From Subtercola endophyticus (lineage in GTDB: Bacteria; Actinomycetota; Actinomycetes; Actinomycetales; Microbacteriaceae): 64,000 bases of DNA. The stretch covers positions 1,240,001-1,304,000 of the forward strand of contig NZ_CP087997.1 in the NCBI RefSeq assembly GCF_021044565.1, read 5' to 3'. Positions 1 through 64,000 of the stretch are shown piece after piece. A program made the position numbers and the translations under genes. The notes under the pieces were generated by a model. It did not search any database and was not told where the DNA came from. It worked only from the letters and a program-made list of their open reading frames with translations. Within the stretch, counting starts at the first letter, position 1. Each line of letters begins with the position of its first letter.

Positions 1-713
1 TCGTGCTCGGGCTCGACGAGTCGTGGCGAGGATTGTCTCTGACGATGCCGCTGAAAGAAGAAGTGCTCTCGCTCATCGACTCCGCCGACGTGCAGAGTCT
101 GCTGACGGGCGCGGCGAACACGGTGTTGTTCGGCCGGAGTGGCGATGCGCTCTCGGTGCAGGGCTTCAACACCGACGTCGGAGGCATCGTCGACGCCCTC
201 GCCGGCACGGGAATTTCGCGCAGCAGCGAGGTGCTGATTCTGGGCGCCGGGGCGACGGCACGGTCATCCGTCGTCGCCGCGGCCGAGCTCGGCGCCGAAC
301 ACGTCACCATCGCTGCGCGATCGCCGCAGAAGGCCGAGCAGATCACCGCTGTCGCGACGAATGCCGGTGTGGCGGTCTCGGTGGTGTGGCTGGCCGATGT
401 GCTGGGGGCCGAAGTCGACGCGCCGGTGACGATCAGCACGTTGCCCGGCGGGGCTCTGACCGCCGCCGACATCGCCGGGTTCGCGCCCACCCCCGGCGCC
501 GCCCTGCTCGACGTGGCCTACGACCCGTGGCCGAGCCCGCTGGCCGAGGCGTGGCAATCGCGCGGGGGAGTCGCGGTCTCCGGGCTGTGGATGCTCGCCC
601 ACCAGGCCCTCGCGCAGGTTCGCATCTTCGTGAACGGCGACCCGCAGCTGCGGCTTGCCGACGAGCCCGCCGTCTTCGCGGCCATGACGCGCGCCATCGG
701 GCTCACCGCCTGA
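1..713 (+). CDS. aroE: Shikimate dehydrogenase, 5'-truncated by window edge
   Basis: NADP-dependent reduction of 3-dehydroshikimate to shikimate, fourth step of the chorismate pathway, cytoplasmic. The frame is already open at base 3 and the visible 236 residues begin inside the substrate-binding domain. The visible part holds SLTMPLKEEV with the catalytic Lys (fragment residue 18), FNTDVGG with the catalytic Asp (residue 58), and the dinucleotide-binding loop LILGAGATARSS (about residues 78-89). Compared with the family length of about 270-290 residues, some 40-50 N-terminal residues lie outside the window. The stop at 711-713 is followed by a 121-base gap and then aroC, so this is the first visible gene of an aro cluster. 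No internal damage is visible. Confidence 0.93.
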   Translation, partial: VLGLDESWRGLSLTMPLKEEVLSLIDSADVQSLLTGAANTVLFGRSGDALSVQGFNTDVGGIVDALAGTGISRSSEVLILGAGATARSSVVAAAELGAEHVTIAARSPQKAEQITAVATNAGVAVSVVWLADVLGAEVDAPVTISTLPGGALTAADIAGFAPTPGAALLDVAYDPWPSPLAEAWQSRGGVAVSGLWMLAHQALAQVRIFVNGDPQLRLADEPAVFAAMTRAIGLTA

Positions 714-834
714 GACGTGAGTCCACGCTCAGTTCGGCGCATCCGCGCCTGGTCGAGCAGCAGCGGATGCACCAAGCTGTGTCAACTCGCGGCGACGCCA
801 CGAACCCAGCGCCCGACTATGGGAGGATTGAGGC
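714..834 (+). promoter_or_regulatory. aroE-aroC intergenic gap with strong Shine-Dalgarno
   Basis: This 121-base gap holds a purine-rich GGGAGG followed by TTGAGGC just before the aroC ATG at 835. That supports the chosen aroC start. I see no convincing -10/-35 pair and no terminator hairpin. Confidence 0.4.
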
Positions 835-2055
835 ATGCTTCGTTGGCTCACCGCCGGTGAATCCCACGGCCCCGAACTCATTGCCATCATTGAGGGCCTG
901 CCGTCTGGAATCCCGGTCACCCTGCACGATATCCGCACCGATCTGGCGCGCCGCAAACTCGGTTACGGCCGAGGCGCGCGCATGAAGTTCGAACAAGACG
1001 AGGTGACGGTCTCGGGCGGCGTGATCCACGGGCTCACCATCGGCAGCCCGGTCGCCATTCGCATCGGCAACACGGAGTGGCCCAAGTGGGTCGACGTGAT
1101 GAGCTCCGAGCCCATCGAGAACTACGTTCCGAGTGCCGGCCGCGGGGCTCCGCTGACCCGCCCGCGCCCGGGGCACGCCGACCTGGTGGGCATGCAGAAG
1201 TACGGCTTCGACGAGGCCCGCCCCGTGCTCGAGCGTGCCAGCGCACGTGAGACCGCTGCGCGCGTCGCCCTCGGCGCCGTCGCGAAGAAGTTCCTCGGTG
1301 AGCTGGGCATCACCCTGGTCAGCCACACGCTTTCGATCGGCCCGGTGAGGGTTCCGGATGGCTCGCGCCTGCCCGTGCCGGCCGACGTCGACCTGCTCGA
1401 CGCCGACCCCCTGCGCTGCTTCGACCCCGAGACATCCGCTCTCATGGTGGCCGAGGTCGATCAGGCTCACGAAGACGGCGACACCCTCGGCGGCGTGGTC
1501 GAGGTGCTCGCGTACAACCTGCCGCCCGGCCTCGGCTCGCACGTGCACTGGGATCGGCGTCTCGACTCGCAGCTGGCTGCCGCGCTCATGGGCATCCAGG
1601 CCATCAAGGGCGTCGAGGTGGGCGACGGCTTCGAGACCACGCGCCGCCGCGGGTCGCAGGCGCACGACGAGCTGTTCGAGATCGACGGCGAGATCGAGCG
1701 TTCGAGCGACAAGGCCGGCGGCACCGAGGGCGGCATGAGCACGGGAACCGTGCTGCGCGTTCGCGCCGGAATGAAGCCCATTGCGACGATTCCGCACGCC
1801 CTGCGCACGGTCGACGTCGCGACCGGTGAGGCCGCCGCCGCGCACCACCAGCGCTCCGACGTGTGCGCGGTGCCCGCCGCCGGCGTGGTTGCCGAAGCCA
1901 TGGTGGCGCTCGTGCTCGCGAACGCCGTGCAAGAGAAGTTCGGCGGCGACTCGGTGCGTGAGACGAAGCGCAACCTCGAGGGGTACCTGGCCGCGATTCC
2001 GGATGCTCTGCGAACCGGTTCCGCGAGCGTCGGCGTGCCCGCCGAGCTGCCGTGA
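835..2055 (+). CDS. aroC: Chorismate synthase
   Basis: Anti-1,4-elimination of phosphate from EPSP to give chorismate, using reduced FMN; last step of the common aromatic pathway. The 406-residue length is normal for actinobacteria. The N-terminus [11 protein letters not shown] is the family signature with the conserved His at residue 11. The block [14 protein letters not shown] and the [13 protein letters not shown] region are also typical. The ATG at 835 has a good ribosome site. The gene ends in a 4-base GTGA overlap with aroK, so the two are translationally coupled. aroC-aroK-aroB-aroQ form one operon. Confidence 0.97.
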
Positions 2056-2555
2056 CCGTCGTCATCATCGGGCCACCGGCCGCGGGCAAGACCCGCATCG
2101 GCCGGCGCATCGCGCACCTGCTCGAGCTGCCGTTCACCGACACCGACAAGCAGATCGTCGCCTTGCACGGGCCCATCCCTGCCATTTTCGAGGCGCAGGG
2201 CGAGCAGGCCTTCCGCACGCTCGAGCGGGCCGAGGTCGTTCGTGCCCTGGCGAGCGGCGGCGTGGTGTCGTTCGGCGGCGGCGCTGTGCTCAACCGCGCC
2301 ACCCAGGCCGACCTCGACGGCTGCCTCGTCGTACTCTTCACCGCCACGGCCGAGGCAGTTTCAGCACGCCTCGGCAATTCCAAGCGCCCTCTCGTTCCCG
2401 ATATCGACTCGTGGCAGCGGGTCGCGGATGCCCGGCACGACCTCTACGAGAGCCTCGCCGACATGACCATCGACACTTCGCACCGCAAGGCCGACGACAT
2501 CGCTGCAGATGTAGCCGCCTGGGTGCGCACGCAGCTCGCCAAGGAGACCGTATGA
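2052..2555 (+). CDS. aroK: Shikimate kinase
   Basis: ATP-dependent phosphorylation of shikimate to shikimate 3-phosphate. The protein has 167 residues. The P-loop reads GPPAAGKT at residues 7-14, with Ala where many family members have Gly before GKT/S. The DTD motif at residues 30-32 fits the shikimate/Mg site, and FGGGAVL near residue 73 is the usual substrate-contact loop. It starts with GTG in a GTGA overlap with aroC and stops in an ATGA overlap with aroB. A nucleoside kinase of the same fold is a remote alternative, but context settles it. Confidence 0.95.
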
Positions 2556-3712
2556 CCACCGACACCACGCCCGCGACCGCGAACGCGGCAGACGGCGCCG
2601 GCACGACACCGGACCCGGCCGCCGACATTCCCACGATCATCCGCGTCTCGGGGGCAGCGGGCGGTGCGGCGGGATCGTACGAGGTCGTCGTCGGCCGCGG
2701 AGTGCTGTCGAGCCTGCGCGACTCGTTCGCCTCGGGTGTGCGCAAGGTGCTCATCGTGCACGCTCCGCCGCTGGCCGACTGGGCGGGGGCGCTTCGCGAC
2801 GAACTCAAGGGCGACTACGAGGTGCTGCTCGCCGAGGTTCCGGATGGTGAGGGCGCGAAGCGGGTCGAGGTGGCGTCGTTCCTCTGGCAGATTCTGGGGC
2901 AGGCCGACTTCACGCGCTCCGACGCCATCGTGGGCTTCGGTGGGGGAGCGACCACCGACCTCGCCGGGTTCGTGGCGGCCACCTGGCTGCGCGGCGTTCA
3001 GCTCATCCAGGCGCCGACAACGTTGCTCGGCATGGTCGACGCTGCCGTCGGGGGTAAGACGGGCATCAACACCGCCGAGGGCAAGAACCTCGTCGGCGCT
3101 TTCTACGCGCCCAGCGCCGTGATCGCCGATCTCGACACGCTCGTGAGCCTGCCGCGCAACGACCTGCTCGCCGGCTTCGCCGAGGTCGTGAAGTGCGGGT
3201 TCATCGGCGAGCCCGAGATTCTCGACATCATCGAGGCCGATGTCGAGCTCGCGACCGACCCGCTGTCGCCGCAATTCCGCCGGCTGATCGAGCTGTCGAT
3301 CGGGCTCAAGGCGCGTGTCGTCAGCGAAGACTTCACGGAGTCGGGTCTGCGCGAGATTCTCAATTACGGGCACACCCTCGGTCACGCCATCGAGCACACC
3401 GAGCGGTACCAGTGGCGCCACGGGGCCGCAGTGTCGGTCGGCATGATGTTCGCTGCAGAGCTCTCGCGTCTCACCGGCACCCTCAGCGATACCGCGGTCG
3501 AGCGGCAGCGCCGCATTCTCGAGTCGCTGACGCTGCCCACGACGTACCCGGTCGGCCGGTGGAAGACCCTGCTTGCCGCCATGCAGCGCGACAAGAAGGC
3601 GCGCGGGTCGATGCTGCGCTTCATCGTGCTCGACGACATCGGCAAGCCGTCGGTGCTGGCCGGGCCCGAGACGTCGTTGCTGTTCGCGGCCTACCAGGAG
3701 GTCGGCTCATGA
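2552..3712 (+). CDS. aroB: 3-dehydroquinate synthase
   Basis: NAD- and metal-dependent cyclisation of DAHP to 3-dehydroquinate. The protein has 386 residues from ATG 2552, which overlaps the aroK stop (ATGA). The NAD-binding motif [13 protein letters not shown], the lysine-rich [16 protein letters not shown] loop and the metal-ligand region [11 protein letters not shown] are all visible. The first about 30 residues are a Thr/Ala/Pro-rich tail before the folded domain begins at IIRVSG. An upstream reading frame in the same register (from 1781) is a shadow of aroC and is not part of the protein. Confidence 0.96.
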
Positions 3713-4212
3713 GCGAGAACGCGCCGGGCGCAGCCGGCGAGGGGGCCTCACCCCGGGCATCCAGTAGCGGCCAGACGCACGTGCTGGTGCTCAACGGACC
3801 GAACCTCGGCCGCCTCGGCAGCCGTGAGCCCGACGTGTACGGCAACCAAGACCTCGCCGCGCTCACCACCCTGCTCGAGCGCTCGGCGCCCGTGGGCTTC
3901 ACCATCGAGGTGCGGCAGACCGACGACGAGGGTGAACTCATCGGCTGGCTGCACGGGGCGGTGGATGCCCGCACTCCGGTCATTCTGAACCCCGCCGCCT
4001 TCACGCACTACTCGTACGGGTTGCGCGATGCCGCCGCCATGGTGACGAAAGCCGGACTGCCGCTGATCGAGGTGCACATCTCGAACCCGCACGCGCGCGA
4101 GACGTTTCGGCACACGAGTGTGATCTCGGGCATCGCGACCGGAGTCATTGCGGGGTTCGGGTTCGAGTCGTATCGGTTGGCGCTGGATTACCTGGAGCGC
4201 ACGCTGGGCTAG
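3709..4212 (+). CDS. aroQ: 3-dehydroquinate dehydratase, type II
   Basis: Dehydration of 3-dehydroquinate to 3-dehydroshikimate by the type II dodecameric enzyme. The 167-residue product starts at ATG 3709 in an ATGA overlap with the aroB stop. After a 24-residue disordered Gly/Ser/Ala-rich head come [19 protein letters not shown] (the type II signature with the catalytic Arg and Tyr), [15 protein letters not shown] and [11 protein letters not shown] with the active-site His. It ends the aro operon; a hairpin lies just downstream at 4222-4256. Confidence 0.96.
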
Positions 4213-4221
4213 GTAGTCGTT

Positions 4222-4256
4222 CGCTCGGCGAGAGCCGGGCATCCACTCGCCGAGCG
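4222..4256. repeat. Perfect 11-bp inverted repeat downstream of aroQ
   Basis: The arms CGCTCGGCGAG (4222-4232) and CTCGCCGAGCG (4246-4256) pair perfectly around a 13-base loop that contains GGGCATCC. There is no run of T after it, so a Rho-independent terminator is possible but not typical. It is the first of a series of intergenic hairpins in this window. Confidence 0.6.
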
Positions 4257-4285
4257 CTCTCTCAGCCTCGGCACGAATCCTCGAC

Positions 4286-4291
4286 TACACT
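4286..4291 (+). promoter_or_regulatory. Candidate -10 element for efp
   Basis: TACACT fits the actinobacterial TANNNT -10 pattern. It would start a transcript near 4298, with a leader of about 48 bases before the efp ATG. The leader contains a small GGGCC/GGCCC hairpin. No clear -35 box is visible. Confidence 0.35.
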
Positions 4292-4345
4292 GGTATGTCG
4301 GGCCGATACTGGCCCCAGCTCTTTCTCAAATGAATGGATTCACCC

Positions 4346-4915
4346 ATGGCTTCGACAAGCGACATCAGTAACGGCGTAGTGATGAAGATCGACGGGCAGC
4401 TCTGGGCTGTCGTCGAGTTCCAGCACGTCAAGCCCGGCAAGGGTGGGGCATTCGTTCGCACCAAGATCAAGAACGTGGTCTCGGGCAAGGTCGTCGACCG
4501 TACCTTCAACGCCGGCGCCAAGATCGAGACGGCCAACGTCGACCGCCGCGACTACACCTACCTCTACAACGACGGCCAGGACTTCGTGTTCATGGACACC
4601 GACACCTACGAGCAGCTGCCGGTCAGCGCTACCGTCGTCGGTGACGCCAAGAACTACATGCTCGAGAACCAGACGGCCACCATCGCGCTGCACGAAGATG
4701 CGCCGCTGTACGTCGAGCTGCCTGCGTCGGTCATCCTCGAGATCACCTACACCGAGCCGGGCCTGCAGGGCGACCGTTCCACCGGCGGCACCAAGCCGGC
4801 CACCGTCGAGACCGGCCATCAGATTCAGGTTCCGCTCTTTCTCGAGCAGGGCACCAAGGTCAAGGTCGACACGCGCACCGGAGACTACCTCGGCCGCATC
4901 ACCGACAAGGGCTGA
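4346..4915 (+). CDS. efp: Elongation factor P
   Basis: EF-P binds the ribosome between P and E sites and relieves stalling at proline stretches. The 189-residue product has the three OB-like domains of normal length. The start at ATG 4346 ([10 protein letters not shown]) is preferred over the in-frame ATG 4334 because family members begin at this point. The tip loop reads [13 protein letters not shown] with the functional lysine at residue 32. I see no modification enzyme (epmA, epmB, ymfI or earP type) in the window. It is followed by nusB after 6 bases. Confidence 0.95.
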
Positions 4916-4921
4916 TCGGCC

Positions 4922-5344
4922 TTGAGCGCACGAACCAAGGCGCGCAAGCGTGCCCTCGACGTTCTGTACGCGGCAGACGTGCGGCAGATCTCGATCAACG
5001 AATCCCTCGCCGCCGAGGCTGCTCGCGCCCTGACGCAGCCCGACCGTGAGTCGTCGTGGCTGTACGCCCGCGACATCGTCGACGGCGTCGTGGCGCACGG
5101 CTACGAGATCGACGAACTGATCGAGACGTACGCCGTCGGCTGGACCCTCGGCCGCATGCCGCACATCGACCGAGCCCTGCTGCGCATCGGCATCTGGGAG
5201 ATCCTGTACAACGACGAGGTTCCGGATGCCGTGGCCATCGCCGAGGCCGTCGAAGCCGCCCAGTCGCTCTCCACCGATGCTTCTGCCGCCTTCATCAACG
5301 GCATCCTGGCCAAAATCGCCTCCTCGAAGGGCGTCGCCCACTAG
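4922..5344 (+). CDS. nusB: Transcription antitermination factor NusB
   Basis: NusB works with NusE (S10) on boxA RNA in rRNA antitermination. The 140-residue all-helical protein has the family features: SARTKARKRALDVLYAADVR at the N-terminus, RMPHIDRALLRIGIWEIL in the middle, and DEVPDAVAIAEAVEAAQ towards the C-terminus. The start is TTG at 4922, 6 bases after the efp stop; no ATG gives the conserved N-terminus. The efp-nusB order is common in actinobacteria, usually beside the aro and pyr genes as here. Confidence 0.93.
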   Translation: MSARTKARKRALDVLYAADVRQISINESLAAEAARALTQPDRESSWLYARDIVDGVVAHGYEIDELIETYAVGWTLGRMPHIDRALLRIGIWEILYNDEVPDAVAIAEAVEAAQSLSTDASAAFINGILAKIASSKGVAH

Positions 5345-5356
5345 CGACAAAAAGCT

Positions 5357-5409
5357 AGGAGATTTCGAGGGTGTAGCGGCCATACCGCGGTATCCCCTCG
5401 AAATCGCCT
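5357..5409. terminator. Hairpin downstream of nusB, possible terminator
   Basis: The arms at 5357-5371 and 5395-5409 pair at 14 of 15 positions (AGGAGATTTCGAGGG with its near complement). The 23-base loop contains the 12-base palindrome ATACCGCGGTAT (5382-5393). CTTTTCTT follows, a weak U-tract. It separates efp-nusB from the pyr operon and may be a terminator. It also belongs to the set of long intergenic hairpins discussed in the findings. Confidence 0.5.
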
Positions 5410-5454
5410 CTTTTCTTGCGCGTGCGGTCAGACCGAGGGCACAGCCAGGGCTGG

Positions 5455-5460
5455 TAATGT
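5455..5460 (+). promoter_or_regulatory. Candidate -10 element of the pyr operon
   Basis: TAATGT fits TANNNT and would start transcription near 5467, giving a leader of about 50 bases that contains the whole PyrR site and the pyrR ribosome site. No convincing -35 is visible. Confidence 0.35.
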
Positions 5461-5486
5461 GGAAGTATACCGAAAACCTTTAAGTG

Positions 5487-5514
5487 CCGTCCTGTGAGGC
5501 GGGGAAGGGGGCGG
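5487..5514 (+). promoter_or_regulatory. PyrR-binding hairpin over the pyrR ribosome site
   Basis: The stem CCGTCC (5487-5492) pairs with GGGCGG (5509-5514), with one G-U pair, around the core TGTGAGGCGGGGAAGG. This core resembles the PyrR-binding consensus (GAGGC...AAGG). The purine tract GGGGAAGGGGG, which must act as Shine-Dalgarno for the ATG at 5518, lies inside the hairpin. No terminator follows. UMP-loaded PyrR would therefore block translation rather than transcription, as described for Mycobacterium smegmatis. Recognition is from sequence pattern; binding is inferred. Confidence 0.75.
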
Positions 5515-5517
5515 AGT

Positions 5518-6171
5518 ATGGCGCGAGTTGTGCTGTCTCAGGCCGATATGCAGCGGGCGTTGACCCGCATCTCGCACGAGATCCTTGAATCGAACAAGGG
5601 CGCGGCCGACCTGGTGATTCTGGGCATTCCCACGCGCGGGGTGTTTCTGGCGCAGCGCATTGCGGCGATCATCCAGCGCATCGAGCCCGACACGGCAGGT
5701 GCCGGCGGTGGCGATCTGAACCCCGGGGTCGGCAGCGGCTCGTCGATGGTGGGGGCGCTCGACGCCACGATGTACCGCGACGACCTCTCGCGAAACCGCA
5801 CCCGCACACCCTCACCGACACAGATTCCGGCCGGGGGAGTCGACGGCAAGACCGTCGTGCTCGTGGACGACGTGCTGTACTCGGGGCGCACCATTCGCGC
5901 GGCGCTCGACGCGCTGAACGACATCGGGCGCCCGCGCGTGGTGCGACTCGCCGTGCTGATCGACCGCGGGCACCGCGAGCTGCCGATTCGCGCCGACTTC
6001 GTGGGCAAGAACCTGCCGACGTCGACGGATGAACGGATCAACGTGCGGCTCGCCGAGCTCGATGGCGTCGAAGAGGTCAGCATCGAGAACCGTGCCGCCG
6101 AGCATCCGGATGCCGGCACAGCGCCGACTACCCCGGCGAACACCAGCAACGCCACCGAGGCGAGCGCATGA
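5518..6171 (+). CDS. pyrR: Bifunctional PyrR: pyr operon regulator / uracil phosphoribosyltransferase
   Basis: PyrR senses uridine nucleotides, binds pyr leader RNA and converts uracil plus PRPP to UMP. The 217-residue product has the PRPP-binding motif [13 protein letters not shown] and the typical TMYRDDL and [18 protein letters not shown] blocks. It is longer than the usual 180-190 residues through a Gly-rich insert near residues 60-75 and a C-terminal tail of about 30 Ala/Thr/Pro-rich residues. The start ATG 5518 is chosen over GTG 5494 because the latter would translate the PyrR hairpin. It overlaps pyrB by ATGA. Confidence 0.95.
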
Positions 6172-7124
6172 GGCACCTGCTCACCACCAAACACCTGAGC
6201 CGCGACGCCGCGATCCAGATTCTCGACGTGGCCGAAGACATGGCCGACGTCGCCACCCGCGAGGTCAAGAAGCTGCCGACCCTGCGCGGTAAGACCGTGG
6301 TGAACCTCTTCTTCGAGGATTCCACCCGCACGCGCATCTCGTTCGAGGCTGCTGCCAAACGCCTCAGCGCCGATGTGATCAACTTCAGCGCCAAAGGCTC
6401 GAGCGTCTCGAAGGGCGAAAGCCTCAAAGACACCGCCCAGACGCTCGCTGCCATGGGCGCCGACGCCGTGGTGATTCGGCACCAGAGCAGCGGCGCCCCG
6501 CAGGTGCTCGCCGAGAGCGGCTGGATCGACGCGCCCATCGTGAACGCGGGCGACGGCACCCACGAGCATCCGACCCAGGCCCTGCTCGACGCCTTCACCA
6601 TGCGCCGCCGCCTCTACAACGGCCAGAGCCGCGGCCGCGATCTCGACGGGGTCAGCGTGGTGATCGTCGGCGACATCCTGCACTCCCGCGTGGCCCGCTC
6701 GAACCTCTGGCTGCTCGAGACCCTCGGCGCGCACGTGACCTTCGTGGCCCCCGCCACGCTGGTACCGCTCGGCGCCGAGACCTGGCCGGTGACCGTGAGC
6801 TACGACCTCGACGCGACCCTCGCCGCCGAGAAGCCCGACGTGGTGATGATGCTGCGCATTCAGAGCGAGCGGATGAACGCGGCCTTCTTTCCCAACGCCC
6901 GCGAGTATTCGCGTGAGTGGGGTCTTGACGACGTGCGCTTCGCAGCGCTGCCCACGGATACGATTGTCATGCACCCCGGCCCGATGAACCGCGGGCTCGA
7001 GATCTCTGCGGCGGCCGCCGATTCCGCCCAGTCCACCGTGCTCGAGCAGGTCACCAACGGGGTGTCGATCCGGATGGCCGTGCTCTACCTGCTGCTCTCC
7101 GGCGACCGAGAGGCCCTGCTCTGA
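6168..7124 (+). CDS. pyrB: Aspartate carbamoyltransferase catalytic subunit
   Basis: Condenses carbamoyl phosphate with aspartate, the committed step of pyrimidine synthesis. The 318 residues include [13 protein letters not shown], the carbamoyl-phosphate motif STRTR, the [10 protein letters not shown] loop and the C-terminal MHPGPMNRG. No regulatory pyrI chain is present nearby, consistent with the actinobacterial form that associates with dihydroorotase. The start overlaps the pyrR stop (ATGA) and the stop overlaps the pyrC start (TGATG). Confidence 0.97.
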
Positions 7125-8470
7125 TGACCACAAGCACCAGCTACCTGATTTCGGGCGCGACGCTGCCGAATGGCTCGCGCGCCGACCTGCTGGTTCAGGA
7201 TGCCCGCATCACCGCCGTGGGCACGAACCTCGACACCGGCTCAGAAGTCACCGTCATCGACGCCGACGGACTCATCGCGCTGCCCGGCCTGGTCGACCTG
7301 CACACCCACCTTCGCGAACCCGGATTCGAGCAGAGCGAGACCGTGCTCACCGGGTCCCGCGCGGCCGCGGCTGGGGGCTTCACCAGCGTCTTCGCCATGG
7401 CCAACACCCTGCCCGTCTCCGACACCGCCGGGGTCGTCGAGCAAGTACAGGCGCTCGGTGACGCGGCCGGCTACGCCACCGTGCGCCCGATCGGGGCCGT
7501 GACCGTGGGCCTGGCCGGCGAACGGCTGAGCGAGATCGGCGCGATGGCGCACTCCCGCGCCCAGGTGCGTGTCTTCTCCGACGACGGCAAGTGTGTGCAC
7601 GATTCGCTGCTGATGCGACGCGCTCTCGAGTACGTGCGAACCTTCGACGGCGTCGTCGCCCAGCACGCGCAAGACCCGCGGCTCACCGAGAACGCCCAGA
7701 TGAACGAGGGCGCTCTCTCGAGCGAACTCGGGCTGAAGGGCTGGCCGGCGGTCGCCGAGGAGTCGATCATCGCCCGTGACGTGCTGCTGGCAGAGCACGT
7801 GGGAGCACGGTTGCACGTGTGTCACGTTTCGACCGCGGGCTCGGTGGAGGTCATCCGGTGGGCGAAGAGTCGCGGCATCACGGTGACGGCCGAGGCGACC
7901 CCGCACCACCTGCTGCTCACCGAAGATCTCATTCGCAGTTACGACGCGCGCTACAAGGTGAACCCGCCGCTGCGCCGCGATGAAGACGTGCAGGCGCTTC
8001 GCGAGGGTCTCGCCGACGGAACGATCGACATCATCGCCACCGACCACGCCCCGCACCCGAAAGAGTCGAAAGAGGCCGAGTGGGATGCCGCGAGCTTCGG
8101 CATGGTCGGTCTCGAGTCGGCGCTCAGCGTCGCGCAGACCGCCCTCATCGACACTGGCCTTCTGACCTGGGCCGACATCGCCCGGGTGCTCTCGCAGACT
8201 CCCGCCGACATCGGGCGCCTCGCAGACCACTCACACGACTTCGAAGTGGGAGCCCCGGCGAACTTCACGCTGGTCGACCCCGCGAACACCAGCACGTTCG
8301 ACCTCGGCCGGCTCGCCGGCAAGAGCACGAACTCGCCGTACCTCGGGCGAACCCTCTCCGGCCGGGTGGAATACACGTTCCACCACGGCTATCCCACCGT
8401 CAGCGCCGCCGCCGTGCGGCCCGACGACGAGGTCGCCCGCGCGGCCGCAGCATGGAAAGCAGGTAACTGA
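7124..8470 (+). CDS. pyrC: Dihydroorotase
   Basis: Zinc-dependent ring closure of carbamoyl-aspartate to dihydroorotate. The protein has 448 residues and is of class I. The metal-binding DLHTHLREPG is near residue 60 and further ligands are in the HVCHVSTAGS and DHAPHP segments. The TPHHLLL motif is also present. It is tightly coupled to pyrB. A related cyclic amidohydrolase would be the only alternative, and the operon excludes it. Confidence 0.96.
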   Translation: MTTSTSYLISGATLPNGSRADLLVQDARITAVGTNLDTGSEVTVIDADGLIALPGLVDLHTHLREPGFEQSETVLTGSRAAAAGGFTSVFAMANTLPVSDTAGVVEQVQALGDAAGYATVRPIGAVTVGLAGERLSEIGAMAHSRAQVRVFSDDGKCVHDSLLMRRALEYVRTFDGVVAQHAQDPRLTENAQMNEGALSSELGLKGWPAVAEESIIARDVLLAEHVGARLHVCHVSTAGSVEVIRWAKSRGITVTAEATPHHLLLTEDLIRSYDARYKVNPPLRRDEDVQALREGLADGTIDIIATDHAPHPKESKEAEWDAASFGMVGLESALSVAQTALIDTGLLTWADIARVLSQTPADIGRLADHSHDFEVGAPANFTLVDPANTSTFDLGRLAGKSTNSPYLGRTLSGRVEYTFHHGYPTVSAAAVRPDDEVARAAAAWKAGN

Positions 8471-8471
8471 C

Positions 8472-9233
8472 ATGGACCCGAACCAGATCGGCCCGGCCCT
8501 CATCGTTCTCGCGATTCTCGTGGTGATCTACCTCGGCATGGCCTGGGCGTGGCGAGCGCGCAAGCGCCGCCAGGCGGCCTTCGAGGTGAAGACCGAGACG
8601 CCCGTGGATGCCGGTGAGCTGCTGCTCGAAGTACCGATGCTCTACGTCGCCACGACGCCGGCCAACAAGCCGCTCGAACGCCTCGCGCTGCCCGGCCTCG
8701 CCTTTCGCGGCCGCGGAACGTTCATCGTGTGGCGCCGCGGCATCACCATCTCGGTGAACGGCGAGCCCGACGTGTTCGTGCCGCTCGAGCAGATCCGCTC
8801 CATCGGAACCTCGACCTACGCTATCGACCGCGTGGTCGAGAGCGGCGGGCTCACCCGCCTCGACTGGACCACCTCGCTCGCCGGTTCTGACGCCGACCGC
8901 TTTCGGGCCGCAACGGTCGGCGCGACTCGCCGCGAGAAGAAGGCCGCGATCGCTGCCGCCGTCTCGTCGGCGCACGACACCACAGAGGCACTGGCCGCCG
9001 TCGTCTCGGCGAGCGCCGAGGTAGAAGCCGAGGCACAAGCCGCCGCAGAGGCAGCCGCACAGGCCGAAGCGAAAGCCGCCGCTGCCTCTTCTGCACCGCG
9101 CCCGCACCTGACCGCCGACATCGAGTCGTACGTGCGCATCCTCGACTCCACCGATGCCCTGCGCGTTCTCAGCACCGTGCAGTCGCTGCTGCCGCAGCAC
9201 GACCTCCCCAGCCAAGAAGGGCACCTCGCGTGA
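8472..9233 (+). CDS. PH-like single-pass membrane protein of the pyr operon
   Basis: Function not known to me beyond family resemblance. A single membrane helix lies at about residues 8-27 ([19 protein letters not shown]), followed by a basic stop. A domain of about 110 residues rich in beta strands ([33 protein letters not shown]) resembles the PH-like transporter-associated domain often annotated at this site. A long Ala/Glu helix, probably coiled coil, spans about residues 150-205. The protein (253 residues) is longer than the about 170 residues I expect, mainly through that helix. It sits one base after pyrC and overlaps carA by GTGA, so it is co-translated with the pathway. Confidence 0.8.
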
Positions 9234-10434
9234 TCGCACCCGAACCCGCAGTATTCGTTCTCGAAGACGGCAACCGCTACATCGGACGCGCCTACGGAGC
9301 GCGCGGCCGCACCTTCGGCGAGGCGGTCTTCGCGACCGGCATGACCGGCTACCAAGAGACCCTCACCGATCCCTCGTACGCCGGCCAGATCGTCATGATG
9401 ACGGCCCCGCACATCGGCAACACCGGAACCAACGACGAAGACCTCGAGTCGTCGCGCATCTGGGTATCGGGCTATGTCGTGCGTGATCCTTCGCGCATCG
9501 TGTCGAACTTTCGCGCAACCCGCTCGCTCGACGACGATCTGATTCGTGACGAGGTGGTCGGCATCAGCGGAATCGACACGCGCGCGGTCACCCGGCACAT
9601 CCGGTCATCCGGAGCCATGCGCGCCGGCATCTTCTCGGGCCCCGACTTCGAGCTGTCACCGGATGCCCAGCTCGACCTGGTGCGCGCCGGAGCCGAGATG
9701 ACGGGGCTGAACCTGTCGAGCACCGTCTCGACGAACGAGCGCTACACCGTGCCCGCGGTGGGCGAACGGATCGGGTCGGTCGCGGTGCTCGACCTCGGCG
9801 TGAAGAAGTCCACTCTGAATTACCTCGCCCAGCGCGGGTTCGACGTGGAGGTGCTGCCGGAATCGGCCTCGACCGAAGAGGTGCTGGCGCTGGCCCCGAG
9901 CGCGCTGTTCTACTCGAACGGGCCGGGCGACCCCGAGGCATCCGAAGGTCACGTCGCCGTGCTGCAAGACGTGCTGCGCGCCGGGGTGCCGTACTTCGGC
10001 ATCTGCTTCGGCAACCAGCTGCTCGGGCGCGCGCTCGGCTTCGGAACCTACAAGCTGCCGTTCGGGCACCGCGGCATCAACCAGCCGGTACTCGATCGCA
10101 CTACCGGCAAGGTCGAGATCACGTCGCAGAACCACGGGTTCGCCGTCGACGCGCCGCGTGAGGGTGTCATCGAGTCGCCCGCCGGCTTCGGCCGGGTCGA
10201 GGTGAGTCACGTGAGTTTGAACGACGACGTGGTGGAGGGCATCCGCTGCCTCGACATCAACGCGTTCTCGGTGCAGTACCACCCCGAGGCGGCCGCAGGG
10301 CCGCACGACTCGATGTACCTGTTCGACCGGTTCAGAGACATGGTTCTCACCGGCAAACTCGACATCTCGACCGCTGGTGCCATCAGAGACACCACCGACA
10401 CCTCCGCTCTTCCCGAGACAGCAGAAAGCAAGTA

Positions 10435-10435
<1 letters not shown>
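9230..10435 (+). CDS. carA: Carbamoyl-phosphate synthase small (glutaminase) chain
   Basis: Hydrolyses glutamine and channels ammonia to CarB. The 401 residues comprise the N-terminal CPSase_sm domain ([20 protein letters not shown]) and a class I glutamine amidotransferase domain with the nucleophile in [12 protein letters not shown] and the His/Glu pair in SVQYHPEA. The GTG start overlaps the preceding stop and the TAA stop shares one base with the carB ATG. The last about 30 residues are a Ser/Thr-rich tail. Confidence 0.97.
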
Positions 10436-13763
<3,328 letters not shown>

Positions 13764-13767
<4 letters not shown>

Positions 13768-14765
13768 CCAGCACCGAAGACGGGGAGGGCGCCCCGCTCA
13801 CTGTTCCTGGCGCGATCGACTTTGCGAAAGTGCCCCCAAAATCTGAAGGTTCGGGCACTTTTCGCGAAGTCGATTCCGTCGCGGGGGGAGGAGGTGCGCG
13901 CGGGTTCGGCGCGCGCCTCGAGGAGGTTTTTGCGCGGTACGGGCAGCTGTGCGTGGGCATCGACCCGCACGATTATCTGCTCGACGCGTGGGGGCTGCCG
14001 CGCTCGGCCGAGGGGGTGCGCGAGTTCGGCCTGCGGGTCGTGGATGCCGCCGCCGGCCTGACGGGCATCGTCAAGCCTCAGGTCGCCTTCTTCGAGCTCT
14101 ACGGCGCTGCCGGGTTCGCGGCGCTCGAAGAGGTTCTGGCGGCTGCTCGAGCAGCGGGTCTGCTTGTCATTGCCGATGCCAAGCGCGGCGACATCGGCAG
14201 CAGCGTCGAGGCGTACGGACGAGCATGGCTCACCCCGGGTTCATCCCTCGAGGTCGACGCGATGACCCTGACGGCCTATACCGGAGTCGCATCGCTGACG
14301 GCGGTTTTTGACCTCGCTGAGTCGACCGGCAAGGGTGCGTTCGTTCTGAGCGCCACGTCGAATCCCGAGTCGTTCACGCTTCAAACGGCGCGTTCGGGCG
14401 AGTTATCCACAGCCGGGTTGGTGGCCTCAGAAGTGTGCACATTCAATCGGGTTCGCGTCTCGCAGAGCGGTGACCTCGGTAACATCGGACTCGTGCTCGG
14501 TGCAACCAAGAACCTCCTCGATTACGGCGTCGACCGCGACCTGCTCGCGACGACCCCGGCTCCTCCGGTGCTCGCCCCGGGTTTCGGCTTTCAGGGCGCC
14601 ACCTTCGACCAGGTGCGCTCCGTGTTCGGCCCGCTGGCCTCGGCGACTGTGGTAGCGGTGTCTCGGTCGGTGCTGCAGAGCGGTGCGCAGGGCCTCGGCG
14701 CGAGCATCCGGCAGCAGGCAGCTGAGCTGGCCGAAGCACTGGCGGCTACGGCGGCCACAGCGTGA
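13764..14765 (+). CDS. pyrF: Orotidine 5'-phosphate decarboxylase with palindrome-encoded N-terminal extension
   Basis: Decarboxylates OMP to UMP. It is of the longer actinobacterial type (PyrF type 2), with [18 protein letters not shown] near the start and the catalytic [10 protein letters not shown] block. The 333 residues exceed the about 280 expected. The excess is a 40-45 residue N-terminal extension, of which residues about 18-37 are encoded by an inverted repeat (13815-13874). No in-frame start codon exists between the palindrome and the conserved domain, and ATG 13764 gives the standard 4-base overlap with carB, so the extension is probably translated. It overlaps the next gene by GTGA. 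Confidence 0.93.
13815..13874. repeat. Inverted repeat inside the 5' end of pyrF
   Basis: The left arm at 13815-13835 (ATCGACTTTGCGAAAGTGCC and one more C) and the right arm at 13853-13874 are reverse complements except for one mismatch and one extra base. They flank a 17-base loop. The element is in frame and encodes a segment absent from PyrF proteins as I know them. Confidence 0.75.
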
Positions 14766-15730
14766 GGCCCCCCGAGGTCGACCGTGTCGCCGCCTCGAAG
14801 GCCGCCGTTGCCGCTCGGCGCGCTCGAGCGGCGGTGAAGAACGCGGTGGTCGAGGGCACCCGCTCGGCGTCAGATGTCGTGCAGGCGGGGCTCGCAGATC
14901 AGAGTTCTGCCGAGGGCGGTCTGCGTGTTCGCGAGCTGATGCTGTGTCTGCAGGGCCTCGGCCCGGTGCGGGTGGATCGCACGCTTCAGCAGCTCGGCAT
15001 CTCGCCGTCGAAACGTATCGGCGGGCTCGGCCGGCACCAGCAGCCCAAACTGCTCGAGTACCTCGACTCACGCGAACGCCGTGCCACGGGCGCGGCGGAT
15101 GCAGCGGCGGATGCGGCTGCGGACGCAGCGGGCTCGCTCGACTCGGCAAGCGCACGCGGTCGGGCCACGGCGGTGACGCCGACCAGGCTCGTCGTGCTTG
15201 CGGGCCCGACGGCCGTCGGCAAGGGAACGGTATCGACGTACATCCGCGAGAACTATCCGGATGTTCGGCTTTCGGTATCGGCGACCACCAGATCCCCACG
15301 CCCCGGCGAGGTCGACGGAGTCAGCTACTACTTCGTGACCGACGCCGAGTTCGACCGCATGGTCGCCGAGGGCGAGTTTCTCGAGTGGGCCGTGGTGCAC
15401 AATCAGTCGAGGTACGGCACACCGCGCTCCCCCGTTCAGCAGGCGCTCGATGCCGGCAAGAGTGTGCTGCTGGAGATCGATATTCAGGGTGCACGGCAGG
15501 TACGGGCATCCATGCCCGAGGCGGTGCTGGTGTTTCTGCTGCCGCCCACGTGGGAAGAACTGGTGCGCCGGCTCATCGGCCGCGGCACCGAATCGAGCGA
15601 GGAACAGGCGCGCCGATTGGCCACCGCGAAGGTCGAATTGGCGGCTCAAGACGAGTTCGATTACCGCGTCGTGAACAGCAAAGTCGAAGATGCGGCCCGA
15701 GAGGTCGTAGACTTGATGAATATTTCGTAG
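14762..15730 (+). CDS. gmk: Fusion of mIHF-type integration host factor and guanylate kinase
   Basis: A 322-residue fused protein. Residues about 1-105 match actinobacterial integration host factor: a basic helix ([19 protein letters not shown]), then the helix-turn region [20 protein letters not shown] and LLEYL at the end. An Ala/Asp linker (about 110-138) leads to guanylate kinase, residues about 140-320, with the P-loop [23 protein letters not shown] and the lid/core motifs. Gmk phosphorylates GMP; mIHF binds DNA. In most actinobacteria mihF and gmk are neighbouring separate genes. There is no internal start with a good ribosome site that I can see. It is the last gene coupled to the pyr operon; the next gap is 105 bases. 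Confidence 0.9.
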
Positions 15731-15835
15731 GCCCGCCGCGGTCTTGCGTGCGCCGCACCTCACCTCGCGTGACTGCAACTCGTCTCGTGTGAGCGAGCGG
15801 CGCCGTGATCTTCCCTCGATTCAAGGAGTAACCTC

Positions 15836-16108
15836 ATGCCTTCCAAGCCACTCGGCATCATCGACCCGCCCATCGACGAACTGCTCTCGAAGGTCGACTC
15901 CAAGTACGCCCTCGTCATCTTCGCCTCGAAGCGTGCTCGCCAGATCAACGACTACTACGCCGACCTGCACGAAGGCAGCCTGTTCGACAACGTCGGCCCG
16001 CTGGTCGACTCCGGCATCGACGACAAGCCGCTGTCGATCGCGCTGCACGAGATCAACGAAGACAAGCTGACGGTGAAGGCCAACGAGCCTATCGCCGAGG
16101 TCAACTAA
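15836..16108 (+). CDS. rpoZ: RNA polymerase omega subunit
   Basis: Small subunit that helps RNA polymerase assembly and stability. The 90 residues begin [17 protein letters not shown] and contain the family core [21 protein letters not shown] clear AAGGAG ribosome site lies at the proper distance from ATG 15836. It follows the gmk fusion gene as in other actinobacteria and is closed by the strong terminator at 16126-16155. Confidence 0.95.
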
Positions 16109-16125
16109 GCTTTTCGCACTTTCAC

Positions 16126-16155
16126 AAGGCCCTCCGTTCGCGCGGAGGGCCTTTT
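16126..16155 (+). terminator. Rho-independent terminator after rpoZ
   Basis: A perfect 11-bp GC-rich stem, AAGGCCCTCCG (16126-16136) with CGGAGGGCCTT (16143-16153), 6-base loop, followed by TTTTG. It ends the pyr-gmk-rpoZ transcription unit. Confidence 0.9.
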
Positions 16156-16176
16156 GTGTCGTGGCAGAGTAGAGGC

Positions 16177-17451
16177 ATGAACATCGTCGTCGGCATCACC
16201 GGGGGAATCGCGGCCTACAAGGCGGTCGGCGTCGTCAGAGGGTTTGTACTCGCGGGTCACACCGTTCAGGTCATCGCCACCGAACACGCGCTGCGATTCG
16301 TCGGCAAGCCCACGCTCGAGGCCATCTCGCGCAACACGGTGCACACCGACCTCTACGAGGGTGTCTCCGAGGTGCGGCACGTCGCCATCGGGCAGGCGGC
16401 CGATCTCATCGTGATCGCGCCCACCACCGCGAACACTCTCGCGAAACTCGCGGCGGGCATCGCCGACGACCTGCTCGGCAACACCGTGCTGGCCACGAAG
16501 GCGCCCATTCTCTTGGCTCCCGCGATGCACACGGAGATGTGGATGAACGCGGCCACGGTCGCGAACGTCGCCCTCTTGCGTGAGCGGGGCTTTCGGTTCA
16601 TCGGTCCGGCGTCGGGGCAGCTGACGGGCTCCGACTCGGGGCCGGGGCGCATGGCGGAGCCCGACGAGATCGTGGCAGAGGGGCTGCGGATGCTCGGGGG
16701 AGGCGCGGCGCCGGCCGGGCATCCCCTCGGCGGCCAGCCGCAGGTCGAGCAGGGGAGCGAGCATCCGCTACCCGCGTCAGACGCTGCGCCCGTGGCGCGC
16801 GACCTGGAGGGCGTGAACATTCTGATCTCTGCGGGCGGCACGCGCGAGCCGCTGGACCCCGTGCGGTTCATCGGTAACCGATCGAGCGGCAAGCAGGGCG
16901 TCGCCCTCGCCGACGCGGCGGTCAGTCGTGGAGCGCGGGTCGTTTTCGTCGGGGCGCACCTCGAAGTGGAGGCGCCGCGGGGCGCGGAGATCCATTCGGT
17001 GGAGACGGCGGAGGAGCTGCGGGTGGAGATGATCGCCCTTGCGCCCGAAGCAGACCTGATCATCATGGCCGCGGCCGTGGCCGATTACCGGCCGCGGGCG
17101 GTCGCTGAGGCAAAGATCAAGAAGGAACAGGTCGGTGACACCCTGACTCTCGAGCTGGTGAAGAACGCCGATATTCTCGCGGAGCTCGCGACCGACGCGG
17201 GCGCGCACCAGACGATTGTGGGCTTTGCGGCCGAAACGGCGGCCACCTCTGACGAGCTTCTCGCGCTCGGCCGCGCGAAGATCGCACGCAAGGGCTGCGA
17301 CTTCTTAGTTATCAACAGGGTGGGGTGGCACGAGGGTTTCACCACAGACGGTAACGAAGTCGTGGTCGTGGATAAGACCGGGCATATAGTGATCGAGGTC
17401 GCCGGAACGAAAGTGTCGGTGGCACACAGCATTCTGTCTGCTGTTGTCTGA
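16177..17451 (+). CDS. coaBC: Phosphopantothenoylcysteine decarboxylase / phosphopantothenate-cysteine ligase
   Basis: Bifunctional enzyme of coenzyme A synthesis. The N-terminal flavoprotein CoaC domain shows NIVVGITGGIAAYKAV and PAMHTEMWMN with the active-site region. The C-terminal CoaB domain begins ILISAGGTREPLDPVRFIGN and contains the conserved AAAVADYRP. The two are joined by a Gly/Pro-rich linker at about residues 175-208. The protein has 424 residues from ATG 16177; an earlier in-frame GTG at 16156 lies in the terminator stem and is unlikely. metK follows after 52 bases. Confidence 0.95.
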   Translation: MNIVVGITGGIAAYKAVGVVRGFVLAGHTVQVIATEHALRFVGKPTLEAISRNTVHTDLYEGVSEVRHVAIGQAADLIVIAPTTANTLAKLAAGIADDLLGNTVLATKAPILLAPAMHTEMWMNAATVANVALLRERGFRFIGPASGQLTGSDSGPGRMAEPDEIVAEGLRMLGGGAAPAGHPLGGQPQVEQGSEHPLPASDAAPVARDLEGVNILISAGGTREPLDPVRFIGNRSSGKQGVALADAAVSRGARVVFVGAHLEVEAPRGAEIHSVETAEELRVEMIALAPEADLIIMAAAVADYRPRAVAEAKIKKEQVGDTLTLELVKNADILAELATDAGAHQTIVGFAAETAATSDELLALGRAKIARKGCDFLVINRVGWHEGFTTDGNEVVVVDKTGHIVIEVAGTKVSVAHSILSAVV

Positions 17452-17503
17452 CTGTTGTTAGCTGAATCTCGTTTTCCAGAACCACCACGCACACCGGAGC
17501 ACA

Positions 17504-18700
17504 ATGACGAACCTTCGCCTCTTCACGTCCGAGTCGGTCACTGAGGGCCACCCCGACAAGATCTGCGACCAGATCTCCGACAGCATTCTCGATGCACTTC
17601 TCGAGGTCGACCCCAGCAGCCGGGTAGCCGTCGAGACTCTGGTGACCACCGGACTGGTGCATGTCGCGGGCGAGGTCACCACGAAGGGGTACGTCGACAT
17701 CCCGACCATCGTGCGAGACAAGGTCACCTCCATCGGCTACACGTCGTCTGACATCGGGTTCGACGGCGCGAGCTGCGGCGTTTCGGTGTCGATCGGGGCA
17801 CAATCGCCCGACATCGCACAGGGCGTGAACAACGCCTGGGAGACCCGTCAGGGTGTGCCCGACTCCGACCCGCTCGACCGGCAGGGCGCCGGCGACCAGG
17901 GCATCATGTTCGGCTTCGCCACCACCGAGACCCCGCAGCTCATGCCGATTCCCATCTGGCTGGCGCATCGGCTCGCCGAGCGTCTCGCCGAGGTGCGCAA
18001 GACGGGGGCGCTCGACTACCTTCGGCCCGATGGCAAGACGCAGGTCACCATCGGCTATGAGGGGCTGATTCCGCGCACGGTCGAGACCGTTGTGCTCTCG
18101 ACGCAGCACACTCCGTCGGTCACCACCGAACAGCTGCAGCACGATGTGGCCGAGCTGATCATCCGCCCCGTTCTCGAGAACACCCCGCTCGACTCGGCGA
18201 GCACCCAATTGCTCATCAACCCGACAGGCCGCTTCGAGATCGGTGGCCCGCAGGGCGACGCCGGCGTCACGGGCCGCAAGATCATCGTCGACACCTACGG
18301 CGGCGCGAGCCGGCACGGCGGCGGGGCGTTCAGCGGAAAAGACCCGTCGAAGGTCGACCGTTCTGCCGCCTACGCCATGCGCTGGGTCGCCAAGAATGCG
18401 GTCGCCGCGGGTTTCGCCGACAAGCTCGAGGTGCAGATCGCATACGCCATCGGCAAGGCGGCTCCCGTGGGTCTCTACGTCGAAACCTTCGGCACCGGCC
18501 ACGTGCCCGACGAGCAGATCATCGCCGCGATTCGTGAGGTCTTCGACTTGCGCCCGGCAGCGATCATCTCCGACCTCGATCTCTTGCGCCCCATCTACGC
18601 CCAGACGTCCACGTATGGCCACTTCGGCCGCGACCTGCCCGACTTCACCTGGGAACGCCTCGACCGGGTCGAGGCCCTGCAGGGCGCCGCGCGGTTGTGA
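17504..18700 (+). CDS. metK: S-adenosylmethionine synthase
   Basis: Makes SAM from ATP and methionine. The 398 residues include [17 protein letters not shown] with the ATP-site His, [10 protein letters not shown] and the P-loop-like [22 protein letters not shown] lies 5 bases before ATG 17504. I looked for a SAM riboswitch in the short upstream gap and see none; the gap is too small. The stop overlaps the priA start (GTGA). Confidence 0.97.
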
Positions 18701-21426
18701 CCGCGAGCGGCTCCGCCCCGGCGGCCGGCGCCGAGGCGGTAGCGGTGCCCAGTGCCGCGACGGGAGGCGCCGCGGAGGTTGCGGTGCCCCATGCCGCTGC
18801 GACGGCGGGGGCCGCGCGGGCCAGCGAGTCGGCACCCGCGAGTGATGCGGTTCGCGACTCGCAGGCGGCCTCTGGGCCAAGGGTGGGTGTTCGGGTCGCA
18901 CGCGTGATGCTCGAGTCACCGCTGCCGCAGCTCGACAGGCTGTTCGACTACCGCATTCCTGACGCGCTGGTTGCGCAAACGCACCCCGGAGTGCGCGTGA
19001 AGGTGCCCTTGCGCACCGCCGGCCGCGTCTCGCGCGGCTACGTGATCGACATCACTGACCACGCCGATTTCACCGGCAACCTCAGCGACATCGAAGAGGT
19101 CGTCTCGGCTGCGCGTGTGCTCACTCCCGAGGTCTGGGCCCTCGCTCGGCGTGCCGCCGACCGGGCTGCCGGAACCGCGAGCGATATCGTGCGCCTCGCC
19201 GTTCCTCCGCGCCAGGTGCGCGTCGAAAAAGCCTGGCTCGCCCGTCGCGCGAATGCGACGGCGAAAGCAGCGTCTGGTGACGATACGAACACATCGCTAA
19301 CGGCCGCAAACTCTATCGACGGTCATCCTACGGAGCCCAGCACCACCCGCACCCCGTCACCATCCTTTGCCGAAATCGTCTCCAGCAGTGGACTCCCTGG
19401 TGTCGCGGACTCGGTAGCGGGCACCTCACGCGTGCCTGCGTACATCGAGGGATACGGCGCCGGCGTGATCGAACGCGCTCTCGAACGCGGCGACCGCATC
19501 GCGGTTACGGCGATTCCCACGGTGCGCCGGGTCGCTGACGTGCCAGACCGACCGGTCTTAGCACGCCCGCGCAACCCCAGCACAAACACGACCACTGCCC
19601 CCGCCACGACTCGCGCCTCCGCCGCCACAGGCCCCGCCACCGACAGCGCCGCGGCCTCCGCCTTCGACACCGCGGCCTCCGCCACCGACGCGAAGCATCC
19701 GGCCCCGAACGACAGCCAGCCGCCCTCCGCCACGGCCACTGCGCCCGGCAGCCCCACGCACGACAGCGCTGCTCTCGCCAACGCGAATCCGGCCGGCGCG
19801 CCTCTGGGCACCGCGTGGGTCGGAGCGTGGGCCGCCACGATGGCCGAGATGGCGGTTTATACGCTCGGGCTCGGCCGGTCATCCATTCTGGTGGTGCCCG
19901 ACTACCGCGACCAGGAGCAGCTCGAAACCGCTCTGCGCGCCGCACTCGCAACGCAACCGACGGCCGCCCCCGCCGCACGTGCAACGCAACCGGCAGCCGC
20001 CCGCCCCGCCCCCGCCGCCGACCACGCCCCCGGCGCCGTCTCGAGCACCGGCACGCGCGCTGCCGGTGAGATCGGCATCGTCGCGCGGCTCGACGCCCGC
20101 CAGACCAACCCCGAGCGGTACGCGAACTTTCTGGCCTGCCTCGACGAGCAACCGCGTATCGTCGTCGGAACACGCTCGGCCGTCTACGCACCGGCACACA
20201 ACCTCGGCCTCATCGCTCTGTGGGACGAAGCCGATCCACTGCACGAAGAACCGCTCAGCCCGTACGTCTCCTCGCGCGACGTCGCCCTCATCAGGCAAGA
20301 GCAGTCGGGCTGCGCGCTGGCCTTCGTCTCGCATTCGCGCAGCACCGAAGTGCAACGGCTGGTCGAGCTCGGCTTTGTCGACGACATTCCGCAGAGTCGG
20401 CGTTATCTGCCCAAAGTCGTGCCGACGTCGGCCCAAGGCGCCACAGACGCGCACTCCCAGAACACCCGCATACCGTCTTCGGCCTGGAACATCGCCCGCA
20501 CGGGTCTCGAGACCGGGCCCGTACTCATTCAGGTCGCCCGACCGGGGTACTCGCCGGTTCTGGCCTGCGCCAGCTGCACCAACCCGGCCCACTGCCTGGT
20601 CTGCGACGGCCCGCTGCGAGCAACCAGCCGAAAGGCCCCGCCCTCGTGCGCCTGGTGCGGAGCAATAGCCGCCCAGTGGCAGTGCCGGCACTGCGAGGGC
20701 ACGACCTTCACCCACATCGGCCAGGGCAGCACCCGCACCGCCGAAGAACTCGGGCGAGCGTTCCCCGCGACCCGCATTATCGTCTCCGACGGATCACGAT
20801 CGTTAGGCGTCGTCGGCTCCGCACCGGCGCTCGTCGTGGCCACCCGAGGGGCCGAGCCTGTCGCCGCCGGCGGCTACAGCGCCATTCTGCTTCTCGACGG
20901 CGAACGGATGCTCGCCCGCGAGTCGCTCACGGTCGCCGAAGACTGCCTGCGGTGGTGGTCGAACGCCATCGCCCTGGCAGCGCCCCGAGCCCCGACGGTC
21001 ATCGTCGGCGTCGGCGGTGAGCTCGCTCGCACCCTCGTCACCTGGCAGCAACCGCGTTTCGCAAGCGAAGAGCTGGCCGATCGCCGCCGTCTGCGGTTTC
21101 CGCCGGCGGTTCGTGTCGCGACCGTGCGTGGCACCCCAGAAGCCCTAGCAAGTGCTGTGAGAGAGCTTCAGGATTCGGTGCACGGCGAAGACAGCGCGAA
21201 GATAGATGTGCTCGGTCCGGTTCCCGACGCGTCACCCGACGAGATCGGCTTCGTCAGATCGATCGTTCGTTTCGACTACTCCGTCGGCCAGGTCGTGGCG
21301 AGCACGCTGAGGTCTGTCGTCATCAAGAACGCGACGAGCAGACGCAAGACCCCGGGCAGACCAACGAACTACCGCACCCCGCCCACCCTCCGGGTGCACT
21401 TCGACGACAGAGAGATCCTCGATTGA
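18697..21426 (+). CDS. priA: PriA-like primosomal protein N' with degenerate helicase motifs
   Basis: Replication-restart protein family. The 909-residue chain is far longer than the about 650-730 of typical PriA. The N-terminal 3'-DNA-binding domain ([32 protein letters not shown]) and the zinc-binding region with paired Cys (ACASC, HCLVC, SCAWC, QCRHC) are intact. The Walker A site is not recognisable ([17 protein letters not shown]) and the Walker B box reads [11 protein letters not shown], so ATPase activity is doubtful. Extra length comes from Ala/Thr/Pro-rich segments at about residues 1-60, 286-367 and 413-447. The GTG start overlaps metK and the stop overlaps fmt. Confidence 0.92.
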
Positions 21427-22364
21427 GAATTGTCTTCGCCGGCACTCCCGCCGTTGCCGAACCGACGCTGCGCGCCCTCGCCGCGGCCCACGACATCGTG
21501 GCAGTCATCACCCGAGCGGATGCCCCGCAGGGCCGTAAGCGAGTGCTGACCCCGTCGCCCATTGCCGACGTCGCCGAGGCTCTCGGCCTGCCCGTCATCA
21601 AGGCCAACAAGCTCGACGCCGACGTCACCGCCCAGATCGAGGCTCTGCAGCCCGACCTCGGCGTGATCGTGGCGTACGGGGGGTTCGTGCGGGAACCGCT
21701 GTTGCACACGCCGCGCCTCGGCTGGATCAACCTGCACTTCTCCCTGCTACCGCGCTGGCGCGGGGCGGCTCCGGTTCAGCACGCGGTCATCGCGGGCGAC
21801 TCCGTCACCGGATCGAGCGTATTTCAGCTCGTCGAGGCCATGGACGCCGGGCCCGTGTTCGCCACGACCAGTGTCACGGTCGGCGCTCACCAGACCGCCG
21901 GCAGCCTGCTCGAGAACCTCGCCGTCGATGGGGCCGCTTTGACGCTCCGGGTCGTCGACGACCTCGCGGCCGGCACCGCCGTGTCCGTTCCGCAGCAGGG
22001 TGAGCCCACGCTCGCCCCGAAACTCATGCTCGAAGACGCCCACCTCGACTTCACCACGACACGGGCCGAAACCTACCAACGACTGCGGGGCGTGACCCCC
22101 GAGCCGGGCGCCTTCACCCTGCTGGGTGGTGCGGATGATCGGCTCAAGCTGCTCGAAGCCGAACCCGCGCACGACGCCGCCCCGCTGCCGGCCGGGCGCA
22201 TCCGGTCGGTTTCGGGCGCGGTGCTGGTCGGCACGGCAGATCTTCCGCTGCGGCTCGTGACCGTGCAACCCGCGGGCAAAAAGCCCATGGCCGCAGCCGA
22301 CTGGTGGCGCGGGCTCGCAAACCAGCCCAGTTCCACAGATCAGAACGAGGTGGTCGCGTCATGA
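21423..22364 (+). CDS. fmt: Methionyl-tRNA formyltransferase
   Basis: Formylates initiator Met-tRNA using 10-formyl-THF. The 313 residues include [13 protein letters not shown] at the N-terminus, the catalytic block NLHFSLLPRWRGAAPVQ and a C-terminal OB-like domain. The TTG start at 21423 is imposed by the conserved N-terminus (MRIVFAGT) and overlaps the priA stop. The stop overlaps the rsmB ATG. The gene carries no anomaly. Confidence 0.96.
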   Translation: MRIVFAGTPAVAEPTLRALAAAHDIVAVITRADAPQGRKRVLTPSPIADVAEALGLPVIKANKLDADVTAQIEALQPDLGVIVAYGGFVREPLLHTPRLGWINLHFSLLPRWRGAAPVQHAVIAGDSVTGSSVFQLVEAMDAGPVFATTSVTVGAHQTAGSLLENLAVDGAALTLRVVDDLAAGTAVSVPQQGEPTLAPKLMLEDAHLDFTTTRAETYQRLRGVTPEPGAFTLLGGADDRLKLLEAEPAHDAAPLPAGRIRSVSGAVLVGTADLPLRLVTVQPAGKKPMAAADWWRGLANQPSSTDQNEVVAS

Positions 22365-23866
22365 CCGATTCGAATTCGAAGCGCGGGCAGGGGTCGCAGC
22401 CGGCGAACGGAGAGCGCCCGAAGCACCGTCGGCCAGGAGCCAATCAGGGTCGGGGGCCCGTACCGACTAGACAAGGCGCCACCATCGTTCAGCCGGCGCG
22501 GCGCATCGCCTTCGAAGTGATCCGTGCCGTTCGTGAAGACGACGCCTATGCCAACCTGCTGCTGCCCACGAAGATCCAGCGCGCCAAGCTCAACCCCGCC
22601 GACGCCGGGCTCGCGACCGAACTCACCTACGGCACCCTCCGCATGCGCGGCTACTACGACCGGGTCATCGAACTCGCCGCGGCCCGGCCCGTCTCCGAGA
22701 TCGACGGAGTAGTGCTCGACGTGCTCGAGCTCGCCGCGCATCAGCTCTTGTCGCTTCGCGTGGCCAGCCACGCAGCCGTCAACGAGGCGGTCGAACAGGC
22801 GCGTGTCGTGGCGAGCCGATCATCCACGGGTTTTGTGAACGGCGTGCTGCGCACCATCACGCGCTCGACCCCCGATGAGTGGCAGCAGCGTGTGCTCGAC
22901 TCGGCGCGCAACGACGACGAGCGGCTCGAGGTGCTGTATTCGCACCCGGCGTGGATCATCCGGGCGTTCCGCCGCGCGCTGCTCACCGACGGCGGCAGCG
23001 CGGCAGAGGCCGAGGTCGACCTGGTCGAACTGCTCGAGGCCGACAACGAGGCCGCGCGGCTCGGGCTCGTGGCCCTGCCCGGGCTGGCGACTCGTGACGA
23101 TATCGCTGCCGACGGGCATCCTGCGGCCTACTCGCCGTTCGGCTTCATCACCGACGCGGGCGACCCGCGACAGATCGCGCAGGTGCGCTCGGGAACGGTG
23201 CGGGTGCAAGACGAAGGGTCGCAGCTGGCGGCGCTCGCGCTCGTGAATGCGGCTCCGATCGTGGCGGGGGAGCAGTGGCTCGACCTGTGCGCCGGCCCTG
23301 GTGGCAAGTCGGCGCTGCTCGGCGCCTCGGCGTCGCTTGCGGGCGCCACCCTCATCGCGAACGAACCGGTTGCCGCGCGCGCCGAGCTCGTGCGCAATGC
23401 CGTCGCCGCCCTGACCGCGCCACCCGAGGTCTGGCAGCTCGACGGTACCCGCCTCGGTTCGGAGCACGACGAGCAGTTCGACCGCATTCTGGTCGATGCC
23501 CCCTGCACCGGCCTCGGTGCCCTGCGCCGCCGGCCCGAGGCGCGCTGGCGCAAGTCGCCCGCCGATGTGTCGGCGCTCGGGCACCTGCAATCGCGGCTCA
23601 TCGACTCGGCCGTGGCGGCTCTGAAGCCCGGCGGCGTTCTGGCCTACGTGACGTGCTCGCCGCACGTCGCCGAAACGCGCGGTCAGGTGGCGGATGCTCT
23701 GAAGCGCCACTCCGGAGTGCTCGAGCCGCTCGCCACCCAGTCGGTGCTGCAGTCGTTCGTCTCGTCGCCTCTGACGCTCGGCCGCGACGAGACGCAGGCC
23801 CAGCTCTGGCCGCACGCCCACGGCACCGACGCGATGTTCATCGCGCTGCTGCGCAAGGTGGGGTAA
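22361..23866 (+). CDS. rsmB: 16S rRNA m5C967 methyltransferase RsmB
   Basis: SAM-dependent methylation of 16S rRNA C967. A 40-residue basic, Gly-rich tail precedes a NusB-like RNA-binding domain (about 45-180), then a Rossmann methyltransferase with LDLCAGPGGKSA (SAM site), DAPCTGLGALRRRPEARW and AYVTCSPH, which carry the two catalytic cysteines. The protein has 501 residues. It ends the priA-fmt-rsmB run. In related genomes I would expect rpe next, but here a DUF222/HNH gene intervenes. Confidence 0.95.
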   Translation: MTDSNSKRGQGSQPANGERPKHRRPGANQGRGPVPTRQGATIVQPARRIAFEVIRAVREDDAYANLLLPTKIQRAKLNPADAGLATELTYGTLRMRGYYDRVIELAAARPVSEIDGVVLDVLELAAHQLLSLRVASHAAVNEAVEQARVVASRSSTGFVNGVLRTITRSTPDEWQQRVLDSARNDDERLEVLYSHPAWIIRAFRRALLTDGGSAAEAEVDLVELLEADNEAARLGLVALPGLATRDDIAADGHPAAYSPFGFITDAGDPRQIAQVRSGTVRVQDEGSQLAALALVNAAPIVAGEQWLDLCAGPGGKSALLGASASLAGATLIANEPVAARAELVRNAVAALTAPPEVWQLDGTRLGSEHDEQFDRILVDAPCTGLGALRRRPEARWRKSPADVSALGHLQSRLIDSAVAALKPGGVLAYVTCSPHVAETRGQVADALKRHSGVLEPLATQSVLQSFVSSPLTLGRDETQAQLWPHAHGTDAMFIALLRKVG

Positions 23867-24002
23867 GGCTCCGGTATCGGGTGGGCGATGGTATCGCTCG
23901 CGATATCCACGACCAAACACAATTGCGCTTGTCCACAGGGTCGTGATTCGCCGACTTGTCCACCGAAAGGTTCTCTTCGTCACCGATGTCAGAGGGTGAT
24001 GA

Positions 24003-25430
24003 TTGAATCGAAGCATGAATCGAGCAAACCTCACCGCGAGCGACCCGCAGCCTCGGCACATGCTGCGCGAACGCTACGCTGCGGCGGTCAGCGCGGTCGT
24101 CAACGGCGCACACGAAGTCGCACGGGTGCACGCGCAGCAAGCTGCGCGAATCGAGAAGGCGCGACTGGCGTGCGAGGCGATGGGTTTCGCCGATCAGTCG
24201 ACGGGCGGCCCCGGCTGGTCACCCGACGTCGTCACGCAGCGTGTGCTGGTGACCGAACTCGCGGTCGCCCTACATCTCAGCGAGACGGATGCCCGACGAC
24301 AGGTCGACACGGCCGAAGGCCTGGCCGGCGCATTCGCCGCGACTCGACTCGCGCTCGAAGCCGGCCGCATCTCGTATCGGCACGCCGAGAAAATCGTCGA
24401 ACATGGTCGCGCTGTGCCACCCGAGTCGCTGGCTGACTACGAGGCCAGACTCCTGCCTGTAGCAACTCGTGTCAGCGTTCAGCGGCTGGTACGCCACGCG
24501 CGGGCTGTCGCAGAAGAGGCGCAAGCCGCCACCTCGATCGAGCGGCACCAGGCGGCAATTGCCGATCGCCATATCACCTTCGACCCCGCCGCCGACGGAA
24601 TGGCTTTTCTCACGCACTATCTGCCGGCCGTGGAGGCGGTCGCCATCTACAACCGCGCCACCGACGTGGCACGCGGGCTGAAGTCGTCCGGTGATCCGCG
24701 AACGCTTGCTCAGTTACGGGCCGACGTGCTCACAGACCTGATGGTGAACGGCGAGACGAGCATTCCGGGCGCGACGAAAGGCGTGCGGGCACACGTACTC
24801 GTGACGGTGCCTGCGCTCACGCTACTCAAAGACGAGCTCGGCGCAACACTGGAGCCAGGCAGCAGTCCGGCTCCCCACAGCCATCACGCGCTCGGCCCAG
24901 ACGCCGCGCATGCCCACCCCGGGGATGCCAACGCCTGGGCCGCCGACCTCGACGGCTACGGCCCCATCGACCGGCTCACTGCGCTCGAGCTGACGCGAGA
25001 GGCGCCGAGCTTCTATCGAGTGCTGACCGACGCCGTCACGGGAGTTGCGCTCAATTACGGGCGCACACGCTACAAACCACCTGCCGATCTCGATCAGCTC
25101 ATTCGCGCCGTTCACCTCGAGTGCACCTTTCCACTCGATTGTTCGCCCTCGAGCACCGCAGACCTCGACCACACCGAGCCATGGGAAAGCGGCGCCAACA
25201 CAGCCTTCGCCAACCTCAGCCCCCTGTGTTCGAGTCACCACAAAGTGAAACACCACACCGAATGGAAGGTCGTCCAAGACCCGGCGGGCTCGGGCGCCAT
25301 CATCTGGACATCTCCGGCGGGCTTCGAGTACGTCGTCGCATCGACCCCGATCGCGCGACCCGCCGCGCTGACTATTCCCCGGTTCGCCGAGGCCCCACCG
25401 CCCTACCGATATGACTCACCCCAGTTCTGA
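24003..25430 (+). CDS. DUF222 / HNH endonuclease domain protein (13E12-type family)
   Basis: A 475-residue protein of the family known in mycobacteria as REP13E12. The N-terminal helical DUF222 region (about 1-330) is rich in Ala, Arg and Glu. A C-terminal HNH nuclease motif reads [20 protein letters not shown] then [11 protein letters not shown], with Cys residues in LECTFPLDC. The start is uncertain: TTG 24003 has AGAGGG 6 bases upstream, while ATG 24015 has no clear site. These genes are often multicopy and are associated with mobile elements, though no terminal repeats are visible here. It is flanked by gaps of over 120 bases, so it is not coupled to rsmB or rpe. Confidence 0.9.
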
Positions 25431-25541
25431 GATTTGTTCACCGCGCAGCCGTTCGCTAAGTCGTCTGTCGTCGCACGGTCATTCGCTGCGGGTGGGAGGC
25501 CGAGCGTGCCACGGCGATGGGGGCGAGGCGTGCGGCTCGAA

Positions 25542-25547
25542 TAGGCT
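25542..25547 (+). promoter_or_regulatory. Candidate -10 element for rpe
   Basis: TAGGCT, with the rpe ATG 8 bases after its last T. This fits a leaderless or nearly leaderless transcript, although GGCGGG between them could also serve as a weak ribosome site. Confidence 0.45.
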
Positions 25548-25554
25548 GGCGGGT

Positions 25555-26217
25555 ATGCCCGTGCGAATTGACCCCAGCATCTTGGCCGCCGATTTTGCGA
25601 ACCTCGAGTCGGAGCTGGGGCGCATCCGCTCCGCCGATCTGGTGCATGTCGACGTGATGGACAACCACTTCGTGCCGAACCTCACGCTCGGGCTGCCGGT
25701 GGTGGAGAGTCTGCAGCGGGTGTCGTCGCTGCCGCTCGATCTGCACCTGATGATCAGCGACGCCGACCGCTGGGCGCCGGTCTATGCGGAGACGGGCGCC
25801 TACTCGGTGACGTTTCACGCCGAAGCGGCCAGCGACGTGGTGGCCACGGCACGCAAACTGCGCGAGCGGGGCGCCCGTGCCGGGCTTGCGGTGAAGCCGG
25901 GCACCGACATCGATCCGTACCTCGAGCTGCTGCCCGAGTTCGACATGCTGCTCATCATGACGGTCGAGCCGGGCTTCGGTGGGCAGTCGTTCATGCCCGA
26001 GATGATGCCGAAGCTCCGCCGCGCATCCGCTGCGGTGGCGAAGAGCGGGCTCGATGTGTGGCTGCAAGTCGACGGGGGAATCGCCGCCGAGACGATCGAG
26101 ATCGCGGCCGAAGCGGGCGCCGACACCTTCGTGGCCGGGTCTGCGGTGTTCGGTGCCGAGAATGCGGCCGAGCAGATCACGTTGCTGCGCGAGCTCGCGG
26201 CGAAGCACACGCACTGA
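25555..26217 (+). CDS. rpe: Ribulose-phosphate 3-epimerase
   Basis: Interconverts ribulose 5-phosphate and xylulose 5-phosphate. The 220-residue TIM barrel starts [19 protein letters not shown] and shows [14 protein letters not shown] (metal ligands), DLHLMI and [13 protein letters not shown]. The ATG 25555 is chosen because upstream in-frame sequence is low-complexity and lacks homology to the family. A short tandem repeat begins inside its last codons and runs into the intergenic gap. Confidence 0.96.
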
Positions 26218-26266
26218 GCTCAGGCACCGAGCACACGCACTGAGCACACGCACTGAGCTCAGGCAC
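26205..26266 (+). repeat. Short tandem/direct repeats spanning the rpe stop codon
   Basis: GCACACGCACTGA occurs three times (26205-26217, 26231-26243, 26244-26256). The first and third copies extend to a 23-base identical block (26205-26227 and 26244-26266). The first copy encodes the last rpe codons and stop, so the repeat looks like local slippage duplication of the gene end. Confidence 0.75.
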
Positions 26267-26300
26267 GGAACCCGCGGACCGAGCACACGCCTCGACCCGA

Positions 26301-26306
26301 TACCCT
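26301..26306 (+). promoter_or_regulatory. -10 element for leaderless hisE
   Basis: TACCCT, with the GTG of hisE exactly 7 bases after the last T and no Shine-Dalgarno. This predicts a leaderless his-trp transcript. Confidence 0.5.
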
Positions 26307-26312
26307 AGAACC

Positions 26313-26576
26313 GTGAAAACCTTCGACGATCTGTTCTCCGAGCTCAGCGAGAAGCAGTCGCTGCGCCCCGAGGGCTCCGGCACCGTGCGCGAACTCGACG
26401 CGGGCGTGCATGCCATCGGCAAGAAGATCGTCGAAGAGGCCGCAGAAGTGTGGATGGCCGCCGAATTTCAGAGCGACCTCGAGACGGCCGAGGAGATGTC
26501 TCAGCTGATCTACCACGTTCAGGTCATGATGCTGGCAAAGGGCCTCACTCCGGCCGACATCTACCGACACCTGTAG
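26313..26576 (+). CDS. hisE: Phosphoribosyl-ATP pyrophosphatase
   Basis: Second step of histidine synthesis: hydrolysis of PR-ATP to PR-AMP. The 87-residue all-helical protein contains the MazG-like metal site [18 protein letters not shown] 26313 is the start and probably leaderless. hisE stands apart from hisI, as in other actinobacteria. It is followed by a perfect 13-bp hairpin and 113 bases to hisG. Confidence 0.95.
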
Positions 26577-26579
26577 CCC

Positions 26580-26612
26580 ATCATTCGATGCGCCCCTGCC
26601 GCATCGAATGAT
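26580..26612. terminator. Perfect 13-bp inverted repeat between hisE and hisG
   Basis: The arms ATCATTCGATGCG (26580-26592) and CGCATCGAATGAT (26600-26612) enclose a 7-base loop. No T-run follows. It may attenuate transcription into hisG or belong to the hairpin set of this window; hisG lies 78 bases further with no other clear signal. Confidence 0.5.
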
Positions 26613-26689
26613 CGGCCGAACTATCGAGCAGGCAGAGCGAAGATTTCTATCTCAAAGCACATGCGTCCCACACTCTTGAAAGCCAGAAA

Positions 26690-27559
26690 ATGCTGAAAAT
26701 CGCGGTGCCCAACAAGGGCTCCCTGTCAGAAACCGCCGCCCAGATGCTCGCCGAAGCGGGCTACAACGGTCGGCGCGACCCGCGCGAGCTGGTGATTCAA
26801 GACCCGAAGAACGACGTCGAGTTCTTCTACCTGCGCCCCCGCGACATCGCCACCTACGTGGGCTCCGGTGCGCTCGACGTGGGTATCACGGGCCGCGACC
26901 TGCTGCTCGACTCCGAGTCGCCGGCGGTCGAGGTTGCCGAGCTGAATTTCGGCGAGTCGACTTTTCGCTTCGCTGGTCCCGGCGGCGCTTTCGACTCTCT
27001 CGAACAGCTGCAGGGCCGTCGCGTAGCAACAAGCTATCCGGGCCTCGTCGGGGCCTTTCTGGCCGAGAGCAATGTGACGGCGACTCTGGTCAAGCTCGAC
27101 GGCGCCGTCGAATCGGCCGTGCGCCTGGGTGTTGCGGATGCCGTGGCCGACGTCGTCTCGACCGGAAGCACTCTGCGCAAAGCCGGCCTCGAGATCTTCG
27201 GGCCGGTGATTTTGCAGAGTACCGCGGTGCTCATCAGCTCGGTGTCGCTCAGTTCAGGGTCGCTCGATGAAGGCACTCAGACACCCGGCGCTCTCACTCT
27301 GTTGCGGCGCCTTCAGGGCGTGTTGCTCGCCCGTCAGTACGTGCTGATGGATTACGACGTGCCGCGCATCCACCTCGACGCCGCCTCGGCCCTCACGCCC
27401 GGCATCGAGTCGCCCACGATCTCGCCGCTGGCCGACCCCGACTGGGTGGCCGTGCGGGCGATGGTGCCGCGGCTCGAGACCAACCTCATCATGGACGCCC
27501 TGTGGGAGGTCGGCGCGCGCGCCATTCTGGTGAGCCCGATTCACGCCGTGAGAATGTAG
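26690..27559 (+). CDS. hisG: ATP phosphoribosyltransferase, long form
   Basis: First and feedback-controlled step of histidine synthesis. The 289 residues match the long hexameric form with a C-terminal ACT-like histidine-binding domain (about 210-289, including [10 protein letters not shown]). The catalytic part shows [19 protein letters not shown] and [15 protein letters not shown], which binds the PRPP phosphate. ATG 26690 lacks a strong ribosome site (AGCCAGAAA upstream). Confidence 0.95.
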
Positions 27560-27575
27560 CGGACGGGGTCGAGAA

Positions 27576-28352
27576 ATGAGCCTCGCCGTACGCGTCATTC
27601 CCTGCCTCGACGTGGCCGCCGGCCGCGTGGTGAAGGGCGTCAACTTCGAGAACCTGCGCGATGCGGGCGATCCCGTCGAGCTCGCCCGGCTGTATGCCGA
27701 GCAAGGTGCCGACGAGGTGACCTTCCTCGACGTGACCGCCACCGTCGACGAGCGCTCGACCACCTACGACATCGTGCGGCAGACGGCCGAACAGGTGTTC
27801 ATTCCGCTGACCGTCGGCGGGGGAGTCCGCAGCACCGAAGACGTGGCGCGCCTGCTCGCCAGCGGCGCCGACAAAGTGGGCGTGAACAGCGCCGCCATCG
27901 CCCGGCCGGCCCTCATCGGCGAGATAGCCGATCGCTTCGGCGCGCAGGTGCTCGTGCTCTCACTCGACATCAAGCGCGGCCCCACGTTGTCGGGCGGCCG
28001 CACGGAATCGGGCTTCGTCGTCACCACCCACGGCGGCCGACGCGCGACCGAACTGGATGCCCTGGCCTGGGCCCAGACCGCCATCGAGCTCGGCGCGGGT
28101 GAACTGCTCGTCAACTCGATCGACGCCGACGGCACGAAAGACGGCTACGACCTCGAGCTGATCCGCCTCATGCGCGGCATCAGTACCGTGCCCGTGATCG
28201 CTTCTGGCGGCGCCGGAAAGACAAGCGACTTTCCCGAGGCGATCGCCGCCGGGGCCGATGCTGTGCTGGCCGCCTCGGTGTTCCACAACCGTGAATTGAC
28301 CATCGCCGATGTCAAGTCGGCCCTCTCAGAAAGCGGGGTGGTGGTGCGATGA
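27576..28352 (+). CDS. hisF: Imidazole glycerol phosphate synthase, cyclase subunit
   Basis: Forms IGP and AICAR with HisH glutaminase. The 258-residue half-barrel repeat protein begins [22 protein letters not shown], with the catalytic Asp in CLDV, and has the second Asp in [13 protein letters not shown]. It starts 16 bases after hisG and overlaps hisI by ATGA. hisH and hisA are not in the window. Confidence 0.96.
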
Positions 28353-28801
28353 GCGACACAGCAGCTCTGGATGCCGCGGCTGGCGACACTGCAGCACTCG
28401 ACATCGACGCAGCACTCGACATTGACGCGGTGCTCAGCCGGGCGACCTTCAACGACAAGGGGCTGCTGCCCGCGATCATCCAGCAGTTCGACAGCCACGA
28501 AGTGCTGATGCTGGGATGGATGGATGCCGAAGCCCTGCGCCGCACGTACACCAGCGGTCGCGTGACCTTCTGGTCGCGTTCACGCCAAGAGTACTGGCGC
28601 AAGGGCGACACCTCGGGGCACGCACAGTACGTTCGCGCTGCCGCGCTGGACTGCGATGGAGATACGCTCTTGGTACAGGTCGAGCAGATCGGCGCCGCCT
28701 GCCACACGGGCAACCACACTTGTTTCGACGGCGACGAACTGGCGCCGGTGCAGGGCTTTTCGCCGGCACAAAGCGTCAGCGATAGTAGCGACGACAAGTA
28801 G
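28349..28801 (+). CDS. hisI: Phosphoribosyl-AMP cyclohydrolase
   Basis: Opens the adenine ring of PR-AMP. The 150 residues include [13 protein letters not shown] and [18 protein letters not shown], and the zinc/active-site cysteines in AALDCDGD and [10 protein letters not shown]. The first about 28 residues form a repetitive head (TAALD...[10 protein letters not shown]) encoded by short tandem DNA repeats, absent from the core family. The stop is followed by a 60-base gap of degenerate repeats before trpE. Confidence 0.95.
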
Positions 28802-28820
28802 ACGACAAGCAATATTGATA

Positions 28821-28869
28821 GCAAGCAATGGTGAGAGCAAGCAGATGGTGACGGCGGGCAGATGGTGAC
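28821..28869 (+). repeat. Degenerate short repeats running into the trpE start
   Basis: Three related units of about 16-17 bases (GCAAGCAATGGTGAGA, GCAAGCAGATGGTGACG, GCGGGCAGATGGTGAC) stand in a row. The last carries the trpE ATG (28862). The block GCAGATGGTGAC is identical at 28841-28852 and 28858-28869. The repeats offer several out-of-register ATG codons next to the true start. Confidence 0.6.
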
Positions 28870-30406
28870 AACGCAGAGCAGGGCCGGCTCGACCTCGCGG
28901 CAGGAGTTCGATGAGCTGCTCGCCACGCATCGGGTGATTCCGGTCATCCGTACGCTCTTCGCCGACGGCGAGACGCCGATCGGCATCTACCGCAAGCTGA
29001 GCGACAACCGGCCGGGCACCTTCTTGCTCGAGTCGGCGGGCCAGGGCGGGGTCTGGTCGCGGTTCTCGTTCATCGGCGTGTCGAGCTACGGCGTGTTGAG
29101 CGTCGACGGCGACCGCGCCGTGTGGATGGGTTCTGGCCTCAGCACCTCCCGCGCCTTTCCGAACGGCATGCCCGGCGGGCCCCTCGAGGCCCTCGCGGCC
29201 CTCTACGAAGAGTGGAAGACCCCCGTCATCGCCGGCCACCCGCCGCTCACGGGCGGGCTCGTCGGCTTCATCGGCTGGGAGACGGTTCGCCAGATCGAGC
29301 ACCTGCCCGACGCACCACCAGCCGACTTCGACATGCCGAGTCAGGCTCTTTCGTTCGTCTCCGACCTCATCGCGGTCGACCATCTGCTCGGAACCGTCAC
29401 TCTGGTGTCGACGGTGCTCGCCGATCGTAAGAACCGAGAAGATTCCGGCGAGCTGTGGGCGGATGCGGTTGCCCGACTCGATTCGATGCAGCACCGCCTC
29501 TCGCGTCCGGCAGAGGCGTGGCTGGCGGAGGCCGACTTCGATGTCGTCGCTGCTCCCACCCCGCGAACGCTGCGTGAAGACTTTCTCGCCTCGATCGACG
29601 TCGCCAAAGAGCACATCAGGCAGGGTGACATCTTTCAGGTCGTCATCGCCCAGCGGTTCGATCTCGAATGCACGGCAGAGCCGATCGAGGTGTACCGCGT
29701 TCTGCGTACGCTGAACCCGAGCCCGTACATGTACCTGCTCAACCTCGAATCGCCCAGCCGGCGCCCCTACGCCATCGTCGGTTCGAGCCCCGAAGCGCTG
29801 GTCAAGGTCGAAAGCGGTCGGGCGTACACCCACCCGATCGCCGGATCGCGGCCGCGCGGGCACTCGATCGACGAAGACAACCGGCTCGAAGCCGACTTGC
29901 TGGCCGATCCGAAAGAGAAAGCCGAGCATCTCATGCTCGTCGACCTCGCCAGAAACGATCTGCTGAAGGTGTGCGCCGCGGGTTCCGTCGAGGTCACCGA
30001 GTTCATGCGCATCGAGCGTTTCAGCCACATCATGCACATCGTGTCGTCGGTCGAAGGCGAGCTTGCGCCCGACGTCACTGCGATCGACGTGTTCCGCGCG
30101 ACGTTCCCGGCCGGCACGCTCTCGGGCGCACCGAAACCCCGCGCCATGCAGATCATCGACGACCTCGAGCCGGCTCAGCGCGGTGTCTACGGGGGAGTGG
30201 TCGGCTACTTCGACTTCGCCGGCGACGCCGACGTGGCCATCGCCATCCGCACCGCGGTGATCTCCGACGGCATCGCCCGGGTGCAGGCCGGCGGCGGTCT
30301 CGTTGCCGACTCCGACCCGAACTCGGAGTTCATCGAGTCGCAGAACAAGGCGGCGGCACCCTTGCGCGCCGTTGCCATCGCAAACGCCATGACGAGGGTC
30401 GGATGA
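28862..30406 (+). CDS. trpE: Anthranilate synthase component I
   Basis: Converts chorismate to anthranilate, first step of tryptophan synthesis. The protein has 514 residues. The feedback motif LLESA is near residue 53, and the catalytic chorismate-binding half contains QVVIAQRFD, PSPYMYLL, GSSPEALVKV and IVSSVEGELAP. The trpG glutaminase and trpD are not adjacent. It follows the his genes and overlaps the next gene by ATGA. Confidence 0.96.
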   Translation: MVTTQSRAGSTSRQEFDELLATHRVIPVIRTLFADGETPIGIYRKLSDNRPGTFLLESAGQGGVWSRFSFIGVSSYGVLSVDGDRAVWMGSGLSTSRAFPNGMPGGPLEALAALYEEWKTPVIAGHPPLTGGLVGFIGWETVRQIEHLPDAPPADFDMPSQALSFVSDLIAVDHLLGTVTLVSTVLADRKNREDSGELWADAVARLDSMQHRLSRPAEAWLAEADFDVVAAPTPRTLREDFLASIDVAKEHIRQGDIFQVVIAQRFDLECTAEPIEVYRVLRTLNPSPYMYLLNLESPSRRPYAIVGSSPEALVKVESGRAYTHPIAGSRPRGHSIDEDNRLEADLLADPKEKAEHLMLVDLARNDLLKVCAAGSVEVTEFMRIERFSHIMHIVSSVEGELAPDVTAIDVFRATFPAGTLSGAPKPRAMQIIDDLEPAQRGVYGGVVGYFDFAGDADVAIAIRTAVISDGIARVQAGGGLVADSDPNSEFIESQNKAAAPLRAVAIANAMTRVG

Positions 30407-31224
30407 CCGGCAGCACAGATTCCCCAGAACTGAAGTCTGAAGAACAGAAGTCTGAAGAACAGAAGTCGTCGCAGTCGCGCCGCCTCAAGTCGCTGACGAT
30501 CTTCGCCGTGGTCATCTGGAGCGCCCTCGTCTTTCTGGCCTGGTCGCAGCCGTGGTTCACGCTCAGCGCTCAAGGCCGCGCCGGCGACACGATCTCGGTC
30601 ACCGTTCAGGGTGCCGCCGCGGCGCCCGCACTCTCGGCGCTCGCTCTCGCCGGGCTTGCTCTGGCAGCAGCACTGGCCATCGCCGGCCCCGTGGTGCGTA
30701 TCGTGCTCGGCGTGCTCGAATTCGTGCTCGGTGCGTCGATTCTCGCTTCGACCATCGGCGCCCTCTCGAACCCCGTGCTGGCCGGGCAGTCTGCCGTCAC
30801 GACAGCGACCGGGGTCACGGGCAATTCGTCGGTCCAGGCGATCGCCACGACCTCGGGGTCGTCGCTCTGGCCCTACCTCGCGCTGGTCGCGGGCACCCTC
30901 ATGGCGCTCACGGGCATCCTGATCGTCATCACGATGCGCCGCTGGCCGGTGTCGGGCCGCAAGTACCAGCCCGTGCAGTTCGCGGCCGCGGATGGTCGTA
31001 CCGCCGGTAATCCGGTCGACCTGATCAGTGACGAAGCGCAGTTCGACGAGGCCGAGCTCGACGATGCAGATGCAGAGGCAGATGCAGAGGCAGATCTCGA
31101 CCGCGCAACCGACACGAGCGTGGCCGACACTTCTGACCAGATGACCGGCATCGACGAGGTGGCACGCGCCGCCGCCGTCGACAAGTGGGACAGCCTCAGC
31201 CGGGGTCAAGACCCGACGGCGTGA
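30403..31224 (+). CDS. Trp-biosynthesis-associated membrane protein
   Basis: A 273-residue protein of the actinobacterial trp-operon membrane family of unknown function. It has a hydrophilic head containing a KSEEQ repeat (15-bp DNA repeat 30432-30467), about four membrane helices (about residues 30-48, 70-92, 95-115 and 162-182) and a long acidic cytoplasmic tail with DADAEADAEAD repeats. The C-terminus KWDSLSRGQDPT is the family signature. The start overlaps trpE (ATGA). Its constant location suggests a role tied to tryptophan, but no activity can be read from the sequence. Confidence 0.88.
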   Translation: MTGSTDSPELKSEEQKSEEQKSSQSRRLKSLTIFAVVIWSALVFLAWSQPWFTLSAQGRAGDTISVTVQGAAAAPALSALALAGLALAAALAIAGPVVRIVLGVLEFVLGASILASTIGALSNPVLAGQSAVTTATGVTGNSSVQAIATTSGSSLWPYLALVAGTLMALTGILIVITMRRWPVSGRKYQPVQFAAADGRTAGNPVDLISDEAQFDEAELDDADAEADAEADLDRATDTSVADTSDQMTGIDEVARAAAVDKWDSLSRGQDPTA

Positions 31225-31236
31225 CCCACGGCCCGA

Positions 31237-31242
31237 TACACT
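31237..31242 (+). promoter_or_regulatory. Candidate internal promoter -10 in the trp operon
   Basis: TACACT between the membrane protein gene and the next gene; a transcript would start near 31249 and include the GAGGAG ribosome site at 31269-31274. It could express trpCBA apart from trpE. Confidence 0.35.
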
Positions 31243-31278
31243 TATTTTCGACCCGCGCACACACTTTTGAGGAGCACC

Positions 31279-31509
31279 ATGAGCATTGAGTCAGCAGAAC
31301 CGGGCCACGGCAGTTCGACCGCTTCGTGGACGGCGGTGGTCATCATGCTCGTAGCGTTCGCCATCGGCACCGTCGCGTTCTTCTTCTCCATCGTCTGGCT
31401 CGTCTGGGCCAGCGTCGGCCTGCTCGTCGCCGGTCTCCTCGTGGGATACGTGCTCGCCAAGCTGGGCTACGGCGTCGACGGAGCCAAAACAACCGCCAAG
31501 GGGCATTAG
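31279..31509 (+). CDS. Small HGxxPAAW-family membrane protein
   Basis: 76 residues with two membrane helices (about 20-42 and 46-66) preceded by GHGSSTASW, a variant of the HGxxPAAW motif that names this actinobacterial family, here with Thr-Ala-Ser for Pro-Ala-Ala. GAGGAG precedes ATG 31279 at a good distance. It lies between the Trp-associated membrane protein and trpC, its usual place. Function unknown. Confidence 0.85.
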   Translation: MSIESAEPGHGSSTASWTAVVIMLVAFAIGTVAFFFSIVWLVWASVGLLVAGLLVGYVLAKLGYGVDGAKTTAKGH

Positions 31510-31514
31510 TACCA

Positions 31515-32288
31515 GTGCTCGAATCGCTTACCGCCGGCGCCGCAGAAGATGCGGCAGCCCGGCGAGAACTCGTCAGTTACGACGAGGTCGAACGTGCCGC
31601 ACTCGAGAGCGAGCCGGCACTCGATGCCCTTGCCTTTCTCGCACCGGCCGAACGTGTCAAGATCATCGCCGAGGTGAAACGGGCCAGCCCGTCTCGCGGT
31701 GCGCTCGCTCCGATCACCGATCCGGCGGCGCTGGCGTCGACCTACCAATCCGCCGGGGCGAGCGCCATCAGCGTGCTCACCGAGGGCCGCAAGTTCAAGG
31801 GGTCGCTCGAAGACCTCGAGCTCGTGCGCGACACGGTGTCGGTGCCGGTGCTGCGTAAAGACTTCATCACCCTCGAGTACCAGGTGCTCGAGGCCCGCGC
31901 GGCCGGGGCCGACCTCGCGTTGCTCATCGTGGCGGCCCTCGACCAGCCGGCGCTCGTGCGCTTGCACGGTTTCATCGAAGAGCTGGGCATGACCGCGCTC
32001 GTCGAGACCCATTCCGCCGACGAGGTGGAACGCGCGCTCGACCTGGGCGCCTCGCTGATCGGCGTGAACGCCCGCAACCTCAGCACGTTCGAGCTCGACC
32101 GTGACCTGTTCGGAACCCTGGCCGACCGTATTCCGGCCGGCGTCATCCGCGTCGCCGAGTCGGCTGTGAAGACCGCCGCAGACGTCAGCCACTACCGATC
32201 GAGCGGCGCCGACGTCGTGCTCGTCGGCGAAGCGCTCGTGACCGGCGACCCGGCCCGCACGCTCGAAGAGTTTTTAGGAGTGCAATGA
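31515..32288 (+). CDS. trpC: Indole-3-glycerol phosphate synthase
   Basis: Closes the indole ring from CdRP. The 257-residue barrel shows the catalytic motif [30 protein letters not shown] and AESAVKT. GTG 31515 (VLESLTAG) is 5 bases after the preceding stop. The reading frame is open further upstream, but that part overlaps the previous gene. The stop overlaps trpB (ATGA). It is the separate, not the TrpC-TrpF fused, form. Confidence 0.95.
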
Positions 32289-33619
32289 CCGACACCGTGC
32301 CCACCGACGGGGCAGCAACCCACCTGCGCGACGAAACCGGCCCGTTCTTCGGCGAATTCGGCGGCCGCTTCATGCCGGAGTCGCTGATCGCCGCTCTCGA
32401 CGAGATCTCTGCCGTCTACGAAGAGGCCAAGACCGATCCGACGTTCGCGGCCGAGCTCGCCGAGCTGCACCGCACCTACACGGGGCGCCCCTCGATCATC
32501 ACCGAAGCACCCCGATTCGGCGAATACGCCGGCGGCGCGCGCATCATTCTCAAGCGCGAAGACCTGAACCACACCGGTTCGCACAAGATCAACAACGTGC
32601 TCGGTCAAGCCCTGCTGGCCCGCCGCCTCGGCAAGACGAGGCTCATCGCCGAGACCGGGGCCGGGCAACACGGCGTCGCCACCGCGACCGCCGCAGCGCT
32701 GTTCGGCATGAGCTGCGTCGTCTACATGGGCGAGGTCGACACCGTGCGCCAGGCGCTGAACGTGGCGCGCATGCGCCTGCTCGGGGCGGAGGTCGTCTCG
32801 GTCACCACCGGCACTCGCACACTGAAAGACGCCCTGAACGAGGCGTTCCGCGACTGGGTCGCCAATGTCTCCGACACGCACTACGTGCTCGGCACGGTCG
32901 CCGGGCCGCATCCGTTTCCTGTCATGGTGCGCGATTTCCACAAGATCATCGGCGAAGAGGCCCGCGCTCAGGTGCTCGAGCTCACGGGCGCGCTGCCCGA
33001 TGCGGTGGTTGCCTGTGTCGGCGGCGGCTCGAACGCCATCGGCATCTTCCACGCCTTCCTCGACGATCCGGATGTTTCGCTGTACGGCTACGAAGCAGCC
33101 GGTGACGGCGTCGAAACTCTGCGCCACGCGGCCACCATCACGAAGGGCCGCCCCGGCGTGCTGCACGGATCGCGCAGCTTCATGCTGCAAGACGCCGACG
33201 GCCAGACACTCGACTCGCACTCCATCTCGGCGGGGCTCGACTACCCCGGCGTCGGGCCCGAGCACGCCTGGCTGTCGTCCATCGGCCGGGCCACCTACCT
33301 GCCCATCACCGACGCCGAGGCGATGAACGCGTTCCGCATCCTGTGCCAGACCGAGGGCATCATTCCGGCCATCGAGTCGGCACACGCTTTGGCCGGCGCC
33401 ATCGAGCTCGGCCGTGAGCTCGGCCCCGACGCGACCATCCTGGTCAGCCTGAGCGGTCGCGGTGACAAAGATGTCGAGACGGCAGGCCGGTACTTCGGCG
33501 TGCTCGATGAACAAGCCTTGGTGGCGAGCACCCTCGAACAAAACGAACTAGAAGACGGCGAAGTCGAGGTCGAAGAACTCGATCGCGATGTCGCGCAGGG
33601 GTTGGGAACACAGCGATGA
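32285..33619 (+). CDS. trpB: Tryptophan synthase beta chain
   Basis: PLP enzyme joining indole and serine. The 444 residues include the PLP lysine in [21 protein letters not shown], the phosphate loop GGGSNAIG and SGRGDKD near the end. A C-terminal acidic tail of about 30 residues ([13 protein letters not shown]) extends beyond the usual TrpB end. It forms a pair with trpA through the ATGA overlap. Confidence 0.97.
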
Positions 33620-34458
33620 GCGTGCAGTCCACACCGACGTTCCGGGCGGTCTCACCGGTCGGCACGGCGATCCAAGCCGCGAACTCCGCCCGCAAAGGCG
33701 CACTCATCGGCTACCTGCCCGTCGGGTTTCCGAATCTCGCCGAGAGCATCGACGCAGCCGTCGCGCTGGTCGAGAACGGTGTCGACATTCTCGAGCTGGG
33801 GCTGCCGTATTCCGATCCCGTGATGGACGGCCCGGTCATCCAGAAGGCCACCCAGACCTCGCTCGAGAACGGGTTTCGGCTCAGCGACGCCTTCACGGCC
33901 GTCGAGGCGATCCGCGAGCGAGTGGATGCCCCGATTCTGCTTATGACGTATTACAACCCCGTGGTGCAGTATGGCATCGACCGTTTTGCCGACGATCTCG
34001 TTTCGGCGGGCGGAGCCGGGCTCATCACGCCCGACCTGACGGTCGACTCCGGCGCCGACTGGATCGCCGCGAGCGACCGAACCGGCCTCGACCGGGTCTT
34101 TCTCGCCGCACCGACCTCGACCGACGAACGGCTGCGCCTGGCGGTCGATAACAGCCGAGGCTTCGTCTACGTCGTTTCGACGATGGGCGTCACCGGCGCC
34201 CGTGGCGACGTCGACGCCGCCGCCCGCACCCTGGTCGAGCGCTTGCGGGCGAACGGGCTCGCCGAGGGTTCGCCCGCCGCATCCACCACCGGCGCCTGCG
34301 TCGGCATCGGCATCTCGACCGGCGACCAGGTCGCCGAGGTACTCGAGTACGCCGACGGCGCTATCGTCGGTTCGGCGCTCGTGCGCGCTCTGGCCGACGG
34401 GGGAGTCGCCGAGGTGGCGCGCGTCGCCGCCGGGCTCGCGGTGGGCACCGCCCGCTGA
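33616..34458 (+). CDS. trpA: Tryptophan synthase alpha chain
   Basis: Cleaves indole-3-glycerol phosphate to indole and G3P. The protein has 280 residues. The catalytic Glu and Asp lie in [19 protein letters not shown], with YYNPVVQYG and GVTGARGD further on. Start overlaps trpB. It ends the his-trp gene run; 119-165 bases separate it from lgt, depending on the lgt start. Confidence 0.96.
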
Positions 34459-34559
34459 ACCCGTGTGATGCCCCTCGGACTGACCCGTCAGGCTGAGTCG
34501 CGGCGCTGAGAGATCTCGCAGACGCCAGGTGTGCGTCTGAGGTTTTCGCCGTCACACCT

Positions 34560-34565
34560 TAGAAT
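34560..34565 (+). promoter_or_regulatory. Candidate -10 element for lgt
   Basis: TAGAAT downstream of a GGTGTG...CACACC inverted repeat. A transcript would start near 34572. Confidence 0.4.
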
Positions 34566-34622
34566 GACATTTGCCGTGTGCCCGCAGACGGCGTCGCCTA
34601 CGTATGGAAGGTTTACCACCAG

Positions 34623-35660
34623 GTGTTTCTGCCGCAAAGCATTCCCAGCCCGCAAATCGACTCGCTCGACATAACAGGCTGGCTCCGTACGCTCGGAATC
34701 GACCTGCCTTTCACGATCGACATCCGCTTTTACGCGCTGTGCATTCTGTTCGGCATCGTGGTCGCGACCATCATGACCTCCCGGCGTCTCACCAAGCGGG
34801 GGGCCGAGCCGGGAATCGTGCTCGACATCATTCTCTGGGCGGTTCCGCTCGGCATCGTCGGTGCGCGCTTCTTTCACGTTTTCACCCACCCCGGCGACTA
34901 TTTCTACGCCGGAGCCAACTTCTGGGAGATCTTCGCCGTGTGGGACGGCGGCATCGCCATCTTCGGCGGGCTGATCGGCGGCGCCATCGGTGCGTTGATC
35001 GGATGCCGCCTCACGGGCATCCGATTCTGGACGTTTGCAGATGCCCTGGCCCCCGGTCTGCTACTGGCTCAGGCCTGCGGGCGGTTCGGCAACTACTTCA
35101 ACCAAGAACTCTTCGGCACGCCGACAGACGGCTGGTGGGGTCTTCAAATCGACGCGATCAACCCGAACACCGGTTTGGCCAACCCAGCGATTCCTGTTGG
35201 GCTCGCGCCGGGAACGCTGTTTCAGCCGACCTTCGCGTACGAGGTCATCTGGAACGGCCTCGGAGTGCTCTTCTTGCTGTGGATCGGCAAGCGCCTTAAC
35301 CTGCAGTGGGGCAAGCTCTTCGGGGTCTACCTCATCTGGTACGGCGCGGGCCGCACGGTGTGGGAGACGATTCGAATCGACCCCAGCGAGATCTTCTTCG
35401 GTGTGCGTACCAACGTGTGGGCGGCCTGGCTCGCCATCGTGATCGGCATCGTGATCATCGTCGTGCAGTCGCGCCGGCACAAGGGCGCGGAGCGCAGCGC
35501 GTACGTTTCGGGCATTGCATGGTCACCGGCAACGCCTGAGGTAGACTCGACAGACCGGTACACAGACGAAGAACTCCGCGGCGACGGTGCCGCTGACGAC
35601 GAGGCTGAGCCGAAAGATCTCGAGCCGAGCGCCACAAGCACTACCGGAGCGAAGCCCTAG
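34623..35660 (+). CDS. lgt: Prolipoprotein diacylglyceryl transferase
   Basis: Transfers diacylglycerol from phosphatidylglycerol to the lipobox Cys of prelipoproteins, in the cytoplasmic membrane. It has about seven membrane helices, the signature CGRFGNYFNQELFG, and WDGGIAIFGGLIGG. I place the start at GTG 34623 (VFLPQSIPSP), because family members begin there and GGAAGG lies upstream. GTG 34578 would add 15 residues. The C-terminal about 60 residues form an acidic Asp/Glu/Ser tail. A single gene with its own promoter. Confidence 0.93.
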   Translation: MFLPQSIPSPQIDSLDITGWLRTLGIDLPFTIDIRFYALCILFGIVVATIMTSRRLTKRGAEPGIVLDIILWAVPLGIVGARFFHVFTHPGDYFYAGANFWEIFAVWDGGIAIFGGLIGGAIGALIGCRLTGIRFWTFADALAPGLLLAQACGRFGNYFNQELFGTPTDGWWGLQIDAINPNTGLANPAIPVGLAPGTLFQPTFAYEVIWNGLGVLFLLWIGKRLNLQWGKLFGVYLIWYGAGRTVWETIRIDPSEIFFGVRTNVWAAWLAIVIGIVIIVVQSRRHKGAERSAYVSGIAWSPATPEVDSTDRYTDEELRGDGAADDEAEPKDLEPSATSTTGAKP

Positions 35661-35765
35661 GTTCCACCCACCGCACGGCACACATCACACCTTCCACCAC
35701 ATTCGGGCCACCGGCGTCCCAGTCAGAACAACCCGGTAGTGCGATTGCCGGGGGGATGGATTCTC
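35661..35765 (+). promoter_or_regulatory. lgt-gltB gap with gltB ribosome site
   Basis: A 105-base gap. GGGGGGATGG, 5 bases before ATG 35766, is a strong ribosome site and decides the gltB start. I see no clear promoter pair and no hairpin. Confidence 0.35.
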
Positions 35766-38700
35766 ATGGTTGAAACCTTCAGTGCTTCTCGGTCTCACTC
35801 GGTCGAGCCTGCGAGCAGCGCATTTTCGTCGCTCCCGGCCGCGCAGGGCATGTATGACCCGGCCGCGGAGAAAGACGCGTGCGGCCTGGCCATGGTCGCC
35901 ACGCTGCGCGGCACCGCCGGCCACGACATCATCGACACGGCACTCGAAGCGCTGCGCAACCTCGAGCACCGCGGCGCCGTGGGTTCCGATGCCGGCACCG
36001 GCGACGGCGCGGGCATCCTGACGCAGATTCCCGACGAGTTCTTGCGCGCGGTCTCCGGGCTCGAACTGCCCGAGGTCGGCCACTACGCGGTCGGCAACGC
36101 GTTTCTGCCGCTCGACCACGACGAACGCGAGAAGGTCGTCGCCCGAATCGCCGAGATCGCCGACGAAGAGGGCCTGCGGGTGCTCGGCTGGCGCGAGGTT
36201 CCGGTGCGCCCCGACGAGCTCGGGCGACTGGCGCGCGAGGCGATGCCGGCCATCCGCCAGCTCTACGTAGAGGCGAAACACCATGACGCTACGGGCGAGA
36301 AGGCCACGGGCATCCACCTCGACCGGCTCACCTACCGGCTGCGCAAGCGCATCGAGCACGAGCATGAGGTCTACTTCATGTCGCTCTCGAGCCGTACGCT
36401 CACCTACAAGGGCATGGTCACCACGCTTCAGCTCGAGCCGTTCTACCCCGACCTCTCTGACGAGCGGTTCGCGTCGAAGCTCGCTCTGGTGCACTCGCGC
36501 TACTCCACCAACACGTTCCCGTCGTGGCCGCTCGCGCAACCCCTGCGCATGATGGCGCACAACGGCGAGATCAACACGGTGCAGGGCAACCGCAACTGGA
36601 TGCGCGCGCGCCAGTCTCAGCTGAAGAGCACCGTCATGGGCGAAATCGCCCCGCTGCTGCCGATCGTCACGCCGGGCGCCAGCGACTCGGCTTCGTTCGA
36701 CGAGGTCGTCGAACTGTTGACTCTCGCGGGCCGCCCGCTGCCGCACGCCATCATGATGATGGTGCCCGAAGCGTGGGAGAACAACGCCTCGTTCGACCCG
36801 GCCCGCCGCGCGTTCTACGAGTTCCACGCCACGCTGATGGAGCCGTGGGACGGGCCGGCAGCGCTGGTCTTCACCGACGGATCGCTCGTCGGTGCCACGC
36901 TCGACCGTAACGGCCTGCGCCCGGGTCGCTACCTCGTCACCGATGACGGCCTCGTCGTGCTTGCCAGCGAGATCGGCGTGCTCGACGTCGACCCCGCCAA
37001 GGTCGTGCGCAAGGGCCGGCTGCGCCCGGGAAAGATGTTTCTCGTCGACACCGAGGCCGGCCGCATCATCGAAGACGACGAGATCAAAGACGAGCTGGCC
37101 GCGAGCGAGCCGTACGCCGAATGGCTCGAGCAGGGCCGCATCAACCTGCGCGACCTGCCCGAGCGTGAGCACATCGTGCACACCCCGGCGTCGGTCACGC
37201 GCCGGCAGCGCACCTTCGGTTTCACCGAAGAAGAGATTCGCATTCTGCTGACCCCGATGGCCAAGAACGGCGCAGAGCCGCTCGGCGCCATGGGCTCCGA
37301 CACTCCCATCGCGGTGCTCTCGAACCGGCCGCGGCTGCTGTTCGACTACTTCACGCAGCAGTTCGCGCAGGTGACGAACCCGCCGCTCGACTCGATTCGC
37401 GAAGAAGTCGTCACCTCGCTGCGCCTCGGGCTCGGCCCCGAACGCAACCTGCTCGACGCCACCCCCGGTCACACCGGCCAGGTCGTGCTCGACTTTCCGG
37501 TGATCGACAACGACGAGCTCGCGAAGATCCAGCACATCGACCCGAGCCCGGGCAGCTTCACCACGACCACCATCAAGGGGCTGTACCGTTTCGAAGACGG
37601 CCCGAAGGCGATGCAAGACCGCATCGCCGAGATGTGTCTCGAGGCCGACGAGGCCATTGCGAACGGCGCGAAGTTCATCGTGCTCAGCGACCGCGACTCG
37701 AACAAAGAGAACGCTCCGGTTCCGTCGCTGCTGATGTTGGCGGGTGTGCACCACCACCTCATCCGCACCCAGAACCGCATGAAGGTCGGCATGATCGTCG
37801 AGGCCGGCGATGTGCGCGAGGTGCATCACGTCGCGCTCTTGATCGGCTACGGGGCATCTGCCATCAACCCGTACCTGGCCATGGAGACCTGCGAGAACCT
37901 CGTGCGCTCGGGCATGATCACCGGCATCAGCCCCGAGAAGGCGGTGAAGAACGTCATCAAAGCGCTCGGCAAGGGCGTTCTGAAGATCATGTCGAAGATG
38001 GGCATCTCTACAGTGTCGTCGTACGCGGGCGCCCAGGCGTTCGAAGCCGTCGGCCTCGACAAAGAGTTCGTCGCGCAGTACTTCACCGGCACCTCTTCGA
38101 AGCTCGGCGGGGTCGGCATCGACGTCATCGCGGCAGAGAGCGCCAACCGGCACGCGGCAGCGTTCCCCGAAGACGGCAGTGTGACCGTGCACGAACCGCT
38201 CGCGGTCGGCGGCGAATACCAGTGGCGCCGCGAGGGCCCGCCGCACCTCTTCAACCCCGACACGGTGTTCAAGCTGCAGCACTCCACCCGCGCGCGTCGG
38301 TATGACATCTTTCGCGAGTACACCAAGCTGGTCGACGACCAGGCCGAGTCGCTGATGACCCTGCGCGGGCTCTTCAAGCTGCGAACGGATGCCCGTAAGC
38401 CCGTTCCGCTCGATGAAGTGGAGTCGATCGAATCCATCGTGAAGCGGTTCTCGACCGGCGCTATGAGCTACGGATCCATCAGCGAAGAGGCGCACACCAC
38501 GCTCGCCATCGCGATGAACCGGCTCGGAGCCAAGTCGAACACCGGTGAAGGCGGCGAAGACACGGCACGCCTGCTCGACCCCGAACGGCGCAGCGCCATC
38601 AAGCAGGTCGCATCCGGTCGCTTCGGTGTGACGAGCATGTACCTCACGCACGCCACCGACATTCAGATCAAGATGGCGCAGGGTGCGAAGCCCGGCGAGG

Positions 38701-40373
38701 GCGGGCAACTGCCCCCGACGAAGGTCTACCCGTGGGTCGCCCGCACGCGTCACGCGACGGCAGGCGTCGGCCTCATCTCGCCGCCGCCGCACCACGACAT
38801 CTACTCGATCGAAGACCTCAAGCAGCTCATCTTCGACCTCAAGCGCGCCAACCCCGAGGCTCGGGTGCACGTCAAACTGGTGAGCCAGAACGGCATCGGC
38901 GCGGTTGCGGCCGGTGTGACGAAGGCTCTGGCCGACGTCGTGCTGGTCTCCGGTCACGACGGCGGAACGGGCGCCAGCCCGCTCAACTCGCTGAAGCACG
39001 CCGGTACGCCGTGGGAACTCGGCCTCGCCGAGACCCAGCAGACGCTGATGCTCAACGGCATGCGTGACCGCGTAGTTGTACAGGTCGACGGCCAGATGAA
39101 GACGGGCCGCGACGTCATCGTCGGTGCTCTGCTCGGCGCCGAGGAGTTCGGTTTCGCGACCGCGCCTCTGGTGGTGTCGGGCTGCGTCATGATGCGGGTC
39201 TGCCACCTCGACACCTGCCCGGTAGGTGTCGCGACGCAGAACCCCGAACTTCGCGCGCGCTTCAGCGGCAAGCCGGAGTTCGTGGTCAACTTCTTCGAAT
39301 TCCTGGCTCAAGAGGTGCGCGAATACCTCGCCGAGCTCGGCTTCCGCACGCTCGAAGAGGCCATCGGTCACCACGAGCTGCTCAACGTCGACCACGCCTT
39401 GGAGCACTGGAAGGCAGACGGTCTCGACCTGTCGCCGATCCTCGTCGGCCCGACGTTCAGCGACGACGAACCGCGCGTCAACCGCAGGCCACAAGAGCAT
39501 GAGCTGGAGAAGCACTTCGACAAGCGACTCATCCGCGATGCATCCGAAGCCCTCGAGTTCGGCGAGCCGGTGGTCATTTCGCTGCCCATTCGCAACACCG
39601 AACGGGCCGTCGGAACCATGCTCGGCCACGAGGTGACCGTTCGGCACGGCGAACAGGGCCTGCCCGACGACACCATCCAGATCAGCCTGCAGGGCTCGGC
39701 CGGGCAGTCGCTCGGCGCCTTCATGCCGGCGGGCATCACCCTTCGGCTCGAAGGAGACTCCAACGACTACGTCGGCAAGGGGCTCTCGGGCGGGCGCATC
39801 ATCGTGCGGCCGTCGCGTGAAGCAACGTTCGACGCCGCGCGCAACGTCATCGCCGGCAACGTGATCGGTTACGGCGCGACCCGCGGCAGCATGTTCATCC
39901 GCGGCATCGTGGGGGAGCGCTTCTTGGTGCGCAACTCGGGTGCCACGGCGGTAGCCGAAGGCGTCGGAGACCACGCGCTCGAGTACATGACCGGCGGAAT
40001 CGCGCTGATTCTGGGCACCACGGGCCGCAACCTCGGCGCCGGTATGTCGGGCGGCACCGCCTACGTGTACAAGCTCAGTACCGATCTGGTGAACACCGAT
40101 TCGCTGGCCAGTGGCGAGCTGCAACTCTCGCCCCTCGACGCGAACGACACCGAACTGGTGCGTTCGCTGCTCACCGAACACGAGGCCGAGACCGGGTCGA
40201 CGCTGGCAGCGTCGATGCTGGCCGACTTCGACACCGTGGCGGCTGAGTTCGTCAAGGTGCTGCCGCGCGACTACGCCGCGGTTCTCGCTACTCGCCAGAC
40301 GGCGGTCGACGAGGGGCTCGACCCCGACGGCGACGTGGTCTGGGAAAGAATTCTGGAGGTAACCGGTGGCTGA
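35766..40373 (+). CDS. gltB: Glutamate synthase (NADPH) large chain
   Basis: Transfers the glutamine amide to 2-oxoglutarate. The 1535 residues start at ATG 35766. A propeptide of 38 residues precedes Cys39 in [12 protein letters not shown], the mature N-terminal nucleophile of the glutaminase domain. A central domain, the FMN barrel ([14 protein letters not shown]) and the 3Fe-4S cysteines in [12 protein letters not shown] follow, then the C-terminal beta-helix with Gly-rich repeats. A 1585-codon open frame on the other strand is a codon-bias shadow. The stop overlaps gltD by 8 bases. Confidence 0.97.
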
Positions 40374-41823
40374 TCCCAAGGGATTTCTGAAGGTCACTGA
40401 GCGTGAGCTGCCCAAGCGGCGGCCCGTTCCGATTCGGCTCATGGACTGGAAAGAGGTCTACGAGCCGGCTAATTCCAGCGAAACTCGGCGTCAGGCCGGC
40501 CGCTGTATGGATTGCGGCATTCCGTTCTGTCACAAAGGATGTCCGCTGGGAAACCTCATTCCGGAGTGGAACGACTTCACCTGGCGCGGCGAGGGCCGGC
40601 AGGCCATCGAGCGACTCCACGCCACGAACAACTTTCCCGAGTTCACGGGCCGGCTCTGCCCGGCGCCGTGCGAGAGTTCGTGCGTACTCGGCATCAACCA
40701 GCCTGCGGTGACCATCAAGCAGGTCGAGGTGTCGATCATCGACCAGGCGTTCGCGAACGGCTGGGTGCAGCCGCACCCGCCCGAGCGCCTCACGGGCAAG
40801 ACGGTCGCGGTCGTCGGATCGGGGCCTGCGGGCCTCGCCGCCGCCCAGCAGCTGACCCGCGCCGGCCACACGGTCGCCGTCTACGAGCGTGACGACCGTA
40901 TCGGCGGGCTGCTGCGTTACGGCATTCCCGACTTCAAGATGGAGAAGCGCCACCTCGAGTCTCGCCTGAGCCAGATGATGGCCGAGGGCACCCGCTTCCG
41001 CGCCGGAATCAACATCGGCGTCGACATCACCTGGGCCGACCTTCGCTCGCGGTACGACGCCGTGATCGTGTGCACGGGCGCAACCGTTCCCCGTGATCTG
41101 CCGATTCCGGGGCGCGACCTTGACGGCGTGCACTACGCCATGGAGTTTCTGGTTCAGGGCAACAAGGTCGGCGCCGGCGACACCGTCGTCGATCAGATCA
41201 CGGCCGAGGGCAAGCACGTCGTCGTTCTGGGCGGCGGTGACACCGGCGCCGACTGCATCGGCACCGCGCACCGCCAGCAGGCCCTCTCGGTGACGAACCT
41301 CGCCATCGGCACGCAGCCGCCCACCGAGCGACCGGATGCCCAGCCGTGGCCCATGGTTCCGAATCTCTTCGAGGTGTCCAGCGCCCACGAAGAGGGTGGG
41401 GAGCGCATGTACCTCGCCTCGACCGTCGAGTTCCTCTCGAACGAGGCCGGCGAGGTGCGGGCGATCCGCGTCGCCGAGACGGAATACCTCGATGGCCGCC
41501 GGGTTCCCAAGGCGGGCACCGAGCGGGAGATCCCCGCCGACCTCGTTCTTCTGGCGCTGGGCTTCACCGGCCCCGAATCCGCCGACCTGGCCAACCAGGT
41601 CGGGGCACAGTTCGACGGCCGCGGAAACGTCGAGCGCAACGAAGACTACGAGACGAGCATCCCGGGCGTGTTCGTGGCCGGCGACGCCGGTCGCGGTCAG
41701 TCGCTCATCGTCTGGGCCATCGCCGAGGGGCGCGCCGCCGCCGCTTCGGTCGACCGCTACCTCGAGGGCGACACCGAGCTGCCGTTCCCCGTCGCGCCGA
41801 ACGACCGGGCGATCTCGATCTGA
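40366..41823 (+). CDS. gltD: Glutamate synthase (NADPH) small chain
   Basis: Passes electrons from NADPH to GltB. The 485 residues carry two N-terminal 4Fe-4S cysteine groups ([13 protein letters not shown] and CPAPCESSC), an FAD site ([17 protein letters not shown]) and a NADPH site ([13 protein letters not shown]). GTG 40366 lies 6 bases after GGAGG and inside the end of gltB, so the two are coupled. Confidence 0.97.
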
Positions 41824-41857
41824 GTCGCTGGGCTTCGACCCGTTCATCCATTTTCGA

Positions 41858-41947
41858 CCGTTCACCACCACGTCACCTTCGAAGGCAAGATCACGAACTG
41901 ATCGTCACTTCGAATTACCCGTTCACCACCACGTCACCTTCGAAGGC
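41858..41947 (+). repeat. 29-bp direct repeat upstream of pyk
   Basis: An identical 29-base block occurs at 41858-41886 and 41919-41947, 61 bases apart. It ends in CCTTCGAAGGC, which contains the palindrome CCTTCGAAGG. A third, partial relative (TTCGACCCGTTCATCCA) starts at 41835. The second copy abuts a CATAAT -10 element. Either a duplicated operator or a promoter-region duplication is possible. Confidence 0.8.
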
Positions 41948-41953
41948 CATAAT
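41948..41953 (+). promoter_or_regulatory. Candidate -10 element upstream of pyk
   Basis: CATAAT directly after the second 29-bp repeat. A GTG lies exactly 7 bases after its last T, at 41960, and opens a 21-codon frame that overlaps pyk. Confidence 0.4.
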
Positions 41954-41959
41954 GGGCCT

Positions 41960-42025
41960 GTGAGTGCAGTGGACTATTTCACCAATGCGCACCCGCGCAG
42001 AAGCATGGAGCACACCAAAGAATGA
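41960..42025 (+). CDS. Possible leaderless 21-residue leader peptide overlapping pyk
   Basis: GTG 41960 would be the first codon of a transcript from the CATAAT box. The frame encodes VSAVDYFTNAHPRRSMEHTK plus Glu and stops at TGA 42023-42025, sharing ATGA with the pyk start codon. pyk itself has only a weak GGAG 11 bases upstream, so translation of this frame could deliver ribosomes to pyk. I recognise no conserved peptide. The alternative is untranslated leader. Confidence 0.4.
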   Translation: MSAVDYFTNAHPRRSMEHTKE

Positions 42026-43473
42026 GACGCGCAAAAATCGTCGCCACGCTGGGGCCGGCCACCTCGTCGTACGAGAACATCCGGGCCATCATCGATGCCG
42101 GAGTCGACGTCTGCCGCATGAACCTGAGCCACGGCTCGTACGACGTGCACGAGGGCATTTACGCCACCGTGCGCCAGGCCGCAGAAGACTCGGGCCGCGC
42201 GGTAGCGGTGCTCGTCGACCTGCAGGGCCCGAAGATCCGTCTCGGAAAGTTCGAGGCAGGCCCCTACTACCTCGAGCAAGGCGACATCTTCAAAATCACC
42301 ACCGAAGAGGTCATCGGAACGCGCGAGCTCTCGGGCACCACGTTCAAGGGCCTTCCGCAAGACGTCGCCCCCGGCGACTTTCTGCTGATCGACGACGGCA
42401 AGGTCAAGGTCAAGGTTCTGGAGACCGACGGCACCGTCGTCACCACCGAAGTCATCGTGGCCGGCAACGTGTCGAACAACAAGGGCATCAATCTGCCCGG
42501 CGTCGCGGTCAACGTGCCGGCGCTCTCAGAGAAAGACGAGGCCGATCTTCGTTGGGGCCTTCGTCTCGGCGCAGATCTGATCGCGCTCTCATTCGTTCGT
42601 GACGCCGCCGACATCAAGCGAGTCCACGAGATCATGGCAGAAGAGGGTCGCAAGATTCCCGTCTGCGCCAAAATCGAGAAGCCGCAAGCCGTCGACAACC
42701 TCGAAGAGATCATCGACGCCTTCGACAGCATCATGGTCGCCCGTGGTGACCTCGGCGTCGAGCTGCCGCTCGAAGCGGTGCCGATCGTGCAGAAGCGCGC
42801 CATCGAGCTCTCTCGCCGCATGGCCAAGCCGGTCATCGTGGCGACGCAGATGCTCGAATCGATGATCTCCTCGCCGATTCCCACTCGGGCTGAGACCTCC
42901 GACGTCGCCAATGCGGTGCTCGACGGGGCCGACGCGGTCATGCTCTCGGGCGAAACGTCTGTCGGCGAGTACCCGGTCATCACCGTTCAGACCATGGCCC
43001 GCATCGTGGAATCGACCGAGGTGCACGGCCTCGAGCGCATCCCCGCGCTCGGCACCAAGCCGCGCACCCAGGCCGGCGCGGTCACCCTCGCCGCGGCCGA
43101 GGTCGCCGACTTCGTCGAGGCGAAGTACCTCGTGGTGTTCACCGAGTCCGGTGACTCCGTGCGGCGCATGGCGCGGCTGCGGTCGTCGATACCGATTATC
43201 GGGCTCACCCCTGAGCCGGGCATCCGTCGCCGCATGGCCCTGTCGTGGGGTGTCGATCCGTACCTGGTCGATCGCGTCAAGCACACCGACCAGCTCATGG
43301 TTCAGGCCGACGACGTGCTGCTCGGCGAGAACATGGCCCAGCTCGGCGACAAGGTCGTGGTGATCTCGGGTTCCCCTCCCGGAAAGGCCGGCACCACCAA
43401 CGACATGCGCGTGCACATCGTCGGTGAGGGCCACAACCCGCAGAAGCCGTCGCCCGACGAGCTCGACCACTAA
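42022..43473 (+). CDS. pyk: Pyruvate kinase
   Basis: Last ATP-forming step of glycolysis. The 483 residues begin RRAKIVATLGPATSSYENIR and include MNLSHGSYDVH, the catalytic block CAKIEKPQAVDNLEEI, MVARGDLGVELP and the Ala-Asp-rich C-terminal allosteric domain. The initiation context is unusual (see the leader peptide). A strong terminator follows at 43488. Confidence 0.97.
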   Translation: MRRAKIVATLGPATSSYENIRAIIDAGVDVCRMNLSHGSYDVHEGIYATVRQAAEDSGRAVAVLVDLQGPKIRLGKFEAGPYYLEQGDIFKITTEEVIGTRELSGTTFKGLPQDVAPGDFLLIDDGKVKVKVLETDGTVVTTEVIVAGNVSNNKGINLPGVAVNVPALSEKDEADLRWGLRLGADLIALSFVRDAADIKRVHEIMAEEGRKIPVCAKIEKPQAVDNLEEIIDAFDSIMVARGDLGVELPLEAVPIVQKRAIELSRRMAKPVIVATQMLESMISSPIPTRAETSDVANAVLDGADAVMLSGETSVGEYPVITVQTMARIVESTEVHGLERIPALGTKPRTQAGAVTLAAAEVADFVEAKYLVVFTESGDSVRRMARLRSSIPIIGLTPEPGIRRRMALSWGVDPYLVDRVKHTDQLMVQADDVLLGENMAQLGDKVVVISGSPPGKAGTTNDMRVHIVGEGHNPQKPSPDELDH

Positions 43474-43487
43474 GCCGTCAGACAACA

Positions 43488-43522
43488 AAAAGGCCCGGGA
43501 GATCTACTCTCCCGGGTCTTTT
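43488..43522. terminator. Bidirectional terminator between pyk and tRNA-Leu
   Basis: AAAAGGCCCGGGAGA (43488-43502) and TCTCCCGGGTCTTTT (43508-43522) pair at 14 of 15 positions around a 5-base loop. T-runs exist on both strands, so it can end pyk (plus) and the tRNA (minus). Confidence 0.9.
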
Positions 43523-43532
43523 CGTAATTCTG

Positions 43533-43613
43533 TACCGGTGGCGGGACTCGAACCCGCACGTCTTGCAACAACGCATTTTGAGTGCGCCGCGTCTACCATT
43601 CCGCCACACCGGC
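43533..43613 (-). tRNA. tRNA-Leu (anticodon CAA)
   Basis: A class II tRNA read on the minus strand. The acceptor stem is GCCGGTG with CACCGGT, the anticodon stem-loop is GCGCA-CTCAAAA-TGCGT with anticodon CAA (reads TTG), there is an extended variable arm, and the T-loop is GGGTTCGAGTC. CCA is not encoded. The 81-base gene lacks a visible intron. A terminator follows its 3' end. Confidence 0.96.
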
Positions 43614-43639
43614 TCGCATCAACAGTGATCAGAATACCG

Positions 43640-43645
43640 TAGGGT
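43640..43645 (+). promoter_or_regulatory. -10 element for leaderless pdtaR
   Basis: TAGGGT, with the regulator's GTG exactly 7 bases after the last T, predicting a leaderless mRNA. Confidence 0.5.
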
Positions 43646-43651
43646 TGAGGT

Positions 43652-44260
43652 GTGACTGACCAAGATACTCCAACGACTGCGCCACGCCGCGTTGTCGTCG
43701 CCGAAGACGAATCCCTCATCCGCCTCGACATCGTCGAGATTCTGCGTGACGCCGGGTTCGAGGTCGTCGGCGAGGCCGGTGACGGCGAAACCGCCGTCGC
43801 TCTGGCCACCGAACTGCGCCCCGACCTGGTCATCATGGATGTCAAGATGCCGCTTCTCGACGGAATCTCCGCTGCCGAACGCCTCAGCAAGGGCCACATC
43901 GCGCCCGTCGTGCTGCTCACCGCATTCAGCCAGAAAGAACTCGTCGAGCGCGCCACCGAGGCCGGCGCCCTTGCTTACGTGGTCAAGCCGTTCACGCCGA
44001 ACGACCTGCTTCCCGCCATCGAGATCGCTCTCTCGCGTTACGCGCAGATCATCACCCTCGAGGCCGAGGTCGCCGACCTCGTCGAGCGGTTCGAGACCCG
44101 CAAGCTCGTCGACCGGGCGAAGGGTCTGCTCAACGAGAAGATGGGGCTCACGGAGCCCGAGGCGTTCCGCTGGATCCAGAAGGCGTCGATGGATCGCCGC
44201 CTCACGATGCACGACGTTGCACAGGCCATCATCGAGCAGTTGAGCGTCAAGAAGAGCTAG
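43652..44260 (+). CDS. pdtaR: ANTAR-domain response regulator (PdtaR-like)
   Basis: A receiver domain joined to an RNA-binding ANTAR domain; the mycobacterial PdtaR of the PdtaS-PdtaR pair is the model. The 202 residues have the acidic pair EDE at 18-20, the phosphoacceptor Asp63 in VIMDVKMP, and Lys in VVKPF. A coiled-coil linker (IITLEAEVADLVERFETRK) leads to ANTAR (LVDRAKGLLNEKMGLTEPEAFRWIQ), which binds paired-hairpin RNA to cause antitermination. The partner kinase is not in the window. The pdtaR symbol is by resemblance. Confidence 0.9.
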   Translation: MTDQDTPTTAPRRVVVAEDESLIRLDIVEILRDAGFEVVGEAGDGETAVALATELRPDLVIMDVKMPLLDGISAAERLSKGHIAPVVLLTAFSQKELVERATEAGALAYVVKPFTPNDLLPAIEIALSRYAQIITLEAEVADLVERFETRKLVDRAKGLLNEKMGLTEPEAFRWIQKASMDRRLTMHDVAQAIIEQLSVKKS

Positions 44261-44278
44261 CTTCGCGTGCGTTCGGTA

Positions 44279-44296
44279 CGGGCATCCGGATGCCCG
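44279..44296. repeat. Perfect 18-base palindrome between pdtaR and the thioesterase gene
   Basis: CGGGCATCCGGATGCCCG: two inverted copies of GGATGCC back to back, in the 56-base gap between convergent genes. A similar inverted pair lies at 58779-58802. Confidence 0.6.
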
Positions 44297-44316
44297 GGGT
44301 TCGCGTTCTCAGAGGC

Positions 44317-44805
44317 TCAGACCTCACGAATGATGTTCGTGATGCGCACCGTCGAAAGTCGCCGACCTTTTTCGTCTGAAATCGCCACCTCGTGCACCGT
44401 CAACGTGCGCCCGAGCTTGATGGCGGTGCAGACACCGGTCACCGTTCCGCTGCTCACCGAACCGGTGTGACTGGCGTTCACCTCGATGCCCATGCCCACC
44501 TTGCCCGGACCGGCGAACACCGTCGCGGCAGACGACCCCAGACTCTCTGCCAGCACCACATACGCGCCGCCGTGCACCACACCGAACGGCTGAGTGTTGC
44601 CCTCGGCGGGCATGGTGGCGACCGAATGCTCTGGGGTGATTTCGAGGAACTCGATTCCCATCTTCTCGGCGAGTGAGCCCTTGCTCAGGCCGCTGAAGAC
44701 GGCCTCGAAGTCGAGAGGCTCGGCGCCGGCCGTCACTCCTGTCGGCACATCGGACGGCGCACTGGTCGGAACATCGGACGGCACGGAGGGAGGCGGCGTT
44801 GACAT
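44317..44805 (-). CDS. PaaI-family hotdog-fold thioesterase
   Basis: A probable acyl-CoA thioesterase of 162 residues. The hotdog core shows TQPFGVVHGGAYVVLAESLG, with the catalytic acidic residue in AES, and GMGIEVNASHTGSV. The first about 30 residues are a repetitive Pro/Ser/Asp head (PSDVPT twice). Family relatives include phenylacetyl-CoA and DHNA-CoA thioesterases; the substrate cannot be told. The minus-strand start at 44805 lies 6 bases after TAGGGT (44816-44811), so it may be leaderless, divergent from polA. Confidence 0.88.
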   Translation of the reverse strand: MSTPPPSVPSDVPTSAPSDVPTGVTAGAEPLDFEAVFSGLSKGSLAEKMGIEFLEITPEHSVATMPAEGNTQPFGVVHGGAYVVLAESLGSSAATVFAGPGKVGMGIEVNASHTGSVSSGTVTGVCTAIKLGRTLTVHEVAISDEKGRRLSTVRITNIIREV

Positions 44806-44896
44806 TTGTTACCCTAACTGCGCTGTTGAGCATCCGGAGCCCGCTGAACTGCCTGCTCGAACGCCCCATCGGTGCGCCGAATCTGCGTCGGAAGAC

Positions 44897-44918
44897 TGTC
44901 GGAGGGCCTGTGTAGGCT
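44897..44918 (+). promoter_or_regulatory. Damage-type (RecA-NDp/PafBC-like) promoter of polA, one mismatch
   Basis: TGTCGGAG (44897-44904), 8 bases, then TAGGCT (44913-44918). It matches TGTCRGTG-N8-TANNNT except A for T at one place. The polA GTG is exactly 7 bases after the last T. See also uvrB and uvrA. Confidence 0.6.
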
Positions 44919-44924
44919 TGGCGT

Positions 44925-47651
44925 GTGTCCGACATCGAACAGCCTACCCTTCTCATAATCGACGGGCATTCGCTCGCTTTCCGAGCGTTCTACGCGCTTC
45001 CCGTCGACAGTTTTCAGACCAGAGACGGGCAGCACACGAACGCCATCCACGGCTTTTTGTCGATGCTTTTGCTGCTTCTGAAGAACGAGAAGCCGACACA
45101 TCTGGCTGTGGCGTTCGACATGTCGAGGCAGTCGTTCCGCACGCGTGAATACCCCGAATACAAAGGCACACGACACGAGACCCCGCCAGAGTTCTCGGGC
45201 CAGGTTCCGCTGCTGAAAGACGCCCTCAAGGCGATGAACATCGAAACGCTCGAGAAAGAAGACTTCGAGGCCGACGACATTCTCGCCACGCTCGCCCGGC
45301 AGGGCACCGAGCAGGGGTATCGCGTGCTTGTCGTGTCGGGCGATCGCGACGCGATCCAGCTTGTCAACGACAACGTCACGCTGCTCTACCCGTCACGGCA
45401 GGGTGTCACCGAACTCACGCGGTACGACCGCAACAAGGTGTTCGAGCGCTACGGCATCGAGCCGCACCAGTACCCCGAGGTTGCCGCGTTGGTCGGCGAG
45501 ACGAGCGACAATCTGCCGGGCATCCCGAAGGTCGGCGAAAAGACCGCGGTCAAGTGGCTGAACCAGTTCGGCAGCCTCGACGAGATTCTGCGCCGCTCCG
45601 ACGAGATCGGCGGCAAAGTCGGCGAGAGCCTGCGCGAGTTCCAAGAGAACGCGGTGCGCAACCGCAAACTGAACCGGCTGCTCACCGACGTCGAGCTGCC
45701 GCTCGGGCCGGCCGACTTCGGCAAGCGGCCGATCGACGAGCAGGCCGTGCGCGACCTGTTCGCTCGGCTGGAGTTTCGCACACTGCTCGAGCGGGTGTTC
45801 AAGCTCGAGGGTGTCGGCGACGACGGCACCGGCAGCAGCGCGTTCGGCGGCGGCCTCGGCAGTGGTGCCGGTGCTGGCGGCGCCGGCGCGGGCGGCCGTC
45901 TTGTCGACGAAAAGGCCGCCGTGGCTCCGGCCCCGACGACGCTGCTCGACGAAGAACTGCAGGCGTGGCTGGCCCGGGCCGTTGCGGCCGAGCCGTTCGG
46001 CCTGGGGCTCGAGGTCGAGTTGCTCGACGGCAAACCCATCGGGTTCGGCCTCGCCAGCGCCGAATCGACCGTCTTTCTGCCGTGGATCCCTGACCGCGCC
46101 GACTACCTGCCGTTCGAGAACTGGCTGGCGAGCCCCGCACCGAAGCTTCTGCACGGCGCGAAGCACCAGCTGAAGACTCTGTTGACAGCAGGCCTCACGG
46201 TCGATGGAATCACCTTCGACACGTCGGTCGCGGCATGGCTGCTCAAGTCAGACAGCGCGTCGCCGGCACTCACCGATCTGGTCGATCGCTACCTCAACGA
46301 ATCGTTGCCGACACCCGATCCCAACCAGCTCGTGCCCGACGACGACTCGGTGGTCGGCCCGGCGGGCACCGCCTGGTACGTGGCGCGCGTCGCGCGAGCG
46401 ATCAATGAGAAGCTCGACGACGGGTCGCGCTCGGTTCTCGTCGACATCGAGATGCCCGTTCTGGCCGTACTGGCCCAGATGGAGCTCGACGGCGTCGCCG
46501 TGAGTCACACCCAGCTCTCCGAGCTGTCGAACGAGCTCACCACACGCTCGGCCCAGATAGCGAGCGACGCGTTCGGCATCATCGAGCGCGAGATCAACCT
46601 GGGCTCGCCGAAGCAGATCCAAGAGGTTCTGTTCGACCAGCTCGGCATGCCGAAGACCCGCGCCACGAAGACCGGCTACTCCACCGACGCGGTCGCGCTG
46701 GCCGACCTGCAGGCGAGTTCGCCGCATCCGTTTCTCGATCTGTTGCTGCTCCACCGCGACGCCACCAAGCTCAACCAGATCGTCGAAACCCTCGACAAGT
46801 CGATCAGCACCGACCGGCGCATCCACACCACGTACATCCAGACCGGCAGTTCGACCGGCCGCATCTCGTCGACCGACCCGAATCTGCAGAACATTCCGGT
46901 TCGCACCGAGGAGGGCCGGCGCATCCGCAAGGCTTTCATGGTGGGGGAGTCGTACGAGACGCTGCTGACCACTGACTACTCGCAGATCGAGATGCGCATC
47001 ATGGCGCACCTCTCCGAAGACGAGGGGCTGATCACCGCTTTTCAGTCGGGCGAAGACCTGCACCGGTTCGTGGGCGCCCGCATCTTCGGTGTCGAGCCTG
47101 AAGACGTGACCTCGGCCATGCGGTCGAAGGTCAAGGCCATGTCGTACGGCCTCGCCTACGGTCTCTCGGCGTTCGGGCTCTCGAAACAGCTGCGCATCCC
47201 CACCGCCGAGGCGAAGCAGCTGATGACCGACTACTTCGAGCGTTTCGGTGCGGTGCGCGATTACCTGCGCAACGTCGTCGTGCAGGCGCGCGAAGACGGC
47301 TACACCGAAACCATCTTCGGTCGCCGCCGCCTCTTTCCCGACCTGTCGAGCCCGAACCGCGTTCTGCGTGACAACGCCGAGCGCCAGGCGTTGAACGCGC
47401 CCATCCAGGGCACCGCCGCCGACATTCTGAAGATCGCCATGGTCAACATCTCTCTTGACCTCGCGTCGCATTCTCTGCAGTCGCGCATGCTTCTCCAGGT
47501 GCACGATGAGCTCGTCTTCGAGGTGTTTCCGGGCGAGTGGGATTCCCTGGCCGCCATCGTCGAAACCCGCATGTCGACCGCCGCCGAGCTCAAGGTGCCG
47601 CTCGACGTGCAACTCGGCCGCGGCCAGAACTGGAACGAGGCGGCGCACTAG
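44925..47651 (+). CDS. polA: DNA polymerase I
   Basis: Gap-filling and Okazaki-fragment polymerase. The 908 residues comprise a 5'-3' exonuclease/flap domain (LLIIDGHSLAFRAFYAL; GDRDAIQLV; EADDILATLA), a Gly/Ala-rich linker near residues 305-325, a 3'-5' exonuclease-like domain without the DxE metal site (GLGLEVELL), and a complete polymerase domain with motifs A (TTDYSQIEMRIMAHLS), B (KAMSYGLAYG) and C (LLQVHDELVFE). Loss of proofreading residues is usual in actinobacterial PolA. GTG 44925 is probably leaderless. Confidence 0.97.
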   Translation: MSDIEQPTLLIIDGHSLAFRAFYALPVDSFQTRDGQHTNAIHGFLSMLLLLLKNEKPTHLAVAFDMSRQSFRTREYPEYKGTRHETPPEFSGQVPLLKDALKAMNIETLEKEDFEADDILATLARQGTEQGYRVLVVSGDRDAIQLVNDNVTLLYPSRQGVTELTRYDRNKVFERYGIEPHQYPEVAALVGETSDNLPGIPKVGEKTAVKWLNQFGSLDEILRRSDEIGGKVGESLREFQENAVRNRKLNRLLTDVELPLGPADFGKRPIDEQAVRDLFARLEFRTLLERVFKLEGVGDDGTGSSAFGGGLGSGAGAGGAGAGGRLVDEKAAVAPAPTTLLDEELQAWLARAVAAEPFGLGLEVELLDGKPIGFGLASAESTVFLPWIPDRADYLPFENWLASPAPKLLHGAKHQLKTLLTAGLTVDGITFDTSVAAWLLKSDSASPALTDLVDRYLNESLPTPDPNQLVPDDDSVVGPAGTAWYVARVARAINEKLDDGSRSVLVDIEMPVLAVLAQMELDGVAVSHTQLSELSNELTTRSAQIASDAFGIIEREINLGSPKQIQEVLFDQLGMPKTRATKTGYSTDAVALADLQASSPHPFLDLLLLHRDATKLNQIVETLDKSISTDRRIHTTYIQTGSSTGRISSTDPNLQNIPVRTEEGRRIRKAFMVGESYETLLTTDYSQIEMRIMAHLSEDEGLITAFQSGEDLHRFVGARIFGVEPEDVTSAMRSKVKAMSYGLAYGLSAFGLSKQLRIPTAEAKQLMTDYFERFGAVRDYLRNVVVQAREDGYTETIFGRRRLFPDLSSPNRVLRDNAERQALNAPIQGTAADILKIAMVNISLDLASHSLQSRMLLQVHDELVFEVFPGEWDSLAAIVETRMSTAAELKVPLDVQLGRGQNWNEAAH

Positions 47652-47722
47652 CGCCCGCCCTCCTTCTTGCGCCGCCCTCCTTCCCGCGCCGCCCGCCTCC
47701 TTTCCCCCTCCAGAGGGTTGAA

Positions 47723-47782
47723 AGCGACGTTTTCGGACGAGCGCGACCGCCCCGGCGGCTCATCTCGACCGCAAACGTCGCT
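47723..47782. repeat. Long inverted repeat between polA and dnaE2
   Basis: Arms 47723-47741 and 47764-47782 match at 17 of 19 positions (AGCGACGTTTTCGGACGAG against its near complement) around a 22-base loop. It lies in the 158-base gap between convergent genes, after a pyrimidine-rich CCTCC repeat tract (about 47655-47710). No U-tract. Confidence 0.65.
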
Positions 47783-47809
47783 GTCGCACGTGTTGCCATG
47801 GCGGTCGGC

Positions 47810-50800
47810 TCAGCGAAAGTCGCGGGAGCGGGTGGGGGCGCCGAGGGGCAGCAGCTCGAAGCGGTCGGCGATGAGGTTGAGAATGCCCTCGGGGGAGCGC
47901 TCGATGATGCCGCGCACGATCATCGCCGGCGCCTCACGAGCGACACGGCGGTAACGGCTCCACACGCCGACACTGCAGATGACGTTCAGGATGCCCGTCT
48001 CATCTTCGAGGTTCACGAAGGTGATTCCGCTGGCGGTCGCGGGGCGCTGGCGATGGGTCACGACTCCACCGACTTCGATGCGCCGGCCGTTCTCCGTGGT
48101 GGAGCATGCCGCGATCGAAAGGGCACCCCGGGCATCCAGTAGCGCCCGCGAGTGGGCGACCGGATGATCGTCGGGCGAGATGCCGGTGCTCCAGAGGTCG
48201 TAGATCACCTGCTCGGTGGGGTTGAGCATCGGCAGCAGAGGCGGCTGAACGCTCACGAACGTGCCCGGCAGGTATTCGGACTTGTCTTGAGCGGCGTTGC
48301 CGGCCTCCCACAGCGCCTCCCGGCGGGTGAGCTTAAGACTGGTGAACGCCCCCGACGAAGCGAGCGCCTCCATCTGCACGGTGTTGAGGTCGTTGCGCCG
48401 AGCGACGTCGGCCATGCTGAGGTACTCGCCGCCGCGGTCGCGCTCGGCCACGATGCGCTCGGCCACCTTTTTGCCGATCGACTTGATCTCGGCGAGCCCG
48501 AGCCGCACGTCGAGGTTGCCGTCGCGCCGGTGCTGCGCATGGTCGGGCGGCACCTCCCGGTCGAACACCTCGGCGGGCGTCGGCTGCTCGAACACCGCGC
48601 ACGCATCCATCCCTGTCGCCGCCACCATCTGCGGCGATCGAGCTACGAGTTTGTGCGGGTGTTCGGTGCCAGCACCCGCACAAACTCGTAGCTCGATCGA
48701 TTCCGCGGGCTCGAGCCCGGCCAGCACGCCCGAACGCTGGATGTCGGGGCGGTGCACCACGACGCCGTGCCGCCGGGCATCCGCCACCAGCGTCTGCGGC
48801 GAGTAGAACCCCATGGGCTGGGCACGCAGCAGCGACGCGAGAAACGCGGCCGGGTAGTGCAGCTTGAACCACGAGCTGGCGTAGACCAGCAGCGCGAAGC
48901 TCTGCGAGTGACTTTCAGCGAACCCGAAGTTCGCGAACGCCTCGATCTTCTGGTAGATCTGCTCGGCGACCTCAGGCTCAATGCCGTTCGCCGCCATGCC
49001 CTCGAACAACTTCGAGCGCAGCGACGAGATCTTCTCGATGCCGCGCTTGGACCCCATTGCGCGCCGCAGCAGGTCGGCGTCTTCGGCCGTGCAGTTGCCC
49101 ACCGCTACGGCCATCTGCATGAGCTGCTCTTGAAACAGCGGCACCCCGAGAGTTCGCTCCAACGGAGCCTTGAGTTTCGGGTGCAGGTACGTGATGGGTT
49201 CGAGCTTCAGCTTGCGCCGGATGTACGGATGCACGGCTCCGCCCTGAATCGGCCCGGGGCGGATGAGCGCGATCTCGACCACGAGGTCGTACATCTTGCG
49301 CGGCTGCAGCCGCGGCAGTGTGCCCATCTGCGCTCGGCTCTCCACCTGGAACACCCCGATCGAGTCGGCTCGGCAGAGCATGTCGTACACGCCCTGCTCT
49401 TCTTTCGGAATGTTCTTGAGAGTCCAGTCTTCGCCGAGATGCTCCCGCACCAGGTCGAAGCTGTGCTGCAGCGCCGAGAGCATGCCGAGCCCGAGCATGT
49501 CGAACTTCACGAGGCCCATCCAGGCGCAGTCGTCTTTGTCCCACTGCAGAACGGTGCGATCATCCATTCGCCCGTTCTCGATGGGGCAGACCTCGCCGAC
49601 GGGCCCGTCGGTGAGCACCATTCCTCCCGAATGAATGCCGAGGTGGCGCGGAAACTTGAGTACCTGCTCCACCAGCTCCATCACGTCGGCAGGAATGTCG
49701 TGATCTTTCGTCTCGACCGCCGGGCCCCAGCGCTCGACCTGCTTCGCCCAGGCATCCTGCTGGCCGGCAGAGTAACCGAGCGCCTTCGCCATGTCGCGCA
49801 CCGCGAACTTGGGCCGGTAACTGATGACGTTCGCGACCTGCGCGGCATTTCGTCGACCGTACTTCGTATAGACGTACTGAATGACCTCCTCCCGTCGATC
49901 CGAATCGAAATCCACATCGATATCGGGTTCTTCGTCGCGCAGGTGCGACAAGAACCGTTGAAACGGCAGGTCGAACTTGATCGAATCGACGGCCGTGATG
50001 TCGAGGATGTAGCAGACCGCCGAGTTGGCCGCCGACCCGCGCCCCTGGCAGAGAATGTTCTGGCTGCGCGCGTAGCGCACCATGTCCCAGACGATCAGAA
50101 AGTAACCCGGAAAGTCTTTCTGCTCGATGACCGCAAGCTCGCTCTCGATGCGCTCGCGCACGGCATCGGTGGCGTCGGGGTAGTGGTCGGGCATGCCCTT
50201 CTCGACCAGTTCGCGTAGATAGCTCATTGGTGTGTGCCCGTCGGGCATCTCTTGGCGGGGGAGGCGCGGCCTGGCTGTTCGCAGCTGAAACGAGAGGTCA
50301 TCCGCCACCTCCACCGTACGTTCGACAGCCCCCGGGTAACGCGCGAACCGTGCCGTCATCTCGGCCCCCGAACGCAGATGCGACCCAGCGGATGCCGGCA
50401 ACCACCCCTCGAGGTCGGTGAGACTGCGACGAGCGCGAACGGCGGCGAGGCTCTGCGAGAGCTCGAACTGCTGCGGGGTGGCGTAGTGCACGTTGCCCGT
50501 CGCGACAACGTCGAGCCGGTGTTTCGCCGCCAGCTCGGCCAGCGCGTCGTTGAGGTCGCTCGCCAGCGGATCACCGTGATCGAACAGCTCGACCAGAACG
50601 TTGCCGCGCCCGAACAATGCGACGAGCCGGTCGAGTTCGCGCGAGGCGGCGGCGGGCCCGTCGGTGACGAGCGCCTGGCGCACGGCGCCCTTGCGGCAGC
50701 CGGTGAGCACCGTCCACGCGGAGTCGCCGAGCAGGCCTGCGCCTGCACCTGCACCCGCACCAGCGCCCGCGCCCACGCCCGCGTGGCTGGGGCGTCGCGC

Positions 50801-51358
50801 CGCCTCGGCCAGTTGCTCGAGGTCGAAGATCGGCCGCCCCTTCTCCGCATCGGTGGCCAGCTGTGCCGAGGTGATGGCACCCGCGAGCCGGTGATACCCC
50901 TCCTGTTTGCGTGCCAGCACCACGAGGTGCGAACCCTCGGGATCAGCTTCTCCGTTCTGCGGTTTGCTCAGCCCGAGCGAGAGCTCGGCCCCGAAAATCG
51001 TCGCCACCTGCGGATGAGCCTCCGCCGCTTCGGCGAGATGCACCACCCCGTAGAACCCGTCGTGGTCGGTGAGCGCAAGCCCGTGCATCCGGAGCCGGGC
51101 CGCCTCTTCGAGCAGGTCTTCGGGCGACGATGCGCCATCGAGAAAACTGAAGTTCGAGTGCGCGTGCAACTCGGCGTACGGCACGAGCGGCTCGTCGGGC
51201 GGTGCAGCGACCGTGACGGCCGGTGGCACGTACGGCTGGCGTTTGCGCGAGAACGCCGGCCCATCGCCTCCGTCTTTCTCGGGGCTGGTGCCGGGTCGCC
51301 GATCGGAAAGCGCGCGCTCGAGTTCGGCCCACTTGATGGGCGGATTATTGAACCCCAT
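47810..51358 (-). CDS. dnaE2: Error-prone DNA polymerase DnaE2
   Basis: C-family polymerase for SOS mutagenesis and translesion synthesis. The protein has 1182 residues. The PHP domain is near residues 60-130 (YAELHAHSNFSFLDGASS, ALTDHDGFYG), the polymerase catalytic acids are in EEPDIDVDFDSDRREE, and the C-terminal OB domain has GITFVNLEDETG. Two oddities are a Gly-Ala dipeptide run at residues about 193-207, and residues about 887-908 encoded by a perfect 27-bp inverted repeat. It is third gene of imuA-imuB-dnaE2 and starts 32 bases after the imuB stop. Confidence 0.96.
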   Translation of the reverse strand: MGFNNPPIKWAELERALSDRRPGTSPEKDGGDGPAFSRKRQPYVPPAVTVAAPPDEPLVPYAELHAHSNFSFLDGASSPEDLLEEAARLRMHGLALTDHDGFYGVVHLAEAAEAHPQVATIFGAELSLGLSKPQNGEADPEGSHLVVLARKQEGYHRLAGAITSAQLATDAEKGRPIFDLEQLAEAARRPSHAGVGAGAGAGAGAGAGLLGDSAWTVLTGCRKGAVRQALVTDGPAAASRELDRLVALFGRGNVLVELFDHGDPLASDLNDALAELAAKHRLDVVATGNVHYATPQQFELSQSLAAVRARRSLTDLEGWLPASAGSHLRSGAEMTARFARYPGAVERTVEVADDLSFQLRTARPRLPRQEMPDGHTPMSYLRELVEKGMPDHYPDATDAVRERIESELAVIEQKDFPGYFLIVWDMVRYARSQNILCQGRGSAANSAVCYILDITAVDSIKFDLPFQRFLSHLRDEEPDIDVDFDSDRREEVIQYVYTKYGRRNAAQVANVISYRPKFAVRDMAKALGYSAGQQDAWAKQVERWGPAVETKDHDIPADVMELVEQVLKFPRHLGIHSGGMVLTDGPVGEVCPIENGRMDDRTVLQWDKDDCAWMGLVKFDMLGLGMLSALQHSFDLVREHLGEDWTLKNIPKEEQGVYDMLCRADSIGVFQVESRAQMGTLPRLQPRKMYDLVVEIALIRPGPIQGGAVHPYIRRKLKLEPITYLHPKLKAPLERTLGVPLFQEQLMQMAVAVGNCTAEDADLLRRAMGSKRGIEKISSLRSKLFEGMAANGIEPEVAEQIYQKIEAFANFGFAESHSQSFALLVYASSWFKLHYPAAFLASLLRAQPMGFYSPQTLVADARRHGVVVHRPDIQRSGVLAGLEPAESIELRVCAGAGTEHPHKLVARSPQMVAATGMDACAVFEQPTPAEVFDREVPPDHAQHRRDGNLDVRLGLAEIKSIGKKVAERIVAERDRGGEYLSMADVARRNDLNTVQMEALASSGAFTSLKLTRREALWEAGNAAQDKSEYLPGTFVSVQPPLLPMLNPTEQVIYDLWSTGISPDDHPVAHSRALLDARGALSIAACSTTENGRRIEVGGVVTHRQRPATASGITFVNLEDETGILNVICSVGVWSRYRRVAREAPAMIVRGIIERSPEGILNLIADRFELLPLGAPTRSRDFR
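48635..48699. repeat. Perfect 27-bp inverted repeat inside dnaE2
   Basis: Arms 48635-48661 and 48673-48699 are exact reverse complements (starting CGATCGAGCTACGAGTTTGT) around an 11-base loop. It encodes dnaE2 residues about 887-908 in a poorly conserved stretch. A perfect 27-bp hairpin inside a gene is unlikely to arise or persist by codon drift. Confidence 0.9.
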
Positions 51359-51390
51359 CGCTGCACCCTCCTCGGAATGTGCCGAAGTTT

Positions 51391-53208
51391 TCAGTCATAA
51401 CGCGCCTCCGCCCACCAGCGCCGGTCGTGCAGCGCGAGCAGCCACGCCGTTCCCGAGGCGTCGACCACCTGAAAACGGTGGAACGCGCGGGCCTTCTCCG
51501 CATCCCACCAGCGCTCCTGCACCGGCCACGGGCCCGCCCACGCCTCCAGCGGCCGCAGCCGCTCGACCGGCGCGCCCGGCTCGTCGGCCACCGGCAGAAA
51601 CAGGTTTGGGATGCCCGACAGCACCCCTCGTTGGCTCACCGTGATCGACTCGCCACCGGCACCCCGCACCGTGACCGCCTGCGGGCGCTCGAACACCGTC
51701 GACGGTGCCGGCAGCGGAACGGCCCCCGGCCACGGCGGCGGCACGGCTTTCGCCCCCTTCGGGGCGGCGGCACTCGCACCAGCACCCTTCGGCCCGGCTA
51801 CCCGCCCGGCAACGCGCGCGGCCGCACTCTTCGTCACAGCGCCCTTTGCGCCTGCACGTGGTCTGCCGGCTGCGCCGGCCGTATGCTGCCCGGCCGCACG
51901 CTGCCCGGCTGCGTCTTGCGCCACCACCGCGTCACCCCAGGGCACCAAGACCTGGCGCTCGGCCAGCCCCCGCCCGCCGCCGATGCTCGCCGTCACCACA
52001 CCCTCGTGCCCCAGCAGGCTCTGCACCCGCGACAGCCCGTGATGCACCCGGTCGTCGGGCGTGCTGCCCCAGAGCCCCGCCTCATAGTTGCCGATCGAAT
52101 CGAACTCCTGCGGCACCACCCGCACCTTCGTGATGGCCGAACCGAGCGCGCCGTTGCCCGCGCCGGTTCGCCCCTGCACCTGCCAGCGGATGCGATCCAC
52201 CACATCAGACGCACTGAACCAGCGCGGATGCCCCCAGCTGCGCTCGTGCATGGCCCCGTTCTCGGTGTGCAACTCCACCAGGATGCTCGTGCACACGAGC
52301 AGTGCCTGCGTGAGTTCTGCGACGAATCTCTCTGCCGCCGTACGAAAGGCGAACGTGATCTGGTCGACCAGCTCGAGCGGTGGTTCGAACGACATCTCCA
52401 CGTCGCGCAGCTGAGGCGGCAGACGCGGAACGACCCGTCGAACATCGCTACCACTCGCGAGGGTGTGCGCATGCACCCCGGCTTCAGCGAACCGGGCCCG
52501 CACGTCGCGAAAGTCGAGCGCGGCGAAGTCGCCGAGGGTGGGCATGCCGAGCCGGCGCAGAAGCGTGGCCAGGGCGGGGTCGCCGATGGCCTCGATGGGC
52601 TGCGGCGCGAGAAACGCAGGCGAGCCGCCTGGCGGAACGATGCGGATGATCGGGGCCGGCCCCGGGGTCGGCCCCTGTGCCACCACCGGGGCAGACGCTT
52701 CCGGCCAGCCGGGCATCCGTGTGGCCTGCTCGGCAGCGAACCGCCCGTCGGCGATGGCGATGCGTGCGGCTGGAGTCGACCCGCCTTCGGCCGTCAACGC
52801 ATACAGAGAGGCAAGCGTATTGAGCACCACCTGAGCCGCCTGCCGTTCACCTCCGTAATACCGGCTGGGCCCCCGCGCCCGCAGGGCACACATACCCGGG
52901 CGCAGCACCTGCACCCCCGGCATCAGCGCCTCCAGCGCCGACACGATCGGCTCGAAGCTGCGGTGATCGAGCGCCTCGTCGTAGTCGAGCGCGAGAAGCC
53001 CGGGGCACTTCGCCCGCGACTCGCGAATGCGCTGGCCTCGGCGCACCCCCTCGGCCCGGGCCGCCGCCGAGCACGCGAACACGAGCCCGCGGTCGACCAC
53101 GGCAAGGGGGGAGTCGGGCGAGATCTCCACGGCGAGGGCGTGGGCGCGAACCGGCCAGTCCGGAACCCAGACGACCATCATTCGAGTGACATCGTTCACT
53201 GTATTCAC
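51391..53208 (-). CDS. imuB: ImuB, Y-family polymerase-like mutasome subunit
   Basis: Catalytically inactive Y-family relative that links DnaE2 to the beta clamp in the mutasome. It has about 605 residues from GTG 53208 (VNTVNDVTRMMVVWVPDWPV); ATG 53181 is an alternative. The acidic catalytic residues of true Y-family enzymes are not evident at VVWVPDWPVRAHA. The thumb/little-finger region contains the helix-hairpin TLLRRLGMPTLGDFAALD. An Ala/Gly/Pro-rich linker spans about residues 425-505. It lies 4 bases after imuA. Confidence 0.92.
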   Translation of the reverse strand: MNTVNDVTRMMVVWVPDWPVRAHALAVEISPDSPLAVVDRGLVFACSAAARAEGVRRGQRIRESRAKCPGLLALDYDEALDHRSFEPIVSALEALMPGVQVLRPGMCALRARGPSRYYGGERQAAQVVLNTLASLYALTAEGGSTPAARIAIADGRFAAEQATRMPGWPEASAPVVAQGPTPGPAPIIRIVPPGGSPAFLAPQPIEAIGDPALATLLRRLGMPTLGDFAALDFRDVRARFAEAGVHAHTLASGSDVRRVVPRLPPQLRDVEMSFEPPLELVDQITFAFRTAAERFVAELTQALLVCTSILVELHTENGAMHERSWGHPRWFSASDVVDRIRWQVQGRTGAGNGALGSAITKVRVVPQEFDSIGNYEAGLWGSTPDDRVHHGLSRVQSLLGHEGVVTASIGGGRGLAERQVLVPWGDAVVAQDAAGQRAAGQHTAGAAGRPRAGAKGAVTKSAAARVAGRVAGPKGAGASAAAPKGAKAVPPPWPGAVPLPAPSTVFERPQAVTVRGAGGESITVSQRGVLSGIPNLFLPVADEPGAPVERLRPLEAWAGPWPVQERWWDAEKARAFHRFQVVDASGTAWLLALHDRRWWAEARYD

Positions 53209-53212
53209 CCGA

Positions 53213-54031
53213 TCACCCCGCCAGCTTCTCGGGCGCGAAAGCCGCCCACTCGTCTGCACGGTCGGTCTGCGCCCAGCCGCCCTCGGCGCCCGCCCCGAAA
53301 CCGGGATTCACCGGGCGAACCTGCTCCCGGGCATCCGGCAGCCACAGCCGCGCCTGCCGTTTCTGGCCGGAGAAGCCCTTGCCCGCCGAACTGACCACCA
53401 CCTGCCTGCTCGCCAGATGCCCGTGGCCCTGCCCGATGCCGCCCCAGCTGCTCTCAGTGATGCGCAGGGTCGCCTCGCTGGCGGCCCACGAGCCCAGCAC
53501 GATGAGCGTCGCCTCGCGCTGCCGGATGCGCGCCGCGAGCCGCGCGGCAACCGCATCGCTGAGGCGCGGTGGAGTCGCCGTGACCACCACCGTCACCACG
53601 TCGATGACGGCCGAGGCGACCGCGAGCCACTGGTCGCCCGGATGCGGCACCAGCACCAACCGATCGAGCTCTACTCCGGCGCGCGCCGCCGCCTCTGCCC
53701 CGAAGTCGGGGATGCCCACCACGGCGCACCAGGCCCCGGCGGCCGACGGGCCGGCCATCAGCGCCATCAGCAGCGCCTGCGACCCCTCGACGGAATACGA
53801 CGCGCCCGCCTGCAGCGCGCCCCCCGGCAACAGCGGCGCCAAGGCAGGCACGGTCTGCAGGCTGCGGGTCGACAGCTTCGTGCTCTGCATCTGCTTGATG
53901 CGTTCTTGCAGTTCGCGCACCGTGCCCGACGCAGCTGCACCCGTCGCAGTCGTGCCCGACGCAGCCGAAACGGCCACGCGGGCGGGGCCCGGGGTGGCTT
54001 CGGCGAGAAGAACGGCTGGTTCAGACACCAC
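53213..54031 (-). CDS. imuA: ImuA-like mutasome protein
   Basis: First gene of the damage-inducible mutasome cassette. The 272 residues resemble actinobacterial ImuA', a distant RecA-fold protein. The Walker A position reads VEGSQALLMALMAG and lacks GKT, so nucleotide hydrolysis is doubtful. VRELQERIKQMQSTKLSTRS is a typical start of the core. GTG 54031 follows a LexA box with almost no leader, so the transcript may be leaderless; GTG 54028 is an equal alternative. Confidence 0.88.
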   Translation of the reverse strand: MVSEPAVLLAEATPGPARVAVSAASGTTATGAAASGTVRELQERIKQMQSTKLSTRSLQTVPALAPLLPGGALQAGASYSVEGSQALLMALMAGPSAAGAWCAVVGIPDFGAEAAARAGVELDRLVLVPHPGDQWLAVASAVIDVVTVVVTATPPRLSDAVAARLAARIRQREATLIVLGSWAASEATLRITESSWGGIGQGHGHLASRQVVVSSAGKGFSGQKRQARLWLPDAREQVRPVNPGFGAGAEGGWAQTDRADEWAAFAPEKLAG

Positions 54032-54038
54032 CTAATAT

Positions 54039-54054
54039 TCGAATATATGTTCGA
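54039..54054 (-). promoter_or_regulatory. LexA (SOS) box of the imuA-imuB-dnaE2 operon
   Basis: Read on the minus strand, TCGAACATATATTCGA. It fits the actinobacterial LexA consensus TCGAAC-N4-GTTCGA with one change. It overlaps a possible -10 element (TATATT), so bound LexA would cover the promoter. The start codon is 8 bases downstream. Confidence 0.85.
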
Positions 54055-54222
54055 ATAAGTCAATGCGAAACCGGCCTGAATCGCCCCGAAATCGCGCCTC
54101 TCGGCGTGTCGTCACGGCGTCACGCGCAGCCGCACGATATGCATCGCGACAGGCTCACGTCTCTCCACTGCACACGGTAGATCCATCCACCGACACCGCT
54201 GGAATCGCACCCCCATATCGCG

Positions 54223-54228
54223 TAGCGT
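54223..54228 (+). promoter_or_regulatory. -10 element for the small acidic protein gene
   Basis: TAGCGT with ATG 54235 exactly 7 bases after its last T; leaderless transcript predicted. The 170-base region from the LexA box to here holds nothing else I can name. Confidence 0.5.
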
Positions 54229-54234
54229 TGCCCC

Positions 54235-54564
54235 ATGACCTTCGACAGAGAAGCCCGCGAGACCCGCCATGCCGAGCATGACGCCGCCAAGCACCACTCG
54301 AAGCATGGGCTGAGCGACCGCGATCTCACGGCTCTCGACCGCGCCTACGACCCGGCGAGCGAAGACGAGACCGAGGCGCTGCAAGACGACAGCGTCGCCG
54401 CGAGCGCGGCAATCGATTCCGACATCAACCAGGCCGACATCCTCGTTCTGCCCGGCACCGGCGGCCCCGATGACGACGGTGACGTCGAGGTCGACCCCGC
54501 CGAACTGAACATGAGCGGCGACTCGATTCCCGGGCATCCGAAGCCCGCATCGCACCCGCACTGA
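54235..54564 (+). CDS. Small acidic hypothetical protein
   Basis: 109 residues, rich in Asp, Glu, Ala and His, with no membrane segment and no motif that I recognise. The N-terminal part is charged and probably helical (FDREARETRHAEHDAAKHH); the rest looks disordered with Asp-rich stretches (GGPDDDGDVEVDPAELN). Codon use matches neighbours and a -10 lies at leaderless distance, which supports a real gene. It stands alone between imuA (divergent) and the DUF885 gene. Confidence 0.7.
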   Translation: MTFDREARETRHAEHDAAKHHSKHGLSDRDLTALDRAYDPASEDETEALQDDSVAASAAIDSDINQADILVLPGTGGPDDDGDVEVDPAELNMSGDSIPGHPKPASHPH

Positions 54565-54615
54565 AAGTTATCCACAGCCTGACGCCCCGGCCCGATGGCT
54601 CGGCACACGCAGGCA

Positions 54616-54621
54616 TAAGCT
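54616..54621 (+). promoter_or_regulatory. -10 element for the DUF885 gene
   Basis: TAAGCT with ATG 54628 exactly 7 bases after the last T; predicted leaderless. Confidence 0.5.
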
Positions 54622-54627
54622 GAATGG

Positions 54628-56415
54628 ATGATCGACTCCACCAGCTCCGAAACCTCCGGCCCGAGCATCCACTCGGGCGACACCCGCCCCGACGCTGCAG
54701 CACGCACCCCGACCCCCATCGACGCCATCGCTGAGCGCTGGGTCGACACACTGGTGCGCCTGCAACCCGCGGTTGGCACCTATATCGGGCACAACGAGGC
54801 GAACGACCGCTACGCAGACTACTCGCCGGCGGGCCACGACCAGCTGCTGGGCGAGGTGCGCAGCACCCTCGGCGAACTCGAGAGCGAAAAGCCGCTCGAC
54901 GACGTCGATGCCGTCACTCTGGCCGACCTCGGCAGCTCGCTGCGCCTCACTCTCGAGAGCGCGGAGGCGCGACTGCAGCTGCGCGACCTGAACGTCATCG
55001 AGTCTCCGTCGCAAGAGATTCGCGAGGTCTACGACCTCATGCCCACCGAGACCGTCGACGATTGGGAGGTCGCGGCGACCCGCCTCTCGAACGTCGGAAT
55101 CGCCCTCGACAGCTACATCGACACCCTGCGCGAGGGCATCAGAGAGGGCATCACGCCGGCCAGGCGGCAGGTGCGAGAAGTGCTGACCCAGGCGAAGAAG
55201 AACGTGGGCGAAGACGGCTTCTTCTACAACCTGGTGCGCTCGGCCGCCAATCCCGATTCGTCGGCCTCGCCGCTCCTTCCCGGTGAGCCCGGTTCCGGGG
55301 CGCAGGCACCGGATGCCCTGCCAGACTCCCTCGTGCGCCAGCTCACCCACGGGGCCGAGGTCGCCTCCGCGGCCTACGATCGCTTCGCCGAGTTCTTGAC
55401 CCAGGAGTTGATGCCCGCCGCCACCGAGCACGACGGCGTCGGCCGCGAGATCTACGCCCTCGAATCCCGCAAGTTCCTCGGCGCCACCATCGACCTCGAC
55501 GAGACCTACGAGTGGGGTGTCGACGAGCTCGCCAGAATGGTGGCCGAGCAGGAGTCGATCGCCCGCGAGATCCTCCCCGGCGCGACCGTACTCGAGGCCA
55601 TCGCGCACCTCGACGCCGATACGTCGCGCAAACTGCACGGCACCGAGGCTCTGCAGCGCTGGATGCAGGAGACCAGCAACCGTGCGGTCGCCGAGCTCTC
55701 CGTGAGCCAGTTCGACATCCCCGACGAGATCAAGACGCTCGAGTGCCTCATTGCACCCACCAACGAGGGCGGCATCTACTACACCGGCCCGACCGACGAC
55801 TTCTCGCGCCCCGGCCGCATGTGGTGGTCGGTGCCGGAGGGCGTCACCGAGTTCGACACCTGGCGCGAGCTGACCACCGTCTTTCACGAGGGCGTTCCCG
55901 GCCACCACCTGCAGATCGGGCAGGCCGTGGTGAACCGCGACAAACTGAACACCTGGCGCCGTCAGCTCGCCGGCACCTCTGGTCACGCCGAAGGCTGGGC
56001 GCTGTACGCCGAGCGCCTCATGCAAGAACTCGGCTATCTCGACGACCCGGCCGACCGGCTCGGCATGCTCGACGGCCAGCGCCTGCGCGCGGCCCGCGTC
56101 GTGCTCGACATCGGTGTGCACCTCGGCAAGCCACGACTCGACGGCACCGGCGTGTGGGATGCGCCGTACGCCCTCGACTTCTTACGCAAGAACGTCAACA
56201 TGAACGACGGTTTCGTGCGCTTCGAGGTCAACCGTTACCTCGGCTGGCCGGGCCAGGCCCCCTCCTACAAAGTCGGCCAGCGCATCTGGGAGCAGCTGCG
56301 CGCCGACTACCGTGCCAAGCAAGGCGCCGCCTTCGACATGCGCGAGTTCCATCGTCGCGCCCTCGACCTCGGCGGCGTCGGCCTCGACACCCTCGTCTCC
56401 GCCCTCACGAAGTGA
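54628..56415 (+). CDS. DUF885 family protein, probable metallopeptidase
   Basis: 595 residues. The zinc-site motif HEGVPGHHLQIGQ (HExxxGHH) near residue 423, followed by GHAEGWALYAERLMQELG, places it in DUF885, whose members resemble M32/M3-like peptidases. There is no signal peptide, and the N-terminal 25 residues are Ser/Thr-rich and disordered, so it is probably cytoplasmic. The substrate is unknown. The next gene starts 10 bases after its stop with AAGG as ribosome site, so they form a two-gene operon. Confidence 0.88.
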   Translation: MIDSTSSETSGPSIHSGDTRPDAAARTPTPIDAIAERWVDTLVRLQPAVGTYIGHNEANDRYADYSPAGHDQLLGEVRSTLGELESEKPLDDVDAVTLADLGSSLRLTLESAEARLQLRDLNVIESPSQEIREVYDLMPTETVDDWEVAATRLSNVGIALDSYIDTLREGIREGITPARRQVREVLTQAKKNVGEDGFFYNLVRSAANPDSSASPLLPGEPGSGAQAPDALPDSLVRQLTHGAEVASAAYDRFAEFLTQELMPAATEHDGVGREIYALESRKFLGATIDLDETYEWGVDELARMVAEQESIAREILPGATVLEAIAHLDADTSRKLHGTEALQRWMQETSNRAVAELSVSQFDIPDEIKTLECLIAPTNEGGIYYTGPTDDFSRPGRMWWSVPEGVTEFDTWRELTTVFHEGVPGHHLQIGQAVVNRDKLNTWRRQLAGTSGHAEGWALYAERLMQELGYLDDPADRLGMLDGQRLRAARVVLDIGVHLGKPRLDGTGVWDAPYALDFLRKNVNMNDGFVRFEVNRYLGWPGQAPSYKVGQRIWEQLRADYRAKQGAAFDMREFHRRALDLGGVGLDTLVSALTK

Positions 56416-56425
56416 AGGCGACACT

Positions 56426-57091
56426 ATGAGTTCTGGCGCGATCATCCACCGAGACACCATCGGCGAAGCCTGGCTCGGGGTCGCGCGAGTCATCCTCGAC
56501 GAGGGCGTACCCGAGCACTACGACGGCCTGCCGATTCTCGAGATCGAGCACGCGACGCTTGTGGTTGAGGCTCCAGACCCGAACGACGAACTCATCGCCC
56601 GCTTCGGCGACCCGACACGCCTGGCCTGGATGCGGGCCAACTTCGTCGACCATGAAAGAGTCGAAGCGCTCGGGGGTGCTCGCAGCTACGCCAGCCGCTT
56701 CTTCGACTACGCAGCGACAGGCCGTGACCAGATGGCCTGGGTCATCGACCGCCTGCGCAGTGACCCCACCAGCCGGTCGGCGACCATCACGACGTTCGAA
56801 CCGCTCATCGACACCACGTACATCCCGTGCGTCAGTCTGCTCGACTTCTGGCTGCGCGACCAGCCGGGCCGCCCTGGTGAGAAACGTGTCGAGCTGGTGG
56901 TCTACGCGCACAGCATCGACTTCGGCGCCAAAGGGTACGGCAACCTCACCGAGCTGGCGATCATCCAGCACCAGGTGGCGGATGCCCTGCAGCTCCCGGT
57001 GGGAACGCTGCGGTTCATCGTGAAGTCGGCCCACATCTACGACACCGAACGAGCCGAGATGGGGCAGATCGTCGCGGTTGCCGCTACCTGA
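56426..57091 (+). CDS. Thymidylate-synthase-fold protein, substrate unknown
   Basis: 221 residues that align by motif with thymidylate synthase but are shorter than bacterial ThyA (about 264). Cys135 in YIPCVSLLDFWL corresponds to the catalytic Cys. SIDFGAKGYGN (163-173) matches the RSxD...N segment, and SAHIYDTE (201-208) matches DAHIYxNH, with His203 and Tyr205. The N-terminal half does not resemble ThyA, and the folate-binding C-terminus is not evident. It could be a methanogen-like TS or a deoxynucleotide hydroxymethylase-like enzyme. It is coupled to the DUF885 gene and lies upstream of rpsA. Confidence 0.75.
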   Translation: MSSGAIIHRDTIGEAWLGVARVILDEGVPEHYDGLPILEIEHATLVVEAPDPNDELIARFGDPTRLAWMRANFVDHERVEALGGARSYASRFFDYAATGRDQMAWVIDRLRSDPTSRSATITTFEPLIDTTYIPCVSLLDFWLRDQPGRPGEKRVELVVYAHSIDFGAKGYGNLTELAIIQHQVADALQLPVGTLRFIVKSAHIYDTERAEMGQIVAVAAT

Positions 57092-57107
57092 TTCCAGGGG
57101 CTAAGAT
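57078..57107 (+). promoter_or_regulatory. Promoter of rpsA
   Basis: TTGCCG (57078-57083), 18 bases, TAAGAT (57102-57107), partly inside the preceding gene. A transcript would start near 57114 and give a leader of about 120 bases. A second possible -10 (CATACT) lies closer to the gene. Confidence 0.5.
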
Positions 57108-57233
57108 TGATTGGCGCAATTTGCGTCGACATCGATTCATCCATCGCCGTGCGGTGACGAAACTCCCACCATCGAAAAGTGTGAGCTTTCTGCTGTGCGG
57201 CCCGAAATATGTCCATACTGGAGCAACTACTAC

Positions 57234-58688
57234 ATGACAATCGTAACGACCGACAGGGCACCCAAGCAGGTCGCCGTCAACGACATCGGGTCTGCTGAAG
57301 ACTTTCTTGCCGCGGTCGAGAAGACACTGAAGTTCTTCAACGACGGAGACCTCATCGAAGGCACCGTTGTAAAGATTGACCGCGACGAGGTTCTGCTCGA
57401 CGTCGGTTACAAGACCGAGGGTGTAATCCCCTCCCGCGAACTTTCCATCAAGCACGACGTCGACCCCACTGAGGTCGTACAGGTCGGCGACCTGGTCGAG
57501 GCCCTCGTTCTTCAGAAAGAAGACAAAGAAGGCCGCCTCATCCTGTCGAAGAAGCGCGCTCAGTACGAGCGTGCCTGGGGCGACGTCGAGAAGATCAAAG
57601 ACGCCGACGGTGTTGTCACCGGTTCGGTCATCGAGGTCGTCAAGGGCGGGCTCATCGTCGACATCGGCCTCCGTGGCTTCTTGCCGGCATCGCTCATCGA
57701 GTTGCGCCGCGTTCGTGACCTCACGCCGTACCTCGGCCAGGAGATCGAAGCGAAGATCCTCGAACTCGACAAGAACCGCAACAACGTCGTTCTGAGCCGC
57801 CGCGCGCTGCTCGAGCAGACGCAGAGCGAGAGCCGCACCACGTTCCTGAACAACCTCCAAAAGGGCCAGGTTCGCAAGGGTGTCGTTTCGTCGATCGTCA
57901 ACTTCGGCGCATTCGTCGACCTCGGCGGCGTCGACGGACTGGTTCACGTCTCCGAGCTCAGCTGGAAGCACATCGAGCACGCTTCAGAGGTCGTCGAGGT
58001 CGGCCAAGAGGTCACCGTCGAGATTCTCGAAGTCGACCTCGAGCGCGAGCGCGTCTCCCTGTCGCTCAAGGCGACGCAGGAAGACCCGTGGCAGGTCTTC
58101 GCCCGCACCCACGCCATCGGCCAGGTTGCACCGGGTAAGGTCACCAAGCTCGTTCCCTTCGGCGCGTTCGTTCGCGTCGCAGAGGGCATCGAGGGCCTCG
58201 TGCACATCTCCGAGCTGTCGGGCAAGCACGTCGAACTCGCCGAGCAGGTTGTCTCGGTCGGCGACGACGTGTTCGTCAAGGTCATCGACATCGACCTCGA
58301 GCGTCGCCGCATCTCGCTGAGCCTCAAGCAGGCCAACGAGGGTGTCGACCCCGAGGGCACCGAGTTCGACCCGGCACTCTACGGAATGCTCACCGAGTAC
58401 GACGACCAGGGCAACTACAAGTACCCCGAAGGCTTCGACCCGGAGACCAACGAGTGGCGCGAGGGCTTCGAGACCCAGCGCGAGAAGTGGGAGCAGGACT
58501 ACGCTGCCGCCCAGGCTCGCTGGGAAGCGCACAAGAAGCAGGTCGCCACGTCGAACGAAGAGCAGCCTGAGGGCTCCTCCACCGCTTCGGCCGGTTCCTC
58601 CTTCTCGAGCGAGTCCACCGGCGCCGGCACCCTTGCCGACGACGAGACGCTCGCCGCGCTTCGCGAGAAGCTCAGCTCAAATAGCTGA
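57234..58688 (+). CDS. rpsA: 30S ribosomal protein S1
   Basis: Binds mRNA at the 30S subunit. 484 residues with four S1/OB repeats (about 35-105, 120-190, 205-275, 290-362); each shows a GxVxxI...GAFVDLG/DVGYKTEG pattern and ends VSLSLK or similar. A long acidic, Ser-rich C-terminal tail follows. This four-domain form is usual in actinobacteria. ATG 57234 has GGAG 10 bases upstream. Confidence 0.97.
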   Translation: MTIVTTDRAPKQVAVNDIGSAEDFLAAVEKTLKFFNDGDLIEGTVVKIDRDEVLLDVGYKTEGVIPSRELSIKHDVDPTEVVQVGDLVEALVLQKEDKEGRLILSKKRAQYERAWGDVEKIKDADGVVTGSVIEVVKGGLIVDIGLRGFLPASLIELRRVRDLTPYLGQEIEAKILELDKNRNNVVLSRRALLEQTQSESRTTFLNNLQKGQVRKGVVSSIVNFGAFVDLGGVDGLVHVSELSWKHIEHASEVVEVGQEVTVEILEVDLERERVSLSLKATQEDPWQVFARTHAIGQVAPGKVTKLVPFGAFVRVAEGIEGLVHISELSGKHVELAEQVVSVGDDVFVKVIDIDLERRRISLSLKQANEGVDPEGTEFDPALYGMLTEYDDQGNYKYPEGFDPETNEWREGFETQREKWEQDYAAAQARWEAHKKQVATSNEEQPEGSSTASAGSSFSSESTGAGTLADDETLAALREKLSSNS

Positions 58689-58716
58689 TCCTTCGGATCA
58701 CCGTTTTCACACCAAG

Positions 58717-58746
58717 ACGGCCGTTCTCCTTCGGGAGGGCGGCCGT
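58717..58746 (+). terminator. Hairpin terminator after rpsA
   Basis: ACGGCCGTTCTCC (58717-58729) pairs with GGAGGGCGGCCGT (58734-58746) with two G-U pairs and a TTCG loop; TTTC follows. A small GATCC/GGATC hairpin precedes it directly at the stop codon. Confidence 0.75.
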
Positions 58747-58778
58747 TTCGGCGTTCTGCCGTGTTACGTCGCGGGCAC

Positions 58779-58802
58779 CGGATGCCCGGCAGCGGGCATC
58801 CG
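58779..58802. repeat. Inverted pair of GGATGCCC upstream of coaE
   Basis: CGGATGCCCG and CGGGCATCCG pair perfectly around a GCAG loop, ending 6 bases before the coaE -10 element. It resembles the palindrome at 44279-44296. Confidence 0.6.
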
Positions 58803-58808
58803 TTTCGA

Positions 58809-58814
58809 TACGAT
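58809..58814 (+). promoter_or_regulatory. -10 element for leaderless coaE
   Basis: TACGAT with ATG 58821 exactly 7 bases after the last T and no ribosome site. Confidence 0.5.
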
Positions 58815-58820
58815 ATTCAG

Positions 58821-59438
58821 ATGTACCTGATCGGTCTCACGGGCGGAATCGCCTCTGGCAAGTCAACCGTCGCCACGCGCCTCGCCGAGCACGGGGCCGT
58901 GCACATCGACGCGGACCAAGTCGCCCGCGACGTCGTCGAGCCCGGCACCGATGCCCTGCGGCAGATCGCAGAGACCTTCGGGCAGCACCTCATTCGCCCC
59001 GACGGGTCGCTCGACCGGCCGGCGCTGGGCGCCATCGTGTTCGGTAACGCGAGCGAACTCGCAAAACTGAACGCCATCGTGCATCCGGCTGTTCTCGACC
59101 TCAGCAACAGCTACATCGAGCAGGCCCAGACGCACGACCCGAATGCGATCGTCGTTTATGACGTTCCGCTGCTGGCCGAGTCCAAGCTTCCCCGGCGATT
59201 CAACCTCATCGTGGTCGTGCACGCCGATGACGAGACGCGCATCGAGCGGCTCATCAAGCACCGCAACCTCACCCGCAGCGAGGCGCAGAAGCGCGTCTCC
59301 TCGCAGGCGACCGAAGCCGAACGGCTCGCCATCGCCGACATCGTCATCGATTCCGACGGCACCCTGGCCGAAACCCTGGGGCAGTCGGATGCCCTTTGGG
59401 CTCGCCTCGTAGAGCTCTCCCGGGCATCCACCGCCTGA
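58821..59438 (+). CDS. coaE: Dephospho-CoA kinase
   Basis: Final step of coenzyme A synthesis. The 205 residues begin MYLIGLTGGIASGKSTVATRL with the P-loop at about residues 8-15, then HIDADQVARDVV and VVYDVPLLAES. The start ATG 58821 fits the conserved N-terminus; the open frame upstream is not coding. No C-terminal DUF952/GrpB extension, which some actinobacteria have, is present. Convergent with pfkA. Confidence 0.96.
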   Translation: MYLIGLTGGIASGKSTVATRLAEHGAVHIDADQVARDVVEPGTDALRQIAETFGQHLIRPDGSLDRPALGAIVFGNASELAKLNAIVHPAVLDLSNSYIEQAQTHDPNAIVVYDVPLLAESKLPRRFNLIVVVHADDETRIERLIKHRNLTRSEAQKRVSSQATEAERLAIADIVIDSDGTLAETLGQSDALWARLVELSRASTA

Positions 59439-59447
59439 ACCCGGCCT

Positions 59448-59502
59448 CGCGCGTCGATTTTGGCCGCATCCACTCGCTGTTTGCGGCAGAAATCGACGCG
59501 CG
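59448..59502. repeat. Long inverted repeat between coaE and pfkA
   Basis: Arms 59448-59468 and 59482-59502 match at 19 of 21 positions (CGCGCGTCGATTTTGGCCGC and one more base) around a 13-base loop, in a 91-base gap between convergent genes. No U-tract on either side. Confidence 0.7.
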
Positions 59503-59529
59503 AAACGGAGATACGCCGCCGCAGCGGCC

Positions 59530-60555
59530 TCAGCCGAAGAGCAGGGCCGCCTCGTCGTAGCGTTGCTGCGGCACGGTCTTGAGCCTGCCGAGAGCCTCTT
59601 CGAAGCCGACGTGAACGATGTCGGTGCCGCGCAATGCCACCATCTGGCCCCAGCGCTCTTCGAGCACCGAGTCGCTCGCCGCCATGCCGAGCCGCGTCGC
59701 GAGCACGCGGTCGTAGGCGCTGGGAACCCCACCGCGCTGAATGTGGCCGAGCGTGGTCGCGCGCGTTTCGATGCCGGTCATCTCTTCGATCATGGGCGCG
59801 AGCCGCTCGCCGATCCCTCCGAGCCGGGGTCGGCCGAAGGCGTCGAGTCCGCGCTCGGAGTGCGCGTCGTCGGCCTCGCCGGGCACGAACCCCTCGGCGA
59901 CGACGACGAGCGGTGAGCGTCCGCGAGCGTTGGCGCTCTCGACCCAGTCGGCGATCTGCTCCATCGTGGTCTTCTGCTCGGGGATGAGAATGGCGTGAGC
60001 GCCCGCGGCCATGCCGGAGTGCAGCGCGATCCAGCCGACGTGCCGACCCATCACCTCGGCGACCATGCAGCGGCTGTGCGCGTCGCCGGTGGTGCGAAGT
60101 CGATCCATCGCGTCGGTGGCGATCTGCACGGCTGTGTCGAAGCCGAACGTGTAGTCGGTCGCATCGAGGTCGTTGTCGATGGTCTTCGGCACTCCGGTGA
60201 TCTTGAGCCCGGCATCCGTGAGCCGTTTGGCGGCAGCCAAGGTGCCCTCGCCACCGATGGCGATGATGGCGTCGATACCTTCGCGCTGCATGTTCTCGAG
60301 GATGCGATCGGGGCCGCCATCACCCTCGAAGGGGTTCGTGCGTGACGTGCCGAGAACGGTGCCGCCCTCTTTCGAGATGCCGCGCACGTTGGCACGCCCG
60401 AGTTCTATCAGGTCGCTGTTGACGACTCCGCGCCAGCCGCCCCTGAACCCGACGAACTCTTGCCCGTTGATCTCGGTTCCCTTCAAGACGACACCACGGA
60501 TGACCGCGTTGAGGCCGGGGCAGTCGCCACCGCTTGTCAGAATTCCGATTCGCAT
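59530..60555 (-). CDS. pfkA: 6-phosphofructokinase
   Basis: Phosphorylates fructose 6-phosphate. The 341 residues begin MRIGILTSGGDCPGLNAVIRG; IAIGGEGTLAAAKRL has Gly rather than Asp after GGE, which favours ATP over pyrophosphate as donor, whereas VPKTIDNDLDATDYTFGFDTA has Lys as in the mixed-substrate group. The usual C-terminal HIQRGG loop is present. The minus-strand ATG at 60555 has AGGT 5 bases upstream. It is divergent from uvrB across 98 bases. Confidence 0.95.
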   Translation of the reverse strand: MRIGILTSGGDCPGLNAVIRGVVLKGTEINGQEFVGFRGGWRGVVNSDLIELGRANVRGISKEGGTVLGTSRTNPFEGDGGPDRILENMQREGIDAIIAIGGEGTLAAAKRLTDAGLKITGVPKTIDNDLDATDYTFGFDTAVQIATDAMDRLRTTGDAHSRCMVAEVMGRHVGWIALHSGMAAGAHAILIPEQKTTMEQIADWVESANARGRSPLVVVAEGFVPGEADDAHSERGLDAFGRPRLGGIGERLAPMIEEMTGIETRATTLGHIQRGGVPSAYDRVLATRLGMAASDSVLEERWGQMVALRGTDIVHVGFEEALGRLKTVPQQRYDEAALLFG

Positions 60556-60625
60556 CGTGTACCTACGTTCTCTCTCAGTGGATTCGGCTTTGGGCGTACC
60601 GGGGTTTCCGTCGCAGGGGAGGCAG

Positions 60626-60647
60626 TGTCAGTGCCTCTACGTAAACT
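60626..60647 (+). promoter_or_regulatory. RecA-independent damage promoter (RecA-NDp/PafBC type) of uvrB
   Basis: TGTCAGTG (60626-60633), exactly 8 bases, TAAACT (60642-60647): a full match to TGTCRGTG-N8-TANNNT. The uvrB ATG is 7 bases after the last T, so the mRNA is probably leaderless. The preceding AGGGGAGGCAG is also found before uvrA. Confidence 0.85.
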
Positions 60648-60653
60648 TATTGC

Positions 60654-62723
60654 ATGGAACCAACTCGCTCTGTTCGCCCCTTTGAAGTCGTCAGCGACTA
60701 CACCCCCAGTGGCGACCAGCCGGCGGCGATCGCCGAGCTGACGGCACGCATCAACGCCGGTGAAACCGACGTGGTTCTGTTGGGCGCAACCGGTACGGGC
60801 AAGTCGGCCACCACCGCCTGGCTCATCGAGGCCGTGCAGCGCCCCACCCTCGTTCTGGCCCACAACAAGACGCTCGCGGCGCAGCTAGCGAACGAGTTCC
60901 GCGAGCTCATGCCGAACAACGCGGTCGAGTACTTCGTGTCGTACTACGACTACTACCAGCCAGAGGCGTACGTGCCGCAGACCGATACGTTCATCGAGAA
61001 AGACAGCTCGATCAACTCCGAGGTCGAGCGGTTGCGGCACTCCACCACGAACTCGCTGCTGAGCAGGCGCGACGTGGTCGTCGTCTCGACGGTGTCGTGC
61101 ATCTATGGCCTCGGCACTCCAGAGCAGTACATGAACGCCATGATGGCCTTACAGGTGGGCATGAAGGTCGACCGAGACTGGCTCATCCGTAAGTTCATCT
61201 CCATGCAGTACCAGCGCAACGATGTCGATTTCTCGCGCGGCAACTTCCGCGTTCGCGGCGACACCATCGAGATCATTCCGATGTACGAAGAACTGGCGAT
61301 CCGCATCGAGATGTTCGGCGACGAGATCGAGGCGCTGTACACGCTTCACCCGTTGACGGGCGACATCGTCACCAAACGCGACGCCATCTCCGTCTTCCCC
61401 GGCTCGCACTACGTCGCCGACACGAACGTCATGCACCGCGCTATCGGAACCATTCAAGAAGAACTGGCCCTGCGACTCACGCAACTCGAACGCGAGGGCA
61501 AACTGCTCGAGGCTCAGCGGCTCAGAATGCGCACGACCTTCGACCTCGAAATGATGCAGCAGATCGGCTTCACCTCGGGCATCGAGAACTACTCGCGGCA
61601 TATCGACGGCCGCCAGCCCGGTGAAGCGCCGCACTGCCTCATCGACTACTTTCCCGACGACTTTCTCGTGGTGATCGACGAATCGCACGTCACCGTGCCG
61701 CAGATCGGCGCCATGTACGAAGGCGACTCGTCACGCAAGCGCACGCTGGTCGAGCACGGCTTCCGGCTTCCGAGTGCGCTCGACAACCGGCCGCTGCGCT
61801 GGAACGAGTTCAACAACAAGGTCGGCCAGAAGGTCTATCTCTCGGCGACCCCGGGCAAGTACGAGATGGGGCTGGCCGACGGAGTTGTCGAGCAGATCAT
61901 CCGGCCCACTGGGCTCATCGACCCGGAGATCGTGGTGAAGCCCTCGAAAGGTCAGATCGACGACCTGCTCGAAGAGATTCGCATCAGAGTCGCCAAAGAC
62001 GAGCGCATTCTCGTCACCACTCTCACCAAGAAGATGGCCGAAGAGCTCACCGACTTCATGGGGGAGCATGGGGTGCGCGTGCGTTACCTGCACTCCGATG
62101 TCGACACGCTGCGCCGGGTCGAGCTGCTGACCGAATTGCGCGCAGGAGTTTACGACGTGCTCGTGGGCATCAACCTCTTGCGCGAGGGTCTCGACCTGCC
62201 CGAGGTGTCGCTGGTCGCGATTCTGGATGCCGATAAAGAAGGTTTCCTCCGATCGTCGACGTCGCTCATCCAGACCATCGGCCGGGCCGCACGTAACGTG
62301 TCCGGTCAGGTCATCATGTACGCCGATGTCATGACGGATTCGATGGCCCGGGCGATCGACGAGACCACCCGTCGGCGTGCGAAGCAGGTCGCCTACAACC
62401 TCGAGCGCGGAGTCGATCCGCAGCCGCTGCGCAAGAAGATCAACGACATCACCGAGCTGCTGGCTCGCGAGGGCGCCGATACCGAGCAATTGCTGGCCTC
62501 TCGGGGTGGTAACGGCCGCAAACGGAGCCCAACGCCGAATCTGCGCCGTGAGGGCATCGCGGCCGCCGGCGCAAATGAGCTCGAGTCGATCATCGCCGAC
62601 CTCAACACCCAGATGATGACGGCCGCCGCCGAACTCAAGTTCGAGCTTGCGGCGCGCCTGCGCGACGAGCTCGGCGACCTCAAACACGAGTTGCGCCAAA
62701 TGGAGAAGGCCGGGCATATCTAA
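60654..62723 (+). CDS. uvrB: UvrABC system protein B
   Basis: Damage-verifying helicase-like subunit of nucleotide excision repair. The 689 residues carry Walker A in [17 protein letters not shown], the beta-hairpin region [14 protein letters not shown], motif [14 protein letters not shown], helicase motifs V-VI ([22 protein letters not shown]) and a C-terminal UVR domain ([19 protein letters not shown]) that binds UvrA/UvrC. No Shine-Dalgarno precedes ATG 60654. Confidence 0.98.
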
Positions 62724-62762
62724 CGCGTTGCCTCCGGCGCTAGCGCTGGGTTGTGTAACTGC

Positions 62763-62834
62763 GACTCCGTACCTCAGGCATAAGTGCCTCAGGTACAAGA
62801 TCTATGGAGTCAAAAGCCTGCGAAACGCAGGCTT
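62763..62834 (+). promoter_or_regulatory. Nested inverted repeats upstream of the XRE gene, candidate operator
   Basis: GTACCTCAGGCA (62769-62780) and TGCCTCAGGTAC (62785-62796) are perfect around TAAG. They are flanked by GACTCC (62763-62768) and GGAGTC (62806-62811). A second perfect hairpin, AAGCCTGCG-AAA-CGCAGGCTT (62814-62834), ends at the ribosome site of the next gene. This is consistent with an autoregulatory operator plus a structured leader. Confidence 0.55.
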
Positions 62835-62839
62835 GAGGC

Positions 62840-63142
62840 ATGACACGCATACGTTCTGAAGCGTCTCGCATTCTCGGCGAGCGAGTCAAAGCGGCCCGTT
62901 TGCGCATCGGAATCAGCCAAGAAGATCTCGGCGAGCTCGCCGACATCCACTTCTCGAACATCGGCAAGATCGAGCGCGGCAACTCCAACCCGAACCTCGC
63001 GACGATCGTCGCGCTGGCGGGCCCGTTGGGCATCGACCCGGGGGAGTGGCTCACCGGCCTAACGCCCGCCATGCTTCCCGGCCGCACCCACCACGTGACG
63101 GCCGCCGACCTCATCGCCGCTCGCGCTGACGAACGCTCCTAG
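62840..63142 (+). CDS. XRE-family transcriptional regulator
   Basis: 100 residues. A lambda-repressor-type helix-turn-helix occupies about residues 10-66 (LGERVKAARLRIGISQEDLG; IHFSNIGKIERGNSNPNL), followed by a short C-terminal tail of about 30 residues without a ligand domain. The ATG 62840 follows TTGAGGC directly after a hairpin. It lies between uvrB and uvrA, an unusual place, and has hairpin-rich upstream DNA. Whether it controls uvrA, itself or something else is unknown. Confidence 0.85.
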   Translation: MTRIRSEASRILGERVKAARLRIGISQEDLGELADIHFSNIGKIERGNSNPNLATIVALAGPLGIDPGEWLTGLTPAMLPGRTHHVTAADLIAARADERS

Positions 63143-63169
63143 CTCCGCCGTCGACCGCGCGCCCCACCT

Positions 63170-63233
63170 GTGAGGTCGTTTCGACTCTTTTGAGGTGGTT
63201 ACGTCGGCCTCAAAAGTGTCACAACTGCCTCAC
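63170..63233. repeat. Long imperfect inverted repeat between the XRE gene and uvrA
   Basis: Arms 63170-63195 and 63208-63233 match at 21 of 26 positions (outer GTGAGG/CCTCAC and inner CTTTTGAGG/CCTCAAAAG perfect) around a 12-base loop. It lies 54 bases before the uvrA promoter motif. Confidence 0.65.
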
Positions 63234-63286
63234 CCGCACGGTCGTAAGTGCGCCCGTAGCGAAGGCGGGGCCGGGAGGGGAGGCAG

Positions 63287-63308
63287 TGTCGGTGGCGCAA
63301 CATAGACT
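63287..63308 (+). promoter_or_regulatory. RecA-independent damage promoter (RecA-NDp/PafBC type) of uvrA
   Basis: TGTCGGTG (63287-63294), exactly 8 bases, TAGACT (63303-63308): a full match. The uvrA GTG is 7 bases after the last T. The 11 bases before the motif, AGGGGAGGCAG, are identical to those before the uvrB motif. Confidence 0.85.
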
Positions 63309-63314
63309 TCTGGA

Positions 63315-64000
63315 GTGTCGATTACAAAGGTAGATTCCGTCGGAAAACTGAGCGTACGCGGGGCCCGCGTACACAATCTGCGTAACGTCGACCTCGACAT
63401 TCCGCGCGATTCACTGGTGGTTTTCACGGGGCTTTCTGGCTCCGGAAAGTCGTCGCTTGCCTTCGACACGATCTTCGCCGAGGGGCAGCGTCGTTACGTC
63501 GAGAGCCTCAGCGCCTACGCGCGCCAGTTTCTCGGTCAGGTCGACCGACCCGACGTCGACTTCATCGAGGGCCTGAGCCCCGCGGTCAGCATCGACCAGA
63601 AGTCGACCAACCGCAACCCGCGGTCGACTGTCGGCACCATCACCGAGATCTACGATTACATGCGCCTGCTCTGGGCGCGCATCGGCATTCCGCACTGCCC
63701 CGTCTGCGGCGAGCAGATCTCGGCGCAGACCGTGCAGCAAATAGCCGATCAGTTGATGGAACTCGAGACGGGCATCCGGTACCAGGTGGTGAGCCCGGTC
63801 ATCTCGCAGAAGAAGGGCGAGTTCGTCGACCTCTTCAAAGAGCTGGCGGCGGGCGGCTACTCGCGTGCGGTCGTCGACGGCGACATCATCCAGTTGAACG
63901 ACCCGCCTAAGCTGAAGAAGCAGATCAAACACGACATCTCTGTCGTGGTCGACCGGCTGGTGGCCGGCCCCGACATTCTGAGCCGACTCACCGACTCGCT
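63315..64000 (+). CDS. uvrA: UvrABC system protein A, 3'-truncated by window edge
   Basis: Damage-sensing ABC ATPase of nucleotide excision repair. The visible about 228 residues begin [20 protein letters not shown] and contain the first Walker [21 protein letters not shown], the [13 protein letters not shown] signature-like segment, [20 protein letters not shown] and the first zinc-module Cys pair in [12 protein letters not shown] 63315 is set by the conserved start and by the promoter at leaderless distance. The frame is open to the end of the window. Confidence 0.97.

Follow-up and report, generated by a model that had tools for sequence, protein, structure and literature searches.

Palindromes that invade proteins have been described before, as Rickettsia palindromic elements (RPEs) and, in other groups, as intragenic REPs. 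The RPEs of Rickettsia conorii are about 150 bp long and fall into ten families (PMC10969869). GTAG/CGTC REPs have stems of 5-13 bp with an unpaired GTAG or CGTC at the end (Di Nocera et al. 2013, PMC3733652), and those of the CGTC type are without a known transposase (PMC3733652). DNA-repair genes, DnaE2 included, have been reported as REP-tagged (Di Nocera et al. 2013, PMC3733652), so the tagging of DnaE2 as such is already known; what is new here is the palindrome families and their lineage. The text of PMC3733652 has no match for actinobacteria, microbacterium, streptomyces, or mycobacterium. Literature on palindromes in Microbacteriaceae and Actinobacteria, mostly records short of full text, yielded no description of the family reported below.

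The window is a stretch of 64,000 nucleotides from Subtercola endophyticus, and it contains dnaE2. A first-pass annotation, made from the letters alone, had claimed two perfectly matched inverted arms of 27 bp in this gene, separated by a loop of 11 bases, and a reading frame that stays open across them. Both claims hold. The arms are exact reverse complements, and the dnaE2 ORF is uninterrupted across the repeat, which by arithmetic corresponds to codons 887-908 (Table 1). Very probably, the repeat is one copy of a dispersed palindrome family of the genus, about 61 bp long, and was inserted recently in dnaE2; most members of the family lie just past the 3' ends of genes, and a few are in frame within protein loops that tolerate them.

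Table 1. The dnaE2 palindrome and its surroundings (positions in the window) and predicted peptides of the in-frame copies
Feature	Position	Strand	Basis or sequence
dnaE2, error-prone DNA polymerase III alpha-like, 1182 aa, host gene	47810..51358	-	ORF; Pfam PHP, DNA_pol3_alpha, DNA_pol3_finger, HHH_6, OB-fold
DnaE2 linker (residues 885-914), hypervariable, flanked by P884 and T915, which are invariant in the genus alignment; mostly element here	48617..48706	-	
Left arm of the perfect inverted repeat, 27 nt; outer 2 nt outside the family core	48635..48661	.	
Palindromic element, 61-bp family core (25-nt arm, 11-nt loop, 25-nt arm)	48637..48697	.	Covariance-model match; 15-copy alignment
Loop, 11 nt	48662..48672	.	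TTCGGTGCCAG
Right arm of the perfect inverted repeat, 27 nt	48673..48699	.	
Predicted insert peptide, DnaE2			IELRVCAGAGTEHPHKLVAR
Predicted insert peptide, FMN oxidoreductase			IELRVSAGDSAAHPHKLVAR
Predicted insert peptide, Nramp transporter			IELRVSAGASPEHPHKLAAR
Predicted insert peptide, P-type ATPase			AGLRVSAGADAAHSHESAVR

The genome is a single contig of 4,318,731 bases (G000; G and L numbers denote compared genomes and loci). The arm proved to be dispersed when it was searched against the whole genome, as the first-pass annotation had proposed: its inner 19 nt, with up to 3 mismatches, gave 34 matches versus 7 for a reversed control pattern. Within the window, the 2 matches observed are the two arms themselves, and 0.03 are expected by shuffling. 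Eighteen elements of 61 bp, with the structure ATCGAGCTACGAGTTTGTGCGGGTG-N11-reverse complement, take in 33 of the 34 matches; three of the elements have one arm past the 3-mismatch limit. The arms agree at a mean of 21.4 of 25 positions (36 arms). Loop length is constant at 11 nt in 17 of the 18 copies and loop sequence varies. With the single 12-base loop omitted, the other 17 agree at 4.4 of 11 positions in the better orientation versus 4.05 when shuffled, a value that 9 of 2000 shuffles reach, so the loops are slightly more alike than chance pairs. This makes it less likely that the loops are random tags generated on insertion, as do the loops of another Microbacteriaceae genome, G141, which are similar by eye. 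A covariance model was built from 15 of the genome's own copies. Its best match in the genome, among the candidates scored, is the dnaE2 element (G000:C1:1288637-1288697, 84.7 bits), and two matches, at 3398413 and 3464396, fall outside the 18 elements. At E <= 0.001, and with no more than 36 candidates scored in each genome, the model matched at least 26 of 150 genomes and at least 21 of 85 genera of the bacterial family, where some weak matches (e.g., L054) may be chance hairpins.

As called with a simple self-made gene finder, 13 of the 18 copies are intergenic and five lie within ORFs. Twelve of the intergenic copies adjoin the 3' end of a gene at 0-127 bp; the remaining one is between divergent genes. 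Such placement favors a reading in which selection keeps the palindromes for a function in RNA or DNA, as terminators, protectors of mRNA 3' ends, or sites of protein binding, and the copies in genes are accidents of their spread. The strength of the hairpin agrees with this (85 nt of RNA around the dnaE2 element fold at -60.4 kcal/mol, z -9.67), as do arms that are far more conserved than loops and, in the related genome G110, loop changes that by eye are often matched on the opposite side (TTCGG/CCGAA, TTTGGC/GCCAAA). However, the copies are few, their distribution over the family is patchy, and their stems are genome-specific, all of which speaks against a general need. No such role applies to the copies inside genes, and the 3' margin is also simply the least harmful place for an insertion. 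Selection on functional sites is a possible but unlikely explanation by itself, and it is compatible with a dispersed family rather than exclusive of it.

Like RPEs, the elements are dispersed palindromes found between and inside genes, in frame, with a recurring predicted peptide in unrelated proteins (PMC10969869, PMC3733652). Four of the five copies within ORFs use one frame, in four unrelated proteins recognized by Pfam, and these in-frame copies in several proteins bear out the likeness in kind to the Rickettsia elements that had been noticed in the sequence. Unlike RPEs as described there, the element measures 61 bp rather than about 150 bp and has an actinobacterial host, which sets it apart (PMC10969869). 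Like GTAG/CGTC REPs, the family is made up of short palindromes by gene 3' ends, here 12 of 13 intergenic copies, with a minority inside ORFs (PMC3733652). Unlike GTAG REPs, the stem is 25-27 bp here and at least 22 bp in the families of relatives, versus 5-13 bp (PMC3733652, Table 1), and the terminal tag is missing: by inspection, GTAG/CTAC lies inside the paired arm of many copies, not at an unpaired end. CGTC REPs differ in having a terminal CGTC, a stem of 8-9 bp, and a loop of 4-5 bases, compared with 25-27 bp and 11 bases here. The Y1 tyrosine transposase (RAYT) of GTAG REPs is also missing. Membership in the RAYT/REP system was rejected on this ground, since PF01797, the Y1 (RAYT-type) transposase, has no match in the genome and is absent from 149 of the 150 family genomes in a search that was positive in 5 of 14 control genomes. 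The sole positive family genome, G021, has no covariance-model match among those scored. The family works like RPEs and intragenic REPs and, by the tests made, is a member of neither. An actinobacterial set of this kind, with a Y1 transposase in one of 150 genomes, separates the phenomenon from the Y1 enzyme and from reduced intracellular genomes.

The family also resembles MITEs in being short, non-autonomous, bounded by inverted repeats, dispersed, and sometimes fused to ORFs. The copies could then be deletion derivatives of an insertion sequence with terminal inverted repeats of ~25 bp, and their inverted-repeat ends, small size, and dispersal fit that origin (PMC10969869). Copies of one MITE should share a centre, whereas the 11-nt centre here differs from copy to copy. 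By eye, no consistent target duplication is evident in the flanks, and no longer element bounded by these arms was encountered in the sequences inspected. An origin as MITEs is improbable.

At the dnaE2 site, the comparison with relatives points to insertion. The gene is found in all 12 genomes of the genus, own included, and the segment is missing in all 11 same-genus relatives aligned, two of which have DnaE2 proteins 95-96% identical to this one; the codons are not shared throughout the genus. The surroundings had been called poorly conserved, and the linker is indeed hypervariable in relatives, with large variation in length and sequence; that of G010 is not alignable across the element site, and the relatives offer no clean empty site. 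The insert lies inside the Pfam HHH_6 match (DnaE2 residues 866-1015). Between the same conserved blocks there are 7 residues in the solved Pol III alpha 3e0d, presumably that of Thermus aquaticus, versus 71 here. A structure prediction of DnaE2 from a 10-sequence alignment gave a mean pLDDT of 37.4, and no conclusion rests on it. The linker lengthens by simple repeats as well, as seen in the dnaE2 of G002, G003, and G004 (L070, L065, and L067), where it has grown by Gly/Ala-rich or AGGRT repeats and holds no palindromes.

The dnaE2 copy looks recent because its arms are perfect, because it is absent in relatives, and because it alone among the same-frame copies still encodes Cys at TGT. The first-pass annotation had suggested a mobile palindromic element, either recently inserted or actively maintained, and this is supported by the absence in relatives, the dispersal in the genome, and the in-frame copies elsewhere; judged from presence and absence, the element is probably mobile. 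Its side alternative was a template-switch duplication. Template switching is a known route by which imperfect palindromes become perfect, and a local switch at a quasi-palindrome in dnaE2 that copied one arm could have produced the perfect repeat de novo. The perfect arms would suit this, but the arms recur at 17 further places in the genome and the linkers of the 11 relatives hold no precursor half. As the arm sequence exists elsewhere, a local switch is unsupported as the origin and is very improbable; template switching may still help to keep the arms of one copy alike.

In a palindrome scan, the dnaE2 palindrome is the sole one with a score of at least 17 in the window. Across 800 kb of the genome, 28 palindromes reach this score, and 15 of those measure 55-66 bp; Markov controls of the same 800 kb have none (0 in one order-2 control and 0 in each of two order-3 controls). 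Some of the 28 belong to further families, and others may be ordinary terminators. Ordinary coding sequence that is palindromic by chance, which the open reading frame through the repeat would permit, is ruled out for practical purposes by the perfect arms and the empty Markov controls, and the element is besides missing from relatives and dispersed in its own genome.

The four proteins that carry the element in the same frame are DnaE2, an Nramp transporter, an FMN oxidoreductase, and a P-type ATPase. Their predicted peptides (Table 1) are related and follow IELRV[C/S]AG-x4-HPHKL[V/A]AR, with divergence in the ATPase. The element is open in two of its three frames. The fifth copy in an ORF (4171698) is degenerate and in a different frame, and its ORF is weakly scored. 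G000 and G010 both have the Nramp insert, which is missing in G006, G009, and G011. They also share the oxidoreductase insert; no element is recognizable in G006, and the G009 sequence is much shorter at that point. The ATPase insert is missing in G010, G006, and G009, and the G007 row of that alignment stops short of the loop. In three of the four same-frame N-terminal arms, the Cys codon TGT is changed to TCT (Ser), a base seen in none of the 32 other arms (Fisher p 0.0006, a statistic based on a small sample of four arms). The two orthologues in G010 have Arg and Tyr at this position. The loss of Cys may reflect selection on the host protein after insertion, and on these four arms the dnaE2 copy would be the youngest. 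Such substitutions could serve to trace the accommodation of a selfish peptide by its host protein. A second family of this genome, with ATCGAGAGGGCGATTTCTCTCC arms, is in frame in galactokinase (G000:C1:4055116-4055177), between the galactose-binding signature and the GHMP N-terminal domain.

At site 3906304, which holds another copy, the element is missing in G010 and G006, both of the relatives read there. Sites 52960, 433714, 1547423, 2146794, 3895529, and 4171704 have orthologous, often degenerate elements in G010 (same genus; assembly 88% complete and 5% contaminated), and two of these six are also occupied in G009 or G006. The family is therefore old and not simply a recent burst. Several elements are mosaics of two arm subtypes. 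In the copy at G000 4042416, one arm core is exactly GCGGATTCGTG and the other is ACGAGTTTGTG with one change; the subtypes are swapped in the copy at 4171704, where one base is likewise changed. G010 and G000 differ at 433714 and 1547423: both arms are of the other subtype in G000, and one side carries an exact GCGGATTCGTG arm in G010. The loop at 433714 is retained at 10 of 11 positions between the two genomes. Concerted evolution of the arms was first read from a single site, for which simple decay in G010 would suffice; the case for it now comes only from the exact-subtype mosaics. Decay accounts for divergence but less easily for an exact subtype confined to one side, so the arms may have been converted or replaced one at a time, and the mosaics are a hint of this.

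No mobilizing gene was found. Phage records contain no match to 221 bases around the element, viral contigs contain no exact match to a 21-nt arm pattern, and RNA families returned only matches below the gathering score, seven to microRNA families and one to a Streptomyces sRNA. The dispersed family most likely spread as a DNA strand that forms the hairpin and is copied to new places during replication or by some enzyme, which, if it exists, would not be an IS200/Y1-type transposase. New copies would land mostly in the 3' margins of genes, and copies in ORFs would survive only where a loop tolerates an open-frame insert. Because the DnaE2 linker tolerates changes in length, the insert there would be nearly neutral, and selection on the protein would later remove the cysteine.

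Other Microbacteriaceae have genome-specific families of like anatomy, whose stems differ from genome to genome. In G110, the stem is CGAAGTGTGAGTTTGTGCGGGT, with 22-nt arms around ~14 nt; loci L083-L096 hold more than 20 nearly identical arms, around loops that vary yet often pair further. G141 has the stem CGAGGTGCCCAGTTCTGCGGGT and a second type, in arrays ~70 bp apart, also with 22-nt arms around ~14 nt. Its tandem arrays alternate two families of the same size, the GAGGTGCCCAGTTCTGCGGGT and GAGTCGCCCACTTCACCCCGT types (L101 1766-1952 and L102 2025-2295). Named species genomes, a set that may leave out the window's own genome, were scanned for exact matches to TTTGTGCGGGT-N13/14-ACCCGCACAAA; all 22 stretches found lie in the assemblies RYN_58, bin_157, and bin_38.

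The DnaE2 linker is a recurrent site of such sequences. In G006 and G009, it contains an in-frame palindrome of another family, with ACTTTCGKCGGAGCAGAGCGAA arms that are matched in six of the 12 genus genomes at up to 3 mismatches. In G099 and G017, which belong to another genus, it contains copies of the GGTCGAGCCTGTCGAGACC repeat, which has 15 matches in G099 and 76 in G017 (both strands, up to 1 mismatch); these were missed by the palindrome scan and were spotted by eye, followed by a repeat search. DnaE2 was matched in 102 family genomes, and 70 loci were inspected together with nine further loci of the genus. The linker was read in 58 of these 79, the other 21 being missed by the text pattern, and palindromes occur in five of the 58, G000 included. 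They represent three families and at least three events, a count that leaves out a weak palindrome (score 12) in G050. As three unrelated families have entered DnaE2, it becomes testable whether the protein is a preferred target, is merely tolerant, or takes part in the insertions. The loop of the P-type ATPase was compared at 11 loci, 10 of which cover it: G011 carries there a copy of a family of its own, with an arm that recurs at L047, and G001 has a weaker palindrome (score 14).

Tentatively, and with the odds against it, these families could form one superfamily of Microbacteriaceae palindromes of ~57-65 bp, with arms of 22-27 nt and a variable loop of fixed length, in which the arms are re-specified in each genome. 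A non-Y1 process would seed copies into recurrent loops, such as the DnaE2 linker and the P-type ATPase loop, and would rewrite old copies one arm at a time.

Further palindromes were observed in passing. In G081, L274 4973-5036 is a palindrome with CCTGAGCCTGTCGAAGGG-type arms, by eye like the GGTCGAGCCTGTCGAGACC repeat of G017 and G099. Next to dnaE2, window positions 47720-47785 hold an imperfect palindrome, AGCGACGTTTTCGG...CCGCAAACGTCGCT, between the gene and the convergent ORF 44925-47651; its loop, TGAGCCGCCGGGGCGG, is common to palindromes at genome positions 3810809 and 4187271. Window positions 59447-59503 (57 bp, TCGCGCGTCGATTTTGGCCGCA) have 22-nt arms (91%) and a 13-nt loop, and similar arms, TCGCGCGTCGAGTTCTGCCGC, are found at genome position 3854953. 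A palindrome at 63170-63233 has 26-nt arms (81%) and a 12-nt loop.
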